Source: Marinomonas profundi (GTDB taxonomy: Bacteria; Pseudomonadota; Gammaproteobacteria; Pseudomonadales; Marinomonadaceae). Taken from it: a stretch of DNA of 64,000 nucleotides. The notes beneath the pieces were generated by a model, which did not search any database, was not told the DNA's origin, and saw nothing but the letters and a program-made list of their open reading frames with translations. The translations under genes and the position numbers were made by a program. The DNA is taken from the NCBI RefSeq assembly GCF_020694005.1, contig NZ_CP073013.1:2490578-2554577 (forward strand). Direction: 5' to 3'. This document shows positions 1 to 64,000 of this stretch, one piece after another (the first letter of the stretch is position 1; every line of letters begins with the position of its first letter).

Positions 1-18
1 TTACAGCGTTCAGCTTAA
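1..18 (+). CDS. Possible 3' end of flgF (partial)
   Basis: The first 18 bases read Leu-Gln-Arg-Ser-Ala-stop in frame 1, 43 bp before flgG. In flagellar operons the proximal rod gene flgF normally precedes flgG, so this may be its last codons. Only position and frame support this; five residues cannot be recognised by similarity. Confidence 0.35.
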   Translation, partial: LQRSA

Positions 19-61
19 AATTATTAATTAGTAAAGAATAACGGAATGTAAAGAGGCGATT

Positions 62-847
62 ATGAATTCAGCATTATGGGTCAGTAAAACCGGTTTAAGT
101 GCCATGGATAAGCAGTTGAACGTGATTGCCAACAACTTGGCAAACGTATCAACCACGGCATTCAAAAAAGATCGCGCTGTCTTTGAAGATCTGATGTACA
201 AAACAGTACGTGCGCCGGGCGGTTTGAGTGCCCAAAATGCCGAGCTGCCGTCAGGTCTGCAGCTGGGTACAGGGGTAAAAGTAGGCGCGACGCAAAAAGA
301 CTTTTCCAATGGCGATTATAATATGACGGATAGACAGCTTGATGTCGCGATTCAAGGCAAAGGCTTTTTACAGTTGTTGCAACCCGATGGAACGATCGCG
401 TACACGCGGGATGGCAGCCTTCAGCTTAACAATCAAGGTCAACTTGTCTCTTCTGGTGGTTTGCTGGTCGAGCCCGGTATTCAGATTGATCCCGATGTAC
501 TTGAAATTATGATTGCCGAAGATGGTGTTGTGTCGGTACGTCGTAATGGTGAAGCGGATGCTCAGGAAGTTGGAGCGATTAATATTGCTGGTTTTGTTAA
601 TCCAACGGGGTTGAACGCGGTTGGGCAAAATATTTTTACGGAAACTAATGCGAGCGGGCCGCCATTGGTTGGTGTGCCTGGGACGGATTCGTTAGGCACC
701 ATTGCGCAAGGTATGTTGGAGGCGTCCAACGTTAATTCGATAGAAGAATTGGTGAATATGATTACCACTCAGCGCGCCTATGAAATGAACTCTAAAGTCA
801 TTTCTTCCGCCGATGGTATGATGAGTTTTGCAATACAGCAGCTATAG
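62..847 (+). CDS. flgG: Flagellar distal rod protein FlgG
   Basis: FlgG builds the distal rod, the drive shaft crossing the periplasm inside the P and L rings. The 261-residue product has the usual FlgG length. The N-terminal rod/hook signature lies near residues 24-37 (ANNLANVSTTAFKK), and the C-terminal helix near 219-245 contains EASNVNSIEELVNMI and TTQRAYEMNSK, typical of FlgG rather than FlgF. The start ATG follows an AAGAGG ribosome site. flgH, flgI and flgJ follow in the standard order, so this is the end of a flgB-L type rod operon whose promoter lies outside the window. The identification is secure. Confidence 0.97.
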   Translation: MNSALWVSKTGLSAMDKQLNVIANNLANVSTTAFKKDRAVFEDLMYKTVRAPGGLSAQNAELPSGLQLGTGVKVGATQKDFSNGDYNMTDRQLDVAIQGKGFLQLLQPDGTIAYTRDGSLQLNNQGQLVSSGGLLVEPGIQIDPDVLEIMIAEDGVVSVRRNGEADAQEVGAINIAGFVNPTGLNAVGQNIFTETNASGPPLVGVPGTDSLGTIAQGMLEASNVNSIEELVNMITTQRAYEMNSKVISSADGMMSFAIQQL

Positions 848-857
848 TAACGTGTGG

Positions 858-1712
858 ATGATGATGAAGACTAAATGTGTTTTCTTGGTGCTATTAAGTG
901 CGTGTTTGTCTGGTTGCCTCTCTTGGGATGTTAACCAACAAGCGGTTGCTAATGCCGCCGCCGCAGGGGCGGCTGGGGCAGTGGCCGATGCGGTGATTGA
1001 TGCCGTAGCAGGTGAGGACGACGACGAAGCGCCAGAAGAAGCCGCAGCGGCGCCACGCAAAGGCTATGTGCCAGATCCGAATGATCCCTTAAACGGCCCG
1101 CAAATTAGCCAGTCTATTCAGTCTGATGATCCTTACTATACGCCAGTCTACCCTAACGGCATGGCACCTTCTCAAGCGCCTACGGGGGGGATTTATCAAA
1201 CCGGCATGGGTGATGTGTTTTTTGGTGATCAAAAAGCCAGTAAAGTAGGCGATATCTTAACCATTAATTTGAACGAGAGCACAACCTCAACCAAAGCCAA
1301 TGCGGCGGCTGTGTCTAAGTCCGCGTCGGCCACCATAGAAAACCCAACCGTGTTGGGGCAAGAGTTGAAAATGGACACCACGCTTCCACAACAAGGCACC
1401 GACTTTACGGGGAATGCGTCAGCGAATCAAAATAACAGTTTAAGCGGTACCATCTCTGTGACGGTATTTAGAGCCTTTCCCAATGGCCTGTTGGCGGTGC
1501 GAGGCGAAAAGTGGTTACGCTTAAATCAAGGCGATGAATACATTCGTTTCTCGGGTATTGTGCGTAAGCAGGATATTTCTCCAGATAATACGGTAGAATC
1601 AGAGCGAGTGGCGGATGCAAGAATTACCTATTCTGGTACGGGTGATGTGGCGGCTGGCAGTGAACAGGGTTGGGTAAGTCGTTTACTAAACTCTAGTGAT
1701 ATGCCTTATTAA
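858..1712 (+). CDS. flgH: Flagellar L-ring lipoprotein FlgH
   Basis: FlgH forms the outer-membrane L-ring bushing. Three adjacent ATG codons (858, 861, 864) begin the protein; an upstream ATG at 828 would overlap flgG and add residues before the signal peptide, so I chose 858 (284 residues). A hydrophobic segment ends in a lipobox, LSGC, at about residues 17-20. Between residues about 25 and 65 there is an alanine-rich then acidic stretch (including EDDDEAPEEAAAA) that makes this FlgH longer than the usual 220-240 residues. The conserved core GDILTINLNESTTS and the C-terminal IRKQDI-like part (SGIVRKQDISPDN) are present. flgI follows after about 70 bp. Confidence 0.95.
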   Translation: MMMKTKCVFLVLLSACLSGCLSWDVNQQAVANAAAAGAAGAVADAVIDAVAGEDDDEAPEEAAAAPRKGYVPDPNDPLNGPQISQSIQSDDPYYTPVYPNGMAPSQAPTGGIYQTGMGDVFFGDQKASKVGDILTINLNESTTSTKANAAAVSKSASATIENPTVLGQELKMDTTLPQQGTDFTGNASANQNNSLSGTISVTVFRAFPNGLLAVRGEKWLRLNQGDEYIRFSGIVRKQDISPDNTVESERVADARITYSGTGDVAAGSEQGWVSRLLNSSDMPY

Positions 1713-1723
1713 ACGTAGTGATC

Positions 1724-1781
1724 AAATAGATAAGAGAGATAACTCTCTTTTTGGTTTTTGTCTCTTATTAAAGGTGATGTG
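1724..1781 (+). promoter_or_regulatory. flgH-flgI intergenic leader with alternative hairpins
   Basis: This spacer holds AAGAGAG-ATAA-CTCTCTT (a 7-bp stem followed by a short T run). It also holds a second possible pairing between ATAAGAGA (1730-1737) and TCTCTTAT (1761-1768). The segment 1751-1773, which ends inside the flgI ribosome site AAAGG, is the exact reverse complement of 9146-9168 in the leader of the first flagellin gene. The pairings are seen directly; any regulatory role is inference. Confidence 0.5.
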
Positions 1782-2870
1782 ATGAAGCACATAGCGCTAA
1801 TTCTCTTATATTTTTTGTCTTTTTCTGCTCACGCAGAGCGCTTAAAAGATATTGCCAGTGTTCAAGGGGTTCGTGAAAACCAACTGTTTGGCTATGGCTT
1901 GGTGATTGGTTTAAATGGTACGGGTGATAGCACGGCTTTCACCAATCAGAGTTTTGCGAGCATGCTGTCGCGTTTTGGGGTGACCTTGCCCGAAGGGGTT
2001 AATGCGACATCGAAAAACGTCGCCGCGGTTTCGCTCACGGCCACGTTACCGGCCTTTTCAAAACCAGGGCAAAAAATAGACGTAACGGCATCGTCGATAG
2101 GCAATGCGAGCGCTTTGCGGGGTGGGACGTTACTTCTGTCGACATTGAAAGGTGCAGACGGTGAAGTGTATGCCATCGCGCAAGGTAACTTGATTGTTGG
2201 TGGCTTGGGGGCTGATGGGGCGGACGGAGGTCGAAATTCTGTCAATGTTCCTACTGTTGGTCGTATCCCAAATGGCGCGAGTGTAGAGCGCTTGGTGGCA
2301 AACAGTTTCAATATGGGCGATACGTTAACGTTTAATTTGAACCGTCCTGACTTTACCACAGCAAAACATGTCGCCGATAAAATCAACGGTTTATTAGGCC
2401 CTGGTGTCGCGACAACGCTGGATGCGACATCAATACGTGTCTCCGCTCCGAGAGATTCCAGTCAACGAGTCACTTTTTTATCCATTCTTGAAAATCTCGA
2501 GGTGGAAGTCGCCGAAGAGCGTGCGCGCATTGTGGTGAACTCCAGAACGGGGACCATTATTATTGGTCAACATGTTAAAGTGTCACCCGCGGCGATTACT
2601 CATGGTAGTTTGACCGTGACGATCCGTGAGGTGCCTCCTGTCGTTGGCGAAGATGGTACGGTGACGGGGGGAGAGACGATCGTCTCGCCGCGTGAGGGAA
2701 TTGAAATAGCACCCAATAGCGGTCATATGTTCGTGTTCGATCCTGGCGCTTCATTAAACGATATTGTTCGTGCAGTGAATCAAGTGGGCGCCGCGCCTGG
2801 CGATGTCATGGCGATCTTGGAGAGCTTAAAACAAGCTGGCGCCTTGAACGCTGATTTAGTGGTGATATAG
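1782..2870 (+). CDS. flgI: Flagellar P-ring protein FlgI
   Basis: FlgI forms the periplasmic P ring around the rod. I chose the ATG at 1782 because AAAGGTG lies just upstream and because [18 protein letters not shown] then forms a clean signal peptide; an in-frame start at 1758 would lengthen it without a ribosome site. The product is 362 residues, matching the family (about 365). Conserved features include [17 protein letters not shown] at the mature N terminus, [13 protein letters not shown], and the C-terminal [17 protein letters not shown]. flgJ starts 9 bp after the stop. The ribosome binding region lies at one end of a 23-nt complementarity to a flagellin leader (see findings). Confidence 0.97.
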
Positions 2871-2879
2871 GTTGATTTG

Positions 2880-3866
2880 ATGAATTCAGTACCACCTAAA
2901 GAAGACTTTTTCGCGGATTTTTCCACCTTAACCGCGTTAAAGACCAAGGCTCAAAAAGACCCAGATGGCGCGTTGAAAGATGTCGCCCAGCAGTTTGAAT
3001 CAATCTTTATTAATATGCTGCTGAAAAATATGCGCAGCACCAATGAAGCCATTGGTGGCGGGCTTTTTTCCAGTGCGCAAACGAAACAATATCAAGAAAT
3101 GATGGACTCTCAGATGTCTCAGGGCTTGGCGAAATCAGGTGGTATTGGTTTGTCAGAAGCACTGGTGCGTCAATATCAAACTCAGCAGCAAGGAGGTCTA
3201 CGTTCCTCCGCAGCAAAAGAGCGGGGCGATACGGATTTTCTCAATCAAGTCGCGAAACAGGATTTAGTAAGAATTCAAGCTTTAGCGCATCGAGCTTCTA
3301 CCGATTTTATCCAGTCGGTTCAGCAGGAAGCTGAGCAAAAGACCGCCGCGGTTTCTGGTGGTGACGCGGTTTCTGCGCCATCAGCCTTGTCTGTCGTGTT
3401 TGAATCGCCAGAAGCGTTTGTTGAGCACCTCTGGCCTCACGCTCAGAAAGCGGCGCAAACGCTAGGGGTCAACCCGAAAGCGGTATTGGCCCAAGCTGCA
3501 TTGGAAACTGGTTGGGGGAAATACCCTATTGCCAAAGAGGATGGAGCGGCCAGCTTTAATGTATTTGGCATTAAAGCCGACAGCCGATGGCAAGGTGATC
3601 GAGCGGTGGTAAATACCTTGGAATTTCGTGATGGCGTCGCAAAACGCGAGAAAGCCGCCTTTCGAGCCTATGATTCTTTTTCGCAGAGCTTTGATGATTA
3701 TGCGAACTTTTTGTCCTCTAGTGAGCGGTATAAAGATGCCCTCCAAGCTGGGGATGACGCGTCAATGTTTGCCGCTTCTTTGCAACAAGGCGGCTATGCC
3801 ACAGACCCCAAGTATGCAGAAAAAATCGATAACATCCTTTCTAGTCAATGGTTTCAACGTTTGTAA
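2880..3866 (+). CDS. flgJ: FlgJ, rod cap and peptidoglycan hydrolase
   Basis: FlgJ caps the growing rod and cuts peptidoglycan so that it can cross the wall. The 328-residue product has both domains of the dual-domain family. The N-terminal rod-binding part covers residues about 10-110 (AQQFESIFINMLLKNMRS). The C-terminal glucosaminidase domain covers about 170-328, with the catalytic-glutamate motif AQAALETGWGK near residue 210 and the tail GGYATDPKYAEKI. The start at 2880 is the first ATG after the flgI stop; an upstream TTG (2877) is less likely. It is the last gene of the rod operon, because flgK has its own sigma-28 promoter. Confidence 0.96.
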   Translation: MNSVPPKEDFFADFSTLTALKTKAQKDPDGALKDVAQQFESIFINMLLKNMRSTNEAIGGGLFSSAQTKQYQEMMDSQMSQGLAKSGGIGLSEALVRQYQTQQQGGLRSSAAKERGDTDFLNQVAKQDLVRIQALAHRASTDFIQSVQQEAEQKTAAVSGGDAVSAPSALSVVFESPEAFVEHLWPHAQKAAQTLGVNPKAVLAQAALETGWGKYPIAKEDGAASFNVFGIKADSRWQGDRAVVNTLEFRDGVAKREKAAFRAYDSFSQSFDDYANFLSSSERYKDALQAGDDASMFAASLQQGGYATDPKYAEKIDNILSSQWFQRL

Positions 3867-3895
3867 CAATAAAACCGCCCAATTCTCAGCATTGG

Positions 3896-3922
3896 TAAAG
3901 TTCTTGCATAAGTAGCCGATAG
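3896..3922 (+). promoter_or_regulatory. Sigma-28 (FliA) promoter of flgK-flgL
   Basis: TAAA at 3896-3899, exactly 15 bases, then GCCGATAG at 3915-3922. This matches the FliA consensus TAAA-N15-GCCGATAA with one change at the last base. It places flgK-flgL in the late flagellar class. Confidence 0.88.
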
Positions 3923-3989
3923 AGCTAAAGAAAGTGCACGGTTATTTTTGAAAAACGTACTATTTGAAAACGTACTAGGGGTGTGAGCT

Positions 3990-5966
3990 ATGGGCTCAAA
4001 TTTATATTCGATTGGTTTGTCTGGGTTACATTCCAGTAATGCTCGTATCAATACGACCGGGCAGAATACAGCCAATGTGGATACCGAAGGTTACAGTCGC
4101 CAACGAACGGATACTAGCAGTTCTCCCGTGGGCGGCGTTGTGCTTCGTGATACCTCACGCCTTGTTGATAAGTTTGTCAGTGCGCAAGTCAGGGCGGACA
4201 CGTCGGATTTTTCCTACCATGATGCTTATCATTCTTTGATGTCCATGTCTGACAGCTTGTTGGCAGAAGACAGTGTGTCTTTAACCGGCTATCTTGATAA
4301 AGCCTTTAGCGCCTTGCAAGCCGCGAATAATGACCCAACGTCATCTTCCTTAAGGCAGCTTGCTCACTCCAGTTTGAATAACCTTGTTGAACAATACAAA
4401 ACCTTATCAGGCTTAGTGCAGAATCAAGCCAACTTGGTTGACGAGCAGTTGTCATCGTCTTTGACCGACATTAATGCCATTACAACCAAAATATCGGATT
4501 TGAATGGCAAAATTTTGCGCGAAGAAGGTTTGTCTATTTCACCGGCAAATGAGTTGCGCGACCAGCAAGAGTTATTGGCAAAAGACCTTTCTAAGTATTT
4601 GGACATCAACGCTCAGTTTAATGATAAAGGGTTGATGACGATTCAGTTAAGGAATGGTCAGCCTTTGGTTATGGATCAAAACCCTACTGAGTTAAAGGTC
4701 GTACAAAACCCATTAAGCCCAAAGAAAATCGATCTTGTGGTCAGTTTTGGGGATTACAGTGTTGGTTTAAAAACAGACAGTCTTGGTGGCAGTATTGGCG
4801 GGCTGGTGGATTTTCGCTCAGAATTCAGTGAATACGCAGATCGTACCTTAGGGCAACATGCGATCGCCATTGCCGATGCTATGAATACGCAGAATGCGAA
4901 GGGCCTAGATGCGAATGGTGACTTCGGCCGAGATCTGTTTTCTTTGGGGAAAATAGAGATTTATTCCAGTAAAGATAATATCCATAAACTGTCGAACCTT
5001 TCGGTTAAGGTGTCAACGGGAGAGTCTGCCAAACTCACGACGAATACGTACGAATTTAATAGAACGGACGATGATCGATTTGCGATTACGCAATACGATT
5101 TAAATGGTAAAGCTGTGGGGCAATCAACTGTGTTTGATTTGTCTAGTATGACGCCGAATGCTAATGGCTATTATAAAATTGAAGAATTAGGATTGGATAT
5201 TCGAGTCAGCGACTTGAGCGCCATAGACCAAGATGATGTATTTCGTTTCACACCCAGCGCCGGAGCGGCCGCGGGTCTGAGTTTGCATGCGAAAAATGGC
5301 GATGCTTTAGCGTTAAGCTCTCCAGTGGGCACGACGACCCATTCAGAAAATTTATCTGATGCTAAAATGTCGGTATCTTCGGTGACCAACACTCGGTCTG
5401 ATACATCGGCGTTTGCGTCGGATGGTTCTCTTTACCCAAGTGCTCCCCATAAGATTTATTTTACATCGCCTAGCTCTTATGTGGTTCAGGATGCATCAGG
5501 CACCGAAATTGCCTCCGTCAATAATGTGTTGCAGTATACCGATTTACTTGAGCAGGCCGGTTTAGCAAAAGAAGCTGGGTTTGATGTGTCGGTGTCTTCT
5601 ATGCCTCAGCAAGGTGATGAATTCTCAATTAGCACGGATAATATTGGCCCTTCTGATAACTTTAATGGCTTAGCATTAATCAATTTACAGAATCAGTCAC
5701 TGGTAGAAGGCAAAGCCAGTTTAACCAAGGCTTTTGCTGGTTTTATTGCTCAGGTCGGTACAAAGACAGCAGAATCGGCAGGCCATGCAAAATCCAGTGA
5801 AGTTATTATGAATGACAGTGTGAACCGCCGAGATAGATTGTCCGCGGTCAGTCTTGATGAAGAAGCGGTAAATTTGCTGAAATATCAGCAATCCTACTCC
5901 GCTTCTGCTCAAGTGATAACGGCAGCTCGTACAACGTTTGAAACGCTGTTAGGGATCATGAGGTAA
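3990..5966 (+). CDS. flgK: Hook-filament junction protein FlgK (HAP1)
   Basis: FlgK is the first junction protein between hook and filament. The 658-residue product starts MGSNLYSIGLSGLHSS and has NTTGQNTANVDTEGYSRQR near residues 20-38, the hook-family N-terminal helix. Its C terminus (SLDEEAVNLLKYQQSYSASAQVI) is the matching C-terminal helix. The middle is variable, as expected. ATG 3990 follows AGGGGTG. flgL begins 5 bp after the stop, so the two are co-transcribed from the sigma-28 promoter at 3896. The length is at the upper end of the family. Confidence 0.96.
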   Translation: MGSNLYSIGLSGLHSSNARINTTGQNTANVDTEGYSRQRTDTSSSPVGGVVLRDTSRLVDKFVSAQVRADTSDFSYHDAYHSLMSMSDSLLAEDSVSLTGYLDKAFSALQAANNDPTSSSLRQLAHSSLNNLVEQYKTLSGLVQNQANLVDEQLSSSLTDINAITTKISDLNGKILREEGLSISPANELRDQQELLAKDLSKYLDINAQFNDKGLMTIQLRNGQPLVMDQNPTELKVVQNPLSPKKIDLVVSFGDYSVGLKTDSLGGSIGGLVDFRSEFSEYADRTLGQHAIAIADAMNTQNAKGLDANGDFGRDLFSLGKIEIYSSKDNIHKLSNLSVKVSTGESAKLTTNTYEFNRTDDDRFAITQYDLNGKAVGQSTVFDLSSMTPNANGYYKIEELGLDIRVSDLSAIDQDDVFRFTPSAGAAAGLSLHAKNGDALALSSPVGTTTHSENLSDAKMSVSSVTNTRSDTSAFASDGSLYPSAPHKIYFTSPSSYVVQDASGTEIASVNNVLQYTDLLEQAGLAKEAGFDVSVSSMPQQGDEFSISTDNIGPSDNFNGLALINLQNQSLVEGKASLTKAFAGFIAQVGTKTAESAGHAKSSEVIMNDSVNRRDRLSAVSLDEEAVNLLKYQQSYSASAQVITAARTTFETLLGIMR

Positions 5967-5970
5967 GTTT

Positions 5971-7278
5971 ATGCGAGTGACAAATAATTTGATTTATAGT
6001 CAGTCGAGTCGGGCGATTGGCCAAGCAAACGAGAAGATCATGAACGCGCAGGAAAAAATTTCAGCGCAAACAGACATCGTTAGACCAAGTGATAACCCGG
6101 TTGGTGCGAGCCAGATATTAATGTATGAAGGCAATAATAATCGCCTCAAGCTGTTTGATGAATCGATTAAAATGGCAACAGGTAACCTAGAGTATCAAGA
6201 GGTTGCCTTGGATAGCCTAAACGATTCAATGGATGAAGTTCGAGGGCTTTTTATTCAAGCGCAAAATGACATCAATACCCAAGAAGATATTGATGCCATT
6301 GCGCAGGAAATAGCCTTGATAACCGAATCCATGGCCGAGTTGATGAATTCAAAAAGTGCAGATGGTAACTATATTTTTGCGGGTACCGATACGCAAGGGC
6401 CGCCCTTTGTATTGAATAGTGAAAGTCGTTACCAGTGGGCGGGCAATGAAGAACAAAAATTTGCTCAAATTTCAGAAGACATGAAGATCCCTGTTTCTGA
6501 TTCTGGCAAAGCTTTGTTCCAAGATATTTGGACCAATCGTAGCTTTTCCTCTCAAGTGTTGGCGGGGGATGTTTCTCTAAAGTCGACAGTGAAAAATCAG
6601 GGGGATTTTAATGCGTTTATGGATGAGCATTACGACCCTGAAAGACCTGAGGCGAATGCCTATCGTCTAACCACATCGCCTGTGACGCCAGAAGGGGAAG
6701 CTGCCCAAGTCGAGATGAATTATGTCGGCTCAGATACCCGGGCTGATCAAGAAAGACGCCGTGCTTTTGATGGCACTCCTGGAACCTACAGCATAACGAA
6801 TCATCTTGGTGAAGTTGTGTCTTCTGGCTCTTATACGGCGGGTAAGCCTATTGCGTTTGGCAGCATGTCGTTTCTATTAAAAGGGGCGCCAGGTGCAGAG
6901 GTTGATTTTGCGTTAGATAAGCCAAGACGAGATAACGTGCTCAATGAAATAAATGATACGTTAGCGGTGTTGAGGGATAAAACTTCCAGTCATGATGAGC
7001 GGCAGGCGGCTTTTTTTGATGCCACGACGAGCATTAATAATGCCCAGCGAAAAGTCAGTGAGGGTCGGTCTTCTGTCGGTTCAAGGTTGAATATTTTGCG
7101 GGATCGAGAAGATTTTAGCTCGGCTAACCAGCTATCAAATGCGGTGGCGCAGGATCGTATTGGTGGATTGGATCTCGCCGCAGCGGCAACCGAGTTGTCG
7201 ATGAAAGAGTCGGCTTTGAATGCGTCGCAAAAAGTCTTTACTCGAATGAGTAATCTTTCTCTTTTTAATAAGATGTAA
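5971..7278 (+). CDS. flgL: Hook-filament junction protein FlgL (HAP3)
   Basis: FlgL is the second junction protein, on which the filament nucleates. The 435-residue product has a flagellin-like N-terminal coiled coil (MRVTNNLIYSQSSRAIG, then QEKISAQTDIVRPSDNPVGAS near residues 27-47) and the C-terminal partner SSVGSRLNILRDREDF ... AAAATELSMKESALNAS. It starts 5 bp after flgK, with GAGG upstream. The C-terminal part ends FTRMSNLSLFNKM, typical of FlgL. Part of the flgKL operon. Confidence 0.96.
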   Translation: MRVTNNLIYSQSSRAIGQANEKIMNAQEKISAQTDIVRPSDNPVGASQILMYEGNNNRLKLFDESIKMATGNLEYQEVALDSLNDSMDEVRGLFIQAQNDINTQEDIDAIAQEIALITESMAELMNSKSADGNYIFAGTDTQGPPFVLNSESRYQWAGNEEQKFAQISEDMKIPVSDSGKALFQDIWTNRSFSSQVLAGDVSLKSTVKNQGDFNAFMDEHYDPERPEANAYRLTTSPVTPEGEAAQVEMNYVGSDTRADQERRRAFDGTPGTYSITNHLGEVVSSGSYTAGKPIAFGSMSFLLKGAPGAEVDFALDKPRRDNVLNEINDTLAVLRDKTSSHDERQAAFFDATTSINNAQRKVSEGRSSVGSRLNILRDREDFSSANQLSNAVAQDRIGGLDLAAAATELSMKESALNASQKVFTRMSNLSLFNKM

Positions 7279-7301
7279 GTTTAGAGTGGTAGGTCAAAAC
7301 G

Positions 7302-8852
7302 ATGTCAGCATTTAACATAGAGTCCTGTTTTGGGGCTGATATCAATGTAGGGTATTTTAATATAGAAGAAATACTCGAAATATTGGAAATAAAAGAAAAA
7401 GTAGTTGGCAGTAAACGCGTTCAGAGCCTGATCAGAATGCATGGTCGCAAAGACCGAATTGTAGGGATTGCCATGCGTCAAATGGCATTTGATGTGTTGC
7501 GTCCAGTACTTGATGCTGAATTTCTTCCTCATGATCCGTATTTTGATAGTGACCAGTTATTAAGCAGTCGCCGAGAAAGGTTGTATGACGCTCAAGAGCG
7601 ATTTCTTGTCCTTTGCCTGTCCATCGCCAGTGGGCGTTCGGTACGCAGTCTAAAAAAACTTAATCCTGACTTGAACACCAAAGAGCTACGCAGTAAGCAT
7701 GCTCGAAATAAAAGTCTGTTTCGTTATTTTCGACAAGAATTAAACGAACATACTCGAGAATACATCTTGAGCTATAAAGCTCGTATGGATAAGAATGCCG
7801 CCGGGACTGGTGACCCAGTCAAAGACGATTCTAGTGTTCTCGCTGAGGCGGAGCAGAAAAACATAGCCTCCACGGCAATCAAAAAAGTGCCCCTCGAAAA
7901 CAAGTTTATCCCCACCTCATTTGATGACGAAACCGCTGTTGCGTTTAAGTTGTTTCAAGATGGCCATACTTTGTTATCCAGCCAAGTAGAGTGCTTTAAA
8001 CGGGGTAATAAGCTAGATATGTTGGCGTTGATGAAGTTTTGCCGTCGACTCATAGAATCTCATACCCGAAATAATTTTTCGTTAATGGCCATACGGCATA
8101 TAAAAGACGCGTCGTCGTATTTGGAGCAGCATGCCATGGGCATGGCGGTGTTAGGGATTCATTTTGCTAAGGCGATGAAACTATCGAGCGCTTATGTGGA
8201 AGTCATTTCGCTGGGGGCGTTATTGTTTGATTTAGGTCGTTTCCGTTTGCCCGCTGCCATGGTGGCTAAAGCCACTAAAATGACCGAGGGCGAATTTGAT
8301 TTGTTTCGTAAGCATATTCAATTTGGCGAACAAATTTTGCAAAAGTGCGATGGGGTTCCTAAAGCGGTTTATCAAATGTTATCTGACCATCATGAAAAAA
8401 TGGATGGCTCGGGCTACCCAGCAGGTAAGCAGGGTGACGAAATTTCCGTCTATGGAAAAATCGCGGCCATTATTGATGCTTATGATGCTATGACCTCAGA
8501 ACAGCCACATAAGCATTCTATGGGGCCAATAAAAGCCTGTTTGCAGATGCGCAAAGAGTCCGGTTTGGCGTTTGATAAGCAGTTGCTTGCCGTATTTCTG
8601 AAAAATATTGGTGCAGTTCCTGTGGGGTCTTGTGTGCTCTTGTCTAATGGACGGGTTGGCTTCGTCCTGACACTGAATAAGTCCTTCCAGCCCTCTTTGG
8701 TCCGCCAAGTGTACAGCATGACCAATAAAGCCTTTATTGAAGTGACAGACGTTGAGTTAAACAAGCCCGCCAATTTAAGAACTGAAATAGTGATTGAAAA
8801 AGAAGTCGATCCTCAAGACTTTGGCTTGCAGTTCATCAATCATATTTCATAA
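7302..8852 (+). CDS. HD-GYP domain protein with a degenerate HD motif
   Basis: The 516-residue protein has an N-terminal part (about 1-260) that I do not recognise and a C-terminal HD-GYP domain (about 270-450), the family of cyclic-di-GMP phosphodiesterases. The GYP motif is intact (HHEKMDGSGYP near 362-373), as is the later DAYDAMTS. The signature HD dyad is changed: the usual HDIGK segment reads LLFDLGRFRLP near residue 307, so the metal-binding histidine is phenylalanine. The enzyme may therefore be inactive or may act as a sensor. It follows flgL by 23 bp and precedes the flagellin genes, which suggests a role linking c-di-GMP and motility. Confidence 0.85.
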   Translation: MSAFNIESCFGADINVGYFNIEEILEILEIKEKVVGSKRVQSLIRMHGRKDRIVGIAMRQMAFDVLRPVLDAEFLPHDPYFDSDQLLSSRRERLYDAQERFLVLCLSIASGRSVRSLKKLNPDLNTKELRSKHARNKSLFRYFRQELNEHTREYILSYKARMDKNAAGTGDPVKDDSSVLAEAEQKNIASTAIKKVPLENKFIPTSFDDETAVAFKLFQDGHTLLSSQVECFKRGNKLDMLALMKFCRRLIESHTRNNFSLMAIRHIKDASSYLEQHAMGMAVLGIHFAKAMKLSSAYVEVISLGALLFDLGRFRLPAAMVAKATKMTEGEFDLFRKHIQFGEQILQKCDGVPKAVYQMLSDHHEKMDGSGYPAGKQGDEISVYGKIAAIIDAYDAMTSEQPHKHSMGPIKACLQMRKESGLAFDKQLLAVFLKNIGAVPVGSCVLLSNGRVGFVLTLNKSFQPSLVRQVYSMTNKAFIEVTDVELNKPANLRTEIVIEKEVDPQDFGLQFINHIS

Positions 8853-8853
8853 T

Positions 8854-8930
8854 ACCGTTCACCGTTCACCGTTCACCGTTCACCGTTCACCGTTCACCGT
8901 TCACCGTTCACCGTTCACCGTTCACCGTTC
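8854..8930. repeat. Heptamer tandem repeat, 11 copies of ACCGTTC
   Basis: Eleven perfect head-to-tail copies of ACCGTTC fill 8854-8930, beginning just after the stop of the HD-GYP gene. The repeat is noncoding and its unit length is not a multiple of 3. Such arrays often vary in copy number between strains. Confidence 0.97.
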
Positions 8931-9118
8931 ATAGAAAGAAGCATTAGATCTCAATGCTGTTTTCTCCTCTTTGCCTTTAAATTTCTATTGTTTTGACATT
9001 ATTTTGGCTTTTTCGGCTTTTATTTTTAAAGTTATCAGCCTTGAGTTCGATAACTGTGAGTACCGCTTTTTTTGTGTTTAAAAAATGAATAGAACGTAAA
9101 AAAAGTATAAAAAAAAAT
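8931..9118. other. AT-rich intergenic region before flagellin 1
   Basis: Between the heptamer array and the flagellin promoter I see AT-rich sequence with A and T runs. I find no convincing gene, terminator or RNA. Confidence 0.5.
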
Positions 9119-9145
9119 TAAAGATCAGCGCTGAAGTGTCGATAA
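9119..9145 (+). promoter_or_regulatory. Sigma-28 promoter of flagellin 1
   Basis: TAAA at 9119-9122, 15 bases, then GTCGATAA at 9138-9145, one change from the FliA consensus. Transcription should begin near 9152, so the mRNA would start at or close to TAATAAGAGACAAAAACC, which is complementary to the flgI leader. Confidence 0.88.
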
Positions 9146-9224
9146 CTTTAATAAGAGACAAAAACCAAATAACTAATTAAATCAAAAGGTTGTCTCGTCA
9201 AAAAATGTTTTTAGGAGAGATAAA

Positions 9225-10109
9225 ATGGCTTTATACGTAAATACAAATGTGTCCTCGCTGAATGCTCAGCGTATGCTAAATAATTCCAGTCGTGAGCTTG
9301 ATACAAGCTATCAGCGCTTGTCATCAGGTCAACGAATTAACAGTGCGGCAGACGATGCAGCCGGACTTCAAATTTCTGATCGTTTGACTTCTCAGATTAA
9401 CGGTTTGAACCAATCTGTACGAAATGCAAACGATGGCATTTCCTTAGCGCAAACCGCGGAAGGCGCATTGGACGAAACGACCAGCATGCTACAGCGTATG
9501 CGTACTTTGTCCATTCAGGCTGCCAACGGTTCTAACTCAGACAGAGATCGTGTGGCCTTGCAGCAAGAAATGGGGCAGTTGTCCAAAGAAATTAACCGTA
9601 TTGCCGACACCACGACATTTGGTGGTGCAAACTTACTTGATGGAACCTATCAAGGTATTTTCCAAGTAGGCGCCGATGCGAACCAAACCATCAGTTTTAC
9701 GTTAGAGTTTGGTGGGGCGAATAATTCTATCGATTATCAGTCGAACAATGGCTTTACTATGTCCGGTTTATCGAATCAGTCTTCCTCTCAAGTGAGTGAG
9801 ACAACGGCTTCGGTGTCTTCCATGGTAAATGCGCAAAGCATGATAAGCATCATTGACTCCATGATTTCCGCTGTTGACTTTAAGCGGGCGGAGCTGGGTG
9901 CGGTACAAAACCGTTTTAGTTCTACGGTGACTAACTTAAGTAACATCTCTGAGAACGTATCGGCAGCACGAGCCCGTGTTCGTGATGCTGACTTCGCTCA
10001 AGAAACGGCAAACTTGACCAGTGCACAAATTTTACAGCAAGCGAGTAGTACGATTCTTGCCCAAGCAAATCAGCGTCCTCAGACGGCATTATCTCTACTA
10101 GGTAGTTAA
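9225..10109 (+). CDS. fliC: Flagellin 1
   Basis: Flagellin is the filament subunit. The 294-residue product is of the short type. The conserved N-terminal D0/D1 region covers about residues 1-150 ([51 protein letters not shown] sequence). The C-terminal D0/D1 region covers about 205-294 ([29 protein letters not shown]), with only a short serine-rich central part where sugars are usually attached. A ribosome site AGGAGAG precedes the ATG. It has its own sigma-28 promoter and a strong terminator, so it is transcribed alone. A close paralogue lies at 11352. Confidence 0.97.
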
Positions 10110-10215
10110 TGATAAAAATGGCATGACGTGAAGCGGCACTAGATTGCGGCTTCTCCAAAGTATTCGAGTTTATTCTCGGATTATGGGCAACTTCTCTCTC
10201 CTAGAGGTGCCTTTT

Positions 10216-10249
10216 AAGCCGGGTGATTTTTTTCACCTGGCTTTTTTTT
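10216..10249 (+). terminator. Terminator of flagellin 1
   Basis: AAGCCGGGTGA and TCACCTGGCTT form a stem across a T-rich loop, followed by a run of T. This is an intrinsic terminator about 110 bp after the flagellin stop. Confidence 0.9.
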
Positions 10250-11227
10250 GCCTAAATAACGCGATATTGCGTTGTTGTTTGACGGTAATGGGGGGAAGGC
10301 TTATGCCATAGCGGATTAATGGGCAAATTGAGCGACGTGAGCGCGCGCTGTTTGTTCCTGATTGGCTTTGAGATGGGCTTTGTTAATGATGACAGCCAGT
10401 TAATGAATTTTTCGACAGTGAGGTATTAGGCGACGAAAGTATGTTTAGGCGTTTTTTTATGAGCACAAATGTTTTCAGGCTGTATTGGTTTGAGTCATGT
10501 CTATTTGAGTCATGCTATTAGGCCTTGCCTGTTTAGAGCGGCTGCTTAGGGCGTGCCTGTATGGGCGGCATTTGTTTGGATCACATCTAGGTTGTGAGCA
10601 TTACTTGAACTTCTAAAAAGTAACCGGCGATAGATTTCTATTGTGGTTACTAAGCAGTTTGGGCGTGTGAACGGCGGTGTCTTGTTAGGAAGTTATTTTC
10701 TGGCGGTAGGCGTATGGGTGAATGAAAAATACACGGTATAAAACGAGGCTTTATTTTTGTTTGCCATATAACGCGCAAAGGTACTGTTGTGCTCGGTTTT
10801 TTGCCTATCTAAGAAATGGCACAGCACAGCTGCGTCTTGTTTTTTGTGTATGGGCTTTTGCTGTTGTATGGCCGCTTGTGTCTTTGTGTCTTTGTGCCTT
10901 TGTGCCTTTGTGCCTTTGTGGATATTGGTTTTGTTGGTGATGTTTTGTGGGTGGCAATTTTTTGTCACTTTGTGTCGTTGGTTTGTTTTTGTGGCGCTAT
11001 TTTGCCACTTGGCTTTTTGCCGTTTTCGAGAGAGCGGGCCTCAGTGTTATTCAGATCAAAGGCTTTTTGTCAGCTCATTGTAGAAATACGAATGTTAAAG
11101 GTGTTTTAGGGTGTGTTTTTAGGTTAATTGACGTGAAAACACCGTTTTTTGGAAAAAAGAGTAAAAAAATTTAATTATTATTTACTCTTTTAAAACAACC
11201 AGTTAGGCAGTTTTCTGCCTCTTGAAG
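10250..11227. other. Long noncoding stretch between the flagellin genes
   Basis: Almost 1 kb without a convincing gene. Overlapping open frames near 10690-11170 arise from a T/G-rich octamer repeat and have no ribosome sites or recognisable products. A small hairpin, AGGCAG-TTTT-CTGCCT, lies at about 11203-11218. Confidence 0.6.
10881..10920. repeat. Octamer tandem repeat, 5 copies of YCTTTGTG
   Basis: Two copies of TCTTTGTG followed by three of CCTTTGTG, head to tail, with a related half copy just before. Noncoding. Confidence 0.9.
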
Positions 11228-11262
11228 GGATATTTTTTTCCGCTTTGTGGAAAAAAATATCC
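11228..11262. repeat. Perfect 14-bp inverted repeat upstream of flagellin 2
   Basis: GGATATTTTTTTCC (11228-11241) and GGAAAAAAATATCC (11249-11262) are exact reverse complements around a 7-base loop. The element sits 10 bp before the sigma-28 promoter. It could be a regulator site or an incoming-transcript terminator for the long noncoding region. Confidence 0.8.
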
Positions 11263-11271
11263 GAAATTGAC

Positions 11272-11298
11272 TAAAGGTTTTCAAAGTCTTGTCGAAAA
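11272..11298 (+). promoter_or_regulatory. Sigma-28 promoter of flagellin 2
   Basis: TAAA at 11272-11275, 15 bases, then GTCGAAAA at 11291-11298. Spacing is exact and six of eight bases match the -10 consensus, so it is probably weaker than the promoter of flagellin 1. Confidence 0.78.
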
Positions 11299-11351
11299 CC
11301 TTATACGATCTGCTTTTTATTGCAGGATTTAATAAAACCTAGGAGGCTATA

Positions 11352-12236
11352 ATGGCTCTATACGTAAATACGAATACGTCATCTTTAAGCGCACAGCGTC
11401 AGTTGATGAGCTCAGCAAAATCTTTGGATACTTCTTTCGAACGTTTGTCTTCTGGTTTGCGGATTAACAGTGCGGCGGATGACTCGGCAGGGTTATTGAT
11501 CTCTAACCGTTTGACCTCTCAGGTCAATGGTTTAAACCAGTCTGTGCGAAACGCTAATGATGGTATCTCTTTGGCTCAAACCGCTGAGGGTGCATTAGAT
11601 GAAACATCTAATATGTTGCAACGTATGCGTACCTTGTCTATCCAGGCAGCAAACGGGTCAAACTCAGATAAAGACCGTGCAGCGCTTCAGCAAGAAATGG
11701 GTCAACTATCAACCGAAATCAACCGTATCTCTTCGGATACAACATTCGGTGGTGAGAATTTATTGGATGGTACTTACACTGGTATTTTCCAAGTAGGTGC
11801 GGACTCTAATCAAACCATTAGTTTTAACTTAACGGATGGTGGTGTTACTAATTCCATTGACTTCGCGGGTAATGCTGGCTTCACTATGTCCGGTTTATCG
11901 AGCAGTGCGAGTACAGCACAAGTGAGTGTAACAAGCGCTTCTGTATCGACTATGGCAAATGCGCAAAGCATGATCGATGTATTAGACACCATGATTTCTG
12001 CCGTTGACTCAAAGCGTGCCGAATTGGGTGCGATTCAAAACCGTTTTGGCTCTACTATCAGTAACTTAAGTAACGTCACAGAAAACGTATCGTCTGCTCG
12101 TTCTCGTGTACGTGATGCTGACTTTGCGGCAGAAACGGCGGAGCTAACAAGCTCTCAGATTCTTCAGCAAGCAAGCTCATCTATTTTGGCTCAAGCGAAC
12201 CAACGTCCACAAACCGCTTTGTCTCTTCTAGGCTAA
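11352..12236 (+). CDS. Flagellin 2
   Basis: A second flagellin of 294 residues, closely similar to flagellin 1 over both conserved ends ([48 protein letters not shown]) and differing most in the middle (about 165-205). ATG 11352 follows CTAGGAGG. It leads into flaG, fliD and fliS, but a terminator lies just after it, so flagellin is probably made in excess over those products. Two flagellins may give a mixed filament or condition-dependent filaments. The sequence does not show which copy is the major subunit. Confidence 0.97.
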   Translation: MALYVNTNTSSLSAQRQLMSSAKSLDTSFERLSSGLRINSAADDSAGLLISNRLTSQVNGLNQSVRNANDGISLAQTAEGALDETSNMLQRMRTLSIQAANGSNSDKDRAALQQEMGQLSTEINRISSDTTFGGENLLDGTYTGIFQVGADSNQTISFNLTDGGVTNSIDFAGNAGFTMSGLSSSASTAQVSVTSASVSTMANAQSMIDVLDTMISAVDSKRAELGAIQNRFGSTISNLSNVTENVSSARSRVRDADFAAETAELTSSQILQQASSSILAQANQRPQTALSLLG

Positions 12237-12252
12237 GCGTTAGTGGTAGCGG

Positions 12253-12278
12253 AAAGCTGGGACGTTGTCCCGGCTTTT
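12253..12278 (+). terminator. Terminator after flagellin 2
   Basis: AAAGCTGGGAC-GTT-GTCCCGGCTTTT forms a compact stem-loop ending in T. It lies 17 bp after the flagellin stop and before flaG, so partial read-through would set the flaG-fliD-fliS level. Confidence 0.88.
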
Positions 12279-12300
12279 GTCTATCCGGAGAAACTCTGTT

Positions 12301-12726
12301 ATGTCCATTAATGTCAGTGATTTTTCTAAGCAGGGTATTCCATACTCTTTAAGACCTAACGAACAGCGCGCCGCAGAGGATTTTGCTGCACTGCGTCAGA
12401 GTAATGCTAAAGTTGTCCAAAATACCGCCGATAGCAACAAAGCGGATAGGGACAATAACCCGTCTCATTTCTCGAACTTATCGGCACCGGTTGAGCCTAA
12501 TGATTTAAAGGCAATGAATAAAAAGCTGTCCCAGTTAAATGTGCATTTAACCTTTGAAATGACAGAAGACCGAGCACAAAATATTGTAAAAGTATTGGAT
12601 CAGTCAACAGGGGATGTAGTTCGTCAAATTCCGACAGAAGAGTTTCTTAAAATGTCTGAGAGAATTGATGCTATTATGAGCCAGTTGAGTGATATCAAGG
12701 GAACCTTGGTAAACAGTGAGGTTTAA
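12301..12726 (+). CDS. flaG: FlaG family protein
   Basis: FlaG proteins affect filament length and are usually coded between flagellin and fliD, as here. I chose ATG 12301, preceded by CGGAG, over a longer in-frame start at 12265 that would begin inside the terminator. The product is 141 residues with a charged, disordered first half and the conserved C-terminal domain (about 75-141): LNVHLTFEMTEDRAQNIVKV, then VLDQSTGDVVRQIPTEEFLKM. fliD follows after 35 bp. The family assignment is firm; the exact molecular role of FlaG is not known. Confidence 0.92.
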   Translation: MSINVSDFSKQGIPYSLRPNEQRAAEDFAALRQSNAKVVQNTADSNKADRDNNPSHFSNLSAPVEPNDLKAMNKKLSQLNVHLTFEMTEDRAQNIVKVLDQSTGDVVRQIPTEEFLKMSERIDAIMSQLSDIKGTLVNSEV

Positions 12727-12761
12727 CTAGACATAGATAGAAAGCGTTAGGAGATAAAGTT

Positions 12762-14417
12762 ATGGCGGTAGGCTCTTTAGGGGCGGGATCTGGTATAGAC
12801 CTAGAGTCTCTAGTAAAGCAAATGGTAAGTGCTCAAAAAGACGTCAAGGTTAAACTTTATCAAGATAAAATTAATGGCTATGAGGCTGAATTTTCTGCTT
12901 TAGGCCAAGTCGGTTCTGCTATTGATAACTTTAAAAGCTCAGTGCAGGCACTGAATAATGACGACCTTTTTACTGGGCGCGATGCTAAAATTGCGCAAAA
13001 AGAAGGTGAAGAAGTTGTTTCTATTACCACAGATAACACGGCTTCGAATGGCTCTTATGCGATTGATGTCAATCAGTTAGCAAAAGGCAGCCGTATTATG
13101 TCTGCGCAAGGATTATTTTCCTCTGCGGATGAGGTCATCACCAAAGAAGACGCACAACTTATTTTTAAGGCTGGCAGCCATGAATTCTCTATCAATGTTG
13201 ATGCCGGCACGACCCTATCTGAATTACGTAACCAGATTAATACTTCCGAAGACAACTTTGGCGTATCAGCGAATTTGATTGATGACGGCAATGGCAACCT
13301 ATTTTTTACCGCAACATCCTCTATTCAGGGCGCTGGTAACACGCTCAAAATTAGTAACACGTCTATTGTTAGAGATGAAGATGGCAATATTATCGACAAC
13401 AGCAAAGACGCCATCGACGTAAAAGATCCTATTGAAGAGCAAGACGCCGTTGAAAAAAGCAACGAGGTAGCGGATGACGCTAAGCCAGTTGACGAGCCTG
13501 ACGAATTGGATTTGGAAGGCGATGATGTCGACTTTGCCAACGATGGCCCTATCCCTGCTGATGAAGAAAAAGACATTGCAGAAACAGCCAGTGCCGCAGA
13601 TATTGAGCCTGTCGAGATCGAAACAGACGACACCGATAACACGGAGGTCGCTCCATTCGCAGCTGGACTTACGTTAGACAGTGTTTCCACCGAAGGCATG
13701 ACGGCTGGTTTGTATGCTCCTCTAGGGGAAGAAGCGCGTGACGCGGTGATTACCGTTGATGGTATTCAAATTCGTAATCAATCAAATACCTTTGATGACG
13801 CGGTCGCGGGGTTGTCCATTGAGGCGTTAGCGCCAACGGACAAAACCACCAAGGTTGACATCAGTTTTGACCAGAAAACCGTACAAGAAACCATTGAAGC
13901 CTTTGTTGCCTCTTACAATGACATGGTCGGATTCTTACAAGCCAGTACCGACAAAGATGCGGTTTTAAATGGCAACAGTATGATTCGTACACTGCAATCA
14001 TCCTTGTCTACCCAATTAATGAGCAGTCATGGTGAGGCCGGAACCTTCACGTCTGTTTTTGATTTGGGCATCAAAATGGACAACAAGGGCATGCTAAGTT
14101 TTAACAATGCTAAATTCGACGATGCCATGAAGCGGGGCTACAGTGAAATTGCCCCAATGATATCAGGAAAAAATGGTCTGGCTCAGTCACTGGAAAATTT
14201 GCTAAGCAGCTATACGGGTTCAGCTGGAATGACAAACACATTAAAGGATTCGCTGACTCGGTCGATAGATAATACAGAAGAGACATTGGAAGCGTATGAA
14301 GATCGGATGGTTCGTTATGAAGAATCACTTCGCTCTAAGTTTGCTGGTTTGGATTCTCGCTTGGCCAACATGAATGCGCAAGGCGGCTATCTAAATTCTG
14401 TATTAGCGAAAATGTAA
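12762..14417 (+). CDS. fliD: Filament cap protein FliD (HAP2)
   Basis: FliD caps the filament tip and folds incoming flagellin. The 551-residue product starts MAVGSLGAGSGIDLESLVKQM, the conserved FliD N terminus, and ends with a coiled-coil C terminus (SKFAGLDSRLANMNAQGGYLNSVLAKM). Residues about 205-295 form a strongly acidic insertion rich in Asp and Glu (for example DDAKPVDEPDELDLEGDD), which is unusual for this family and would be exposed at the cap. TAGGAG precedes the ATG. It lies between flaG and fliS in the standard order. Confidence 0.95.
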   Translation: MAVGSLGAGSGIDLESLVKQMVSAQKDVKVKLYQDKINGYEAEFSALGQVGSAIDNFKSSVQALNNDDLFTGRDAKIAQKEGEEVVSITTDNTASNGSYAIDVNQLAKGSRIMSAQGLFSSADEVITKEDAQLIFKAGSHEFSINVDAGTTLSELRNQINTSEDNFGVSANLIDDGNGNLFFTATSSIQGAGNTLKISNTSIVRDEDGNIIDNSKDAIDVKDPIEEQDAVEKSNEVADDAKPVDEPDELDLEGDDVDFANDGPIPADEEKDIAETASAADIEPVEIETDDTDNTEVAPFAAGLTLDSVSTEGMTAGLYAPLGEEARDAVITVDGIQIRNQSNTFDDAVAGLSIEALAPTDKTTKVDISFDQKTVQETIEAFVASYNDMVGFLQASTDKDAVLNGNSMIRTLQSSLSTQLMSSHGEAGTFTSVFDLGIKMDNKGMLSFNNAKFDDAMKRGYSEIAPMISGKNGLAQSLENLLSSYTGSAGMTNTLKDSLTRSIDNTEETLEAYEDRMVRYEESLRSKFAGLDSRLANMNAQGGYLNSVLAKM

Positions 14418-14457
14418 ACGGTTTTAAACAGTAATACTCGAATTAATGGGGTTGTGT

Positions 14458-14892
14458 ATGTACAAGAGTAAAGGGATCCAAGCTTACAGAAAGGACTCAA
14501 TTAAGTCCGATTTAGCATCGGCTGATCCTCATCGCGTCATTCAGCTCTTGATGCAAGGGGCGCTTGAGAAGTTAGCCCTAGGAAAGGGCTGTATTGAACG
14601 TTCGGACTGGGAAGGTAAAGCCGCCGCGTTAACGCGAGCGAGCGAAATTATCAATGCGCTAAGAGACGCGCTAGATAGAGATGCTAACCCAGAGTTGGTC
14701 GATAACCTTGAGTCGCTTTACGAATACATGATGGTTCGAATTACTGAGGCCAGTGTGACCAAAGACACGGCTATTATCGATCAAGTAATGGGGCTTATTT
14801 TACAAATCAAAGGCGCTTGGGATCAAATATCCACATTGGATAAGCAAGTCGCTTATGGTGGCCAAACTGAGGCTCGGGTAGGGGTTGTTTAA
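14458..14892 (+). CDS. fliS: Flagellin export chaperone FliS
   Basis: FliS binds the C terminus of flagellin and keeps it unfolded before export. The ATG at 14458 gives MYKSKGIQAYRKDSI, the typical FliS start (M-Y-x5-AY); the in-frame ATG at 14446 would add four residues. The product is 144 residues, the usual size. Conserved segments are DPHRVIQLLMQGALEKL and the terminal helix MGLILQIKGAWDQI. Its stop overlaps the ATG of the next gene (TAATG), so the two are translationally coupled. Confidence 0.95.
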   Translation: MYKSKGIQAYRKDSIKSDLASADPHRVIQLLMQGALEKLALGKGCIERSDWEGKAAALTRASEIINALRDALDRDANPELVDNLESLYEYMMVRITEASVTKDTAIIDQVMGLILQIKGAWDQISTLDKQVAYGGQTEARVGVV

Positions 14893-15185
14893 TGTTCGAT
14901 TTGTCACACTTAACGACGTTGAGTGCTGCACTAGAACAAAGCCTCATCGACAACGACATAGAAAAAATTCAGCAGCTATGTGAAGACAATGATGGCTTTA
15001 TACACACTATAGAGCCACTGACTGACCCCAAAGCGAATGAACAAATCAGACAGTTTATCATGACACATCAAGCCGCCACGCGACTGATTCGAGATGTGCA
15101 TGCAGAAATGCAAAAACAACTTTACCGAACGAATAAAACCCGCAAGGGTGTGAATAAATATAAAGGCGTGAAACATGCAAAATGA
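14892..15185 (+). CDS. Small FliT-like flagellar protein
   Basis: A 97-residue, helix-rich, cytoplasmic protein directly after fliS with one-base overlap. In many gammaproteobacteria this position is held by FliT, the chaperone of FliD. The sequence (SAALEQSLIDNDIEKIQQLCEDNDGFI) is compatible with a short helical bundle, and the tail is basic (TNKTRKGVNKYKG). Assignment rests on position and size more than on similarity. Its end overlaps the next gene by 11 bases. Confidence 0.7.
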   Translation: MFDLSHLTTLSAALEQSLIDNDIEKIQQLCEDNDGFIHTIEPLTDPKANEQIRQFIMTHQAATRLIRDVHAEMQKQLYRTNKTRKGVNKYKGVKHAK

Positions 15186-17283
15186 GGAAGTTTTATCCTC
15201 TCTTGATCAGGCAGAAGCGTTTGCTGCTTTGTTTGAAAGAGGTGCAGCTCGCCTCAAAGAGAACGATAGTGAGTTAACTGAGCGATACGTAAGAAACATG
15301 ACGGTATTTTCTCAAGTCATGCCTCATATTTTTGAATCCTTCCAACATTACCAACCTAAAAAACGCCATATTTATATGGAAGAAGAGGGCGGACTTAACC
15401 TTTATCGGGAAGATGTCGGTGTCCCGCTCTTTTCGGCTCAGCCAAGAGCGCAGGCGGCAGAGAAAATTGCCCAAGCCTTAAAAAAACCGAATAAAACCCT
15501 ACTTAACTTAGAGCGCACGGCGAAGCATCCAAGTCGTCACGTTTTTTACAGCAATAAAATACTCGATCAAATCGAGCAACAATCGCAGGCGTTGCAACCG
15601 CAAGAAGGTTGGCCTGAGTTCGTCGGATCCACAATATTGTTTGGTGTTGAGTTTGGTTATCAGCTCGAAATACTGCTGGCACAGCGCTCCATTAAGCATT
15701 TGTATTTGTATGAACATGATTTGGACTTCTTTTATTATTCGTTGTTCGCCATTGAGTGGGGCAATATTTTAGACCTATGCAATCGTGATGGACGCACGAT
15801 TCATTTTTTCCTTGGCGTTAACCCCGAAGAATTTACTGAAAAATACCTCCACCAGTTAGAAGAAAATGGCTTTTTTATGGCGCCAGAAACGTATTTGCAT
15901 GTTTCTTATAGCAGCCCTGAAAACGACCTAGCGATTGCGTATTTTAAGAAACACTATGCTCGTCAAGTCATGGGGTGGGGATTTTTTGATGATGCTTTAA
16001 TTGGCATTGCGCAGGGGCTTAAATCGCTCCCTAAAACCAAAATAGCGCATTTTCAAGGCCGCGAAGCGTTGCCTAAATGGGTCGCCAATATTCCGGTTTT
16101 TATTTTAGGCAATGGTCCTTCTCTTGATCAGGGGATTGAGTTAGTCAAAGAAATTCGTGATCAGGTGTTGTTGATCTGCTGCGGCTCCACTATTAACACG
16201 TTGAAAAAATTAGGTGTGACGCCTGATATTCATGTAGATATTGAGCGCCTGAAACAAACGGTTGATAAGTTTTCATTTTTGGATCAAGACTACCTAGACA
16301 AAATCTGGGGGTTGTCTGTCAATGTTATGCACCCCGGCCTGTTTGATTGTTTTAAGCGCTCGGGCATGGCAATGAAACCCGGTGAAGCGATTACGTCACT
16401 TATGTTGTCCCAAGCGCGGGCACATGGCGATGATAAAGAATATGTGCAACTGAATTATTGTAATCCGGTCGTGGCAAACTTAGCCTTGTCTTATGTTCAC
16501 CTGTTTGGTTTTAACACTGTGTATTACCTTGGTGTGGATAATGGTTTCAAAGACAAAGGCAGCCATCACTCGGTGCACAGTGGGTACTATAAAGACGGTA
16601 AAGAGTCTGGTTTTCAAACCTTCCAAGAAGCCAAGTTAGTGAAACGAGAAGGGAACTTCGGCGGTACGGTTTACGCGACGGGTATTATGGATACGTCACG
16701 AGTTCAGCTGGAGACGTTGACTCGGCAATTAAATAAGCGTCGAAATTTTGCCAGCTATAACTTGTCTGATGGGGCAAAAATCGAAGGCGTAACACCGCTC
16801 CTTATTGATGATGTATTGATCATAGACCCGAAAATTGATCACGCCAACGTTATTGATATTTTAGAAAGCGTGTATTTCACCGACCCACCAGCGGCTTTAT
16901 TGGAGCAATCTGCGCAGACGCTGATTTCTATTGACGACTTTCGTACCATCAGTCGAATGTTGCAACAAGGTTGGGACGAAACGGTTGTCACACGCCAGCA
17001 AGTGTGTGATTTGTTGTGGTCTCATCATCGAAAAATCTATTTTTTGAAAGGCAGTATTCACCGTCATATTTACGATTTATTAATTGGTTCTTTTACTTAC
17101 TCTGCGTTTTTGATTGTGCAGTTTCTATTCAAGTATCAGGACGAGGCCGAAACCGTGGCTCGTGCTCGTCATTTGTTTGAGCCTTGGTGCGAGTTTCTGG
17201 AAGAAATGCCTAGCATGTTGCAACAGGCTTCTGAGTATGTTGATCAGGGCAACGATCATCTCATCACTTTTTACAATGGTTGA
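15175..17283 (+). CDS. Maf-type flagellin glycosyltransferase (DUF115, MptE-like)
   Basis: The 702-residue product belongs to the motility accessory factor family, which transfers nonulosonic acids such as pseudaminic acid to flagellin before export. The central DUF115/MptE-like domain (about 300-500) contains VFILGNGPSLDQGIE near residue 312, a CGSTINTLKKLGVTPDIHVDIE segment in the next strand-turn region, and YYLGVDNGFKD further on. The first 290 residues and the helical C terminus are less conserved, as usual. It overlaps the fliT-like gene and is followed by pseI and pseG, so donor synthesis and transfer are coded together. The role as transferase is inferred from family and context. Confidence 0.88.
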   Translation: MQNEEVLSSLDQAEAFAALFERGAARLKENDSELTERYVRNMTVFSQVMPHIFESFQHYQPKKRHIYMEEEGGLNLYREDVGVPLFSAQPRAQAAEKIAQALKKPNKTLLNLERTAKHPSRHVFYSNKILDQIEQQSQALQPQEGWPEFVGSTILFGVEFGYQLEILLAQRSIKHLYLYEHDLDFFYYSLFAIEWGNILDLCNRDGRTIHFFLGVNPEEFTEKYLHQLEENGFFMAPETYLHVSYSSPENDLAIAYFKKHYARQVMGWGFFDDALIGIAQGLKSLPKTKIAHFQGREALPKWVANIPVFILGNGPSLDQGIELVKEIRDQVLLICCGSTINTLKKLGVTPDIHVDIERLKQTVDKFSFLDQDYLDKIWGLSVNVMHPGLFDCFKRSGMAMKPGEAITSLMLSQARAHGDDKEYVQLNYCNPVVANLALSYVHLFGFNTVYYLGVDNGFKDKGSHHSVHSGYYKDGKESGFQTFQEAKLVKREGNFGGTVYATGIMDTSRVQLETLTRQLNKRRNFASYNLSDGAKIEGVTPLLIDDVLIIDPKIDHANVIDILESVYFTDPPAALLEQSAQTLISIDDFRTISRMLQQGWDETVVTRQQVCDLLWSHHRKIYFLKGSIHRHIYDLLIGSFTYSAFLIVQFLFKYQDEAETVARARHLFEPWCEFLEEMPSMLQQASEYVDQGNDHLITFYNG

Positions 17284-17291
17284 TTTTTATT

Positions 17292-18311
17292 ATGTTCGAG
17301 CAAACGCCTTTTATTATTGCTGAGTTATCAGGCAACCATGAGCAAGATTTTGAACTCGCCAAAGCCATGATACACGCCGCGGCAGACGCAGGCGTAGACG
17401 CCATAAAGTTACAAACTTACACACCAGACACCATGACGCTCGACGTACGTCATGGTGAATTCATGGTTTCGGAAAGCGATAGTTTATGGCGCGGCAGCAA
17501 TTTGTATGATCTTTATGCCAAGGCATCGACTCCTTGGGAGTGGCACAAACCCTTATTTGAATTAGCTGAATCCTTGGGATTAGTGGCCTTTAGCTCGCCG
17601 TTTGATTTGAGTGCGGTGGCTTTTTTAGAAAGCCTCAACGTACCCTTATACAAGATAGCCTCCTTCGAGATGACCGACATTCCGCTGATTCAAGCTGTCG
17701 CGCGAACGGGTAAACCAATCATTATGTCGACCGGCATGGCAAGTGAAGACGAAATCGCGGACGCCGTGGCGACGATTCGAGCGATTGGCGATAACCCATT
17801 AACCTTGCTCAAATGCACCAGTACTTACCCGGCGAGAATAGAAGATTCCAACCTGGTTACCATGGCGGATTTAGCCGCGAAAACGGCTTGTCCGGTTGGC
17901 TTGTCTGATCATACCCAAGGTCTTGGTGCGGCGGTCGCGGCAACGGCACTGGGCGCGACCGTGATTGAAAAACACTTTGTGTTAGATCGTAGCGCGGGGG
18001 GCGTAGACGCGGCGTTCTCTATGGAACCGGAGGAAATGAAAGCCTTGGTAATCGCCTGTCGTGCAGCAAAAGCCGCCCTTGGCTCTGTTACTTACGGTGG
18101 CTCAGACGCAGAACAAGCGGCGAAAAAATACCGTCGCTCTATTTATGTGGCGATGGACTTACCCGCCGGGACGGTTCTGACTGCCGCGCATCTTAAAATC
18201 ATTCGCCCATCGTTTGGTCTTGCGCCTAAGCATTGGGCCGATGTCTTGGGCAAAACCTTGTCTATGGACGTGCAAAAAGGCCAGCCGCTTGCTTGGGATA
18301 TGATGGCGTGA
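17292..18311 (+). CDS. pseI: Pseudaminic acid synthase PseI
   Basis: PseI condenses phosphoenolpyruvate with the 6-deoxy-AltdiNAc sugar to give pseudaminic acid. The protein has the NeuB barrel (about 1-270: FIIAELSGNHEQDFELAK, DAIKLQTYTPDTMT, CTSTYPAR, GLSDHTQG, EKHFVLDR) and a C-terminal SAF domain (about 280-335: LPAGTVLTAAHLKIIRP). I chose ATG 17292 because MFEQTPFIIAELSGNHE fits the family; 339 residues is the usual length. It lies 8 bp after the Maf gene, and its stop overlaps the pseG start. NeuB from sialic acid synthesis is the alternative, but the pse neighbours decide. Confidence 0.94.
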   Translation: MFEQTPFIIAELSGNHEQDFELAKAMIHAAADAGVDAIKLQTYTPDTMTLDVRHGEFMVSESDSLWRGSNLYDLYAKASTPWEWHKPLFELAESLGLVAFSSPFDLSAVAFLESLNVPLYKIASFEMTDIPLIQAVARTGKPIIMSTGMASEDEIADAVATIRAIGDNPLTLLKCTSTYPARIEDSNLVTMADLAAKTACPVGLSDHTQGLGAAVAATALGATVIEKHFVLDRSAGGVDAAFSMEPEEMKALVIACRAAKAALGSVTYGGSDAEQAAKKYRRSIYVAMDLPAGTVLTAAHLKIIRPSFGLAPKHWADVLGKTLSMDVQKGQPLAWDMMA

Positions 18312-19288
18312 AAGCCTTGGTGCGAGCCGATGCCTCGGTCGAGATCGGCATGGGGCACAGGGTTCGCTGCCAAGCCTTGATTCACGCCTTTACTCAATTA
18401 GGCTGGCAATGCCAGTTCGTCGTGGATCGCCGTTATCAAGCATTTGCCTCGCCAGACGATGTTTTTATTGCCACGGAGGCGCAATTCTGGCGATTAGCCG
18501 AACAGGCGGATCTCGTCATATTGGACCATTATGGTTACGCTGCTGATGCCATTACCCAGCTCTATCAACATCAGGCAAACCTTCTGGTGTTGGATGACAT
18601 GAACGATAGGGGCGAATTTCCCGCCAAGTGGTTATTGAATCCGTTACAGCAAGACTATTCCAAGTTAATTGAATACCCTCTCATTGGCAGTCAATACGCG
18701 TTATTAAGACCGGCTTTTCAAGCTTCCCACATTGACCACAGCTCACCGCAACGACTGCTTGTTACCCTAGGGGGAACCGACCCCTTGATGCTGACGCTCC
18801 CTATTTTAAATACCTTGTTGGCGTCCGGTTTTCCAACGGAATACATTCAGGTGCTATTGGGCGCGAATGCTAAAAACGCCGCTCAAGTGATCGCGTTTTG
18901 TGATGATAATCGCATCGCCTTCGAGCAAGGTTTAGCGGATGTCACGCCATTGATGAAACAGGCCAAAATGGCGATTTCTGCCGCGGGTGGCACCTTGTTT
19001 GAGTTAGCTTGTCTGGGCGTGCCGACGGTCTTTGCTCAAGTGGCGGAGAATCAAACGCGCTCTTTAGAGCAGCATGTGCCACTTGATTGGTGTTGTTCGG
19101 TGCGCTTTGATACTGTGCCGGAAGCGGCTCGACAACAGCGAGTTGCGCGGTTAGTGGAAGAGGTGAATCGCCGTTGGTTGGACCTTCAATGGCAACAAAA
19201 CGCCCGCCAAACGGCGCGTCGCTTGGTTGATGGCGCGGGAGCGGAACGTGTTGCTAGAGTGATTAGCGATTTTTTTGAGACACAGTAA
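18308..19288 (+). CDS. pseG: UDP-sugar hydrolase PseG
   Basis: PseG removes UDP from UDP-2,4-diacetamido-trideoxy-altropyranose, the step before PseI. The likely start is GTG 18308, which overlaps the pseI stop as GTGA and gives VKALVRADASVEIGMGHRVRC, with the conserved GMGHRVRCQAL segment near residues 14-24. The protein has 326 residues with two Rossmann-like halves; LLVTLGGTDPLMLT and ISAAGGTLFELACLGVP are the nucleotide-binding loops of the second half. The reading frame stays open upstream to an ATG at 18233, but that would lie inside pseI. It ends the plus-strand glycosylation operon; pseF converges on it. Confidence 0.92.
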   Translation: MKALVRADASVEIGMGHRVRCQALIHAFTQLGWQCQFVVDRRYQAFASPDDVFIATEAQFWRLAEQADLVILDHYGYAADAITQLYQHQANLLVLDDMNDRGEFPAKWLLNPLQQDYSKLIEYPLIGSQYALLRPAFQASHIDHSSPQRLLVTLGGTDPLMLTLPILNTLLASGFPTEYIQVLLGANAKNAAQVIAFCDDNRIAFEQGLADVTPLMKQAKMAISAAGGTLFELACLGVPTVFAQVAENQTRSLEQHVPLDWCCSVRFDTVPEAARQQRVARLVEEVNRRWLDLQWQQNARQTARRLVDGAGAERVARVISDFFETQ

Positions 19289-19322
19289 AGATTGGAACTG
19301 AAATTGGAACTGAAATTAAAGT

Positions 19323-20084
19323 TCAAAGGTTCAAATCCGCCGCTTGTTTCAATAGCATGATTTGCGTTAAACGCAGCCAATCTTCCTCTGTGTCTAAATC
19401 CTGAATTCTATGTCTTGGTAGGAGTAAGGGCTTAGATTGTGGCCCGAATATTTCTTGATCAAACCAGCTTTGCGTGCTTGCCCAATAAAATTGCCCCGCA
19501 TCGTGGATCGCTTCGACTAGGTCTTGTGAACGCTTGCCAATATGTTCAGGAAACATAGGCGCTAAGTCACCCTTGTCGTTGAGATGAAGCGCTCGCTGAA
19601 TGGGGAAGGCAAAGGTAGTGGCGGAAAAACAAAATGCGGTGCTGTGATCGAGTTGAGCCAAACCTTGCTGCAAATCTTTAGGGGTGAGCAGCGGGCAAGT
19701 CGCGTAAATCAGACAGCCTTCATCGGGCGTTTTGCCTTCTTCACTCAAAAACCGCAAGGCATGTTGCATAACCGGCGTGGTGCCCGTCATGTGATCGGCC
19801 AAGTCTGCAGGGCGTAAAAAGGGTGTCTCAGCGCCAAATTGGCGGGCGACGTCGGCAATCTCTGTGTCGTCGGTAGACACAATCACTCGGTCAAACAAAC
19901 CAGAAGCCATCGCAGTTTCAATAGAATAAGCGATCAAGGGTTTGCCATCTAATAAGCGAATGTTCTTTCTGGGAATGCGTTGAGAGCCACCTCGAGCTGG
20001 AATCACCGCGACTCGATAACGTTTAGCTGAATGATCGTTGTCTTGTAGACGACTGCTGTTTTGTGAACAAAAGCTGTCTTGCAT
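19323..20084 (-). CDS. pseF: Pseudaminic acid cytidylyltransferase PseF
   Basis: PseF activates pseudaminic acid with CTP to CMP-Pse, the donor for Maf. The 253-residue product has the cytidylyltransferase signature VIPARGGSQRIPRKNIRLLDGK in two adjoining parts near residues 27-48, then DRVIVSTDDTEIADVA. About 20 extra N-terminal residues (MQDSFCSQNSSRLQDNDHSA) precede the usual start, so a shorter protein is possible, but no better internal start is seen. It lies 2 bp after pseC on the minus strand and converges with pseG. Confidence 0.93.
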   Translation of the reverse strand: MQDSFCSQNSSRLQDNDHSAKRYRVAVIPARGGSQRIPRKNIRLLDGKPLIAYSIETAMASGLFDRVIVSTDDTEIADVARQFGAETPFLRPADLADHMTGTTPVMQHALRFLSEEGKTPDEGCLIYATCPLLTPKDLQQGLAQLDHSTAFCFSATTFAFPIQRALHLNDKGDLAPMFPEHIGKRSQDLVEAIHDAGQFYWASTQSWFDQEIFGPQSKPLLLPRHRIQDLDTEEDWLRLTQIMLLKQAADLNL

Positions 20085-20086
20085 GG

Positions 20087-22259
<2,173 letters not shown>

Positions 22260-22281
22260 TTAGTACCAAACCAAAATGAAA

Positions 22282-22290
22282 ATTATATCA
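22282..22290 (-). promoter_or_regulatory. Extended -10 promoter of pseBCF
   Basis: On the minus strand the sequence TGATATAAT is a perfect TGn plus TATAAT extended -10, about 26 bp before the pseB ATG. No strong -35 is seen, which is acceptable for this promoter type. Confidence 0.65.
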
Positions 22291-22454
22291 GCCTAGAGAG
22301 GGTGGAGATTGAACAAGGCTCATAGACAAAGAATCTTTTTACTGTATCGACCACTTTAAGCGAAACATTAATGAAATCAAGTGACCCCCTCCCAGTTAGC
22401 AAGGGGGAAGAGTCTGGCCTTTATTCCCTTCCCTTGTGTCTTTTAAGGGGAGGG
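22291..22454. other. Intergenic region between pseB and tag
   Basis: Upstream of the pse promoter the region holds C/G-rich palindromic repeat sequence (about 22385-22465). No gene is seen. Confidence 0.5.
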
Positions 22455-22465
22455 CTAGGGTGGGG
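22423..22465. repeat. REP-like palindromic element, copy 1
   Basis: ATTCCCTTCCCTTGTGTC followed by TTTTAAGGGGAGGGCTAGGG and TGGGG. Nearly the same 43 bp recur at 30434-30476. The CCTTCCC/AAGGGGAGGG parts pair. It runs into the end of tag and supplies its stop codon. Confidence 0.85.
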
Positions 22466-23027
22466 ATGTTGTTTTACGAGCCATACAGTTGGCAATGTGA
22501 TCATTCACCATGCCGGTGGCTTGCATAAAGGCATAACAGGTCGTGGGGCCAAGAAATTTAAAGCCTCTTTTTTTCAAATCTTTGGCAAAGCGAGTCGACA
22601 ACTCGGTCACTGCGGGTGCTTCGGTGTGACGGCGAAGCGGGTTGTCTATGACCTTATTGTCGCTAAATGCCCAGTAGTATTGGCTAAATGAGCCAAATTC
22701 GTGAGCAATTTTCAGAAAAGCTTTCGCGTTATTAATGGTGGCTTCTATTTTGGCACGGTGACGTACAATGCGTTCATCCAGCAGCAACCTTTCTACATCA
22801 AGGTCTGTCATGTTAGCGACTTTAATCGGGTCAAAACCATGAAAAAGTGCGCGATAGCCTTCACGTTTGCGTAAAATAGTAATCCAACTTAGACCTGCTT
22901 GCGCGCTTTCGAGTACAATGCATTCAAATAACGCTTGGTCGTCATAAATAGGGGTTCCCCATTCTGTATCGTGATAATGAATGTATTCGGGAGAGCCTAA
23001 ACACCAAGCACAACGTATGTTTTCCAT
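22455..23027 (-). CDS. tag: DNA-3-methyladenine glycosylase I
   Basis: Tag removes 3-methyladenine from alkylated DNA. The 190-residue product has the family's N terminus (IRCAWCLGSPEYIHYHDTEWG) with the zinc cysteine and histidine, ALFECIVLESAQAGLSWITIL, and the C-terminal zinc ligands in NDHIANCMA. The last residues (RKTTSPP) and the TAG stop are coded by the REP-like element, so the natural C terminus has probably been altered by repeat insertion. It is a single gene, transcribed away from nudF. Confidence 0.94.
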   Translation of the reverse strand: MENIRCAWCLGSPEYIHYHDTEWGTPIYDDQALFECIVLESAQAGLSWITILRKREGYRALFHGFDPIKVANMTDLDVERLLLDERIVRHRAKIEATINNAKAFLKIAHEFGSFSQYYWAFSDNKVIDNPLRRHTEAPAVTELSTRFAKDLKKRGFKFLGPTTCYAFMQATGMVNDHIANCMARKTTSPP

Positions 23028-23123
23028 TTACGACACTCCAAATTGGTAATCATTGCTGACTTAACGACGAATCAATCATAGCAGACCTTATTTGAAAAAG
23101 CGGTCTGCTTAGGGCCAGATTAT

Positions 23124-23744
23124 ATGAAGTTTCAACCGACCTATAGTAAAAAAGACGTGGACGTTTTAAAAGACGAATGCCTGTACAAAGGCTTTTTCGA
23201 AATGCGTAAACTAACCTTAAGGCATAAAAAATTTAACGGTGAATGGAGTCAACCCATGGCCCGTGAAATGATGGTACGCAATGACGCGGTGTGCGTCTTG
23301 TTGTTTGACCCTGTGGCCGATAAAGTGTTGTTAATTGAGCAATTTCGTCCCACCGTATTACGCAGCGAATCGCCTTGGTTGCTAGAACTGGTGGCTGGCA
23401 TGGTCGAAGCAGGCGAAAGTGACGAAGACGTGGCGCGCCGTGAATCCTTAGAAGAGGCCGGAGTGACCGTAAAGCGTCTTGAGTACCTGTTTAAATTTGT
23501 ACCTTCACCAGGTGGACTAGTGGAATACTTGCGGATGTACGCGGGGGAGTTCGATTCTAGCCTGGTTGATACCAGTCAAGTTCACGGTTTGGATGAAGAA
23601 AACGAAGACATTAAATTGCATTTGGTGTCTGCTGATGACGCCATAGCCTTGCTTAAACACGAGGTGGAAAACGCCAGTACGATTATGGGGCTGCAATGGT
23701 TTGCCTTAAACAAAAGCGAGCTTGTTTTGCGTTGGAGTGCTTAA
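23124..23744 (+). CDS. nudF: ADP-ribose pyrophosphatase NudF
   Basis: NudF hydrolyses ADP-ribose to AMP and ribose 5-phosphate. The 206-residue product has a full Nudix box, GMVEAGESDEDVARRESLEE followed by AGV, at about residues 93-115 (GX5EX7REUXEEXGU), and the downstream FKFVPSPGGLVEYLRMYAGE of this subfamily. yqiB begins directly at its stop. In Enterobacteria nudF-yqiB-cpdA-yqiA-parE are clustered; here the order is the same but cpdA is absent. Confidence 0.94.
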   Translation: MKFQPTYSKKDVDVLKDECLYKGFFEMRKLTLRHKKFNGEWSQPMAREMMVRNDAVCVLLFDPVADKVLLIEQFRPTVLRSESPWLLELVAGMVEAGESDEDVARRESLEEAGVTVKRLEYLFKFVPSPGGLVEYLRMYAGEFDSSLVDTSQVHGLDEENEDIKLHLVSADDAIALLKHEVENASTIMGLQWFALNKSELVLRWSA

Positions 23745-24236
23745 ATGAGTCATGTCACTAAGATAGGCACAATGAAGAAAATGTCGAAGCAATACGTACC
23801 CGATTTGGTCAGTTTGCAGATGCTTGGCGAGTTAAATTACCGTCGCTTAGGTAAGCTTATGCGTGGCCACGAGGAAACGGACGCTTGGCATTTTGCGATT
23901 CACAGTGTTGGCGACCAAGAAAGTCGTCTGCGTCTAACGCTTGGCAAAGAAAGCCGCTTCACCTCTGAAATGACGTTAGAGTTTGGCCCAGAAATAGAAA
24001 GAAAACTGTTATTCGAAGCGAAACTATCCATGACCGTGCGCTTGTATCATGACGTGGGCATTGCGGAAATCACCGACGGGCACCGCCACTACCAAGGGGC
24101 TTACCCTTACCCTAACGACGCCATGTTGCACCGAGACGAAAAGTTTCGTTTAAACCAGCAACTGGCCGACTTATTAGAACTATGTTTGAAGCACGGACAT
24201 CGACTTAACAACGCCTTGTCTTTTCAATTCGCCTAG
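23745..24236 (+). CDS. yqiB: DUF1249 protein YqiB
   Basis: A 163-residue protein of the DUF1249 family, of unknown function. The conserved part starts at YVPDLVSLQMLGELNYRRL near residue 17, continues with a beta-rich middle (RLYHDVGIAEITDGHRH) and ends KFRLNQQLADLLELCLKHG. The ATG at 23745 directly follows the nudF stop; a start at 23772 or 23781 is also possible and would remove the poorly conserved first residues. Identification rests on family pattern and on the nudF-yqiB-(cpdA)-yqiA-parE order. Confidence 0.85.
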   Translation: MSHVTKIGTMKKMSKQYVPDLVSLQMLGELNYRRLGKLMRGHEETDAWHFAIHSVGDQESRLRLTLGKESRFTSEMTLEFGPEIERKLLFEAKLSMTVRLYHDVGIAEITDGHRHYQGAYPYPNDAMLHRDEKFRLNQQLADLLELCLKHGHRLNNALSFQFA

Positions 24237-24249
24237 TTTTCATTTAATT

Positions 24250-24296
24250 CGTTTTTATTGTATTAGCGTTTATTTTATTAGCGTTTATTTTATTAG
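24250..24296. repeat. 15-bp tandem repeat at the yqiB-yqiA junction
   Basis: Two perfect copies of CGTTTATTTTATTAG (24267-24281, 24282-24296) preceded by a diverged copy. It lies where cpdA would be in the ancestral gene order. Confidence 0.85.
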
Positions 24297-24305
24297 AGAG
24301 TCTCT

Positions 24306-24887
24306 TTGGCCATTTTATTGTATATCCACGGTTTTAATAGCTCAGAGCGTTCTCATAAAGCCACTGTGCTAGGGGATGCCGCTCAAAAAGTAGGCTTGCC
24401 TGACGCGGTGATCTCACCACGCTTATCTTGGCAACCAGCACAAGCGATTAAACAGCTAGACGCCATTATCCAAGCCAATCAACAACAAGGCGTTACCTTA
24501 ATTGGTAGTTCCCTTGGCGGTTTTTACGCGGCCTATCTGGCGGAAAAGTATCGCCTAAAAACCATTTTGGTCAATCCGGCGGTACAGGCGCCGACCTTGT
24601 TACAAGACTATCTTGGCCCGCAACACAACCCTTACACGGGCGAAGAGTATGAGCTGACTTCTGCGCACATGGCTGAGCTTGAGCAATTAGTCGTGACTGA
24701 GCCAACCGCTGCGTTATATTGGCTGATGATTCAAGAAGGTGATGACGTGTTGGACTATAAAGAAGCGCTGAAGGCTTTTCCCAACCCAGCTCGATTGACG
24801 CATGAAGCCAAGGGCGACCACAGCTTTACCGAATTTGAACGGTTTTGCGCAGAAATTCTGCGTTTTGCACAAATTATAACCGAGTAA
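24306..24887 (+). CDS. yqiA: YqiA family esterase
   Basis: A 193-residue alpha/beta hydrolase of the YqiA/UPF0227 family; E. coli YqiA is an esterase. The N terminus ILLYIHGFNSSERS carries the oxyanion HGFNS motif, the nucleophile elbow is LIGSSLGGFYAAYLAEKY near residue 65-82, and the catalytic histidine is in GDHSFTEF near the end. The start appears to be TTG 24306 after AGAGAG, because no ATG lies close to the family start. It precedes parE, as in many gammaproteobacteria. Confidence 0.9.
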   Translation: MAILLYIHGFNSSERSHKATVLGDAAQKVGLPDAVISPRLSWQPAQAIKQLDAIIQANQQQGVTLIGSSLGGFYAAYLAEKYRLKTILVNPAVQAPTLLQDYLGPQHNPYTGEEYELTSAHMAELEQLVVTEPTAALYWLMIQEGDDVLDYKEALKAFPNPARLTHEAKGDHSFTEFERFCAEILRFAQIITE

Positions 24888-24989
24888 ATCACGGCTTTTG
24901 TTGGACTATTTCACACTGCGCAAAACCAGTGATAGACTCTAGCCAATCTAATTTACACTCGCACGCGCTTTAGTATTTTGACACTATGA

Positions 24990-26918
<1,929 letters not shown>

Positions 26919-26988
26919 TCAAGAGCTTATCGCTTTTGCCAAGACAAGCTAAAATATATGTATAGCTCAACTAAATGGAAACGAATAA

Positions 26989-27603
26989 ATGTCTGAAGAA
27001 AAAGACGATGATATTATCAGCGAAGAAGTCCTTTACGAAAAAATAGATCACTATTTATTAACGTTTGGGACCGATCGCTCCTTGATGTGCGTGTCAGAGT
27101 TAGATGGCTTTTTAACCGCACTGGGTTGTTCTGTGCAAGAGTTAGAGCCAGATGTTTGGTTGAACGCCATTTGGGGCGCAGATGAAGATCAACCCGTGTG
27201 GGAATCCACCGAGCAAGAAGATGAGTTTCTGAGTCTGGTGTTGATCATGTACATGGAAACCATGAACAGCTTGTTGTTTGGGGATTTTTATCCGGTGTAT
27301 TTAGAACAAGAAGTGGATGGCGAATACAGCATATTAGTGGAAGAATGGTGTGTCGGATTTATTCGCGGCGCCAAACTGATTGGCATGGGAATCGGCGGCG
27401 ATAGAGAATTCTTCGATGAAGCGCTGGCGCCAGTGCGTCTATTTGGCACTGAAGCGGGTTGGGATAAGCTGGAAGTCATGGTGGAAGAAGAAGTGAATTT
27501 TTGGCGCGAAATGTTAGAGCCCTCTATTTTACGCTTGGTGCAGCATTACCACCCAGAAATGCAAGCAGGTAAAAAGAACTCCGAGACGCGCGTGCTTCAT
27601 TAA
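26989..27603 (+). CDS. UPF0149 (YecA/YgfB-like) protein
   Basis: A 204-residue, strongly acidic cytoplasmic protein of the UPF0149 family. Typical segments are SELDGFLTALGCSVQELEPDVW, EWCVGFIRGAKL and FREML-like sequence near the end. The SEC-C metal-binding tail found in YecA proper is absent. Its function is not established. It is monocistronic, between parE and a bidirectional terminator. Confidence 0.82.
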   Translation: MSEEKDDDIISEEVLYEKIDHYLLTFGTDRSLMCVSELDGFLTALGCSVQELEPDVWLNAIWGADEDQPVWESTEQEDEFLSLVLIMYMETMNSLLFGDFYPVYLEQEVDGEYSILVEEWCVGFIRGAKLIGMGIGGDREFFDEALAPVRLFGTEAGWDKLEVMVEEEVNFWREMLEPSILRLVQHYHPEMQAGKKNSETRVLH

Positions 27604-27646
27604 GTTTTTTTATTTTTAGGCTTTATTGATAGAAAACTCAGGCATA

Positions 27647-27682
27647 AAAAAACCGTGAATCTAATGCAGATTCACGGTTTTT
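27647..27682. terminator. Bidirectional terminator
   Basis: AAAACCGTGAATCT-AATGC-AGATTCACGGTTTTTT has A/T runs on both sides and lies between two convergent genes, so it can serve both. Confidence 0.93.
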
Positions 27683-27717
27683 TGTTTGTTTTTCACCAAG
27701 TAACGTAACTAAGTGGA

Positions 27718-28914
27718 TTAACCAACGACCTTAGCAATGCTTTCGCACAGATAATCGATGTTAGTGTCACTCACCCCTGCAATACTCATACGGCCTGTGT
27801 CAGCGATGTAAATCGCGTATTCGCTGCGCAATGTGCGTACTTGCTCTAGGGTCAAACCAGAATAAGAGAACATACCGCGCTGATCTTTGATAAAGCTAAA
27901 ATCTTTGCTCACGCCAGAAGCGGCCAACTTCGCCACCAATTTTTCACGCAAACCGTTAATACGATCACGCATAGCGGTCACTTCTAATTCCCATTCTGCT
28001 TTTAGCGCTGGGTCGCTCATAATGGTGTAAACCACCGCAGCGCCATGGGCTGGCGGCATAGAGTAGTTTGCACGAATGGCTTGACCGATAATAGAAAACG
28101 CCGCATTGGCTTCGTCGGCAGACGCGGCAATCACACTTAAACCACCACAGCGTTCACGGTAAATGCCAAAATTTTTCGAGAAAGAGTTGGCGATCAACAT
28201 GTCTTGAACATTGGCTGCCATGTAACGCAAGCCCGCCAAGTCTTCATCCAAACCGTCACCAAAACCTTGGTAAGCCGCATCAACCAAGGCCAACAGACCG
28301 CGCTTGTTAACGAAGTCGGTTAATACTTTCCAGTGGTCAAACTGCAAATCGATGCCCGTTGGGTTATGGCAGCAAGCATGAAGCAACAACACATCGCCTT
28401 CTTTTACTTCGGCTTCTAACGTCGCCATCATATCGTCAAAGCGTAAGCCATTAGTGGCTGGATCGTAGTAAGGGTAGTTTTTTACTTCCACACCGGCTGA
28501 GTCAAAAATAGACTTATGGTTACCCCAAGTTGGATCACTTACCCAAAGGCGCGCGCCTTTTAGATTCGCACTGATAAAGTCCGCCGCTACTTTTAATGCG
28601 CCAGTGCCGCCAGGCGTTTGGGTTGAGCGAACACGACCCGAGATAATAAGTGGATTGCCTTCGCCTAAAATCAAATCCTTGATAATGGCTTCAAATTCGG
28701 TGGCACCGTAAATGCCTAAATAACTTTTAGAATCTTCTTGTTCAAGCAGAATCGCCTCGGCTTTTTTCACCGTATTTAAAATCGGCGTATGGCCATTGTC
28801 GTCTTTATAAACACCCACACCCAAATCAATTTTCTTTGGGTTGGTATCTTGTTTATGGGCCATGATAAGGGCTAAAAGAGGGTCGCCAGAAACAGCTTTA
28901 AGATGCTTGAACAT
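27718..28914 (-). CDS. Aromatic/aspartate aminotransferase (class I)
   Basis: PLP-dependent transaminase of the AspC/TyrB family (398 residues), which interconverts aspartate or aromatic amino acids with their 2-oxo acids. Conserved segments are LGVGVYKDDNGHTPIL near residue 31, TQTPGGTGALKVAADF, LLHACCHNPTGID with the PLP-contacting Asn-Pro-Thr-Gly, and the Schiff-base lysine in ANSFSKNFGIYRERCG near residue 245. Sequence alone does not separate aspartate from tyrosine specificity, so I give no symbol. It converges on the UPF0149 gene. Confidence 0.9.
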   Translation of the reverse strand: MFKHLKAVSGDPLLALIMAHKQDTNPKKIDLGVGVYKDDNGHTPILNTVKKAEAILLEQEDSKSYLGIYGATEFEAIIKDLILGEGNPLIISGRVRSTQTPGGTGALKVAADFISANLKGARLWVSDPTWGNHKSIFDSAGVEVKNYPYYDPATNGLRFDDMMATLEAEVKEGDVLLLHACCHNPTGIDLQFDHWKVLTDFVNKRGLLALVDAAYQGFGDGLDEDLAGLRYMAANVQDMLIANSFSKNFGIYRERCGGLSVIAASADEANAAFSIIGQAIRANYSMPPAHGAAVVYTIMSDPALKAEWELEVTAMRDRINGLREKLVAKLAASGVSKDFSFIKDQRGMFSYSGLTLEQVRTLRSEYAIYIADTGRMSIAGVSDTNIDYLCESIAKVVG

Positions 28915-29093
28915 AATAATTACGGGGTCCTTATATAGGTCACAGGGAAATCACTGTGGCTAGAATCGTTGCTTAAAATAGCTTCTTCATTTTGCCGTTT
29001 TTATGACAAAATACAATGCAACTGCGAGGGAAATTTCCTCAATACTGTAAAGAAAAAAAGACACCGAGTTTTTCCTTCCCTACGAGCCGATTA

Positions 29094-30278
29094 ATGACTA
29101 CTTTCTCACCTCGTTTTCACGCCCTCGATGCTTGGCTAACAAGGCATACACAGCTTTGGCAATTTGACACCTTTGCGCGGCTTGATACGCCTTGGCGTGA
29201 TCATTACCCTATGCTGGCGAGCTATCTCGAAAGCCATACAAAGCAGCCAATCGATGACCTGTTTTATGCAGAGGTATTTCGCCTCTGCCCAGAACTTCAG
29301 ACATTATCTAGCGACCAAACATACGAAAAACTGACGTTAGCGACGAAGCGAATACTTACCAACGATTTACCACATTATGTATCAGCGGGCATAAAAGGCC
29401 GTAAATGGTCACAAATTCAAGCCTTTATTGCCCACACACCACACGCCAGCAACTATGTAGAATGGTGCGCAGGCAAAGGCCATTTAGGCAAACTCTTGGC
29501 CTTTGAAGACAATCGCTCGGTGCTCAGCCTAGAATGGCAAAAAACACTCTGCGAAGCGGGCGAGCAAGAAGCCAAACGACTAACGCTAGCGCAAACCTTC
29601 ATCCATGCTGATGTGTTAAAAGGCGAAGGGCACTCAGCGTTAGCAAACGCTCACTGCGCTGTTGCACTCCATGCTTGCGGGGATTTGCACCGTGAACTGA
29701 TCGAACAAGCTGTTGCCGCTCATACCGCTATCTTGTGTTTTTCCCCTTGCTGCTATCACCTCACCAAAGATAGCCGCTACCGGCCATTGTCACAGACCGC
29801 CCAGCAATCCGCACTGACACTGCGCCAAGCCGACCTCAAACTCGCCGTCAAAGAAGTCGCCACCGCAGGTGCGCGTGAACAAAGGCTTAAACAGCTCGAA
29901 CTCACTTATCGGCTCGGCTTCGACGCATGGCAACGAACCGCCCGCCAGCAAGACGATTACCTGCCTGTTCCGTCCGTGCAAAAAGCCCTTTTAAACCAAG
30001 GCTTCGTCGCTTTTTGCCACTGGGCCGCTGAGCAAAAAAGCTTAACGGACTTGATCGCCAAAACCCCATTTGAAGACTTCGAACGCATTGGTCAAACCCG
30101 CTATCAACAGGTACAAAAACTCGAAGCCATCAGCCAGCTGTTTCGACCGGCCTTAGAACACTGGCTCGTCCTCGACCGCGCCATGTACCTAGAAGAACAC
30201 GGCTACCAAGTTGAGATAGGCAAATTCTGCGACAAAAACCTCACCCCAAGGAACTGGATGATCAGGGCAGAACGCTAA
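29094..30278 (+). CDS. SAM-dependent methyltransferase (METTL25/RRNAD1-like)
   Basis: A 394-residue protein with a central Rossmann methyltransferase domain: YVEWCAGKGHLGKLLAF near residue 122 is the SAM-binding glycine loop, SLEWQKTLC the acidic strand 2, and VALHACGDLHRELIE the motif shared with the Methyltransf_32 group. CFSPCCYHLTKDSRYRPLS carries a cysteine pair typical of that group. The substrate is unknown. ATG 29094 is preferred over an upstream in-frame start at 29016 in a low-complexity segment. Repetitive noncoding DNA follows it. Confidence 0.8.
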   Translation: MTTFSPRFHALDAWLTRHTQLWQFDTFARLDTPWRDHYPMLASYLESHTKQPIDDLFYAEVFRLCPELQTLSSDQTYEKLTLATKRILTNDLPHYVSAGIKGRKWSQIQAFIAHTPHASNYVEWCAGKGHLGKLLAFEDNRSVLSLEWQKTLCEAGEQEAKRLTLAQTFIHADVLKGEGHSALANAHCAVALHACGDLHRELIEQAVAAHTAILCFSPCCYHLTKDSRYRPLSQTAQQSALTLRQADLKLAVKEVATAGAREQRLKQLELTYRLGFDAWQRTARQQDDYLPVPSVQKALLNQGFVAFCHWAAEQKSLTDLIAKTPFEDFERIGQTRYQQVQKLEAISQLFRPALEHWLVLDRAMYLEEHGYQVEIGKFCDKNLTPRNWMIRAER

Positions 30279-30323
30279 CATTATTTAGCCTGCAATTGAT
30301 TGATTTATATTGGTTTTTTGTAG

Positions 30324-30390
30324 GTCGGCCTTTAGGCCGTCAAAAGCCTGATAACACCAAACCAAAACCCTTGACGCGCTAAAGCACGAC
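30324..30390. repeat. 67-bp inverted-repeat element, copy A
   Basis: Begins GTCGGCCTTTAGGCCGTC and ends GACGCGCTAAAGCACGAC; the two ends are imperfect reverse complements. The same unit recurs at 30492-30559 with few changes. MITE- or REP-like. Confidence 0.85.
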
Positions 30391-30433
30391 CACAAAACCA
30401 TGTAAGTCGCGCCTTCAGGTCGACAACTTAACT

Positions 30434-30476
30434 ATTCCCTCCCCTTATGTCTTTCAAGGGGAGGGCTAGGGTGGGG
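30434..30476. repeat. REP-like palindromic element, copy 2
   Basis: Second copy of the element at 22423-22465: ATTCCCTCCCCTTATGTC then TTTCAAGGGGAGGGCTAGGG and TGGGG. It sits between the two 67-bp elements. Confidence 0.85.
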
Positions 30477-30491
30477 TTATTGTTTTGTGAC

Positions 30492-30559
30492 GTCGTGCCT
30501 TTAGGCCGTCAAAAGCCCGATAATACCAACCCAAAACCCTTGACGCGCTAAAGCACGAC
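30492..30559. repeat. 68-bp inverted-repeat element, copy B
   Basis: Begins GTCGTGCCTTTAGGCCGTC and ends GACGCGCTAAAGCACGAC. In this copy the ends pair better (GTCGTGC with GCACGAC). Same orientation as copy A. Confidence 0.85.
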
Positions 30560-30681
30560 AAGATCGACGGAATTCGTTTAACGACAGCCTCGAAGGCGGG
30601 AATCCACGGTGTAAATGACAAACTGATTGATCTGAATACAAAAACACAACAATTGCCATTTGGCTATCATAGAAAACTGCG

Positions 30682-30707
30682 TTACATTGCTAAACCATTA
30701 AATGTAA
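30682..30707. promoter_or_regulatory. Inverted repeat upstream of the WYL gene (putative operator)
   Basis: TTACATT and AATGTAA, perfect 7-bp arms 12 bases apart, lie 13 bp before the ATG of the WYL regulator. WYL regulators of the BrxR/CapW kind bind imperfect inverted repeats at their own promoters, so an autoregulatory operator is likely but unproven. Confidence 0.55.
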
Positions 30708-30720
30708 AGGGATTGTCAGA

Positions 30721-31548
30721 ATGGAAGTGGTGCAGCGTTATTGGATGATAGAGCTACTGGCTTTTTGGGAAGGGCAGATCAACACCAAGCCCTTGATGAA
30801 AAGCTTCGGATTAACACGTCAAAGTGTCAGCCCGTTATTTAAGCAATATCAAGAAGCGACGGGCAATGACTTTGTTTATGACAACAAACGCAAAGCCTAT
30901 CAAATAACCGACCAATTCAAACCACATTACATAGACCAAACCGTCGATGAATATTTTGATTGGCTAAACTACGGCAAAATCCCCACCTTCCCCAATACCG
31001 CCATCGAATCCACCCAACATCGGATAGAAGCCTTAGCGCGCTTCGTTTCGCCGCAAGTCATGCGGCCATTATTAAAAGCTGTTAAAGACAAAACCGCCGT
31101 AGACTGCGAATACCTATCCGTGTCCAGTAGCGATCCGCAAGGCCGCTTGCTCTATCCCCATAGCTTTGTCAAAACCGCTGGACGCTGGCATGTACGCGCC
31201 TATTGTGACATGCGACAACACTATCTAGACTTCGTACTGAGCCGTTTTCAACAGGTTGACTACGACGGCAAAACCAGCGAACACACAGAGCAACAAGACA
31301 CACTGTGGAGCACCCAAGTGATGTTAGTGCTTGCTCCAGATTCCCGCCTCACCGACAAACAAAAACAGGTATTAGAAAACGACTACGGCATGACCGACGG
31401 ACAACTGAACATCATCACCCGCGCCGCCCTCGTCAAATACACCCTCGACGACTTACAGATAAAAACCAAAATGCTCGAAGCCAACCCACAAGCCCAACAA
31501 CTCATCTGTGTTAACTATGCCGACATAAAACAATGGTTATACGACTGA
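30721..31548 (+). CDS. WYL-domain transcription regulator
   Basis: A 275-residue protein with an N-terminal winged-helix part (about 1-70: WEGQINTKPLMKSFGLTRQSVSPLF), a linker, a WYL-type domain (about 130-180: YLSVSSSDPQGRLLYPHSFV, then GRWHVRAYCDMRQHYLDFVLSRF) and a C-terminal extension. This is the arrangement of BrxR/CapW regulators that control phage-defence operons and are thought to sense nucleic acid ligands. AAAGGG precedes the ATG. It stands at the edge of the cas locus. Its last 22 codons occur a second time at 32544-32612, after the DinD-like gene, with silent differences. Control of the cas genes is possible but not shown. Confidence 0.8.
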   Translation: MEVVQRYWMIELLAFWEGQINTKPLMKSFGLTRQSVSPLFKQYQEATGNDFVYDNKRKAYQITDQFKPHYIDQTVDEYFDWLNYGKIPTFPNTAIESTQHRIEALARFVSPQVMRPLLKAVKDKTAVDCEYLSVSSSDPQGRLLYPHSFVKTAGRWHVRAYCDMRQHYLDFVLSRFQQVDYDGKTSEHTEQQDTLWSTQVMLVLAPDSRLTDKQKQVLENDYGMTDGQLNIITRAALVKYTLDDLQIKTKMLEANPQAQQLICVNYADIKQWLYD

Positions 31549-31580
31549 TAAGCACCGTTTAACATAGACATAGGGACAGG
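31480..31580 (+). repeat. Direct repeat copy 1 (WYL gene 3' end)
   Basis: The last codons of the WYL gene (ANPQAQQLICVNYADIKQWL, then YD and stop) and about 30 bp beyond are repeated at 32544-32640, on the far side of the DinD-like gene. Confidence 0.9.
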
Positions 31581-31673
31581 CAATGAAGCCGTTCTCAGCA
31601 TCTAGCCAAAAAGATCACAATATGATTATGTTTAATTTTTATCAGATCAAACCAACATTAAGGAGCGATGTTA

Positions 31674-32525
31674 ATGAAAAATGATATGACCCTATTTGAA
31701 GATTACCAAATTCGCCGCGTTTATGATGAAGAAGCCGAAATCTGGTGGTTTTCGGTGATTGATATTGTGCAAGTGTTGACACAACAAGTGGACTATAAGG
31801 CTGCCAGAAATTATTGGAAAGTGTTGAAAAATCGCTTAGCCAAAGAAGGCAGTCAGTTGGTTACAGATTGTAACCAACTGAAACTACCTGCGGCTGATGG
31901 CAAAAATTACCTGACCGATGTTGCCACCGCTGAAACCTTGCTACGCCTAGTGCAATCTGTTCCCAGTCCCAAAGCAGAACCTATCAAGCTTTGGCTGGCT
32001 AAGGTGGGCTATGAACGCATGCAGGAAATGGCTGACCCTTCCCGTTCACTTGACCGCGCTAGGGAAACTTGGCAAAAACATGGTCGCAGTGAAAAGTGGA
32101 TCCAGCAACGTATGACAGGGCAGGAGACTCGTAATAAATTAACCGATTATTGGGCTGATCACGACATCAAACAAGGTGAAGAATTTGCCATTCTCACTAA
32201 TATTATCCATCAAGAATGGGCAGACACCAGTGTTAAGGCGCATAAAAACCTCAAAGGTCTGAAAAGCCAGAATCTGCGTGATCACATGAGTGAGGCGGAG
32301 TTGATTTTTACCGCTCTTGCAGAATTATCCACTAGACATATTGCCGAAACCGAAGAGGCTACAGGGATGGATGAAAACAAAACTGCAGCCCTAGCGGGTG
32401 GCTCTATTGCCAAAAATGCCCGCAAGGATCTGGAAGCTAAAACAGGAAAAAAGGTGATTACCTCCGATAGCTACCTGCCTCCTGCAAAAAATAAACGCAT
32501 TAAGAAAAATGACGGTGACACATAA
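31674..32525 (+). CDS. DinD/BRO-like protein
   Basis: A 283-residue protein whose first half resembles the BRO-N/antirepressor domain (FEDYQIRRVYDEEAEIWWFS, VIDIVQVLTQQVDYKAARNY, LPAADGKNYLTDVATAE) and whose second half resembles the DNA damage-inducible DinD family (RETWQKHGRSEKWIQQRM, TGQETRNKLTDYW, MDENKTAALAGGSIAKNAR). I chose ATG 31674, 8 bases after AAGGAG. No LexA box is obvious upstream. The gene is flanked by two copies of the WYL gene's 3' end, so it entered this locus as a unit. Function is unknown; DinD antagonises RecA filaments in E. coli. Confidence 0.75.
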   Translation: MKNDMTLFEDYQIRRVYDEEAEIWWFSVIDIVQVLTQQVDYKAARNYWKVLKNRLAKEGSQLVTDCNQLKLPAADGKNYLTDVATAETLLRLVQSVPSPKAEPIKLWLAKVGYERMQEMADPSRSLDRARETWQKHGRSEKWIQQRMTGQETRNKLTDYWADHDIKQGEEFAILTNIIHQEWADTSVKAHKNLKGLKSQNLRDHMSEAELIFTALAELSTRHIAETEEATGMDENKTAALAGGSIAKNARKDLEAKTGKKVITSDSYLPPAKNKRIKKNDGDT

Positions 32526-32543
32526 TAATGATCACCTTTGTCA

Positions 32544-32640
32544 GCCAACCCACAAGCCCAACAACTCATCTGTGTTAACTATGCCGACATAAAACAATGG
32601 CTTTATGACTGATAAGCACCGTCAAACACTGATATAGGGC
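32544..32640 (+). pseudogene. Remnant 3' end of a second WYL gene copy
   Basis: Reads ANPQAQQLICVNYADIKQWL, YD, stop in frame, the same as the end of the intact WYL gene at 31548, but with silent codon differences (for example TTATACGAC against CTTTATGAC). It is a remnant of a diverged allele rather than a fresh duplication. Similarity continues some 30 bp past the stop. Confidence 0.85.
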
Positions 32641-32747
32641 AAAACCTGTCAAATCCCTTTACCTGTGTAAAACGACAGGGTTGTGGGGTGGGGGAAAGCA
32701 AGGCACAGTGTAAACAGCCAGATAATAAGAGCGAGAAGGGACAAACA

Positions 32748-33722
32748 ATGGAACAGTTCTCACCATCGGACATGAAAACCATATTGCACTCCAAACGAGC
32801 CAATATGTACTACCTCGAATATTGTCGTGTCTTAGTGAAAGACGGACGAGTGGAATATGTGACGGATGAAGGGAAACAATCTCTTTATTGGAATATTCCT
32901 ATTGCGAACACGACGTGTCTATTGCTAGGAAATGGTACATCCATAACTCAAGCCGCTGTTCGAGAGTTAGCAAAATCAGGGGTGTTGATCGGTTTTTGTG
33001 GCGGTGGTGGCGCGCCATTATTTTCGACCAATGAAGTCGATTTTGATGTGTCTTTTTTTAGCCCACAAAGTGAATATCGCCCCGTTGAGTATCTGCAATC
33101 TTGGGTGTCGTTTTGGTTTGATGAAGGCAAACGCTTAGAAGCAGCCAAGCAAATTCAAGCCCTACGGATTGAATACACGAGACAGCAATGGACTAATAAT
33201 TCAGCACTAAAAGATGCCGGTATAGTCATCAGTGTGGCAGATCTAAATAAAGCCTTGGATAGCTTTGAGCAAGCGGTTGCTAAAGTTTCCCATACGCAAG
33301 AACTCATGCTAGCTGAAGCAAGACTAACCAAAACCCTTTATAAAATTATTTGTGCCGTCACTGGATATAACGATTTTAAACGCGTGAAACAGGGGGCAGG
33401 AGTCGATTTCGCCAATCGCTTTTTGGATCATGGTAATTATCTCGCTTATGGCTTAGGCGCTACGGCCACTTGGGTATTAGGTTTACCTCATGGCTTATCT
33501 GTTCTTCATGGGAAAACTCGTCGTGGAGGACTAGTGTTTGATGCGGCCGATTTAATAAAAGATGGCATCATTCTACCGCAGGCTTTTATTAGTGCGATGA
33601 ATGGCGACAGTGAACAAGAATTCCGCCAAGCCTGTATTACCAATATTCGTCGATGCGAAGCCCTTGATTATATGATCGACAGTCTCAAGCAAATCAGTGA
33701 AACGCTTGGGGAAAAGAAATGA
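32748..33722 (+). CDS. cas1: Cas1, type I-F
   Basis: Cas1 is the integrase that inserts new spacers. The start at 32748 follows GAGAAGGG and gives MEQFSPSDMKTILHSKRANM, 324 residues, the usual I-F length; an open frame from 32688 adds 20 unlikely residues. The C-terminal helical domain carries the metal-binding residues: AEARLTKTLYK (Glu), LGLPHGLSVLHG (His) and LVFDAADLIKDG (Asp). The ATG of cas2-3 overlaps its stop (ATGA), so the adaptation pair is made together. No strong promoter was identified upstream. Confidence 0.96.
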   Translation: MEQFSPSDMKTILHSKRANMYYLEYCRVLVKDGRVEYVTDEGKQSLYWNIPIANTTCLLLGNGTSITQAAVRELAKSGVLIGFCGGGGAPLFSTNEVDFDVSFFSPQSEYRPVEYLQSWVSFWFDEGKRLEAAKQIQALRIEYTRQQWTNNSALKDAGIVISVADLNKALDSFEQAVAKVSHTQELMLAEARLTKTLYKIICAVTGYNDFKRVKQGAGVDFANRFLDHGNYLAYGLGATATWVLGLPHGLSVLHGKTRRGGLVFDAADLIKDGIILPQAFISAMNGDSEQEFRQACITNIRRCEALDYMIDSLKQISETLGEKK

Positions 33723-36700
33723 ACATTCTTTTGGTTTCCCAATGTTCTAAAAAAGCCTTAAAAGAAACTCGCCGCGTGATCGACCAATTTGCAGAGCGAA
33801 CCGGTGATCGAACTTGGCAAACCGCGATCACGGAACAAGGATTGGCAACGTTACGTAAACTACTCAAAAAAACCGCACGTCGAAATACTTCCGTGGCGTG
33901 TCATTGGATTCGGGGTCGTAACCGAACAGAGCTGAAATGGCTGGTGGGTAATCCACGCCGTTTTAACGAATGGGGTAGTGTGCCGACAAACGTAACAGGC
34001 CGAGATATCTTGCGTTCTGGCGATGAAAATACATGGCAAACCGCAGAAGACATCCGAGTGCTGGCTGGTATCGCTGCGCTGTTTCATGATTTTGGAAAAG
34101 CCAATAAAGCCTTTCAGGACAAACTAAATCCTAATAAGAAGACGCCAAGCTACGAACCGTATCGCCATGAATGGGTGTCGGTGCGACTATTTGAAGCCTT
34201 CGTGCTGCATGCGATTGAAGGTGTGGAAAAAAGTAAGCAAGACGCGGCATGGTTAACCTTGTTAAGTGACTTACCGGACGATATTGAAAGCAGCGTCATG
34301 ACGCGTCTTAAAAAGGATGGGTTAGACGCCAAAGTTTCTTCACCATTTACTGCGCTGCCGCCTGTTGCTAAGGCTGTTGCATGGTTGATCTTGTCTCATC
34401 ATAAATTGTTAGAACCTTTAGATGACAATACGGATTATGTGAAGTATCCAGAATTGTTGATGGATAGCTATATTAGAGCAGGATGGAATTCACCTCAATG
34501 CGACAATAAAGAGTGGCAATCAGCTGAGGTCGAAGCGGTTTGGACTTTCTCCAAAGGCTCGCCATTTTGCAGTAAAGTCTGGCGTGAGCGTATTAGCCGT
34601 ATTGCTTCGCAAGGCGCTAAACGTACACAGTTACTTACTCAATACTGGCTGAATCAGCCATTTTCTTTGCATCTCGCTCGCCTCAGTTTAATGTTGGGCG
34701 ATCATTATTATTCCTCACAAAAGTCCATCGGTCTTAAGCATCCGTGGCATGATGACAAAGGTTATAAAAAGGTCTATGCCAACACATGGCGCGAACGAGG
34801 TAGCCGAGATAATGGAAACTATAACCAAACCTTAGACGAGCATTTGATTGGTGTGTATCGTCATAGCCATCAAATCGTACGCTCTTTGTCGTCATTAAAA
34901 GAATCCTTGCCTGTCATTACCCGACACCCAGAATTGAAGAAGCGTACGTTAGACAGTCGTTTTGCTTGGCAAAATAAAGCCTACGAATTGGCTGTCAGTG
35001 TTCGAGATAAAGTAAAACAGCATGGTTTTTTTGGTGTGAATGTCGCGTCCACTGGCAAAGGCAAAACCTTTGCCAACGCGCGCATTATGTATGGTCTTGC
35101 CGATGACAGAAAAGGCTGTCGATTCAGTGTGGCACTTGGTTTGCGTACCTTAACCTTGCAAACAGGTGATGCTTTTAAAGAGTTATTACGACTCGACGAT
35201 GAAGATCTAGCGGTTCTTATCGGTTCTAAAGCCGTGAAAGATTTACATGAGCAAGCGAAAACCAAACAAATTTTAGCCGAGGAAAGTCAGCAGGAAGCCT
35301 TGTTGGGGTCAGAATCTGCTAATGATTTCAGTGACCAAGATAGCTATGTTAGCTACGAAGGTATGTTAGGTGATGGGCCATTATCACGTTGGTTAGAAAA
35401 CTCCCCTAAAAATAATAAGTTAGTTAATGCGCCTGTGTTGGTGAGCACCATCGATCATTTGATACCATCAACTGAAGGCAGTCGAGGCGGTAAACAAATC
35501 GCCCCCATGTTGCGTTTGCTCACCTCCGATCTAGTGCTCGATGAACCAGATGATTTTGGTTTAGAAGACTTACCGGCTTTGTGTCGATTAGTTAACTGGG
35601 CAGGCATGTTAGGGTCGAACGTATTGCTTTCATCAGCGACGTTACCACCTGATTTGATTAACGCATTATTTGATGCTTATCTTGCTGGTCGCAAGCAATA
35701 TGAAGCCTCGGTAAAAATAAACCCCAGTCAAACGCCCAATATTGTGTGTGCTTGGTTTGATGAGTTTCGCAGCGATTCCATTCAAGCTAGTGAACGTTCC
35801 GCTTTTTCTGAACAGCATCAAAAATTGATGGCAATGCGCGCTGAAAAGCTCCTAGGGCAATCTATCAAGCGGCGTGTCGAGTTAGTTGAGTGTTGTAATA
35901 GCGAAGACGATGAGCCTAGTGTTATTCAAGCCGTCGTTCAGCGTGTTCATCAAAGTATCTTAGCACTTCATAATGCGCACCATCATAAACATCCAACCTT
36001 GTCGGCCAGAGCCAGTTTTGGCCTAGTGCGTATGGCCAATATTAATCCGTTGGTGGCAGTTGCAAAGGCCTTGATGAATACGCCAAGCCCAGCAGGTATG
36101 CAGATACACTATTGTGTGTATCACAGTCAGTTTCTTTTATTGCAGCGCTCATCTATTGAGCAAATGCTGGACACGGTATTGAACCGCAAAGACCCAAATG
36201 CCATTTGGCATCATCCAAGTGTACATGTCGCATTAAAGGCCCAGCCAAATGACCAACATATTTTTGTGGTGCTTGGAAGCCCTGTAACAGAGGTGGGCCG
36301 AGATCATTCCTATGACTGGGCGGTCGTGGAGCCGTCGTCGATTCGTTCCTTGATTCAACTAGCAGGGCGAGTGTTGCGTCATTCAAGCGCGACAGTGGAA
36401 ACGGCGAACATTCATTTGCTCGATCAAAATGTGCGAGCCATGAAAAATGAAAAAGCCGCCTACACAAAACCAGGCTTTGAAGGTAATGCGTTTTTGTTAG
36501 ACAGCCATAAGCTGCAAAACTTATTAGAGCCCAATGAATATCAAACGATTAATGCCTTACCGCGTATTCAAAAACGCGATTTATTGGCCCCCACTAAGCG
36601 ATTTGTTGATTTGGAACACGCTGCTCTGCATTCTCAATTGTGGGGTAAAGACAAAGAGTTCGGTGAAGCGTTTGCTAGTTTGTGGTGGAACAAGCCCTGT

Positions 36701-37066
36701 CATTGGACGAATCATCTACAACGCAAATTGCCATTTCGACGTCATACGCCGGATGAATCTTATTGCTTTTATGTAGAGGAAGAATATGACGAACCGACTA
36801 TGCATCGCTGGCATGATAACGGTGAATTAAAGTCTGATGACAAGCAAAGCTTTCAGCGTGACAAAACTTGCGTATTCGCCATGGGGGTTCATAACTGGAT
36901 AAAAGATTTTGATTATCAAAGTGCGCTAGTCACCTTGGCGGACAAGCTTGACCTAGAGCTTAGCGATGCATCGATACAATTTGGCTCGATTCGATTGCGA
37001 AAGAGTGGCGAAAATGATGTATGGCAACAGAGTAGTGTATTGGGATTCTACAAACCCTCTAAGTAG
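33719..37066 (+). CDS. cas3: Cas2-Cas3 fusion nuclease-helicase, type I-F
   Basis: Type I-F fuses Cas2 to Cas3, joining adaptation and target destruction. The 1115-residue product has an N-terminal Cas2-like part (about 1-95: MNILLVSQCSKKALKETRRV), an HD nuclease (about 110-330: LAGIAALFHDFGKANKAF, LILSHHKLLE), and a helicase with Walker A VASTGKGKTFANA near residue 445, motif II LVLDEPDDF near 608, LLSSATLPP, and motif VI QLAGRVLRHSS near 885. All catalytic motifs look intact, so interference should work. The coding end is only 4 bp from an antisense mini-CRISPR that separates it from the csy genes. Confidence 0.97.
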   Translation: MNILLVSQCSKKALKETRRVIDQFAERTGDRTWQTAITEQGLATLRKLLKKTARRNTSVACHWIRGRNRTELKWLVGNPRRFNEWGSVPTNVTGRDILRSGDENTWQTAEDIRVLAGIAALFHDFGKANKAFQDKLNPNKKTPSYEPYRHEWVSVRLFEAFVLHAIEGVEKSKQDAAWLTLLSDLPDDIESSVMTRLKKDGLDAKVSSPFTALPPVAKAVAWLILSHHKLLEPLDDNTDYVKYPELLMDSYIRAGWNSPQCDNKEWQSAEVEAVWTFSKGSPFCSKVWRERISRIASQGAKRTQLLTQYWLNQPFSLHLARLSLMLGDHYYSSQKSIGLKHPWHDDKGYKKVYANTWRERGSRDNGNYNQTLDEHLIGVYRHSHQIVRSLSSLKESLPVITRHPELKKRTLDSRFAWQNKAYELAVSVRDKVKQHGFFGVNVASTGKGKTFANARIMYGLADDRKGCRFSVALGLRTLTLQTGDAFKELLRLDDEDLAVLIGSKAVKDLHEQAKTKQILAEESQQEALLGSESANDFSDQDSYVSYEGMLGDGPLSRWLENSPKNNKLVNAPVLVSTIDHLIPSTEGSRGGKQIAPMLRLLTSDLVLDEPDDFGLEDLPALCRLVNWAGMLGSNVLLSSATLPPDLINALFDAYLAGRKQYEASVKINPSQTPNIVCAWFDEFRSDSIQASERSAFSEQHQKLMAMRAEKLLGQSIKRRVELVECCNSEDDEPSVIQAVVQRVHQSILALHNAHHHKHPTLSARASFGLVRMANINPLVAVAKALMNTPSPAGMQIHYCVYHSQFLLLQRSSIEQMLDTVLNRKDPNAIWHHPSVHVALKAQPNDQHIFVVLGSPVTEVGRDHSYDWAVVEPSSIRSLIQLAGRVLRHSSATVETANIHLLDQNVRAMKNEKAAYTKPGFEGNAFLLDSHKLQNLLEPNEYQTINALPRIQKRDLLAPTKRFVDLEHAALHSQLWGKDKEFGEAFASLWWNKPCHWTNHLQRKLPFRRHTPDESYCFYVEEEYDEPTMHRWHDNGELKSDDKQSFQRDKTCVFAMGVHNWIKDFDYQSALVTLADKLDLELSDASIQFGSIRLRKSGENDVWQQSSVLGFYKPSK

Positions 37067-37070
37067 AAGG

Positions 37071-37159
37071 TTTGTAGAGCCGCTTGTTCAGCGGTGAAGA
37101 TATGCGGAGTTTTTTAAATATGCTCCATCATTTTCTGAGCCGTTTGATCAACGGTTTGT
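37071..37159 (-). CRISPR. Antisense mini-CRISPR: two degenerate repeats around a 32-nt guide
   Basis: On the minus strand, 37159-37132 reads as a degenerate repeat with the hairpin ACCGTTGATCAAACGGCT and the 5'-handle CTCAGAAA. Exactly 32 nt follow (37131-37100). Then 37099-37071 is a second degenerate repeat, starting CTTCACCGCTGAACAAGCGG. The main-array hairpin is ACCGCCGAATAGGCGGCT. Stem pairs C-G are replaced by T-A (one pair in the second copy, two in the first), and the 5-base loop is kept. Spacing and structure equal a normal I-F repeat-spacer-repeat unit, so Csy4 could process it. The guide matches 37201-37222 upstream of the csy genes. Sequence relations are seen directly; the regulatory role is inference by analogy with CreA-type guides. 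Confidence 0.88.
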
Positions 37160-37161
37160 GG

Positions 37162-37190
37162 ATTCTATGATAAAAAAGAAAAATAGTCTA
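37162..37190 (-). promoter_or_regulatory. Sigma-70 promoter for the mini-CRISPR
   Basis: On the minus strand TAGACT (37190-37185) and TAGAAT (37167-37162) are 17 bp apart. They match TTGACA in four of six and TATAAT in five of six. The expected start, near 37155, is the base of the first hairpin, so the RNA would be hairpin, handle, guide, second hairpin. Confidence 0.62.
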
Positions 37191-37224
37191 ACGGATATTA
37201 TTTTTTAAATATGCTCTATCATGG
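37191..37224 (-). promoter_or_regulatory. Target (protospacer plus CC PAM) of the mini-CRISPR guide
   Basis: On the minus strand CC (37224-37223) is followed by ATGATAGAGCATATTT and six A. The guide reads ATGATGGAGCATATTT and six A, so 21 of the first 22 bases match; the single difference is at position 6. The last 10 positions are unrelated. The site lies 54 bp before the small gene that leads into csy1. A TATTAT at 37243-37248 could be the -10 of a plus-strand promoter whose -35 region would fall on the PAM end of this site. Confidence 0.85.
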
Positions 37225-37277
37225 TTTGATTTTTTTATTAACTATTATGCTCATGTGTTAATCATGAGGGTATGTGT

Positions 37278-37481
37278 ATGTTTGATTTTGAGAGTGAAGA
37301 TGTCAGTAAAGAAGAGAGTGATAGTAAAACGGGCAATAAGAAAATTGAACGGAAGAAGAGAAAGGTCTTTCGTTTTGGTTTCCAAGATGATTTAACTGGA
37401 ATGGTTATTTACTCAGCGTTTTTTGTGTTTGGTGGATCTTCACTTGATTGGTTTGATCAGTTAAGAAATACGATTATCTAA
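37278..37481 (+). CDS. Small unknown protein at the head of the csy operon
   Basis: I do not recognise this protein. ATG 37278 is 8 bases after GAGG and gives 67 residues; an ATG at 37272 is too close to the ribosome site. The N terminus is acidic (FESEDVSKEESDS), the middle strongly basic (KKIERKKRKVF), and the C-terminal third hydrophobic (TGMVIYSAFFVFGG). Standard I-F loci have no gene here. It lies between the mini-CRISPR target and csy1 (32 bp after its stop), so it is likely co-transcribed with the csy genes. It could be a CreT-like toxin repressed by Csy plus the mini-guide, a Csy-associated regulator, or a non-functional frame. Confidence 0.55.
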   Translation: MFDFESEDVSKEESDSKTGNKKIERKKRKVFRFGFQDDLTGMVIYSAFFVFGGSSLDWFDQLRNTII

Positions 37482-37513
37482 ATAATTTTCATTTTTTGAG
37501 AGCAGGAGGCGAA

Positions 37514-38839
37514 GTGGCAAATTTATCCGACAAGATCCGCGATTACATCGACAGTCGCAAGCAGGATCGGCTAGATAAGTTCGATAAAGACACGCAAAAA
37601 GGCGTGAAAGCGGCGTCGGCAGAAAATGTCGCAGCATATGAAATGGAGCGGGCCGCTTTACGAGTCAGTGAAGAAGACCGCTTTAAACCCGCGAATTGGC
37701 TGAGTGATGCGGCAAGTCGAGCTAAGCAGTTGCAGCTCGTTACGCATGCGCTTAAATTTACTCACTCCGATGCCAAAGGGACAAGTTTGTTCGCAAAGGC
37801 AAGTGTGTCATCCGCACTGCCGTTTGTGTCTACATCTATCTTAGAAACTCCAAAGATTGATGTGGTGGGCAATGCGGCGGCTTTAGATGTTGGTAAACTG
37901 CTTTTGCTTGAACAGGACGATGGCAAATTGCTGGTGAACTTTATTCAGCAAGACGATATGTCTCCTTTTGAGCCGTTGGCAGAATCCAAAGAGCAATTAG
38001 TTGACTGGTTAGCGGGATTTAAGTTGGCCGTTACCGCCAAAGATCCAAGTTCTCATAAATTGGCTAAGCAACTTTACTGGCCTATTGACGGTAACTACCA
38101 TTTGCTTTTGCCTTTGTATGCCACATCGCTTTCTCAAGAAGTGTTTGAACGTGTGCAGCATGCTCGCTTTTCTGAAGAGCAAAAAGAGGCTCGTGCGGCT
38201 CGTCGAACTGAAAAAATGTCAGAGCTTGTTACCATCGAATTTCCTGATGTTGCCGTGCAAGCGTTTGGTGGAACTAAGCCACAAAACATTAGCCAATTGA
38301 ACTCTGGTCGTGGAGGACGTTCTTTCTTACTAAGCAGCGCACCGCCAACCTGGCAAAGCCAAGAAAAACCACCGTTAAAAGTGAAATCCATTTTTCGTGG
38401 GCCTTTTTCTCGCAAGGTGTATGGTCACCTTATCGGTTTGAAAAAATTCTTAGTCGCTAATTTGAATAAGCGCAGTGTTTGGGAAATACGTGCCGAAAGA
38501 GCGCGTCGTATCGACGACATAGTTGATCAGCTGGTGGCTTATGGGGCGAGTGTTCGGTCTTTTCCGGCGGGTTGGTCTTCCCATCCAGATTGTCATCTGC
38601 CACTACATCAAAAGCTTTGGTTAGACCCAAATCGACGCGCCTTTGATAAAGAATTTGAAGACGAATTTGATAAAAAAGAGTGGCAAGGTTTAGTCGCAGC
38701 GGATTTTTCTCGTTTCTTAAATGCTGAGCTAGAAAAAAATTCTGACATTGCCACAGGCGATGTTGAATTTGTGCAGTGGAAAGTCCTTACCGCTCAAGAG
38801 CTCAGGCTAGTACAAGACGACGTAAAAGGAGCTTTTTAA
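37514..38839 (+). CDS. csy1: Csy1 (Cas8f), large subunit of the Csy complex
   Basis: Csy1 is the large subunit of the type I-F surveillance complex and helps recognise the PAM and the 5' handle. The start is probably GTG 37514, five bases after AGGAGG; the frame opens upstream at a TTG without a ribosome site. The product has 441 residues, the family size. Recognisable parts are LSDKIRDYIDSRKQDRLDKF at the start, GGTKPQNISQLNSGRGGRSF in the middle, and LPLHQKLWLDPNR in the C-terminal part. csy2 begins inside its stop codon (TAATG). An early gene of the interference operon. Confidence 0.95.
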   Translation: MANLSDKIRDYIDSRKQDRLDKFDKDTQKGVKAASAENVAAYEMERAALRVSEEDRFKPANWLSDAASRAKQLQLVTHALKFTHSDAKGTSLFAKASVSSALPFVSTSILETPKIDVVGNAAALDVGKLLLLEQDDGKLLVNFIQQDDMSPFEPLAESKEQLVDWLAGFKLAVTAKDPSSHKLAKQLYWPIDGNYHLLLPLYATSLSQEVFERVQHARFSEEQKEARAARRTEKMSELVTIEFPDVAVQAFGGTKPQNISQLNSGRGGRSFLLSSAPPTWQSQEKPPLKVKSIFRGPFSRKVYGHLIGLKKFLVANLNKRSVWEIRAERARRIDDIVDQLVAYGASVRSFPAGWSSHPDCHLPLHQKLWLDPNRRAFDKEFEDEFDKKEWQGLVAADFSRFLNAELEKNSDIATGDVEFVQWKVLTAQELRLVQDDVKGAF

Positions 38840-39792
38840 TGGATAAATTACTGGTCATTAGACATATTAAAGTCGAAGGAGCGAATGCCATTGCAGGTTT
38901 AACGTGGGGCTTTCCTTCTATGACGAGTTTTTTGGGTTTGACCCATGCTCTGCAAAGAAAGGTGCAAACGAAGGTGTCGGAAAGACTGGCCCTAAATGGT
39001 TGTGCGGTGATTTGCCATTCCAGCCAAGTGCAATCTCATAGCAATAACATGAGTCGTGAAAATTATTTCGCATTAACTCGTAACCCATTAACAAAAGACG
39101 GTAGCACCGCGCCCTTCAATGAAGAAGGCAAAATGCGTATGGATATATCGCTCTTGATTAAATTGTACGGCCCAACGCCTCCTGAGATAGAAGATACGCT
39201 TGTCGAGTTCATTGAAGAGGCTTTATTGGCTTCAAGAGTGGCAGGGGGCGCAGTGCTGAGCATCGATGAAATTGAACTCATAACGGATATCGGTGCCATT
39301 AATCGAGAGCGATCTACTCGAAAATCTTTCCTGCGCAAGCTGCTTCCTGGATTCGCTTTAATCAGTCGCGACGATGTGCTGCAAGACCATATTCAGAAAA
39401 GTCAAAAAGCGCCTTTGGATGCGTTTTTAGATTTTAGCATTCGTAAAATGTCATCCAAAGGAAAAGGTGACAAAGCGGAATGGACCACGAATCGTCTTGA
39501 ATACACCGGATGGCTCAAGCCCATTATGGTGGGCTATCAAGGAATATCCGATGTGTACGAAGCAGGCCAAGTGGAACATGTGCGAGATCGTTCTTGCCCA
39601 GTGCAATTTGTGGAATCCATTTACTCACTAGGTCAATGGATCAGCCCACATAGAATAGACGATTTGAAACATCTTTTTTGGCATCAAGAATACCAAGCAA
39701 GCAACGCACTTTACCTTTGTAAAAACGACTACCAACCCGATACCCCGATTTTATTAAACGACGAAACAAATCAAACCATTGAGGAGAAATAG
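38839..39792 (+). CDS. csy2: Csy2 (Cas5f)
   Basis: Csy2 binds the 5' handle of the crRNA together with Csy1. The 317-residue product starts [20 protein letters not shown] and carries the family segment [18 protein letters not shown], with the glycine-rich [20 protein letters not shown] region following. ATG 38839 overlaps the csy1 stop by one base, so translation is coupled. csy3 starts 1 bp after its stop. Assignment is firm from sequence and order. Confidence 0.95.
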
Positions 39793-39793
39793 C

Positions 39794-40798
39794 ATGGCAG
39801 CAGTAAAAACCGCATCAGTATTGGCATTCGAACGTAAACTGGCAAACTCAGATGGTTTGCTGTTCTCAGGGAACTGGGCTAAGCCTGATGGAGAATGGAA
39901 ACCGATAGCTCTGCAAGAGAAATCGGTACGCGGTACGATTTCTAACCGGCAAAAAAATGCCGTTTTGAATGATCCTGCAAAGTTAGACCAAGAAGTAAAC
40001 AAGGCTAACCTACAAACGGTCGATACCGCCGCTTTGCCGTTTGACTGTGACACATTGAAAGTTGTATACAGCTTGCGAGTATTGGGAGACCTTCCAACAC
40101 CTTCTGCATGCAATAGTCCTGATTATCAAGAAGTGTTGAGCAGCACGATTCAGTCCTACATTGAAGAGCAATCTTTTGCCGTATTGGCGCATCGTTATGC
40201 TTCCAACATCGCCAATGGCCGCTTCTTGTGGCGTAACCGTGTCGGCGCAGAAGAGATCTCTATCCGTGTGACGCAAAAGAACAAAGCAGGCAACACCATC
40301 TGGGTTTTTAATGGGTACGATTTATCACTACGTGATTTTGATTACCAAAGCGATGATTTAAAAGCCTTTGCCAATGAAATTCAAACTGGTCTGACCAGCG
40401 ATACCTTCACCTATTTTCAAATAGAAGCCTTTGTAAAATTGGGAGAAGGACAAGAAGTTTTCCCTTCACAAGAATTAGTATTAGATGGCAACTCTCGCAA
40501 GAGTAAGGTGTTGTACGATGTCGATGGAACGGCTGCTTTACACTCGCAAAAAATCGGCAATGCCATTCGCACAGTAGACACTTGGTATCAAGGCTCTGAA
40601 GAGATCGGCCCTATTTCTGCCGAACCATTTGGCTCCGTTACCAGCCGTGGTAAAGCTTATCGTAGCAATAAAGACGATTTTTATACCTTATTTGATAAAT
40701 GGATGGAAAAAGGCCAAGCGCCAGAAACAGAGCAACAGCATTACGTGATCGCAAACTTGATTCGTGGTGGTGTATTTGGCGGAAAGTCTGAGGCTTAA
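39794..40798 (+). CDS. csy3: Csy3 (Cas7f), crRNA backbone subunit
   Basis: Six Csy3 copies line the spacer part of the crRNA; their thumbs flip out every sixth base of the guide-target duplex. The 334-residue product starts [20 protein letters not shown] and includes [32 protein letters not shown] and the C-terminal [23 protein letters not shown] 39794 follows GAGGAG. A longer frame from 39779 would overlap csy2. The sixth-base rule is relevant to the mini-CRISPR guide, whose only mismatch within its matching region is at position 6. Confidence 0.96.
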
Positions 40799-40810
40799 AA
40801 AGGAGTGGTT

Positions 40811-41371
40811 ATGGACTACTATCTGGACATTACCATTTTGGAAGACCCTGAATTCACAAAACCTATCTTGATGAATGCTTTATTCAGCAAGCTACATCGT
40901 GCGTTAGTGGAAGTGTCTCAAAACGACATCGGCGTGAGTTTTCCAAATGCCAGCAAAAAAAGCTTAGGAGACAAACTCCGCTTGCACAGCTCAAAAGAGC
41001 GGCTGGAGCAACTTGAAGCCTTACCATGGCGACGTGGCTTAGGGGATTTCACTGTAGTAACCAAGGTAACTCAAGTGCCAAGTATTAATAAGTTTTGCTT
41101 GGTTAAGCGAGTTCATGTGCAAAGCAATGTCGAGCGATTACGTCGTAGAGCAATGAAACGTCATAGCTTCTCTTACCAAGAAGCAGTGGAACGCATCCCC
41201 AAAGAAGTTGAAAAGCAATTGGAGCTGCCTTTTGTCAGAATCAAGAGCAAATCAACAGGGGATCAACAGTTTCCATTGTTTATCCAGCAAACCCTGAGTG
41301 AAGCCAAGGAAGACACGGTGAGCTTTTCGAAATACGGATTAAGTTCTACTAGCACCTTACCTTGGTTTTGA
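40811..41371 (+). CDS. csy4: Csy4 (Cas6f), pre-crRNA endonuclease
   Basis: Csy4 cuts the repeat at the base of its hairpin and stays bound to it. The 186-residue product has the catalytic histidine in NALFSKLHRALVEV near residue 29, the RNA-binding arginine-rich helix NVERLRRRAMKRHSFS near residues 103-118, and the C-terminal FSKYGLSSTSTLPWF. ATG 40811 follows AGGAG. It must process the 200 main-type repeats, and possibly the altered terminal repeats and the two mini-CRISPR hairpins, whose stems differ at the lower-affinity loop side. It is the last cas gene; the stop touches a nested inverted repeat. Confidence 0.96.
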   Translation: MDYYLDITILEDPEFTKPILMNALFSKLHRALVEVSQNDIGVSFPNASKKSLGDKLRLHSSKERLEQLEALPWRRGLGDFTVVTKVTQVPSINKFCLVKRVHVQSNVERLRRRAMKRHSFSYQEAVERIPKEVEKQLELPFVRIKSKSTGDQQFPLFIQQTLSEAKEDTVSFSKYGLSSTSTLPWF

Positions 41372-41439
41372 CCCTTTTTTTAAACGTATCGCCAAGCTCT
41401 TATAAATAGGGGCTTGGCGTTTCTTGTTTAAAAAAGGGT
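41371..41439. terminator. Nested inverted repeat ending the csy operon
   Basis: Outer arms ACCCTTTTTTTAAAC (41371-41385) and GTTTAAAAAAGGGT (41426-41439) enclose inner arms CGCCAAGC (41390-41397) and GCTTGGCG (41412-41419), the latter followed by TTTCTTG. The inner hairpin looks like the operon terminator; the whole could form a cruciform next to the leader. Confidence 0.8.
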
Positions 41440-41500
41440 ATTTTTACTAAAAAGACATAAAGCTCTTTAACAATCAGATACTTAATGGTAATTTTCTCTA
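41440..41500 (+). promoter_or_regulatory. CRISPR leader with boxA-like and IHF-like sites
   Basis: The AT-rich leader directly precedes the first repeat. GCTCTTTAACAA at 41462-41473 matches the boxA antitermination element of rRNA leaders. AATCAGATACTTA at 41472-41484 matches the IHF consensus WATCAANNNNTTR except for one base, 17 bp from the first repeat, where IHF bends the leader for spacer integration in related systems. I could not settle the promoter hexamers. Confidence 0.65.
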
Positions 41501-44500
41501 CTTCACCGCCGAATAGGCGGCTTAGAAAGATTCCGAGATACCAAACTTTGACAGGCATTTCTTCACCGCCGAATAGGCGGCTTAGAAAACATAGGTCTTA
41601 GTGATCATTTGGTCTAGTGTCTTCACCGCCGAATAGGCGGCTTAGAAAGTGCCAGCCGCTTTCAATTCTTCTTCACTTTTCTTCACCGCCGAATAGGCGG
41701 CTTAGAAAAGCTACTAGAGAGGCAATATACTCTGCTTCTGCTTCACCGCCGAATAGGCGGCTTAGAAAAATACACACTAACGGGAAGCATATAGTGGTTC
41801 CTTCACCGCCGAATAGGCGGCTTAGAAATTCGCCTTTTACCGTCAGGTCTAGAGCGTTGACTTCACCGCCGAATAGGCGGCTTAGAAAAATCGAGTTGAT
41901 GAAGCGGAAGTCGCCACGCGCTTCACCGCCGAATAGGCGGCTTAGAAAAGCGCCAATGTAGCAGAGCCGTTATTGTAGGACTTCACCGCCGAATAGGCGG
42001 CTTAGAAAATATACCTCGAGAACACCCCAGCATTCAGGATCTTCACCGCCGAATAGGCGGCTTAGAAAAAAGCGGGTAAGGGGGTTGAGAATCAAAACGA
42101 CTTCACCGCCGAATAGGCGGCTTAGAAAGCAGTGGTTGCAAGAACTTGACCAGCATCATCCTTCACCGCCGAATAGGCGGCTTAGAAACACTTTCTCAGC
42201 CAGTACGCGAGCGTGGATGTCTTCACCGCCGAATAGGCGGCTTAGAAAAACTTGAATGTCTAGCGCGCCCACTTTCTCAGCTTCACCGCCGAATAGGCGG
42301 CTTAGAAAGCTTGAGCGTAATGTGTTTATTCCTTCGTGGCCTTCACCGCCGAATAGGCGGCTTAGAAATATCGTACCGCTAGTGTTACTTGCGGGCAGCT
42401 CTTCACCGCCGAATAGGCGGCTTAGAAACGCTGGCTATGTAGAGGCGCGTTTGATCGATACTTCACCGCCGAATAGGCGGCTTAGAAATAATACCTCCGC
42501 ATGGGGGAACGCTTCTAAAACTTCACCGCCGAATAGGCGGCTTAGAAATAAAGAGATTGGCAGGTTAGACTTAGATTCTTTCTTCACCGCCGAATAGGCG
42601 GCTTAGAAAACCAGTTTACAATGCTGCCCCAAGGCGCAGGTCTTCACCGCCGAATAGGCGGCTTAGAAAACTTAGCGCGTTGCTCGATAGATACGAGCCG
42701 ACTTCACCGCCGAATAGGCGGCTTAGAAAATCACAGGAATCAGCTAAGCCCGTAACACCTTCTTCACCGCCGAATAGGCGGCTTAGAAAGCGAATGATGC
42801 GCACGGCTAATTGGTTTTATTCTTCACCGCCGAATAGGCGGCTTAGAAAAAGAAAGAACACAGAAAGAGACAACGAAATCGCTTCACCGCCGAATAGGCG
42901 GCTTAGAAAAGAACCAATACCAGCAACCGTACCTTGTGGTGCTTCACCGCCGAATAGGCGGCTTAGAAATACTGCAGGTACAGACACAAGCCCATCATTA
43001 ACTTCACCGCCGAATAGGCGGCTTAGAAAAACCCCTAAACCGTTTATTCTCTCATCCATGTCTTCACCGCCGAATAGGCGGCTTAGAAATAACCCCTAAA
43101 CCGTTTATTCTCTCATCCATGCTTCACCGCCGAATAGGCGGCTTAGAAATCTGGTTAATTTAAAACCCACCGAAGTGGGTTTCTTCACCGCCGAATAGGC
43201 GGCTTAGAAATACTGCAACCCAGATAAGCCGCTCATTAACTCCTTCACCGCCGAATAGGCGGCTTAGAAAGAAAAAGGTTAGGGCGCTTCCGATTATCGC
43301 AACTTCACCGCCGAATAGGCGGCTTAGAAAAGTAATGCGGGCGGGCGTGATCTAATGAGTGTCTTCACCGCCGAATAGGCGGCTTAGAAATATGCTTTCA
43401 AAGTCCGCCACCAGTGCGGCTACTTCACCGCCGAATAGGCGGCTTAGAAATGGCAGGCGCTAAGCAGGCCATGAAGGTCGCGCTTCACCGCCGAATAGGC
43501 GGCTTAGAAATACCGTCATCTGTCTGACTTCGCTAGGGGATACTTCACCGCCGAATAGGCGGCTTAGAAAATTTCGCCGGCGCGTTTAAGGCTCATTAAA
43601 TCCTTCACCGCCGAATAGGCGGCTTAGAAAATTCGCCTGCTTGCCCACCTCAGTGCCGAGTACTTCACCGCCGAATAGGCGGCTTAGAAAGTAAACCGCT
43701 AGGCCGTACGCTTCGCGCCAGTCTTCACCGCCGAATAGGCGGCTTAGAAAAGAAGGCCGCAGAGGCAGCAGTAAAGGCAAGACTTCACCGCCGAATAGGC
43801 GGCTTAGAAAGCTGAATCGGCTATGTTGCTGAACGGCCAACTCTTCACCGCCGAATAGGCGGCTTAGAAAACGTCGTCGACGGCATAAGAAATAAACTCG
43901 GACTTCACCGCCGAATAGGCGGCTTAGAAATTAAACACTTTTTCGCCATCCCACAGGTGAGCCTTCACCGCCGAATAGGCGGCTTAGAAATAAAAGCATT
44001 CAGCCTCTCCAGTACCCACAAGCTTCACCGCCGAATAGGCGGCTTAGAAATGTGTCGGTGTTAGGGTTCCTCAATAGCCGGACTTCACCGCCGAATAGGC
44101 GGCTTAGAAATGCGTAACCATCGTATTCAACATCGTCACCGTCTTCACCGCCGAATAGGCGGCTTAGAAAACTAGACTAGCGCAAGCTGCTGCCGGCACT
44201 GGCTTCACCGCCGAATAGGCGGCTTAGAAAATGAAAACTGTTAAATATTTAAAAACCACACACTTCACCGCCGAATAGGCGGCTTAGAAAGATGTCATTG
44301 ATTGCTGTATCGTTCATGATACCTTCACCGCCGAATAGGCGGCTTAGAAAATTTAAAATCAAATCCCCACCGGTTACAAATACTTCACCGCCGAATAGGC
44401 GGCTTAGAAATGATGATGGGGAATGAGTAATGGCTAAGAAACCTTCACCGCCGAATAGGCGGCTTAGAAAATGGATTTATAGAGGTAGCGGATAGATTAG

Positions 44501-47500
44501 AGCTTCACCGCCGAATAGGCGGCTTAGAAAATAAGGCTTCCAAGTGTCCTGCGTTGTGATCTCTTCACCGCCGAATAGGCGGCTTAGAAATAAGAAATTC
44601 GACGTGTTGATCGACACCGCACCTTCACCGCCGAATAGGCGGCTTAGAAATCAGTGCCGAGTATTTGCGTAAACTTGTCAAGCTTCACCGCCGAATAGGC
44701 GGCTTAGAAAAATACGGTTTGGCACGCAGAGGCGCTAAAGTGCTTCACCGCCGAATAGGCGGCTTAGAAAAAAAGAGATCAGTAAATTAGACCTCAGTAA
44801 CTCTTCACCGCCGAATAGGCGGCTTAGAAATGTCTCTATGCCAGTTGATTAGGTTCTCTTTACTTCACCGCCGAATAGGCGGCTTAGAAATACTAGCCGA
44901 GCGGATGACCATCAATCTTGGTCTTCACCGCCGAATAGGCGGCTTAGAAACGAAAAATCTCTCTCCCCGCATCACAAATTTCCTTCACCGCCGAATAGGC
45001 GGCTTAGAAATAGACCAGTTATCGCGATTAAAAAGAATAGGGCTTCACCGCCGAATAGGCGGCTTAGAAAGCAATCAGAGGTATGGCGGTCGGACGTACG
45101 CTCTTCACCGCCGAATAGGCGGCTTAGAAAGCTACCCAACCAAGGTTCACACGATCCGCTAACTTCACCGCCGAATAGGCGGCTTAGAAAGTTGATCTTT
45201 GCCGCACCATCGGTGACTTCTACTTCACCGCCGAATAGGCGGCTTAGAAAGAGAATCGCCACAGCGTTCTTAACGAAGTAGTCTTCACCGCCGAATAGGC
45301 GGCTTAGAAAACTCAACACGTGAGGCGTTTCAGCTTCATTAACTTCACCGCCGAATAGGCGGCTTAGAAATATGCTGGTCAATCTTAATCAGGCGCAACG
45401 CGCTTCACCGCCGAATAGGCGGCTTAGAAATTGAAAGGCGTGCTGTACGAGCTAGGGAGGAACTTCACCGCCGAATAGGCGGCTTAGAAAGAAGGCACTA
45501 AAACGGGTTTAACCTTTGAAGTCTTCACCGCCGAATAGGCGGCTTAGAAAAAAAAAGAAGCGCAAATTCTCGAAGTTGCAACCTTCACCGCCGAATAGGC
45601 GGCTTAGAAAGCTTGCGATGCGGAGGCGATGCCCGTCAGCGCCTTCACCGCCGAATAGGCGGCTTAGAAAGCACACGAGTGCCGCATTAAAGGTGCGTAC
45701 ATCTTCACCGCCGAATAGGCGGCTTAGAAAGAATGCGTGGATCTTGTTTGCATGTTCGACGACTTCACCGCCGAATAGGCGGCTTAGAAAAGACCAATGG
45801 CGCCACGTAGAGAACGCCATAGCTTCACCGCCGAATAGGCGGCTTAGAAAACAACTTCATCAGTCCGGTATTTAGCGTGGATCTTCACCGCCGAATAGGC
45901 GGCTTAGAAATAGAGCAGCTTAGAAACACTCGCATCGAATTACTTCACCGCCGAATAGGCGGCTTAGAAATTGACGTACTGGGTCAGCTCAGAATAGAGG
46001 CTTCACCGCCGAATAGGCGGCTTAGAAAGTGTAAACCTTCCAGTTATGTTGAACTTCTCTCTTCACCGCCGAATAGGCGGCTTAGAAATCGGTCAGTTCG
46101 ACACCGCTCGGAATCGCCACCTTCACCGCCGAATAGGCGGCTTAGAAAGCCAGTTGGTTCGTTATTATTGATTGATGCTACTTCACCGCCGAATAGGCGG
46201 CTTAGAAATAATCAGTGGCGCAACGTAGAGAACGGCAGAGCTTCACCGCCGAATAGGCGGCTTAGAAATTTGGGGCGACTAAGTACGCACCGAATCAATG
46301 CTTCACCGCCGAATAGGCGGCTTAGAAATTATTCGGGCAGCAGAAAAAGCGAATCAGGGCCTTCACCGCCGAATAGGCGGCTTAGAAAGTCATACAACCT
46401 GAACTCACCACTAATATTCTCTTCACCGCCGAATAGGCGGCTTAGAAAATGAAGAACCTTTAAAGTGGCTCGAATCTCTGCTTCACCGCCGAATAGGCGG
46501 CTTAGAAAGCCTGTTTTTTTGTCGGCCTTGATGTCCAGCGCTTCACCGCCGAATAGGCGGCTTAGAAAATGCTAGTTCCTCCTATAGAATACCCGCCATT
46601 CTTCACCGCCGAATAGGCGGCTTAGAAAGAGAGCGGTAAACATCATCTTGCACACGCTATCTTCACCGCCGAATAGGCGGCTTAGAAATAGGCGCTGCTT
46701 TGCTATTGTCTCGCCGATGTCTTCACCGCCGAATAGGCGGCTTAGAAAAGACAAGACCTGTGGATGCGCCTATCTCCATGCTTCACCGCCGAATAGGCGG
46801 CTTAGAAATAGCCATGCCCTCCTTAAATCCGAACGTTCTACTTCACCGCCGAATAGGCGGCTTAGAAAATGTTGCCCGCTTGGTTTTCAACTCTCTTACC
46901 CTTCACCGCCGAATAGGCGGCTTAGAAACTTTAAGCCAAGTTTTGCAACTTCTTTGAGTACTTCACCGCCGAATAGGCGGCTTAGAAAGTGACGTGGTTC
47001 CTCGCGTCCTAGTAGTTTGGCTTCACCGCCGAATAGGCGGCTTAGAAACACATGATCGCTAACAATATCCCCCTCGTAGACTTCACCGCCGAATAGGCGG
47101 CTTAGAAATAAATAGTAGCACAAACCAGCCAAATAGGTATCTTCACCGCCGAATAGGCGGCTTAGAAAGTGAGCATTAAAAATTGACGGTCGCGCCTACT
47201 CTTCACCGCCGAATAGGCGGCTTAGAAACTGTTATTGCCGCTTATCTTATGTGCGACCAACTTCACCGCCGAATAGGCGGCTTAGAAAAGCTCCGCCACA
47301 AGTAATGGTAGATCGTTAAACTTCACCGCCGAATAGGCGGCTTAGAAAATCAACCTAGACATTGCTGCGGCCTGTCGATCCTTCACCGCCGAATAGGCGG
47401 CTTAGAAAGGAGGTGATCCACGATAACATGAGGCGGGTTCCTTCACCGCCGAATAGGCGGCTTAGAAAGTAGAGATTGCATTTTTCAAAACACCTGTGTC

Positions 47501-49449
47501 CTTCACCGCCGAATAGGCGGCTTAGAAACGATAAAACGACGCACCAATTCTACCCAACACCTTCACCGCCGAATAGGCGGCTTAGAAAGGGTATAGAAAT
47601 GCCAATATCTGGTTTAACTGCTTCACCGCCGAATAGGCGGCTTAGAAATCGTTAAATAGAAATTCGCTCTCTGACTCTCCCTTCACCGCCGAATAGGCGG
47701 CTTAGAAAATCAATAGAATCGCTCGGCAGTGGCGCATTCACTTCACCGCCGAATAGGCGGCTTAGAAAGTGCAAATCATGTGGTCTAAGCTTTCAAAAGT
47801 CTTCACCGCCGAATAGGCGGCTTAGAAAATTCCGCCACTTGAAACGCTTCGCTTGGGTTTCTTCACCGCCGAATAGGCGGCTTAGAAATGTGGTGGCAGC
47901 GTGTCAAGCCGTGACTATCACTTCACCGCCGAATAGGCGGCTTAGAAAATACTCACCTTACATCCAGCTCGTATCATGAACTTCACCGCCGAATAGGCGG
48001 CTTAGAAATTGACGACCTTTTAGAAGAAGCTGAGCAAGAACTTCACCGCCGAATAGGCGGCTTAGAAATTGGGCATGAATCGTATTTTATAACGATAACC
48101 CTTCACCGCCGAATAGGCGGCTTAGAAATTGGGCATGAATCGTATTTTATAACGATAACCCTTCACCGCCGAATAGGCGGCTTAGAAACTGCAAACCGTA
48201 AAGCGGAATTGATGGTAAGGCTTCACCGCCGAATAGGCGGCTTAGAAATTCGCTATTTGCATGGCCTAGCAAGTACGACTCTTCACCGCCGAATAGGCGG
48301 CTTAGAAAAAGAACTGACAGCCTTTAACACGTACCATTAACTTCACCGCCGAATAGGCGGCTTAGAAAGTTTCAATACGAGTCGCTTGCAGACTGATAGA
48401 CTTCACCGCCGAATAGGCGGCTTAGAAATGTGAGAATCTCACCAAAGGCACCGCGAGCCGCTTCACCGCCGAATAGGCGGCTTAGAAATATGAAAGGCAC
48501 AACAGCTTTAGCAAGGTTATCTTCACCGCCGAATAGGCGGCTTAGAAAACACAGAGGAAACAGGTAGTAAAGAAGAAGAACTTCACCGCCGAATAGGCGG
48601 CTTAGAAAATAAGTCACCTTTAAATCGAAAGTAATGTTTCCTTCACCGCCGAATAGGCGGCTTAGAAATTGTTTTGATTGATATTGAGCAACCCCAATTT
48701 CTTCACCGCCGAATAGGCGGCTTAGAAAATGCTGGTGCCCTATGAGCTCACATCAATATACTTCACCGCCGAATAGGCGGCTTAGAAATTACCCCGAGCC
48801 TTGCCGTTATTACTCTTCAGCTTCACCGCCGAATAGGCGGCTTAGAAATAGCAGCAATATCATTCTCATAATTACACTCTCTTCACCGCCGAATAGGCGG
48901 CTTAGAAAATTTATCGTCGTTAGTTGATACGCTTGAACCATCTTCACCGCCGAATAGGCGGCTTAGAAAGACTCAGATAGGAGGATCGAGCTTCACCTAC
49001 GCTTCACCGCCGAATAGGCGGCTTAGAAACGATCAATAGGTGTCGCGTTAATCGGTAAGAACTTCACCGCCGAATAGGCGGCTTAGAAATGTTGATATTT
49101 GAGCGCCTAAAGCCACTCCGTCTTCACCGCCGAATAGGCGGCTTAGAAAAGTGCCGCTAATAGTGCTCAAGAGTCACTTGGCTTCACCGCCGAATAGGCG
49201 GCTTAGAAAACTAAGTCTCTTAGGATTGTGGATGGTGAGTTCTTCACCGCCGAATAGGCGGCTTAGAAAAATTGCGTTGCATCTAGACGCCTTGAATATG
49301 ACTTCACCGCCGAATAGGCGGCTTAGAAACATTCGGTGTTAACCCCCTTCCAATCTCGGTTCTTCACCGCCGAATAGGCGGCTTAGAAAAGTGACTTCAA
49401 AAACTCGGCTTGGTCTTTTGGCTTCACCGCCGAATAGGCGGCTTAGAAA

Positions 49450-49809
49450 GTTGAATGAGTTGAGTGCTTTTACTACTTGTACTTCACCGCCGAATAGGCG
49501 GCTTAGAAAGAACGCTGTATCTGTTTTGTTGATTGTATGGCCTTCACCGCCGAATAGGCGGCTTAGAAATGTGGCCCCTGATTTCTTTAACTGATTTTCG
49601 TCTTCACCGCCGAATAGGCGGCTTAGAAAGTTGAATGAGTTGAGTGCTTTTACTACTTGTACTTCACCGCCGAATAGGCGGCTTAGAAAGAACGCTGTAT
49701 CTGTTTTGTTGATTGTATGGCCTTCACCGCCGAATAGGCGGCTTAGAAATGTGGCCCCTGATTTCTTTAACTGATTTTCGTCTTCACCGCCGAATAGGCG
49801 GCTTAGAAA
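49450..49809 (+). repeat. Tandem duplication of a three-spacer block
   Basis: Three consecutive spacers (starting 49450, 49510, 49570) recur unchanged at 49630, 49690 and 49750. The 180-bp unit was duplicated by recombination or slippage between repeats. Confidence 0.97.
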
Positions 49810-52800
49810 AGAGCTGGTCGATGTGTCTGGTTGTGGCACTTCTTCACCGCCGAATAGGCGGCTTAGAAAGACACAGCGGCCAGAACCAGCGCCAACGCAA
49901 GCTTCACCGCCGAATAGGCGGCTTAGAAATACCGCGAAAGCGGTTTTTTTGTGCCTGAAAACTTCACCGCCGAATAGGCGGCTTAGAAAGCTGTGCCGCT
50001 TTGTGCCGCCCAACCGTCTAACTTCACCGCCGAATAGGCGGCTTAGAAATGCGCGGCACGAGAAGCCGCCGACGAACGGGACTTCACCGCCGAATAGGCG
50101 GCTTAGAAACTCTACTAGATCAACGGTTTTGACCTCTCCAACTTCACCGCCGAATAGGCGGCTTAGAAAGCTCACGGGTTCAATTTTAGCCCTGACGTTA
50201 TCTTCACCGCCGAATAGGCGGCTTAGAAAAAAAATGGCGGTATCGGTCTGTTTTGTAGGTTCTTCACCGCCGAATAGGCGGCTTAGAAAAGCGGGTTTCA
50301 GCGAAATGGCTCTACGCCACCCTTCACCGCCGAATAGGCGGCTTAGAAAGTGGTCAACCAAACCTGCTACCATATTTTTTACTTCACCGCCGAATAGGCG
50401 GCTTAGAAAAGATCAGATAGGTGCTATCATCGAGCAAGCACCTTCACCGCCGAATAGGCGGCTTAGAAAGTAAGAGCTGGCTAGCTGCTGTAAATCCATT
50501 CCTTCACCGCCGAATAGGCGGCTTAGAAAATCTTCACAACAAGCAAGAGCCTTACTGATATCTTCACCGCCGAATAGGCGGCTTAGAAATAATGACCGAC
50601 TTATCCGGCGGCCTAGATCAGCTTCACCGCCGAATAGGCGGCTTAGAAAAAGATTGGCGCGACCTGATAAAGTGCTTAAAACTTCACCGCCGAATAGGCG
50701 GCTTAGAAAATCCAGAGCACGCGCTCGATATGCTGCACATACTTCACCGCCGAATAGGCGGCTTAGAAACCGTACTTGCGACCGCGACGTTTACAAAATA
50801 CCTTCACCGCCGAATAGGCGGCTTAGAAATCAGCCCGAGCAATTCTTGCAGGGTAGTAAGCCTTCACCGCCGAATAGGCGGCTTAGAAAAGTAGCCACAA
50901 TTGACAAGGAGACAGAAAAAGCTTCACCGCCGAATAGGCGGCTTAGAAATTCTTAAAATTGAACAATCAAAAGTTCATCACCTTCACCGCCGAATAGGCG
51001 GCTTAGAAATATCAGCAGTGATCGTACCGAGTACTTGACAGCTTCACCGCCGAATAGGCGGCTTAGAAATCGTTTTTACGGGCGGTGGCGTCGGTGATTA
51101 TGCTTCACCGCCGAATAGGCGGCTTAGAAAGAACGTGATAATCCAATAAAAACAGTACAAGACTTCACCGCCGAATAGGCGGCTTAGAAAATGAGCCGCA
51201 GACGATGGATGGGCCAACAGAACTTCACCGCCGAATAGGCGGCTTAGAAATAACGCAATGGCACTCTGTCTAACACTGTCAACTTCACCGCCGAATAGGC
51301 GGCTTAGAAAGCCGGCCGCTGTTTCGGATGTTAATTTTATCCCTTCACCGCCGAATAGGCGGCTTAGAAATACAAGTGAGCCATTAAACGATTGCCCCAA
51401 ACCTTCACCGCCGAATAGGCGGCTTAGAAAAAATGACCGATACGCCTAGCTACACGGGTCTACTTCACCGCCGAATAGGCGGCTTAGAAATTGACGAAAC
51501 AAGCCTAGCGAATATTTCCAGTCTTCACCGCCGAATAGGCGGCTTAGAAATACGGCGGTTGGTTGGGTAAACAATCCCCCGCCTTCACCGCCGAATAGGC
51601 GGCTTAGAAATGTTAAGTGTGTGGTTTGGGGTGACGACAATACTTCACCGCCGAATAGGCGGCTTAGAAACATCAACGTAACGTCCGACGGCGATGATGG
51701 TATCTTCACCGCCGAATAGGCGGCTTAGAAAATTCAGAACTACGGACACTTGGCGAATTTGCGCTTCACCGCCGAATAGGCGGCTTAGAAACGTACCAGT
51801 AGCGTCTCGTCAAAAATCCCCAACTTCACCGCCGAATAGGCGGCTTAGAAATATCAGCGCGCTTATCGACCTGGCTGCCTATCCTTCACCGCCGAATAGG
51901 CGGCTTAGAAAGACAACATGAGAGGATTTAACATGACTTTAATTCTTCACCGCCGAATAGGCGGCTTAGAAATATCGCACTTACACGCCTTGAAATATTA
52001 CTTTCTTCACCGCCGAATAGGCGGCTTAGAAAAGGTTGATAAGCGCGTAGATGGGTCGCCAGGTCTTCACCGCCGAATAGGCGGCTTAGAAATGCATCAT
52101 CTTGGTTCTGAGATCGTCTTCACCCTTCACCGCCGAATAGGCGGCTTAGAAACAATGCAGCAGGCAACGAGCGCGTGGTGGTCTTCACCGCCGAATAGGC
52201 GGCTTAGAAAGTCGATTTGCCGCAATACAAAACCGCAATCCGCTTCACCGCCGAATAGGCGGCTTAGAAATGTGAGCGGTTATGAGCGATCCATGTCTAT
52301 GCCTTCACCGCCGAATAGGCGGCTTAGAAAAATAATAGTTGTAAAGAATACTATTAGGTTGTCTTCACCGCCGAATAGGCGGCTTAGAAATCAGCCGAAA
52401 CAGGTGGAGGGCGCGACGGTTACTTCACCGCCGAATAGGCGGCTTAGAAATTTAACCAAGCCTCAGACAGCGCTATACCTAGCTTCACCGCCGAATAGGC
52501 GGCTTAGAAAAACAAAAACAAACGATTTTAGTGGGTTATTATCTTCACCGCCGAATAGGCGGCTTAGAAAGCATTGTGATGAATCCACCGTTCAGCGAGG
52601 GCCTTCACCGCCGAATAGGCGGCTTAGAAAGTAAAAGTTCTCAATCCCTCGGTAGCTCATCCCTTCACCGCCGAATAGGCGGCTTAGAAAGCTTCTCCTG
52701 GGCGGCGCGGCATTTATTTGCGCTTCACCGCCGAATAGGCGGCTTAGAAACGCAACGACGTTTTGACCCTGTACGCCCTGCACTTCACCGCCGAATAGGC

Positions 52801-53502
52801 GGCTTAGAAATATCAGGCACAGCGCGATTAGCTGGGGAGGTGCTTCACCGCCGAATAGGCGGCTTAGAAAGAGAACTAAAAAGCACAATTTCCACAACAG
52901 AGCTTCACCGCCGAATAGGCGGCTTAGAAACTAGTTTTTCCGATGAATTTAGCGATTCTGAACTTCACCGCCGAATAGGCGGCTTAGAAACTCAAAAATG
53001 CAACACTCGTCTACTTTTTCGACTTCACCGCCGAATAGGCGGCTTAGAAAAAGAAACGCACGATCTTTTGATTAGTCAGCAACTTCACCGCCGAATAGGC
53101 GGCTTAGAAAATGATTGCCGAACCCACATACAGCCCCGCTTTCTTCACCGCCGAATAGGCGGCTTAGAAAGTAACGATTGGGTTGCTAATATCGCCAGCG
53201 TTCTTCACCGCCGAATAGGCGGCTTAGAAAGATGATGTTTCTGGTTCTGTCGATTAGTAGGCCTTCACCGCCGAATAGGCGGCTTAGAAATGAGTAAATT
53301 CGACTGAGCTGGAAATAAGATTCTTCACCGCCGAATAGGCGGCTTAGAAAAATTTGATAGGATTTTTCATTTATCTCGTGAACTTCACCGCCGAATAGGC
53401 GGCTTAGAAATTTGCATTGGTATCCCATATGCCAATAATAGTCTTCACCGCCGAATAGGCGGCTTAGAAATTGTAAAAACGGGTGCTTTTCCATTGCATT
53501 CT

Positions 53503-53830
53503 CTTCACCGCCGAGCACGCGGCTTAGAAATCGATTTGTACGTGTAAGCACTCCGCTTGGAAGTTCGCCGCCGAGCACGCGGCTTAGAAACCTACAAGAG
53601 GACTTTCAGGTTAAGGCGGATAGTTCGCCGCCGAGCACGCGGCTTAGAAAAAAATAATCAAAGAAAAAAGGATAACGCTTGCGTTCGCCGCCGAGCACGC
53701 GGCTTAGAAATACTGGGGTACATGTATTTTAAACTTATAATAGTTCGCCGCCGAGCACGCGGCTTAGAAATTGCGACATCATCGGCGCGTTAACTTTGCG
53801 CTGTTCGCCGCCGAGCACGCGGCTTAGAAA
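53503..53830 (+). repeat. Terminal block of one chimeric and five variant repeats
   Basis: 53503-53530 joins the new first half (CTTCACCGCC) to the old second half (GAGCACGCGGCTTAGAAA). The five last repeats (53563, 53623, 53683, 53743, 53803) begin GTTCGCCGCC and carry GAGCACGCGGC. Their hairpin shifts by one pair: G5-C21 is gained and C10-G16 lost, leaving a 7-base loop. Confidence 0.97.
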
Positions 53831-53850
53831 TAATCGGTTCTCGTTTGGCT

Positions 53851-53874
53851 AAACCCATCGAATTCGATGGGTTT
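53851..53874. terminator. 24-bp perfect palindrome after the array
   Basis: AAA-CCCATCGAATTCGATGGG-TTT begins 20 bp after the last repeat and is perfectly self-complementary. It is a good candidate for the array's terminator and may also stop transcripts arriving from the right. Confidence 0.7.
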
Positions 53875-54028
53875 TAGGCTGGTCGAATAGGCTGCTGTTG
53901 GCAGGTTACGGTCGTGCCTTCCTCATGCTGCCCTACGGTTTAGTGGGAGATAACAAGCAATCGAATTCGATGGTTTTAGGTTGGCCGAATAGGCTGCTGT
54001 TGGCAGTTATGCAGCCCTACGGTCGGGT
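53855..54028. repeat. Imperfect direct repeat in the array trailer
   Basis: A block of about 50 bp starting ATCGAATTCGATGG (from 53857) recurs from 53960. Both contain CGAATAGGCTGCTGTTGGCAG, written here in two parts: CGAATAGGC and TGCTGTTGGCAG. The second copy contains GCCGAATAGGC, identical to the core of the CRISPR repeat. No gene is seen here. Confidence 0.75.
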
Positions 54029-54502
54029 TTAGTTGGGTAGGGGGATGGAGGGGGCGTGTTTGATTCGGTTTAGGACGACGGTGGAGGTTAGGTTGCGGAC
54101 GCTGGGTAGGGCGGATAGTGATTCGTGTAGAAAGGTGGATAGGGAAGGGAGGTCTTCGCTGATAACGCGTAGCCAGTAGTCTGCTTCGCCGCTGATGGCG
54201 TAGCATTCTAGTATTTTGGGGATGGAGGTGATGGCTTGTTGGAAGGTTTGGTCTGAATTTTTGATGCTTTTATCCAGTACAACGCTGACAAAGGCGGTGA
54301 CTTGGTAGCCAAGTTCGTTGGCGTTTAGTTGTGTAAAGTAGGCTTCTATTAGGTTGCTTTGTTCGAGTCTTTGTAGGCGTCTTGAGCATTGGGAAGGGGA
54401 TAGGTTGACTTGCTCTGACAAGGCGACATTGGTGAGTCGTGCGTTGGCTTGTAGGGCGCGAAGTAGGCGCCAGTCGTAGCTGTCTAGTTCTATGTGGCTC
54501 AT
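54029..54502 (-). CDS. Lrp/AsnC family transcription regulator
   Basis: A 157-residue protein with an N-terminal helix-turn-helix (about 5-60: LDSYDWRLLRALQANARLTN, then LSEQVNLSPSQCSRRLQRLE) and a C-terminal RAM ligand-binding domain (about 65-145: VTAFVSVVLD, CYAISGEADYWLRVISED). This is the feast/famine regulator family that senses amino acids. The target and ligand are unknown. It lies just outside the CRISPR array and reads towards it; its last codons approach the trailer direct repeat. Confidence 0.93.
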   Translation of the reverse strand: MSHIELDSYDWRLLRALQANARLTNVALSEQVNLSPSQCSRRLQRLEQSNLIEAYFTQLNANELGYQVTAFVSVVLDKSIKNSDQTFQQAITSIPKILECYAISGEADYWLRVISEDLPSLSTFLHESLSALPSVRNLTSTVVLNRIKHAPSIPLPN

Positions 54503-54711
54503 TCATGGTTCCTTATCAGTGTCTTTTGCACTGTTTTTTTGTATTGGCTGTTGTTTTAGTCAGGTCATTTAGAATAAGGAGTTTTATAAAGTAAACAAGT
54601 TCAAAGCGATTATATTTGCGCTTTTTTAGACATTTTTTTGCATGGTTGGTGGTTTTTGTTGTTTTTAGTGGCGTTGGTTGGCTTTTTTGTGAAGGCTGGT
54701 TGTTTTTGTCA
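54503..54711. other. AT-rich intergenic region upstream of the Lrp-family gene
   Basis: No convincing gene. A 61-codon open frame at 54616-54801 has no ribosome site and runs through the purK terminator. Confidence 0.55.
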
Positions 54712-54743
54712 AAAAATGCCGCCTATCACGAAGGATGGCGGCA
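54712..54743 (-). terminator. Terminator of purEK
   Basis: On the minus strand ATGCCGCC and GGCGGCAT pair, followed by TTTTTT, about 30 bp after purK. Confidence 0.9.
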
Positions 54744-54771
54744 TGAGGTGTGTTCGCTTTGCTCAATAAGG

Positions 54772-55854
54772 TTATTGAGTGGCTGTTTCTGTGGTCGGTA
54801 GGTTTTTAGCTAACCAGGTTAGGGCCTCAGGGTAAGGCGCGGGTAGGTTTAGTTCGCTTAGGGCATTTTGTAAGACGCTGTGGTCGTTTGCGCAGAAGTT
54901 TAGGTGGCCTACTTTTCTGCCGGGACGGACGTCTTTTTTATACCAGTAGAGTTCTAGTCCTTTGATGGTTAGCCATTGGTAATTCAGGTCTACGCCTATG
55001 AGGTTGACCATCATGCTTTGATTTTTCACTTCCATGGGGGCCAGTGGGAGCCCTGCAACCGCGCGTATGTGATTTTCGAACTGGCATACGCTGGCGCCTG
55101 CTTGTGTCCAATGGCCGCTGTTGTGCACGCGTGGTGCGAGTTCGTTAATAAGCAGGTCGTCGCCAATCCGAAAGCATTCCATGGCCATTACGCCAACGTA
55201 GTCGAGTGCGTCCATTAATGTGCTCAGCATGGTTTCGGCTTTGCTTTGCAGGGCGTTGAGGCGTTTTAGCGGTGCAATGGAGGCGTATAAAATACCGTTG
55301 ATGTGCAGGTTGAGGGTGAGCGGGTAAAAGTATTTTTCGCCGTTTTTTCCTCGCACTCCCACTAAGGAGACTTCCTCGTCAAAGTTGATGGCTTGCTCTG
55401 CAATGGCGTGGCCTTTCCAATCTTCTGGTATGTCGGTGTTGTCCGCTTGTTTTAACCAATATTGGCCTTTGCCATCGTAGCCGCCGCGGCGACGTTTTAG
55501 TAATACGCGCGCTCCTAGGGTTTGGTAAGCATGTTGAGCTGTTGAGTCGCTTTCAACGGGAAACCAAGGGGCGGTGGCGAGTTCGAGGCGATCCAGCCAT
55601 TGTTTTTGGGTGAGTCGATCAGCCAGTTGTGGGAAGGTGGCTAGGTTGACAAAGTTGCTGTGCGTGGCCAGTTGTTTGGTGGCGATGGTTTCTGGCCATT
55701 CTTCTCTTTCTGCGGTCACGATGTCGTTTGCACTGAGCGGGAGTGTCGCGGTGGATTCGATGTCCACGGGGCGAACGTCAAGTCCAAGTGGTGTCGCAGC
55801 TTGTTTGAGCATGGCGCCAAGTTGGCCTGCTCCTAGTACCCATAGAACCGACAT
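54772..55854 (-). CDS. purK: N5-carboxyaminoimidazole ribonucleotide synthase PurK
   Basis: PurK uses ATP and bicarbonate to make N5-CAIR from AIR in purine synthesis. The 360-residue ATP-grasp protein starts MSVLWVLGAGQLGAMLKQAA and contains LLKRRRGGYDGKGQYW near residue 117, VSLVGVRGKNGEKYFYP, and the catalytic-domain segment INELAPRVHNSGHWTQ near 252. It starts 3 bp after the purE stop, so purE-purK form an operon. Confidence 0.96.
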   Translation of the reverse strand: MSVLWVLGAGQLGAMLKQAATPLGLDVRPVDIESTATLPLSANDIVTAEREEWPETIATKQLATHSNFVNLATFPQLADRLTQKQWLDRLELATAPWFPVESDSTAQHAYQTLGARVLLKRRRGGYDGKGQYWLKQADNTDIPEDWKGHAIAEQAINFDEEVSLVGVRGKNGEKYFYPLTLNLHINGILYASIAPLKRLNALQSKAETMLSTLMDALDYVGVMAMECFRIGDDLLINELAPRVHNSGHWTQAGASVCQFENHIRAVAGLPLAPMEVKNQSMMVNLIGVDLNYQWLTIKGLELYWYKKDVRPGRKVGHLNFCANDHSVLQNALSELNLPAPYPEALTWLAKNLPTTETATQ

Positions 55855-55857
55855 AGA

Positions 55858-56376
55858 TTAAGCCTCTCTAGGATCTGGGTTTGCCAAAACAGTGTCTGTC
55901 TGTTTGGTTCTGAATGCGATGATTTTGTTGGCCAGTTCGGTATTGTTTGTGGCTAGAATTTGGCAGGCAAGTAAACCTGCGTTGAATGCGCCAGCATTGC
56001 CAATCGCTAGGGTGCCAACCGCAACGCCTTTGGGCATTTGTGCGATGGAAAGTAAGCTGTCCATGCCGTTTAAGGCTTTGCTTTGAACGGGTACGCCAAG
56101 TACGGGAAGGTGTGTGTGTGCGGCAACCATACCGGGTAAGTGTGCGGCACCACCTGCGCCTCCGATGATGACTTTGAAGCCTTTTTCGGCGGCACTTTCG
56201 GCAAATTCTGCAAGTTTGACAGGGGTTCTGTGGGCTGAAACCACTTCTACGTGATAGCTTACGCCAAGTTCGTCCATGATTTCAGCGGCACTTTCCATGG
56301 TGGCCCAGTCACTTTTTGAGCCCATTATTAGGGCAACTTCTGCGTGCAAAATATTTTCTCCTATTGCGTGGTTCAA
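55858..56376 (-). CDS. purE: N5-CAIR mutase PurE
   Basis: PurE converts N5-CAIR to CAIR, the step after PurK. The 172-residue product has the class I features [18 protein letters not shown] near residue 17, VVSAHRTP with the catalytic histidine near 45, and the glycine-rich [17 protein letters not shown]. First gene of the purEK operon. No obvious PurR site was found upstream. Confidence 0.96.
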
Positions 56377-56658
56377 CGTGGTGCTGAGGGGCGTATACGC
56401 TGAAGGTCGTCAGTAAAGCAGGTGAACGATTGATGCCGTCTAGAGGATTGATCGTTTACCGTAATTGGCGGCTAATATAGCCGATTTTGATAGAAACAGC
56501 GAGCATTGAGCGTGATTGTACGTGGTGATTGTACGTGGTGATTGTCGATGATGGTGAGGGCTTTTTAAGAGGAGGGGCTGTGTGAGTCTATGGGGGTTTA
56601 CATGTCGTGGCCAAAAGGCGGGTAAGGTGAAAGTGTGGGAATAAAAAGCGAAAGAAAA
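56377..56658. other. Intergenic region upstream of purE
   Basis: About 280 bp without a gene. It contains three copies of a 13-bp unit (GTGATTGTACGTG twice, then GTGATTGTCGATG) at 56512-56550. The purE promoter should lie in its left part but I could not fix it. Confidence 0.6.
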
Positions 56659-56681
56659 AAGAGCGACTTAAAGTCGCTCTT
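56659..56681 (-). terminator. mgsA terminator overlapping its stop codon
   Basis: On the minus strand AAGAGCGACTT and AAGTCGCTCTT pair and are followed by TTTT. The last three codons of mgsA and its TAA form the left arm and the centre of the hairpin. Confidence 0.9.
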
Positions 56682-57138
56682 GAAGGTATTTTTCATAATC
56701 GGGTATTTGCCGCTCAAATTCGCTTTCAAATAAGGGCGACGAGACCAAAAAGTTGGCCGATGAGACGCTACAAGCAATGGGGATGTTCCAAACCGCCGCG
56801 ACTCTTAGCAGTGCTTTTATATCGGGGTCGTGCGGCATGGGCTCAAAGGGATCCCAAAAAAAGATCAACACATCAATTTTGCCCTCAGCGATGAGACCTC
56901 CGAGCTGTTGGTCACCACCGAGAGGGCCGCTAATGAGTGACTGAACCGGAACATTTAGTTGCTTATGCATTAAATTTCCGGTTGTACCTGTCGCCATTAG
57001 GTTGTGTTTGATGAGCTTTTCTTTGTGCTTTTCAGCCCACTCGATAAGAGCGGGTTTCATGTTGTCATGAGCCACCAGAGCGACGTTTTTGCGCTCTGGG
57101 GTCGTGATGGTTTTTTGCTGTAGCGTTATGCTTTTCAC
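56668..57138 (-). CDS. mgsA: Methylglyoxal synthase MgsA
   Basis: MgsA converts dihydroxyacetone phosphate to methylglyoxal, a bypass of lower glycolysis. The 156-residue product has VALVAHDNMKPALIEW, ATGTTGNLMHK for phosphate binding, the catalytic aspartate in SGPLGGDQQLGGLIAEG near residue 75, and FFWDPFEPMPHDPDIKALL. It starts 6 bp after pyk, so both are on one transcript, which places the bypass under the same control as pyruvate kinase. Confidence 0.95.
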   Translation of the reverse strand: MKSITLQQKTITTPERKNVALVAHDNMKPALIEWAEKHKEKLIKHNLMATGTTGNLMHKQLNVPVQSLISGPLGGDQQLGGLIAEGKIDVLIFFWDPFEPMPHDPDIKALLRVAAVWNIPIACSVSSANFLVSSPLFESEFERQIPDYEKYLQERL

Positions 57139-57144
57139 TGTGAC

Positions 57145-58593
57145 TTATTCCTCAACAGCACCGACTTTCACAACTTTCATCATGTTTGTTGTGCCGTAGC
57201 TCACTAGGTGATCGCCTTTCGTTACAATCACTAGGTCGCCATCATTGATCAAACCCAGTGCTTTAACGTGTTCAACCAAGCCTGCAACTATGGTGTCGAC
57301 GTTGAAGTCTTGAGATGAAAATGCTACGGGCGTTACGCCGCGATAAAGGTTGACTTTATTTAGCGTTGCTTGGTTTGGCGACAAGGCATAGATGGGCAAA
57401 CCTGAGCTGATGCGAGACATAAGAAGTGGCGTGGTGCCAGATTCGGTCAAGCTGATAATCGCTTTTACGCCTTCCAAGTGGTTAGCTGCATACATGGCAG
57501 ACATGGCGATGGTTTCATCAACGCTAGTGAACGTTACATCGATACGGTGCTTAGAGCGGTTGATTGCCGGTTGCTTTTCAGCGCCCAAGCAAACACGGTT
57601 CATGGTTTTGATCACTTCTTCAGGGTACGCGCCCGCGGCTGTTTCAGCAGACAGCATGACGGCATCTGTGCCATCTAGTACGGCGTTGGCTACGTCAAAT
57701 ACTTCAGCGCGAGTTGGCATGGCGCTGGTGATCATGGTTTCCATCATTTGAGTCGCGGTAATCACCGGGCGGTTCAACTGACGGCAACGTTTGATCATGT
57801 GTTTTTGCACGCCGATCAGTTCTGCATCGCCAATTTCAACACCTAAGTCACCACGAGCAACCATGACCGCGTCAGACGCAAGAATGATGGCATCCAGTGT
57901 TTCGTTGTCGGCAACGGCTTCAGCGCGCTCTACTTTAGAAACGATACCCGCTTTAAGTCCAGCCGCTTCGGCTAGCGCGCGAGCTTCATGAAGATCGTCA
58001 GCACAACGAGGGAAAGAGACGGCTAAGTAATCGGCTTTTAACGCCGCCGCTGTTTTAATATCTTCTCTGTCTTTATCGGTAAGGGCGGCCGCTGACAGTC
58101 CACCACCTTGGCGGTTGATGCCTTTGTTGTTTGAAAGCGCGCCACCAACGATAACTTTTGTGATGACTTCTTGCCCTTTCACTTCTAGTACTTCAAGAAC
58201 AACGCGTCCGTCATCAAGCAGTAATATGTTGCCTGCTTGAGAGTCTCTTGCAAGTTGTGGGTAGTCAATACCAACGCGAGTTTCGTCACCGTTATTTTTG
58301 TCAAAGCCAACATCCAGAATAAACGTCGCACCGTCTTTTAGTTCAACTTTGGTGTTTTTGAAGCGTGCAATACGAATTTTAGGGCCTTGTAGATCTCCAA
58401 GAATCGCCACATGACGGTTGTTCTTTTTCGCCATGGCACGAACCACTTCTGCTCGGTTAATGTGGTCTTCTGGCTGACCATGAGAGAAGTTTAAACGGAA
58501 AACGTTAGCGCCAGCCAAAATCAATTTTTCAATCATTTCTGGGGTGCTGGAAGCGGGGCCTAATGTGGCAACAATTTTAGTTCTACGAGTCAT
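57145..58593 (-). CDS. pyk: Pyruvate kinase
   Basis: Pyruvate kinase makes pyruvate and ATP from phosphoenolpyruvate. ATG 58593 gives [20 protein letters not shown], the standard start, 482 residues; a TTG four codons upstream is less likely. The active-site segments are [14 protein letters not shown] near residue 34, the signature [11 protein letters not shown] and [17 protein letters not shown], and [14 protein letters not shown]. The C-terminal regulatory domain ends [12 protein letters not shown]. gapA lies upstream on the same strand with a hairpin between. Confidence 0.96.
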
Positions 58594-58640
58594 TTTATTT
58601 ACCAAAGATTGAGAGCGTGATATGGAGTATAAGAGACGAC

Positions 58641-58664
58641 GAAGGCCGCGTCAGCAGCCTTCGT
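58641..58664 (-). terminator. Hairpin between gapA and pyk
   Basis: CGAAGGC and GCCTTCG pair around TGCTGACGCG on the minus strand, after the gapA stop. Few T residues follow, so it may only weaken transcription into pyk. Confidence 0.6.
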
Positions 58665-58673
58665 GTATTTTGA

Positions 58674-59687
58674 TTATTTCGCGGCCATCAACGCGATGGT
58701 ATTGTCGAGCATTCGGTTCGAAAATCCCCACTCGTTATCATACCAAGCCATGATTTTGACCAACTTACCTTGAACGCGCGTTTGGGTCGCATCAAAGTTA
58801 GAGGTATATGCGCTGTGGTTAAAGTCTGAAGAAACCAACGGCTCATAGTTAATATGTAAAACTTCGGCAAGTGTTGCGTCGGCCTTGATGGCGTCTTCGA
58901 TGATTTTGTTGACTTCTTCGACGCTGGTTTCACGCGGCGCTAAGAAGGTTAAATCAACCAAGGATACGTTAATGGTCGGTACGCGTACCGCCATGCCATC
59001 AAATTTACCCGCAAGCTCAGGAACGACTAAACCTACAGCGGCGGCCGCGCCGGTTTTGCTTGGGATCATGTTTTGTGCAGCAGCACGAGCACGATATAAA
59101 TCTTCGTGATAAACGTCAGATAGACGTTGATCGTTGGTGTAAGCATGTATTGTTGTCATTAAGCCGCTTTCAATGCCCAATTTGTCGCTAAGTGGTTTGG
59201 CGACTGGCGCTAGGCAGTTAGTTGTACAAGACGCATTTGAAATAACCGTCATTGCTGAGGTAAGGACGTTTTGGTTGACGCCATACACAACGGTGGCATC
59301 AACGTCTTTTCCAGGAGCAGAGATAATGACTTTTTTAGCGCCAGCAGAAATGTGAGCGCTGGCTTTTTCTTTGGTTGTAAAGAAGCCAGTGCATTCATAA
59401 ACAACGTCTACACCCAGTTCGGCCCAAGGTAGGTCTGCTGGGTTGCGTTCAGAGAAGGTGCGGATTTTATCTTTGTTGATGTACAAGGCTTCATCGTCAA
59501 AGGTGACTTCTTCACTAAAGCGGCCATGAACCGTGTCATATTTTGTTAAATGAGCGTTGGTTTTTGAATCGCCTAGATCATTAATCGCTACAATTTGGAT
59601 TTGGTCACGCTTACCTGATTCGTATAACGCTCTAAGCGTGTTGCGTCCAATGCGTCCGTATCCGTTGATAGCTACCTTAATTGTCAT
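58674..59687 (-). CDS. gapA: Glyceraldehyde-3-phosphate dehydrogenase
   Basis: GAPDH oxidises glyceraldehyde 3-phosphate. The 337-residue product begins [20 protein letters not shown] (NAD-binding), has the catalytic cysteine in [17 protein letters not shown] near residue 154 and the histidine in [12 protein letters not shown]. The start at 59687 follows AGAGGTG; a GTG two codons upstream is possible. It is divergent from edd, and the shared region holds two HexR-type palindromes. Confidence 0.96.
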
Positions 59688-59926
59688 AATCACCTCTAAC
59701 TTAGTGCGAAAAATGCTGTGTGTTCAGTTTAGAACATTTAGCGTTCATTATTGCTCTTTGACGTAAAAATACTACATAAGCTATTTTTTAAGCAAGGATT
59801 AGTAACAAAATCATTATTGTCTGACTATATTTTGAACAAGTATTGATCGTTAATATAAAGACGCTGTGAATTCTATTACAAGTGTTAGGGGATTTTACCT
59901 TAAAAACGAAACTTTTTGAGCATAAA

Positions 59927-59941
59927 TGTAAATAAATTACA
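59927..59941. promoter_or_regulatory. HexR-type operator 1
   Basis: TGTAAATAAATTACA has the TGTA...TACA arms and AT-rich centre of HexR sites, which control central carbon genes in gammaproteobacteria in response to 2-keto-3-deoxy-6-phosphogluconate. HexR itself is not in the window. Confidence 0.72.
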
Positions 59942-59997
59942 TAAAAAGGCCTTTTTATGGTTTTTATTCCACTTTAAGGCGTGAATTTAATTCAAAA

Positions 59998-60012
59998 TGT
60001 AGTAATATTACA
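59998..60012. promoter_or_regulatory. HexR-type operator 2
   Basis: TGTAGTAATATTACA, 71 bp (centre to centre) from operator 1 and 58 bp before the edd ATG. Confidence 0.72.
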
Positions 60013-60069
60013 TAAAATTTTGGTAGCGGGCTGGCTGTCAAAATAACTGAATGAAAAACGGAGAGAAGC

Positions 60070-61884
60070 ATGAATCCGATTGTTGCTAAGGTAACGAACG
60101 ACATCATTGAACGAAGCAAAACCTTGCGCGAGCAATATCTTAAAGATATGCGAAAAGCGCAGGAGCAAGGGCCGCATCGTGGAAAGTTATCCTGCGGCAA
60201 CTTGGCGCATGGCTTCGCGGCATGTCAACCACAAGAAAAGCAAAAACTGACGCTAATGGAAGAAGCGAATATTGGTATTGTGTCTTCTTATAACGACATG
60301 CTGTCCGCGCATCAACCTTACGAACATTATCCTGATCAAATTCGTTCTGCCATTCGTGAAATGGGCTCTGTGGCACAATTCGCTGGCGGTGTTCCCGCTA
60401 TGTGCGATGGTGTTACCCAAGGTCAAGATGGCATGGAACTGAGTTTATTCAGCCGTGACAATATTGCACAAGGTGCGGCGATTGCGCTTTCTCATAATAT
60501 GTTTGATGCGGCCATTTATTTGGGTATCTGTGACAAAATCGTTCCTGGTTTACTGATTGCGGCATTGCGTTTCGGTCACTTACCCGCCTTGTTTATTCCA
60601 GCTGGCCCTATGCGTTCAGGGATTACCAATGCGGCGAAAGCGGCGGTTCGTCAGCGTTATGCCCAAGGTCAAGCGTCCCGTGAAGAATTGCTTGAGGCCG
60701 AAGCAGCGTCTTATCACAGTGCCGGTACGTGTACGTTTTATGGTACAGCGAACTCGAATCAGTTGTTGGTCGAAATAATGGGCTTACAACTGCCGGGTTC
60801 TTCTTTTGTTAACCCTGATGATCCATTGCGTGGCGCATTAACCAAGTATGCTTCCCAGTTGTCGACTAAGATCACGGCGTTGGGACGAGATTACCGACCT
60901 TTGTACGAAATAGTCGATGAACGCAGCATTGTTAACTCGATTGTTGGGTTGTTGGCAACTGGCGGTTCAACGAACCATACGATGCATATTGTGGCTTACG
61001 CTCGTGCCGCTGGCATTATTATCACGTGGGATGATTTTTCAGCCCTGTCTAAAGTGGTGCCATCGTTGACTAAAATTTATCCGAATGGCCAAGCGGATAT
61101 TAACCATTTTCATGCCGCTGGTGGTATGGCGTTTTTGGTGAAGCAGTTGCTGAAAGGCGGCTTGGTGCATGAAGACGTGAATACCATCATGGGCAAAGGT
61201 TTGACGCACTATACCAAAGAACCTTTCTTGGAAGGTGATGAGTTGGTATGGCGCGATGGCCAATCTGAAAGCTTGGATATGAGCGTTATTCGACCTATTG
61301 ATAATCCGTTTAGCAAAGAAGGTGGGCTGTCTTTATTAAAAGGTAATCTTGGCCGTTCGGTGATTAAAGTCTCAGCGGTGAAAGATGAAAATAAGATTAT
61401 CGAAGCGCCCGCTGTGGTCTTTCATAGCCAAAACGCCTTGGCGGATGCCATTGCAAGTGGCGAATTGAAACGAGACTGTGTGGCGGTTGTGCGTTTTCAA
61501 GGGCCTAAAGCGATTGGCATGCCTGAGCTGCATAAGTTAACGCCGTATCTTGGTAATTTGCAGGATCAAGGTTATCGCGTGGCTTTGGTAACGGATGGTC
61601 GTATGTCTGGCGCGTCTGGTAAGGTGCCTGCGGCGATTCATTTGACGCCAGAAGCCTTGGCGGGCGGTCTGATTGCTAAGATCCAAGATGGCGACCTGAT
61701 TCGTTTGGATGCAATCGAAGGGACATTGTCTTTGTTGATTTCAGACGCAGAGCTGAATAAGCGTGAAGCGGCTCAGCAAGATTTAACCGACTCTCATCAA
61801 GGTATGGGGCGTGAATTATTTAGCGCTCAACGTATTTTAGTAAGCGGCGCTGAGCAAGGCGCTTGTAGTTTATTTAATGATTAA
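60070..61884 (+). CDS. edd: 6-Phosphogluconate dehydratase
   Basis: Edd makes 2-keto-3-deoxy-6-phosphogluconate in the Entner-Doudoroff pathway. The 604-residue product is of usual length for the IlvD/Edd family. Cluster-binding cysteines and substrate segments are seen in [34 protein letters not shown] and [15 protein letters not shown], and the family signatures [14 protein letters not shown] and [16 protein letters not shown] are intact. ATG 60070 follows GGAGAGAAG. eda does not follow directly. Confidence 0.96.
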
Positions 61885-61929
61885 ACCTTTCCTCTGACTA
61901 CTAACATTCTTGTTAGTAAATGGTGTTTA

Positions 61930-61957
61930 GGGGCTTGTTTCAAGCCCCATTTTTTTG
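61930..61957 (+). terminator. Terminator of edd
   Basis: GGGGCTTG-TTT-CAAGCCCC followed by ATTTTTTT. A strong intrinsic terminator. Confidence 0.93.
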
Positions 61958-61970
61958 TCTAAAATTTACC

Positions 61971-62074
61971 CACTCTTGCACTCTTGCACTCTTGCACTCT
62001 TGCACTCTTGCACTCTTGCACTCTTGCACTCTTGCACTCTTGCACTCTTGCACTCTTGCACTCTTGCACTCTTG
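61971..62074. repeat. Octamer tandem repeat, 13 copies of CACTCTTG
   Basis: Thirteen perfect copies of CACTCTTG. Open frames that cross it on both strands are by-products of the repeat. Confidence 0.98.
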
Positions 62075-62100
62075 TATTTTCTTCGGCTCTTAGGTTTTCC

Positions 62101-62211
62101 TTTGCTGGTTTGCTGGTTTGCTGGTTTGCTGGTTTGCTGGTTTGCTGGTTTGCTGGTTTGCTGGTTTGCTGGTTTGCTGGTTTGCTGGTTTGCTGGTTTG
62201 CTGGTTTGCTG
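62101..62211. repeat. Octamer tandem repeat, 13 full copies of TTTGCTGG
   Basis: Thirteen perfect copies of TTTGCTGG plus a partial one, 26 bp after the CACTCTTG array. Same unit length and same number of full copies but unrelated sequence. Confidence 0.98.
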
Positions 62212-62280
62212 CTTTCGTTCGCTATTTGAGTTGGGTGGCGGGAGTGGTGAAAAATCCATGGTGTCTTGTCAAAATGTATA

Positions 62281-62318
62281 AAAAAGGCCCGAATCGGGGT
62301 GGATTCGGGCCTTTTAAC
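62281..62318. terminator. Bidirectional terminator before putP
   Basis: AAAAGGCCCGAATC and GATTCGGGCCTTTT form a long stem with A/T runs on both sides, between the edd side and putP. Confidence 0.92.
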
Positions 62319-62386
62319 CATGAACTCAGTGAGCTTATGGTTTAGTCACTTGGTGACTTGTTTCTTATCGCTTAGCTTTTTATGGC

Positions 62387-63883
62387 TTAGTCCATAGTCT
62401 CTAACGCTTTTTCGTATTCATCAAAAGACTCTGTAACCGATTCTTCTGGTGCGCCAGTGGCTAGGCTGAATACAAAAATGGCGATGGTTGAGAAAACAAA
62501 GCCAGGAACAATTTCATATAAATCGAAAATGCCGCCGGTTAACTGTTTCCATACCACTACGGTTACACCACCGACAATGATGCCCGCTAGAGCGCCGTTG
62601 CGGTTCATGTTACGCCAGAATAAGCTTAGGAGAATGGCTGGGCCGAACGCCGCGCCAAAACCAGCCCAAGCGTAAGATACCAAGCCAAGCACGGAGCTTT
62701 CAGGGTTCAGGGCAAGTATTAATGCAATGATCGAAATCGCCACAACGGCAAAGCGTCCAACATTGACGATTTGTTGTTGGCTGGCTTCTCTGTTAAACAA
62801 TTGCTTGTAAAAATCTTCTGCAAGCGCGGAGGACGATACTAGTAATTGAGAATCCGCTGTACTCATGATGGCGGCAAGAATAGCGGCCAACAAAATACCG
62901 GCGATAACAGGATGGAATACGGCATTAACCAAGATCATAAAGATTTTTTCTGGATCGGCTAGGTTGCCAGCCATATTCATGTCTACGTAGTTCATCCCAA
63001 CTAGGCCGACAAGCAAAGCGCCTGCCATAGAGATAAAGGTCCAAATAACGGCAATACGACGCGCTGTTTTAATGCCTTTATTGGAACGAGACGCTTTAAA
63101 ACGGGCCAAGATATGCGGTTGACCAAAGTAACCCAGTCCCCATGCTACCAAAGAAAGGATGGCGATGGCGCTCAGTGGTTCGCCGCTAACGCTGGTCCAG
63201 ATATTGAGTAACTCAGGGTTTTTTGCGGTTAGCGCACCAGAAAGGTCTGACCAGCCGCCTTCAATTGCAACAAGTGGCACGATCACCAAGGCGGCACTCA
63301 TCATTAGGCCTTGTATAAGGTCTGTCCAGGCCACAGCGAGGAAGCCGCCAAACAAGGTGTAAGATACAACGCACACAGTGCCAAGAATGACAGCGTAGGT
63401 GTAGTCTAAACCAAATACGGTTTCAAACAATTTGCCGCCAGCCACTAAACCTGAACTGGTGTAAAACAAGAAGAATAGCAGGATGAAAACGGCTGAAATA
63501 GTTTGAATAAGCTTGGATTTATCATTGAAGCGCTTGGATAGGAAATCTGGAAGCGTCAGTGCATTGTCGGTTTTAATGCTGTAAGTACGTAGACGTTTGG
63601 CGCAAATTAGCCAGTTTAGCCAGGTGCCGACAAATAGGCCGCCAGCAATCCAGATGGCTTCCATACCAGCGGCAAACGCATAGCCTGGTAAGCCGAGTAA
63701 TAACCAACCACTCATGTCTGAGGCGCCTGCCGATATGGCAGTAGGCCAAGGGCCTAAAGAGCGTCCACCCAGAAAATAGTCCTCGGAGCTGGAAGTGCGT
63801 CGATAGGCGTATAGCCCAATGCCTAACATAACCACTAGATAGGCTAAGAATGTAAAGCTGATCGCAAGGCTGTTTTCTATCAT
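62387..63883 (-). CDS. putP: Sodium/proline symporter PutP
   Basis: PutP imports proline with sodium. The 498-residue product is a polytopic membrane protein of the SSS family. N-terminal segments are SFTFLAYLVVMLGIGLYAYR and SEDYFLGGRSLGPWPTAISA, then GASDMSGWLLLGLPGYAF with the conserved Ser-Gly-Trp region near residue 55, and LVAWGLGYFGQPHILARFKA. I chose ATG 63883 after GAGGGGA rather than a TTG 19 codons upstream. Proline is also an osmoprotectant in marine bacteria. putA is not in the window. Confidence 0.95.
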   Translation of the reverse strand: MIENSLAISFTFLAYLVVMLGIGLYAYRRTSSSEDYFLGGRSLGPWPTAISAGASDMSGWLLLGLPGYAFAAGMEAIWIAGGLFVGTWLNWLICAKRLRTYSIKTDNALTLPDFLSKRFNDKSKLIQTISAVFILLFFLFYTSSGLVAGGKLFETVFGLDYTYAVILGTVCVVSYTLFGGFLAVAWTDLIQGLMMSAALVIVPLVAIEGGWSDLSGALTAKNPELLNIWTSVSGEPLSAIAILSLVAWGLGYFGQPHILARFKASRSNKGIKTARRIAVIWTFISMAGALLVGLVGMNYVDMNMAGNLADPEKIFMILVNAVFHPVIAGILLAAILAAIMSTADSQLLVSSSALAEDFYKQLFNREASQQQIVNVGRFAVVAISIIALILALNPESSVLGLVSYAWAGFGAAFGPAILLSLFWRNMNRNGALAGIIVGGVTVVVWKQLTGGIFDLYEIVPGFVFSTIAIFVFSLATGAPEESVTESFDEYEKALETMD

Positions 63884-64000
63884 TGTTATTGTCCCCTCGT
63901 TAACATTTTTCGGATGACGTCTTTTTTCTATATTAAGCAATAAACCAAAAAAGTGTTATTTTGGCATTACGATCACTTGCTATCCTTTGCTGATGGAAAA
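63884..64000. other. Region upstream of putP
   Basis: AT-rich sequence up to the window end; the putP promoter should be here but I cannot fix it. Confidence 0.4.

Follow-up and report, generated by a model that had tools for sequence, protein, structure and literature searches.

Layout of the cas2-3/csy1 interval

The genome of Marinomonas profundi is a single contig of 3.65 Mb; the stretch of it analyzed here (64,000 nt, denoted the window) carries a type I-F locus with the gene order cas1, cas2-3, a 447-nt gap, csy1, csy2, csy3, csy4 and the main CRISPR array. The type I-F Cas2/3 gene cas2-3 (33719..37066, plus strand) matched Pfam Cas3_I-F_Cas2 (7e-42) and the Cas3 C-terminal domains. In the list of open reading frames, csy1 (37514..38839, plus strand) starts with GTG 3' of an AGGAGG, and csy2, csy3 and csy4 follow on the same strand up to 41371. 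The products of csy1 to csy4 all scored above the cut-offs of their NCBIfam profiles (TIGR02564, TIGR02565, TIGR02566 and TIGR02563).

The main I-F array (41501..53470, plus strand) comprises 200 exact copies of the repeat CTTCACCGCCGAATAGGCGGCTTAGAAA. From 53471 on, it continues with changed repeats, in which CGAGCACGCGG replaces CGAATAGGCGG and the handle is kept. At 43001-43149 the array holds two adjacent spacers that are almost identical and offset by 1 base.

An initial annotation of the window had placed an antisense mini-CRISPR at 37071..37159, with two degenerate I-F repeats flanking 32 nt, the normal spacer length of the locus. We located this element, to within one base, at 37072-37159 on the minus strand. 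It consists of a first pseudo-repeat (PsiR1, 37132..37159; 17/28 matches to the main repeat), a 32-nt guide (PsiS, 37100..37131; 191 of the 199 main-array spacers have this length) and a second pseudo-repeat (PsiR2, 37072..37099; 21/28 matches). In a scan of both strands up to ∼41.35 kb for 28-mer pairs at a spacing of 59-61 nt, each 28-mer having at least 14/28 matches, the PsiR1/PsiR2 pair scored 38/56, and the runner-up among the pairs left of the main array scored 31. The Rfam family CRISPR-DR4 reported PsiR2 at E 0.01, which is under the gathering score, and did not report PsiR1 up to E 5.

The details claimed for the repeats also held. PsiR2 keeps the first nine bases of the main repeat, and PsiR1, which precedes the guide, keeps the 3' handle at 7/8 positions (CTCAGAAA vs CTTAGAAA). 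The stems are CCGTT/AACGG in PsiR1 and CCGCT/AGCGG in PsiR2 vs CCGCC/GGCGG in the main repeat, that is, two C-G to T-A pairs in one copy and one in the other. The position of the Csy4 cut in an I-F repeat determines which repeat halves the mature crRNA contains. The halves retained in a mature I-F crRNA are the better kept ones in both copies: the PsiR1 handle matches at 7/8 positions, and the PsiR2 5' flank and stem-loop match at 5/5 and 12/15, vs 1/5 for the discarded PsiR1 5' flank and 4/8 for the PsiR2 bases after the predicted Csy4 cut; the PsiR1 stem-loop matches at 9/15. This uneven decay fits a mature crRNA whose conserved parts are the handle of PsiR1 and the first 20 nt of PsiR2.

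The predicted fold of the minus-strand RNA yielded z = -6.5 for a stretch that also includes a strong hairpin overlapping the cas2-3 end. This hairpin is an inverted repeat across the cas2-3 end and the PsiR2 tail (37048..37077, minus strand), which forms a 14-bp stem in the folded RNA. Marinomonas pollencensis (L005; L numbers denote loci of our survey) has a perfect palindrome at the equivalent position. In L012, L013, L017, L022, L023 and L034, a GCGCAC-type hairpin follows immediately on the end of cas3 and adjoins the second pseudo-repeat. The inverted repeat, and possibly these hairpins likewise, may mark the 3' boundary of the guide RNA.

The target site, orf67 and the predicted promoters

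Guide nucleotides 1-22 match a site within the same gap (37201..37222, minus strand) at 21/22 positions, with the mismatch at nt 6; beyond nt 22 the pairing fades. The I-F PAM, CC, lies directly beside the target (37223-37224). CC followed by guide nt 1-16 (CC+ATGATNGAGCATATTT) has a single exact site in the 3.65-Mb genome. A second exact guide target was not found there, the next best being three sites with two mismatches, the guide itself included. None of the 199 main-array spacers reached 9/10 matches at a CC-flanked site between cas2-3 and csy1.

The target is located upstream of a small open reading frame, orf67 (37278..37481, plus strand), which ends 32 nt before csy1. It encodes a 67-aa protein whose N-terminal half is charged and whose C-terminal segment is hydrophobic, though only at the borderline (best 19-residue mean 1.24). 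The AlphaFold model is poor (pLDDT 54) and contains a low-confidence helix at residues 39-66. Among ∼5.8 billion proteins searched, the family numbers 10 members of 67-71 aa including the query, the other nine being 70-82% identical to it. Pfam and PHROG gave no match up to E 1, and no NCBIfam family was found. The comparison with M. pollencensis, which is one pair only, gave 14/3/17 differences at the three codon positions, a dN of 0.14 and a dS of 0.45; given these codon-position differences and a dN below dS, the frame looks coding. In a search of 390 genomes of the order, orf67 occurred only in its own genome and in one of the same genus; among 48 genomes of the genus it was present in two, adjoining csy1 in both. 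Searches of plasmids, phages and viral contigs for orf67, and of plasmids for the nucleotide sequence of the gap, gave no match. By analogy with known systems, orf67 is a candidate toxin or regulator, and we consider the odds that it is a toxin or alarm protein to be about even.

A guide-RNA promoter was predicted at 37162..37190 on the minus strand (TAGACT at 37185-37190, 17 nt, TAGAAT at 37162-37167), which would start the RNA close to the first stem. It agrees with the consensus at 9/12 positions, and such matches are not in excess in this region (3 found, 2.0 expected from shuffles). The position of the -10-like hexamer across modules is the better promoter evidence: in 18 of the 23 modules described below it precedes the first stem by 6-10 nt, vs 3-8 of the 23 in seven other 5-nt bins; 300 shuffles gave a mean of 5.4 and a maximum of 12. 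This fixed place favors a minus-strand transcript that begins at the stem. The candidate forward promoter for orf67 and csy1 is weak by consensus. No terminator-like site was found between 36900 and 37600, so csy1-4 could be expressed by read-through from cas2-3 regardless of the guide.

The same anatomy is present in M. pollencensis, where both hairpins and the 32-nt spacing are kept; their absence in relatives with this locus is what the initial annotation had named as refuting it. The guide is a different one (8/32 identical), and its nt 1-11, nt 6 excepted, match two CC-flanked sites of the M. pollencensis gap that lie 32 nt apart. Guide and target have changed together between the two species, a pattern of coevolution. 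One of the two tandem targets in M. pollencensis overlaps the -35 element predicted for the guide promoter of that species. Four close relatives (L006-L009; Csy1 identity 72-90%) have an estimated 25-44 nt from cas3 to csy1; they have no module because the gap is missing and there is no room for one. Seven genomes of the genus have a Csy1 with at least 68% identity, of which only two have orf67 and the module.

Antisense modules in other type I-F loci

We collected type I-F loci from relatives of the M. profundi Csy1 (39 loci), from the genus and from a class-wide draw, in which 34 of 369 genomes matched and loci were obtained for 30 of 35 match rows. Three loci of the genus (L049-L051) share their cas3-csy1 region with the M. 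rhizomae, M. foliarum and M. communis records. The distance between cas3 and csy1 was measured in 77 cases (74 distinct), with gap ends estimated from protein matches; the 34 gaps of at least 100 nt were scanned and the 43 shorter ones were not. Excluded before counting were L026 (gap of 5.4 kb), L061, L062, L064 and L065 (upstream cas3 not found), L044-L047 and L067 (the window or its same-genus match again) and L001-L004 (array). The scan was blind to stems and sought, on both strands, a handle-like octamer, a second-repeat core and a site flanked by CC that the guide matches at 9/10 or more (nt 1-11, nt 6 omitted). It detected modules in 23 of the 34 gaps, all of them antisense, and in none of 4080 strands shuffled in two-base blocks. 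Among the 11 gaps that gave no module, L083 has a near-miss target (8/10). The scan motifs had been set from loci seen before, and 19 of the 23 modules had already been found by an earlier scan that required stems and had no target condition, for which 6 of 6800 shuffled strands matched. A plus-strand detection in L020 was judged to be chance, since its best target reached 4/10. Guides matched the gap of another locus in only 3 of 757 pairings.

Mismatches between guides and their targets peak at nt 6, 12 and 18. The excess at nt 6 is no independent test because this position was omitted from the target score; the peaks at nt 12 and 18 are independent. These two positions were mismatched in 33 of 46 cells, vs 25 of 115 cells for nt 13-17 (Fisher p 5e-9; 7e-8 after removal of L022, whose guide is common to L012 and L022). 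In the R-loop of Csy and other type I effectors, every sixth base is flipped out and left unread. The spacing of the mismatches matches this pattern, and the pairing therefore appears to be kept by selection for effector binding.

The initial annotation had read the paired changes in the two stems as selection for the hairpin, and had proposed a covariation search in related I-F loci. At one locus the paired changes are thin evidence; over 20 loci the case becomes stronger, in part. In stems of the PsiR1 type, 97% of cells were paired and 17 double changes were seen in 20 rows, above all 500 shuffles, which ignore relatedness. Three of five measures exceeded every shuffle; the exceptions were the number of doubly changed pairs, reached in 23 of 500 shuffles, and the number of further pair types, reached in 313 of 500. 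This alignment used 20 of the 23 modules, L040, L057 and L084 having been dropped for loops other than 5 nt. Visual inspection shows a 5-bp stem closed by a GAAA loop in L057 and L084, and one with a wobble pair and a longer loop in L040; L079 pairs at 3/5 positions. With a 5-nt loop imposed on all 23 modules, 97 of 115 cells pair (shuffles: mean 85.7, maximum 91).

What lies between target and csy1 varies. An open reading frame of at least 45 aa was present in 10 of the 23 modules, three of which (L012, L022 and L070) have no ribosome-site match; two modules have only a shorter one (30-44 aa), and 11 have none of at least 25 aa ending by the csy1 start, a count that missed a 63-aa frame in L078 running into the estimated csy1 start. 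With 13 modules lacking a frame of at least 45 aa in this place, cargo is not universal. In six modules no more than 100 nt separate the target from the estimated csy1 start. The module frames of two Pectobacterium loci, Dickeya, Erwinia and Serratia encode small, partly hydrophobic proteins; identity to the first Pectobacterium protein is 89% for the second, 42% for Dickeya, 23% for Erwinia and 33% for Serratia, and the kinship of the latter two is uncertain. In L040 and L041, gaps of ∼215 nt hold a guide and a target 62-81 nt before csy1 with no frame between, which makes these loci candidates for a CreR-like I-F arrangement. L020 and L031 have a different layout: small minus-strand frames with a PWWLL stretch separate csy1 from the guide, and the target is 13-40 nt before csy1. 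Given this variety in frames and target distances, the same type of guide seems to serve both CreTA-like and CreR-like layouts.

Proposed self-repression and its alternatives

The M. profundi gap contains a repeat-guide-repeat form with kept crRNA parts and a genome-unique, PAM-flanked target, together with coevolution in a relative and parallel modules elsewhere. We propose, with a probability of roughly 0.82, that the antisense minimal CRISPR RNA loads the locus's own Csy complex, binds the CC-flanked site without cutting it and represses orf67 and csy1-4. The guide RNA would be transcribed from the minus-strand promoter and processed by Csy4 to an 8-nt handle, the 32-nt guide and a 20-nt hairpin. 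The mature RNA would begin with 5' CUCAGAAA, the last 8 nt of PsiR1 serving as its 5' handle and the first 20 nt of PsiR2 as its 3' hairpin. orf67 and csy1-4 would share one transcript, and repression would act at the promoter or as a roadblock. Mismatches distal to the PAM hinder cutting by the effector; as pairing fades after nt 22, we propose that cutting of the target is avoided. Loss of Csy, its diversion to other crRNAs or its inhibition by an anti-CRISPR would free the promoter, so that more Csy would be made and orf67 expressed.

CreR RNAs that regulate cas genes are reportedly the work of Liu et al. 2023, and CrePA is said to have been described by Shu et al. As in CreTA, two degenerate repeats cognate to the cas genes surround a spacer-like guide at the cas locus, and the guide partly matches a PAM-flanked site adjoining a candidate regulated gene. 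An ordinary CRISPR array was considered and rejected: the repeats match at 17/28 and 21/28, the strand is opposite to that of the main array and the guide matches its own locus. Judged by these features, the Marinomonas element is a CreTA/CreR-type guide, a variant within a known kind and not a new category. The initial annotation, which had likened it to crRNA-like regulators, is supported in this respect; it had missed the target, the small gene and the wide distribution.

There is precedent for an antisense creA between cas3 and csy1. According to the accessible part of PMC10097628 (Wang et al.), creTA occupies this gap in three Acinetobacter strains; 19 further modules are reported there, among which some of our 23 may be. 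The arrangement in Acinetobacter (WCHA45) is alike in its antisense creA with two degenerate repeats, the CC PAM, a partial guide match with a mismatch at nt 6 and a divergent cargo before csy1; repression was shown there, with a natural guide that mismatches its target at nt 6, 11 and 18. The Acinetobacter guide has 20 nt, whereas the Marinomonas guide has 32 nt with pairing over 22 nt, and the Acinetobacter cargo is a 33-bp mini-ORF whose toxic product is RNA despite the conservation of the frame, in contrast to a conserved 67-aa protein. We rejected orf67 as a counterpart of the Acinetobacter creT, given 67 codons vs the 33-bp mini-ORF, and codons 2, 3 and 5 that read TTT, GAT and GAG, not the TTT, AGC and CAT of creT in that excerpt. 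The I-E CreTA of Citrobacter rodentium, in the portion of PMC12055562 at hand, shares the position between cas3 and the effector genes, the divergent CreA, the PAM-flanked target and a small frame; its 96-bp toxin ORF, which must be translated for toxicity, is described there as having no known relatives, whereas the I-F cargo of Marinomonas is a 67-aa candidate toxin with relatives. Two-repeat creA genes are called common in the available section of PMC8501985. Neither the Marinomonas module nor the orf67 protein was among the literature matches listed, for queries that did not include the genus name; the 67-aa cargo family, the turnover of guide and target and the I-F breadth were not found in a literature search that mostly covered papers outside subscription.

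The alternative that comes closest has the repression step in common with our preferred reading, the role of orf67 being the sole difference; the two probabilities therefore overlap. It holds that the guide is a CreR-type autorepressor tuning csy1-4 to crRNA supply and anti-CRISPRs, with orf67 a harmless leader or Csy accessory, and we regard it as a plausible minority view. Like CreR, the Marinomonas guide is crRNA-like and partly matches a site upstream of effector genes, and as orf67 ends 32 nt before csy1 both lie behind one target; the targets close to csy1 and the modules devoid of any frame of at least 25 aa look like pure csy control in type I-F. CreR is described in PMC12737573 as generally uncoupled from toxin genes; the Marinomonas locus has a small gene, possibly for a toxin, between target and csy1, its 67-aa protein is under purifying selection, and small frames recur there in other modules. 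Moreover, CreR is named for I-B, I-E and V-A in the excerpt of PMC13131331, though PMC12737573, likewise in excerpt, ascribes it to type I and V-A generally.

That the toxic product is instead the transcript after the target, with the 67-aa frame incidental, is unlikely. The Acinetobacter I-F system shares gap, orientation and PAM and has an RNA toxin despite its mini-ORF (PMC10097628, in part), but conservation of the protein over 10 sequences, the codon-position pattern with dN below dS in one pair, and the start codons that differ from creT argue against it. A CrePA, in which a KilA-N-type protein toxin repressed by CreA stops cells invaded by anti-CRISPR carriers, would share the protein cargo, the CreA-like guide and the predicted logic of repression; CreP is typically a KilA-N protein according to the accessible text of PMC12737573, however, and no such domain is recognizable in orf67 at the Pfam and PHROG thresholds given above, which renders this reading improbable. 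Least credible of all is a functionless relic of an ordinary array, with decayed repeats and a self-matching spacer derived from recombination. Degenerate repeats would be expected of a relic, and the 22-nt match could come from self-acquisition; yet guide and target differ jointly in M. pollencensis, the mismatches are periodic, decay is concentrated in the halves that a crRNA discards, and the element recurs in 23 of 34 gaps, always antisense.

This frequency of modules suggests that self-regulation, and possibly addiction, is common in type I-F. We hold more tentatively, at somewhat less than even odds, that I-F loci across Gammaproteobacteria commonly self-repress Csy and that many couple effector supply to a small membrane-type toxin. 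Were that so, loss or block of Csy would both rebuild the effector and arm a suicide protein, a new family of CRISPR-guarded toxins would begin with orf67, and guides would be replaced jointly with their targets over short evolutionary time. Anti-CRISPRs against I-F may trigger such circuits, and the small proteins behind module targets are candidate toxins. The combination of handle, second repeat and CC-flanked match, applied without regard to stems, provides a testable rule for retrieving these guides, and the mismatches at every sixth base would document, in natural sequences, the guide bases that are read by the Csy complex.

On the cas1 side of the locus, a 97-nt stretch at the end of a WYL-domain gene (31479-31575) recurs at 32543-32639 with 92% identity. 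The second copy follows a Bro-N-domain gene (31668-32525) and lies just 5' of cas1; from the sequence, the Bro-N-domain gene looks as if it had been inserted between the two copies.
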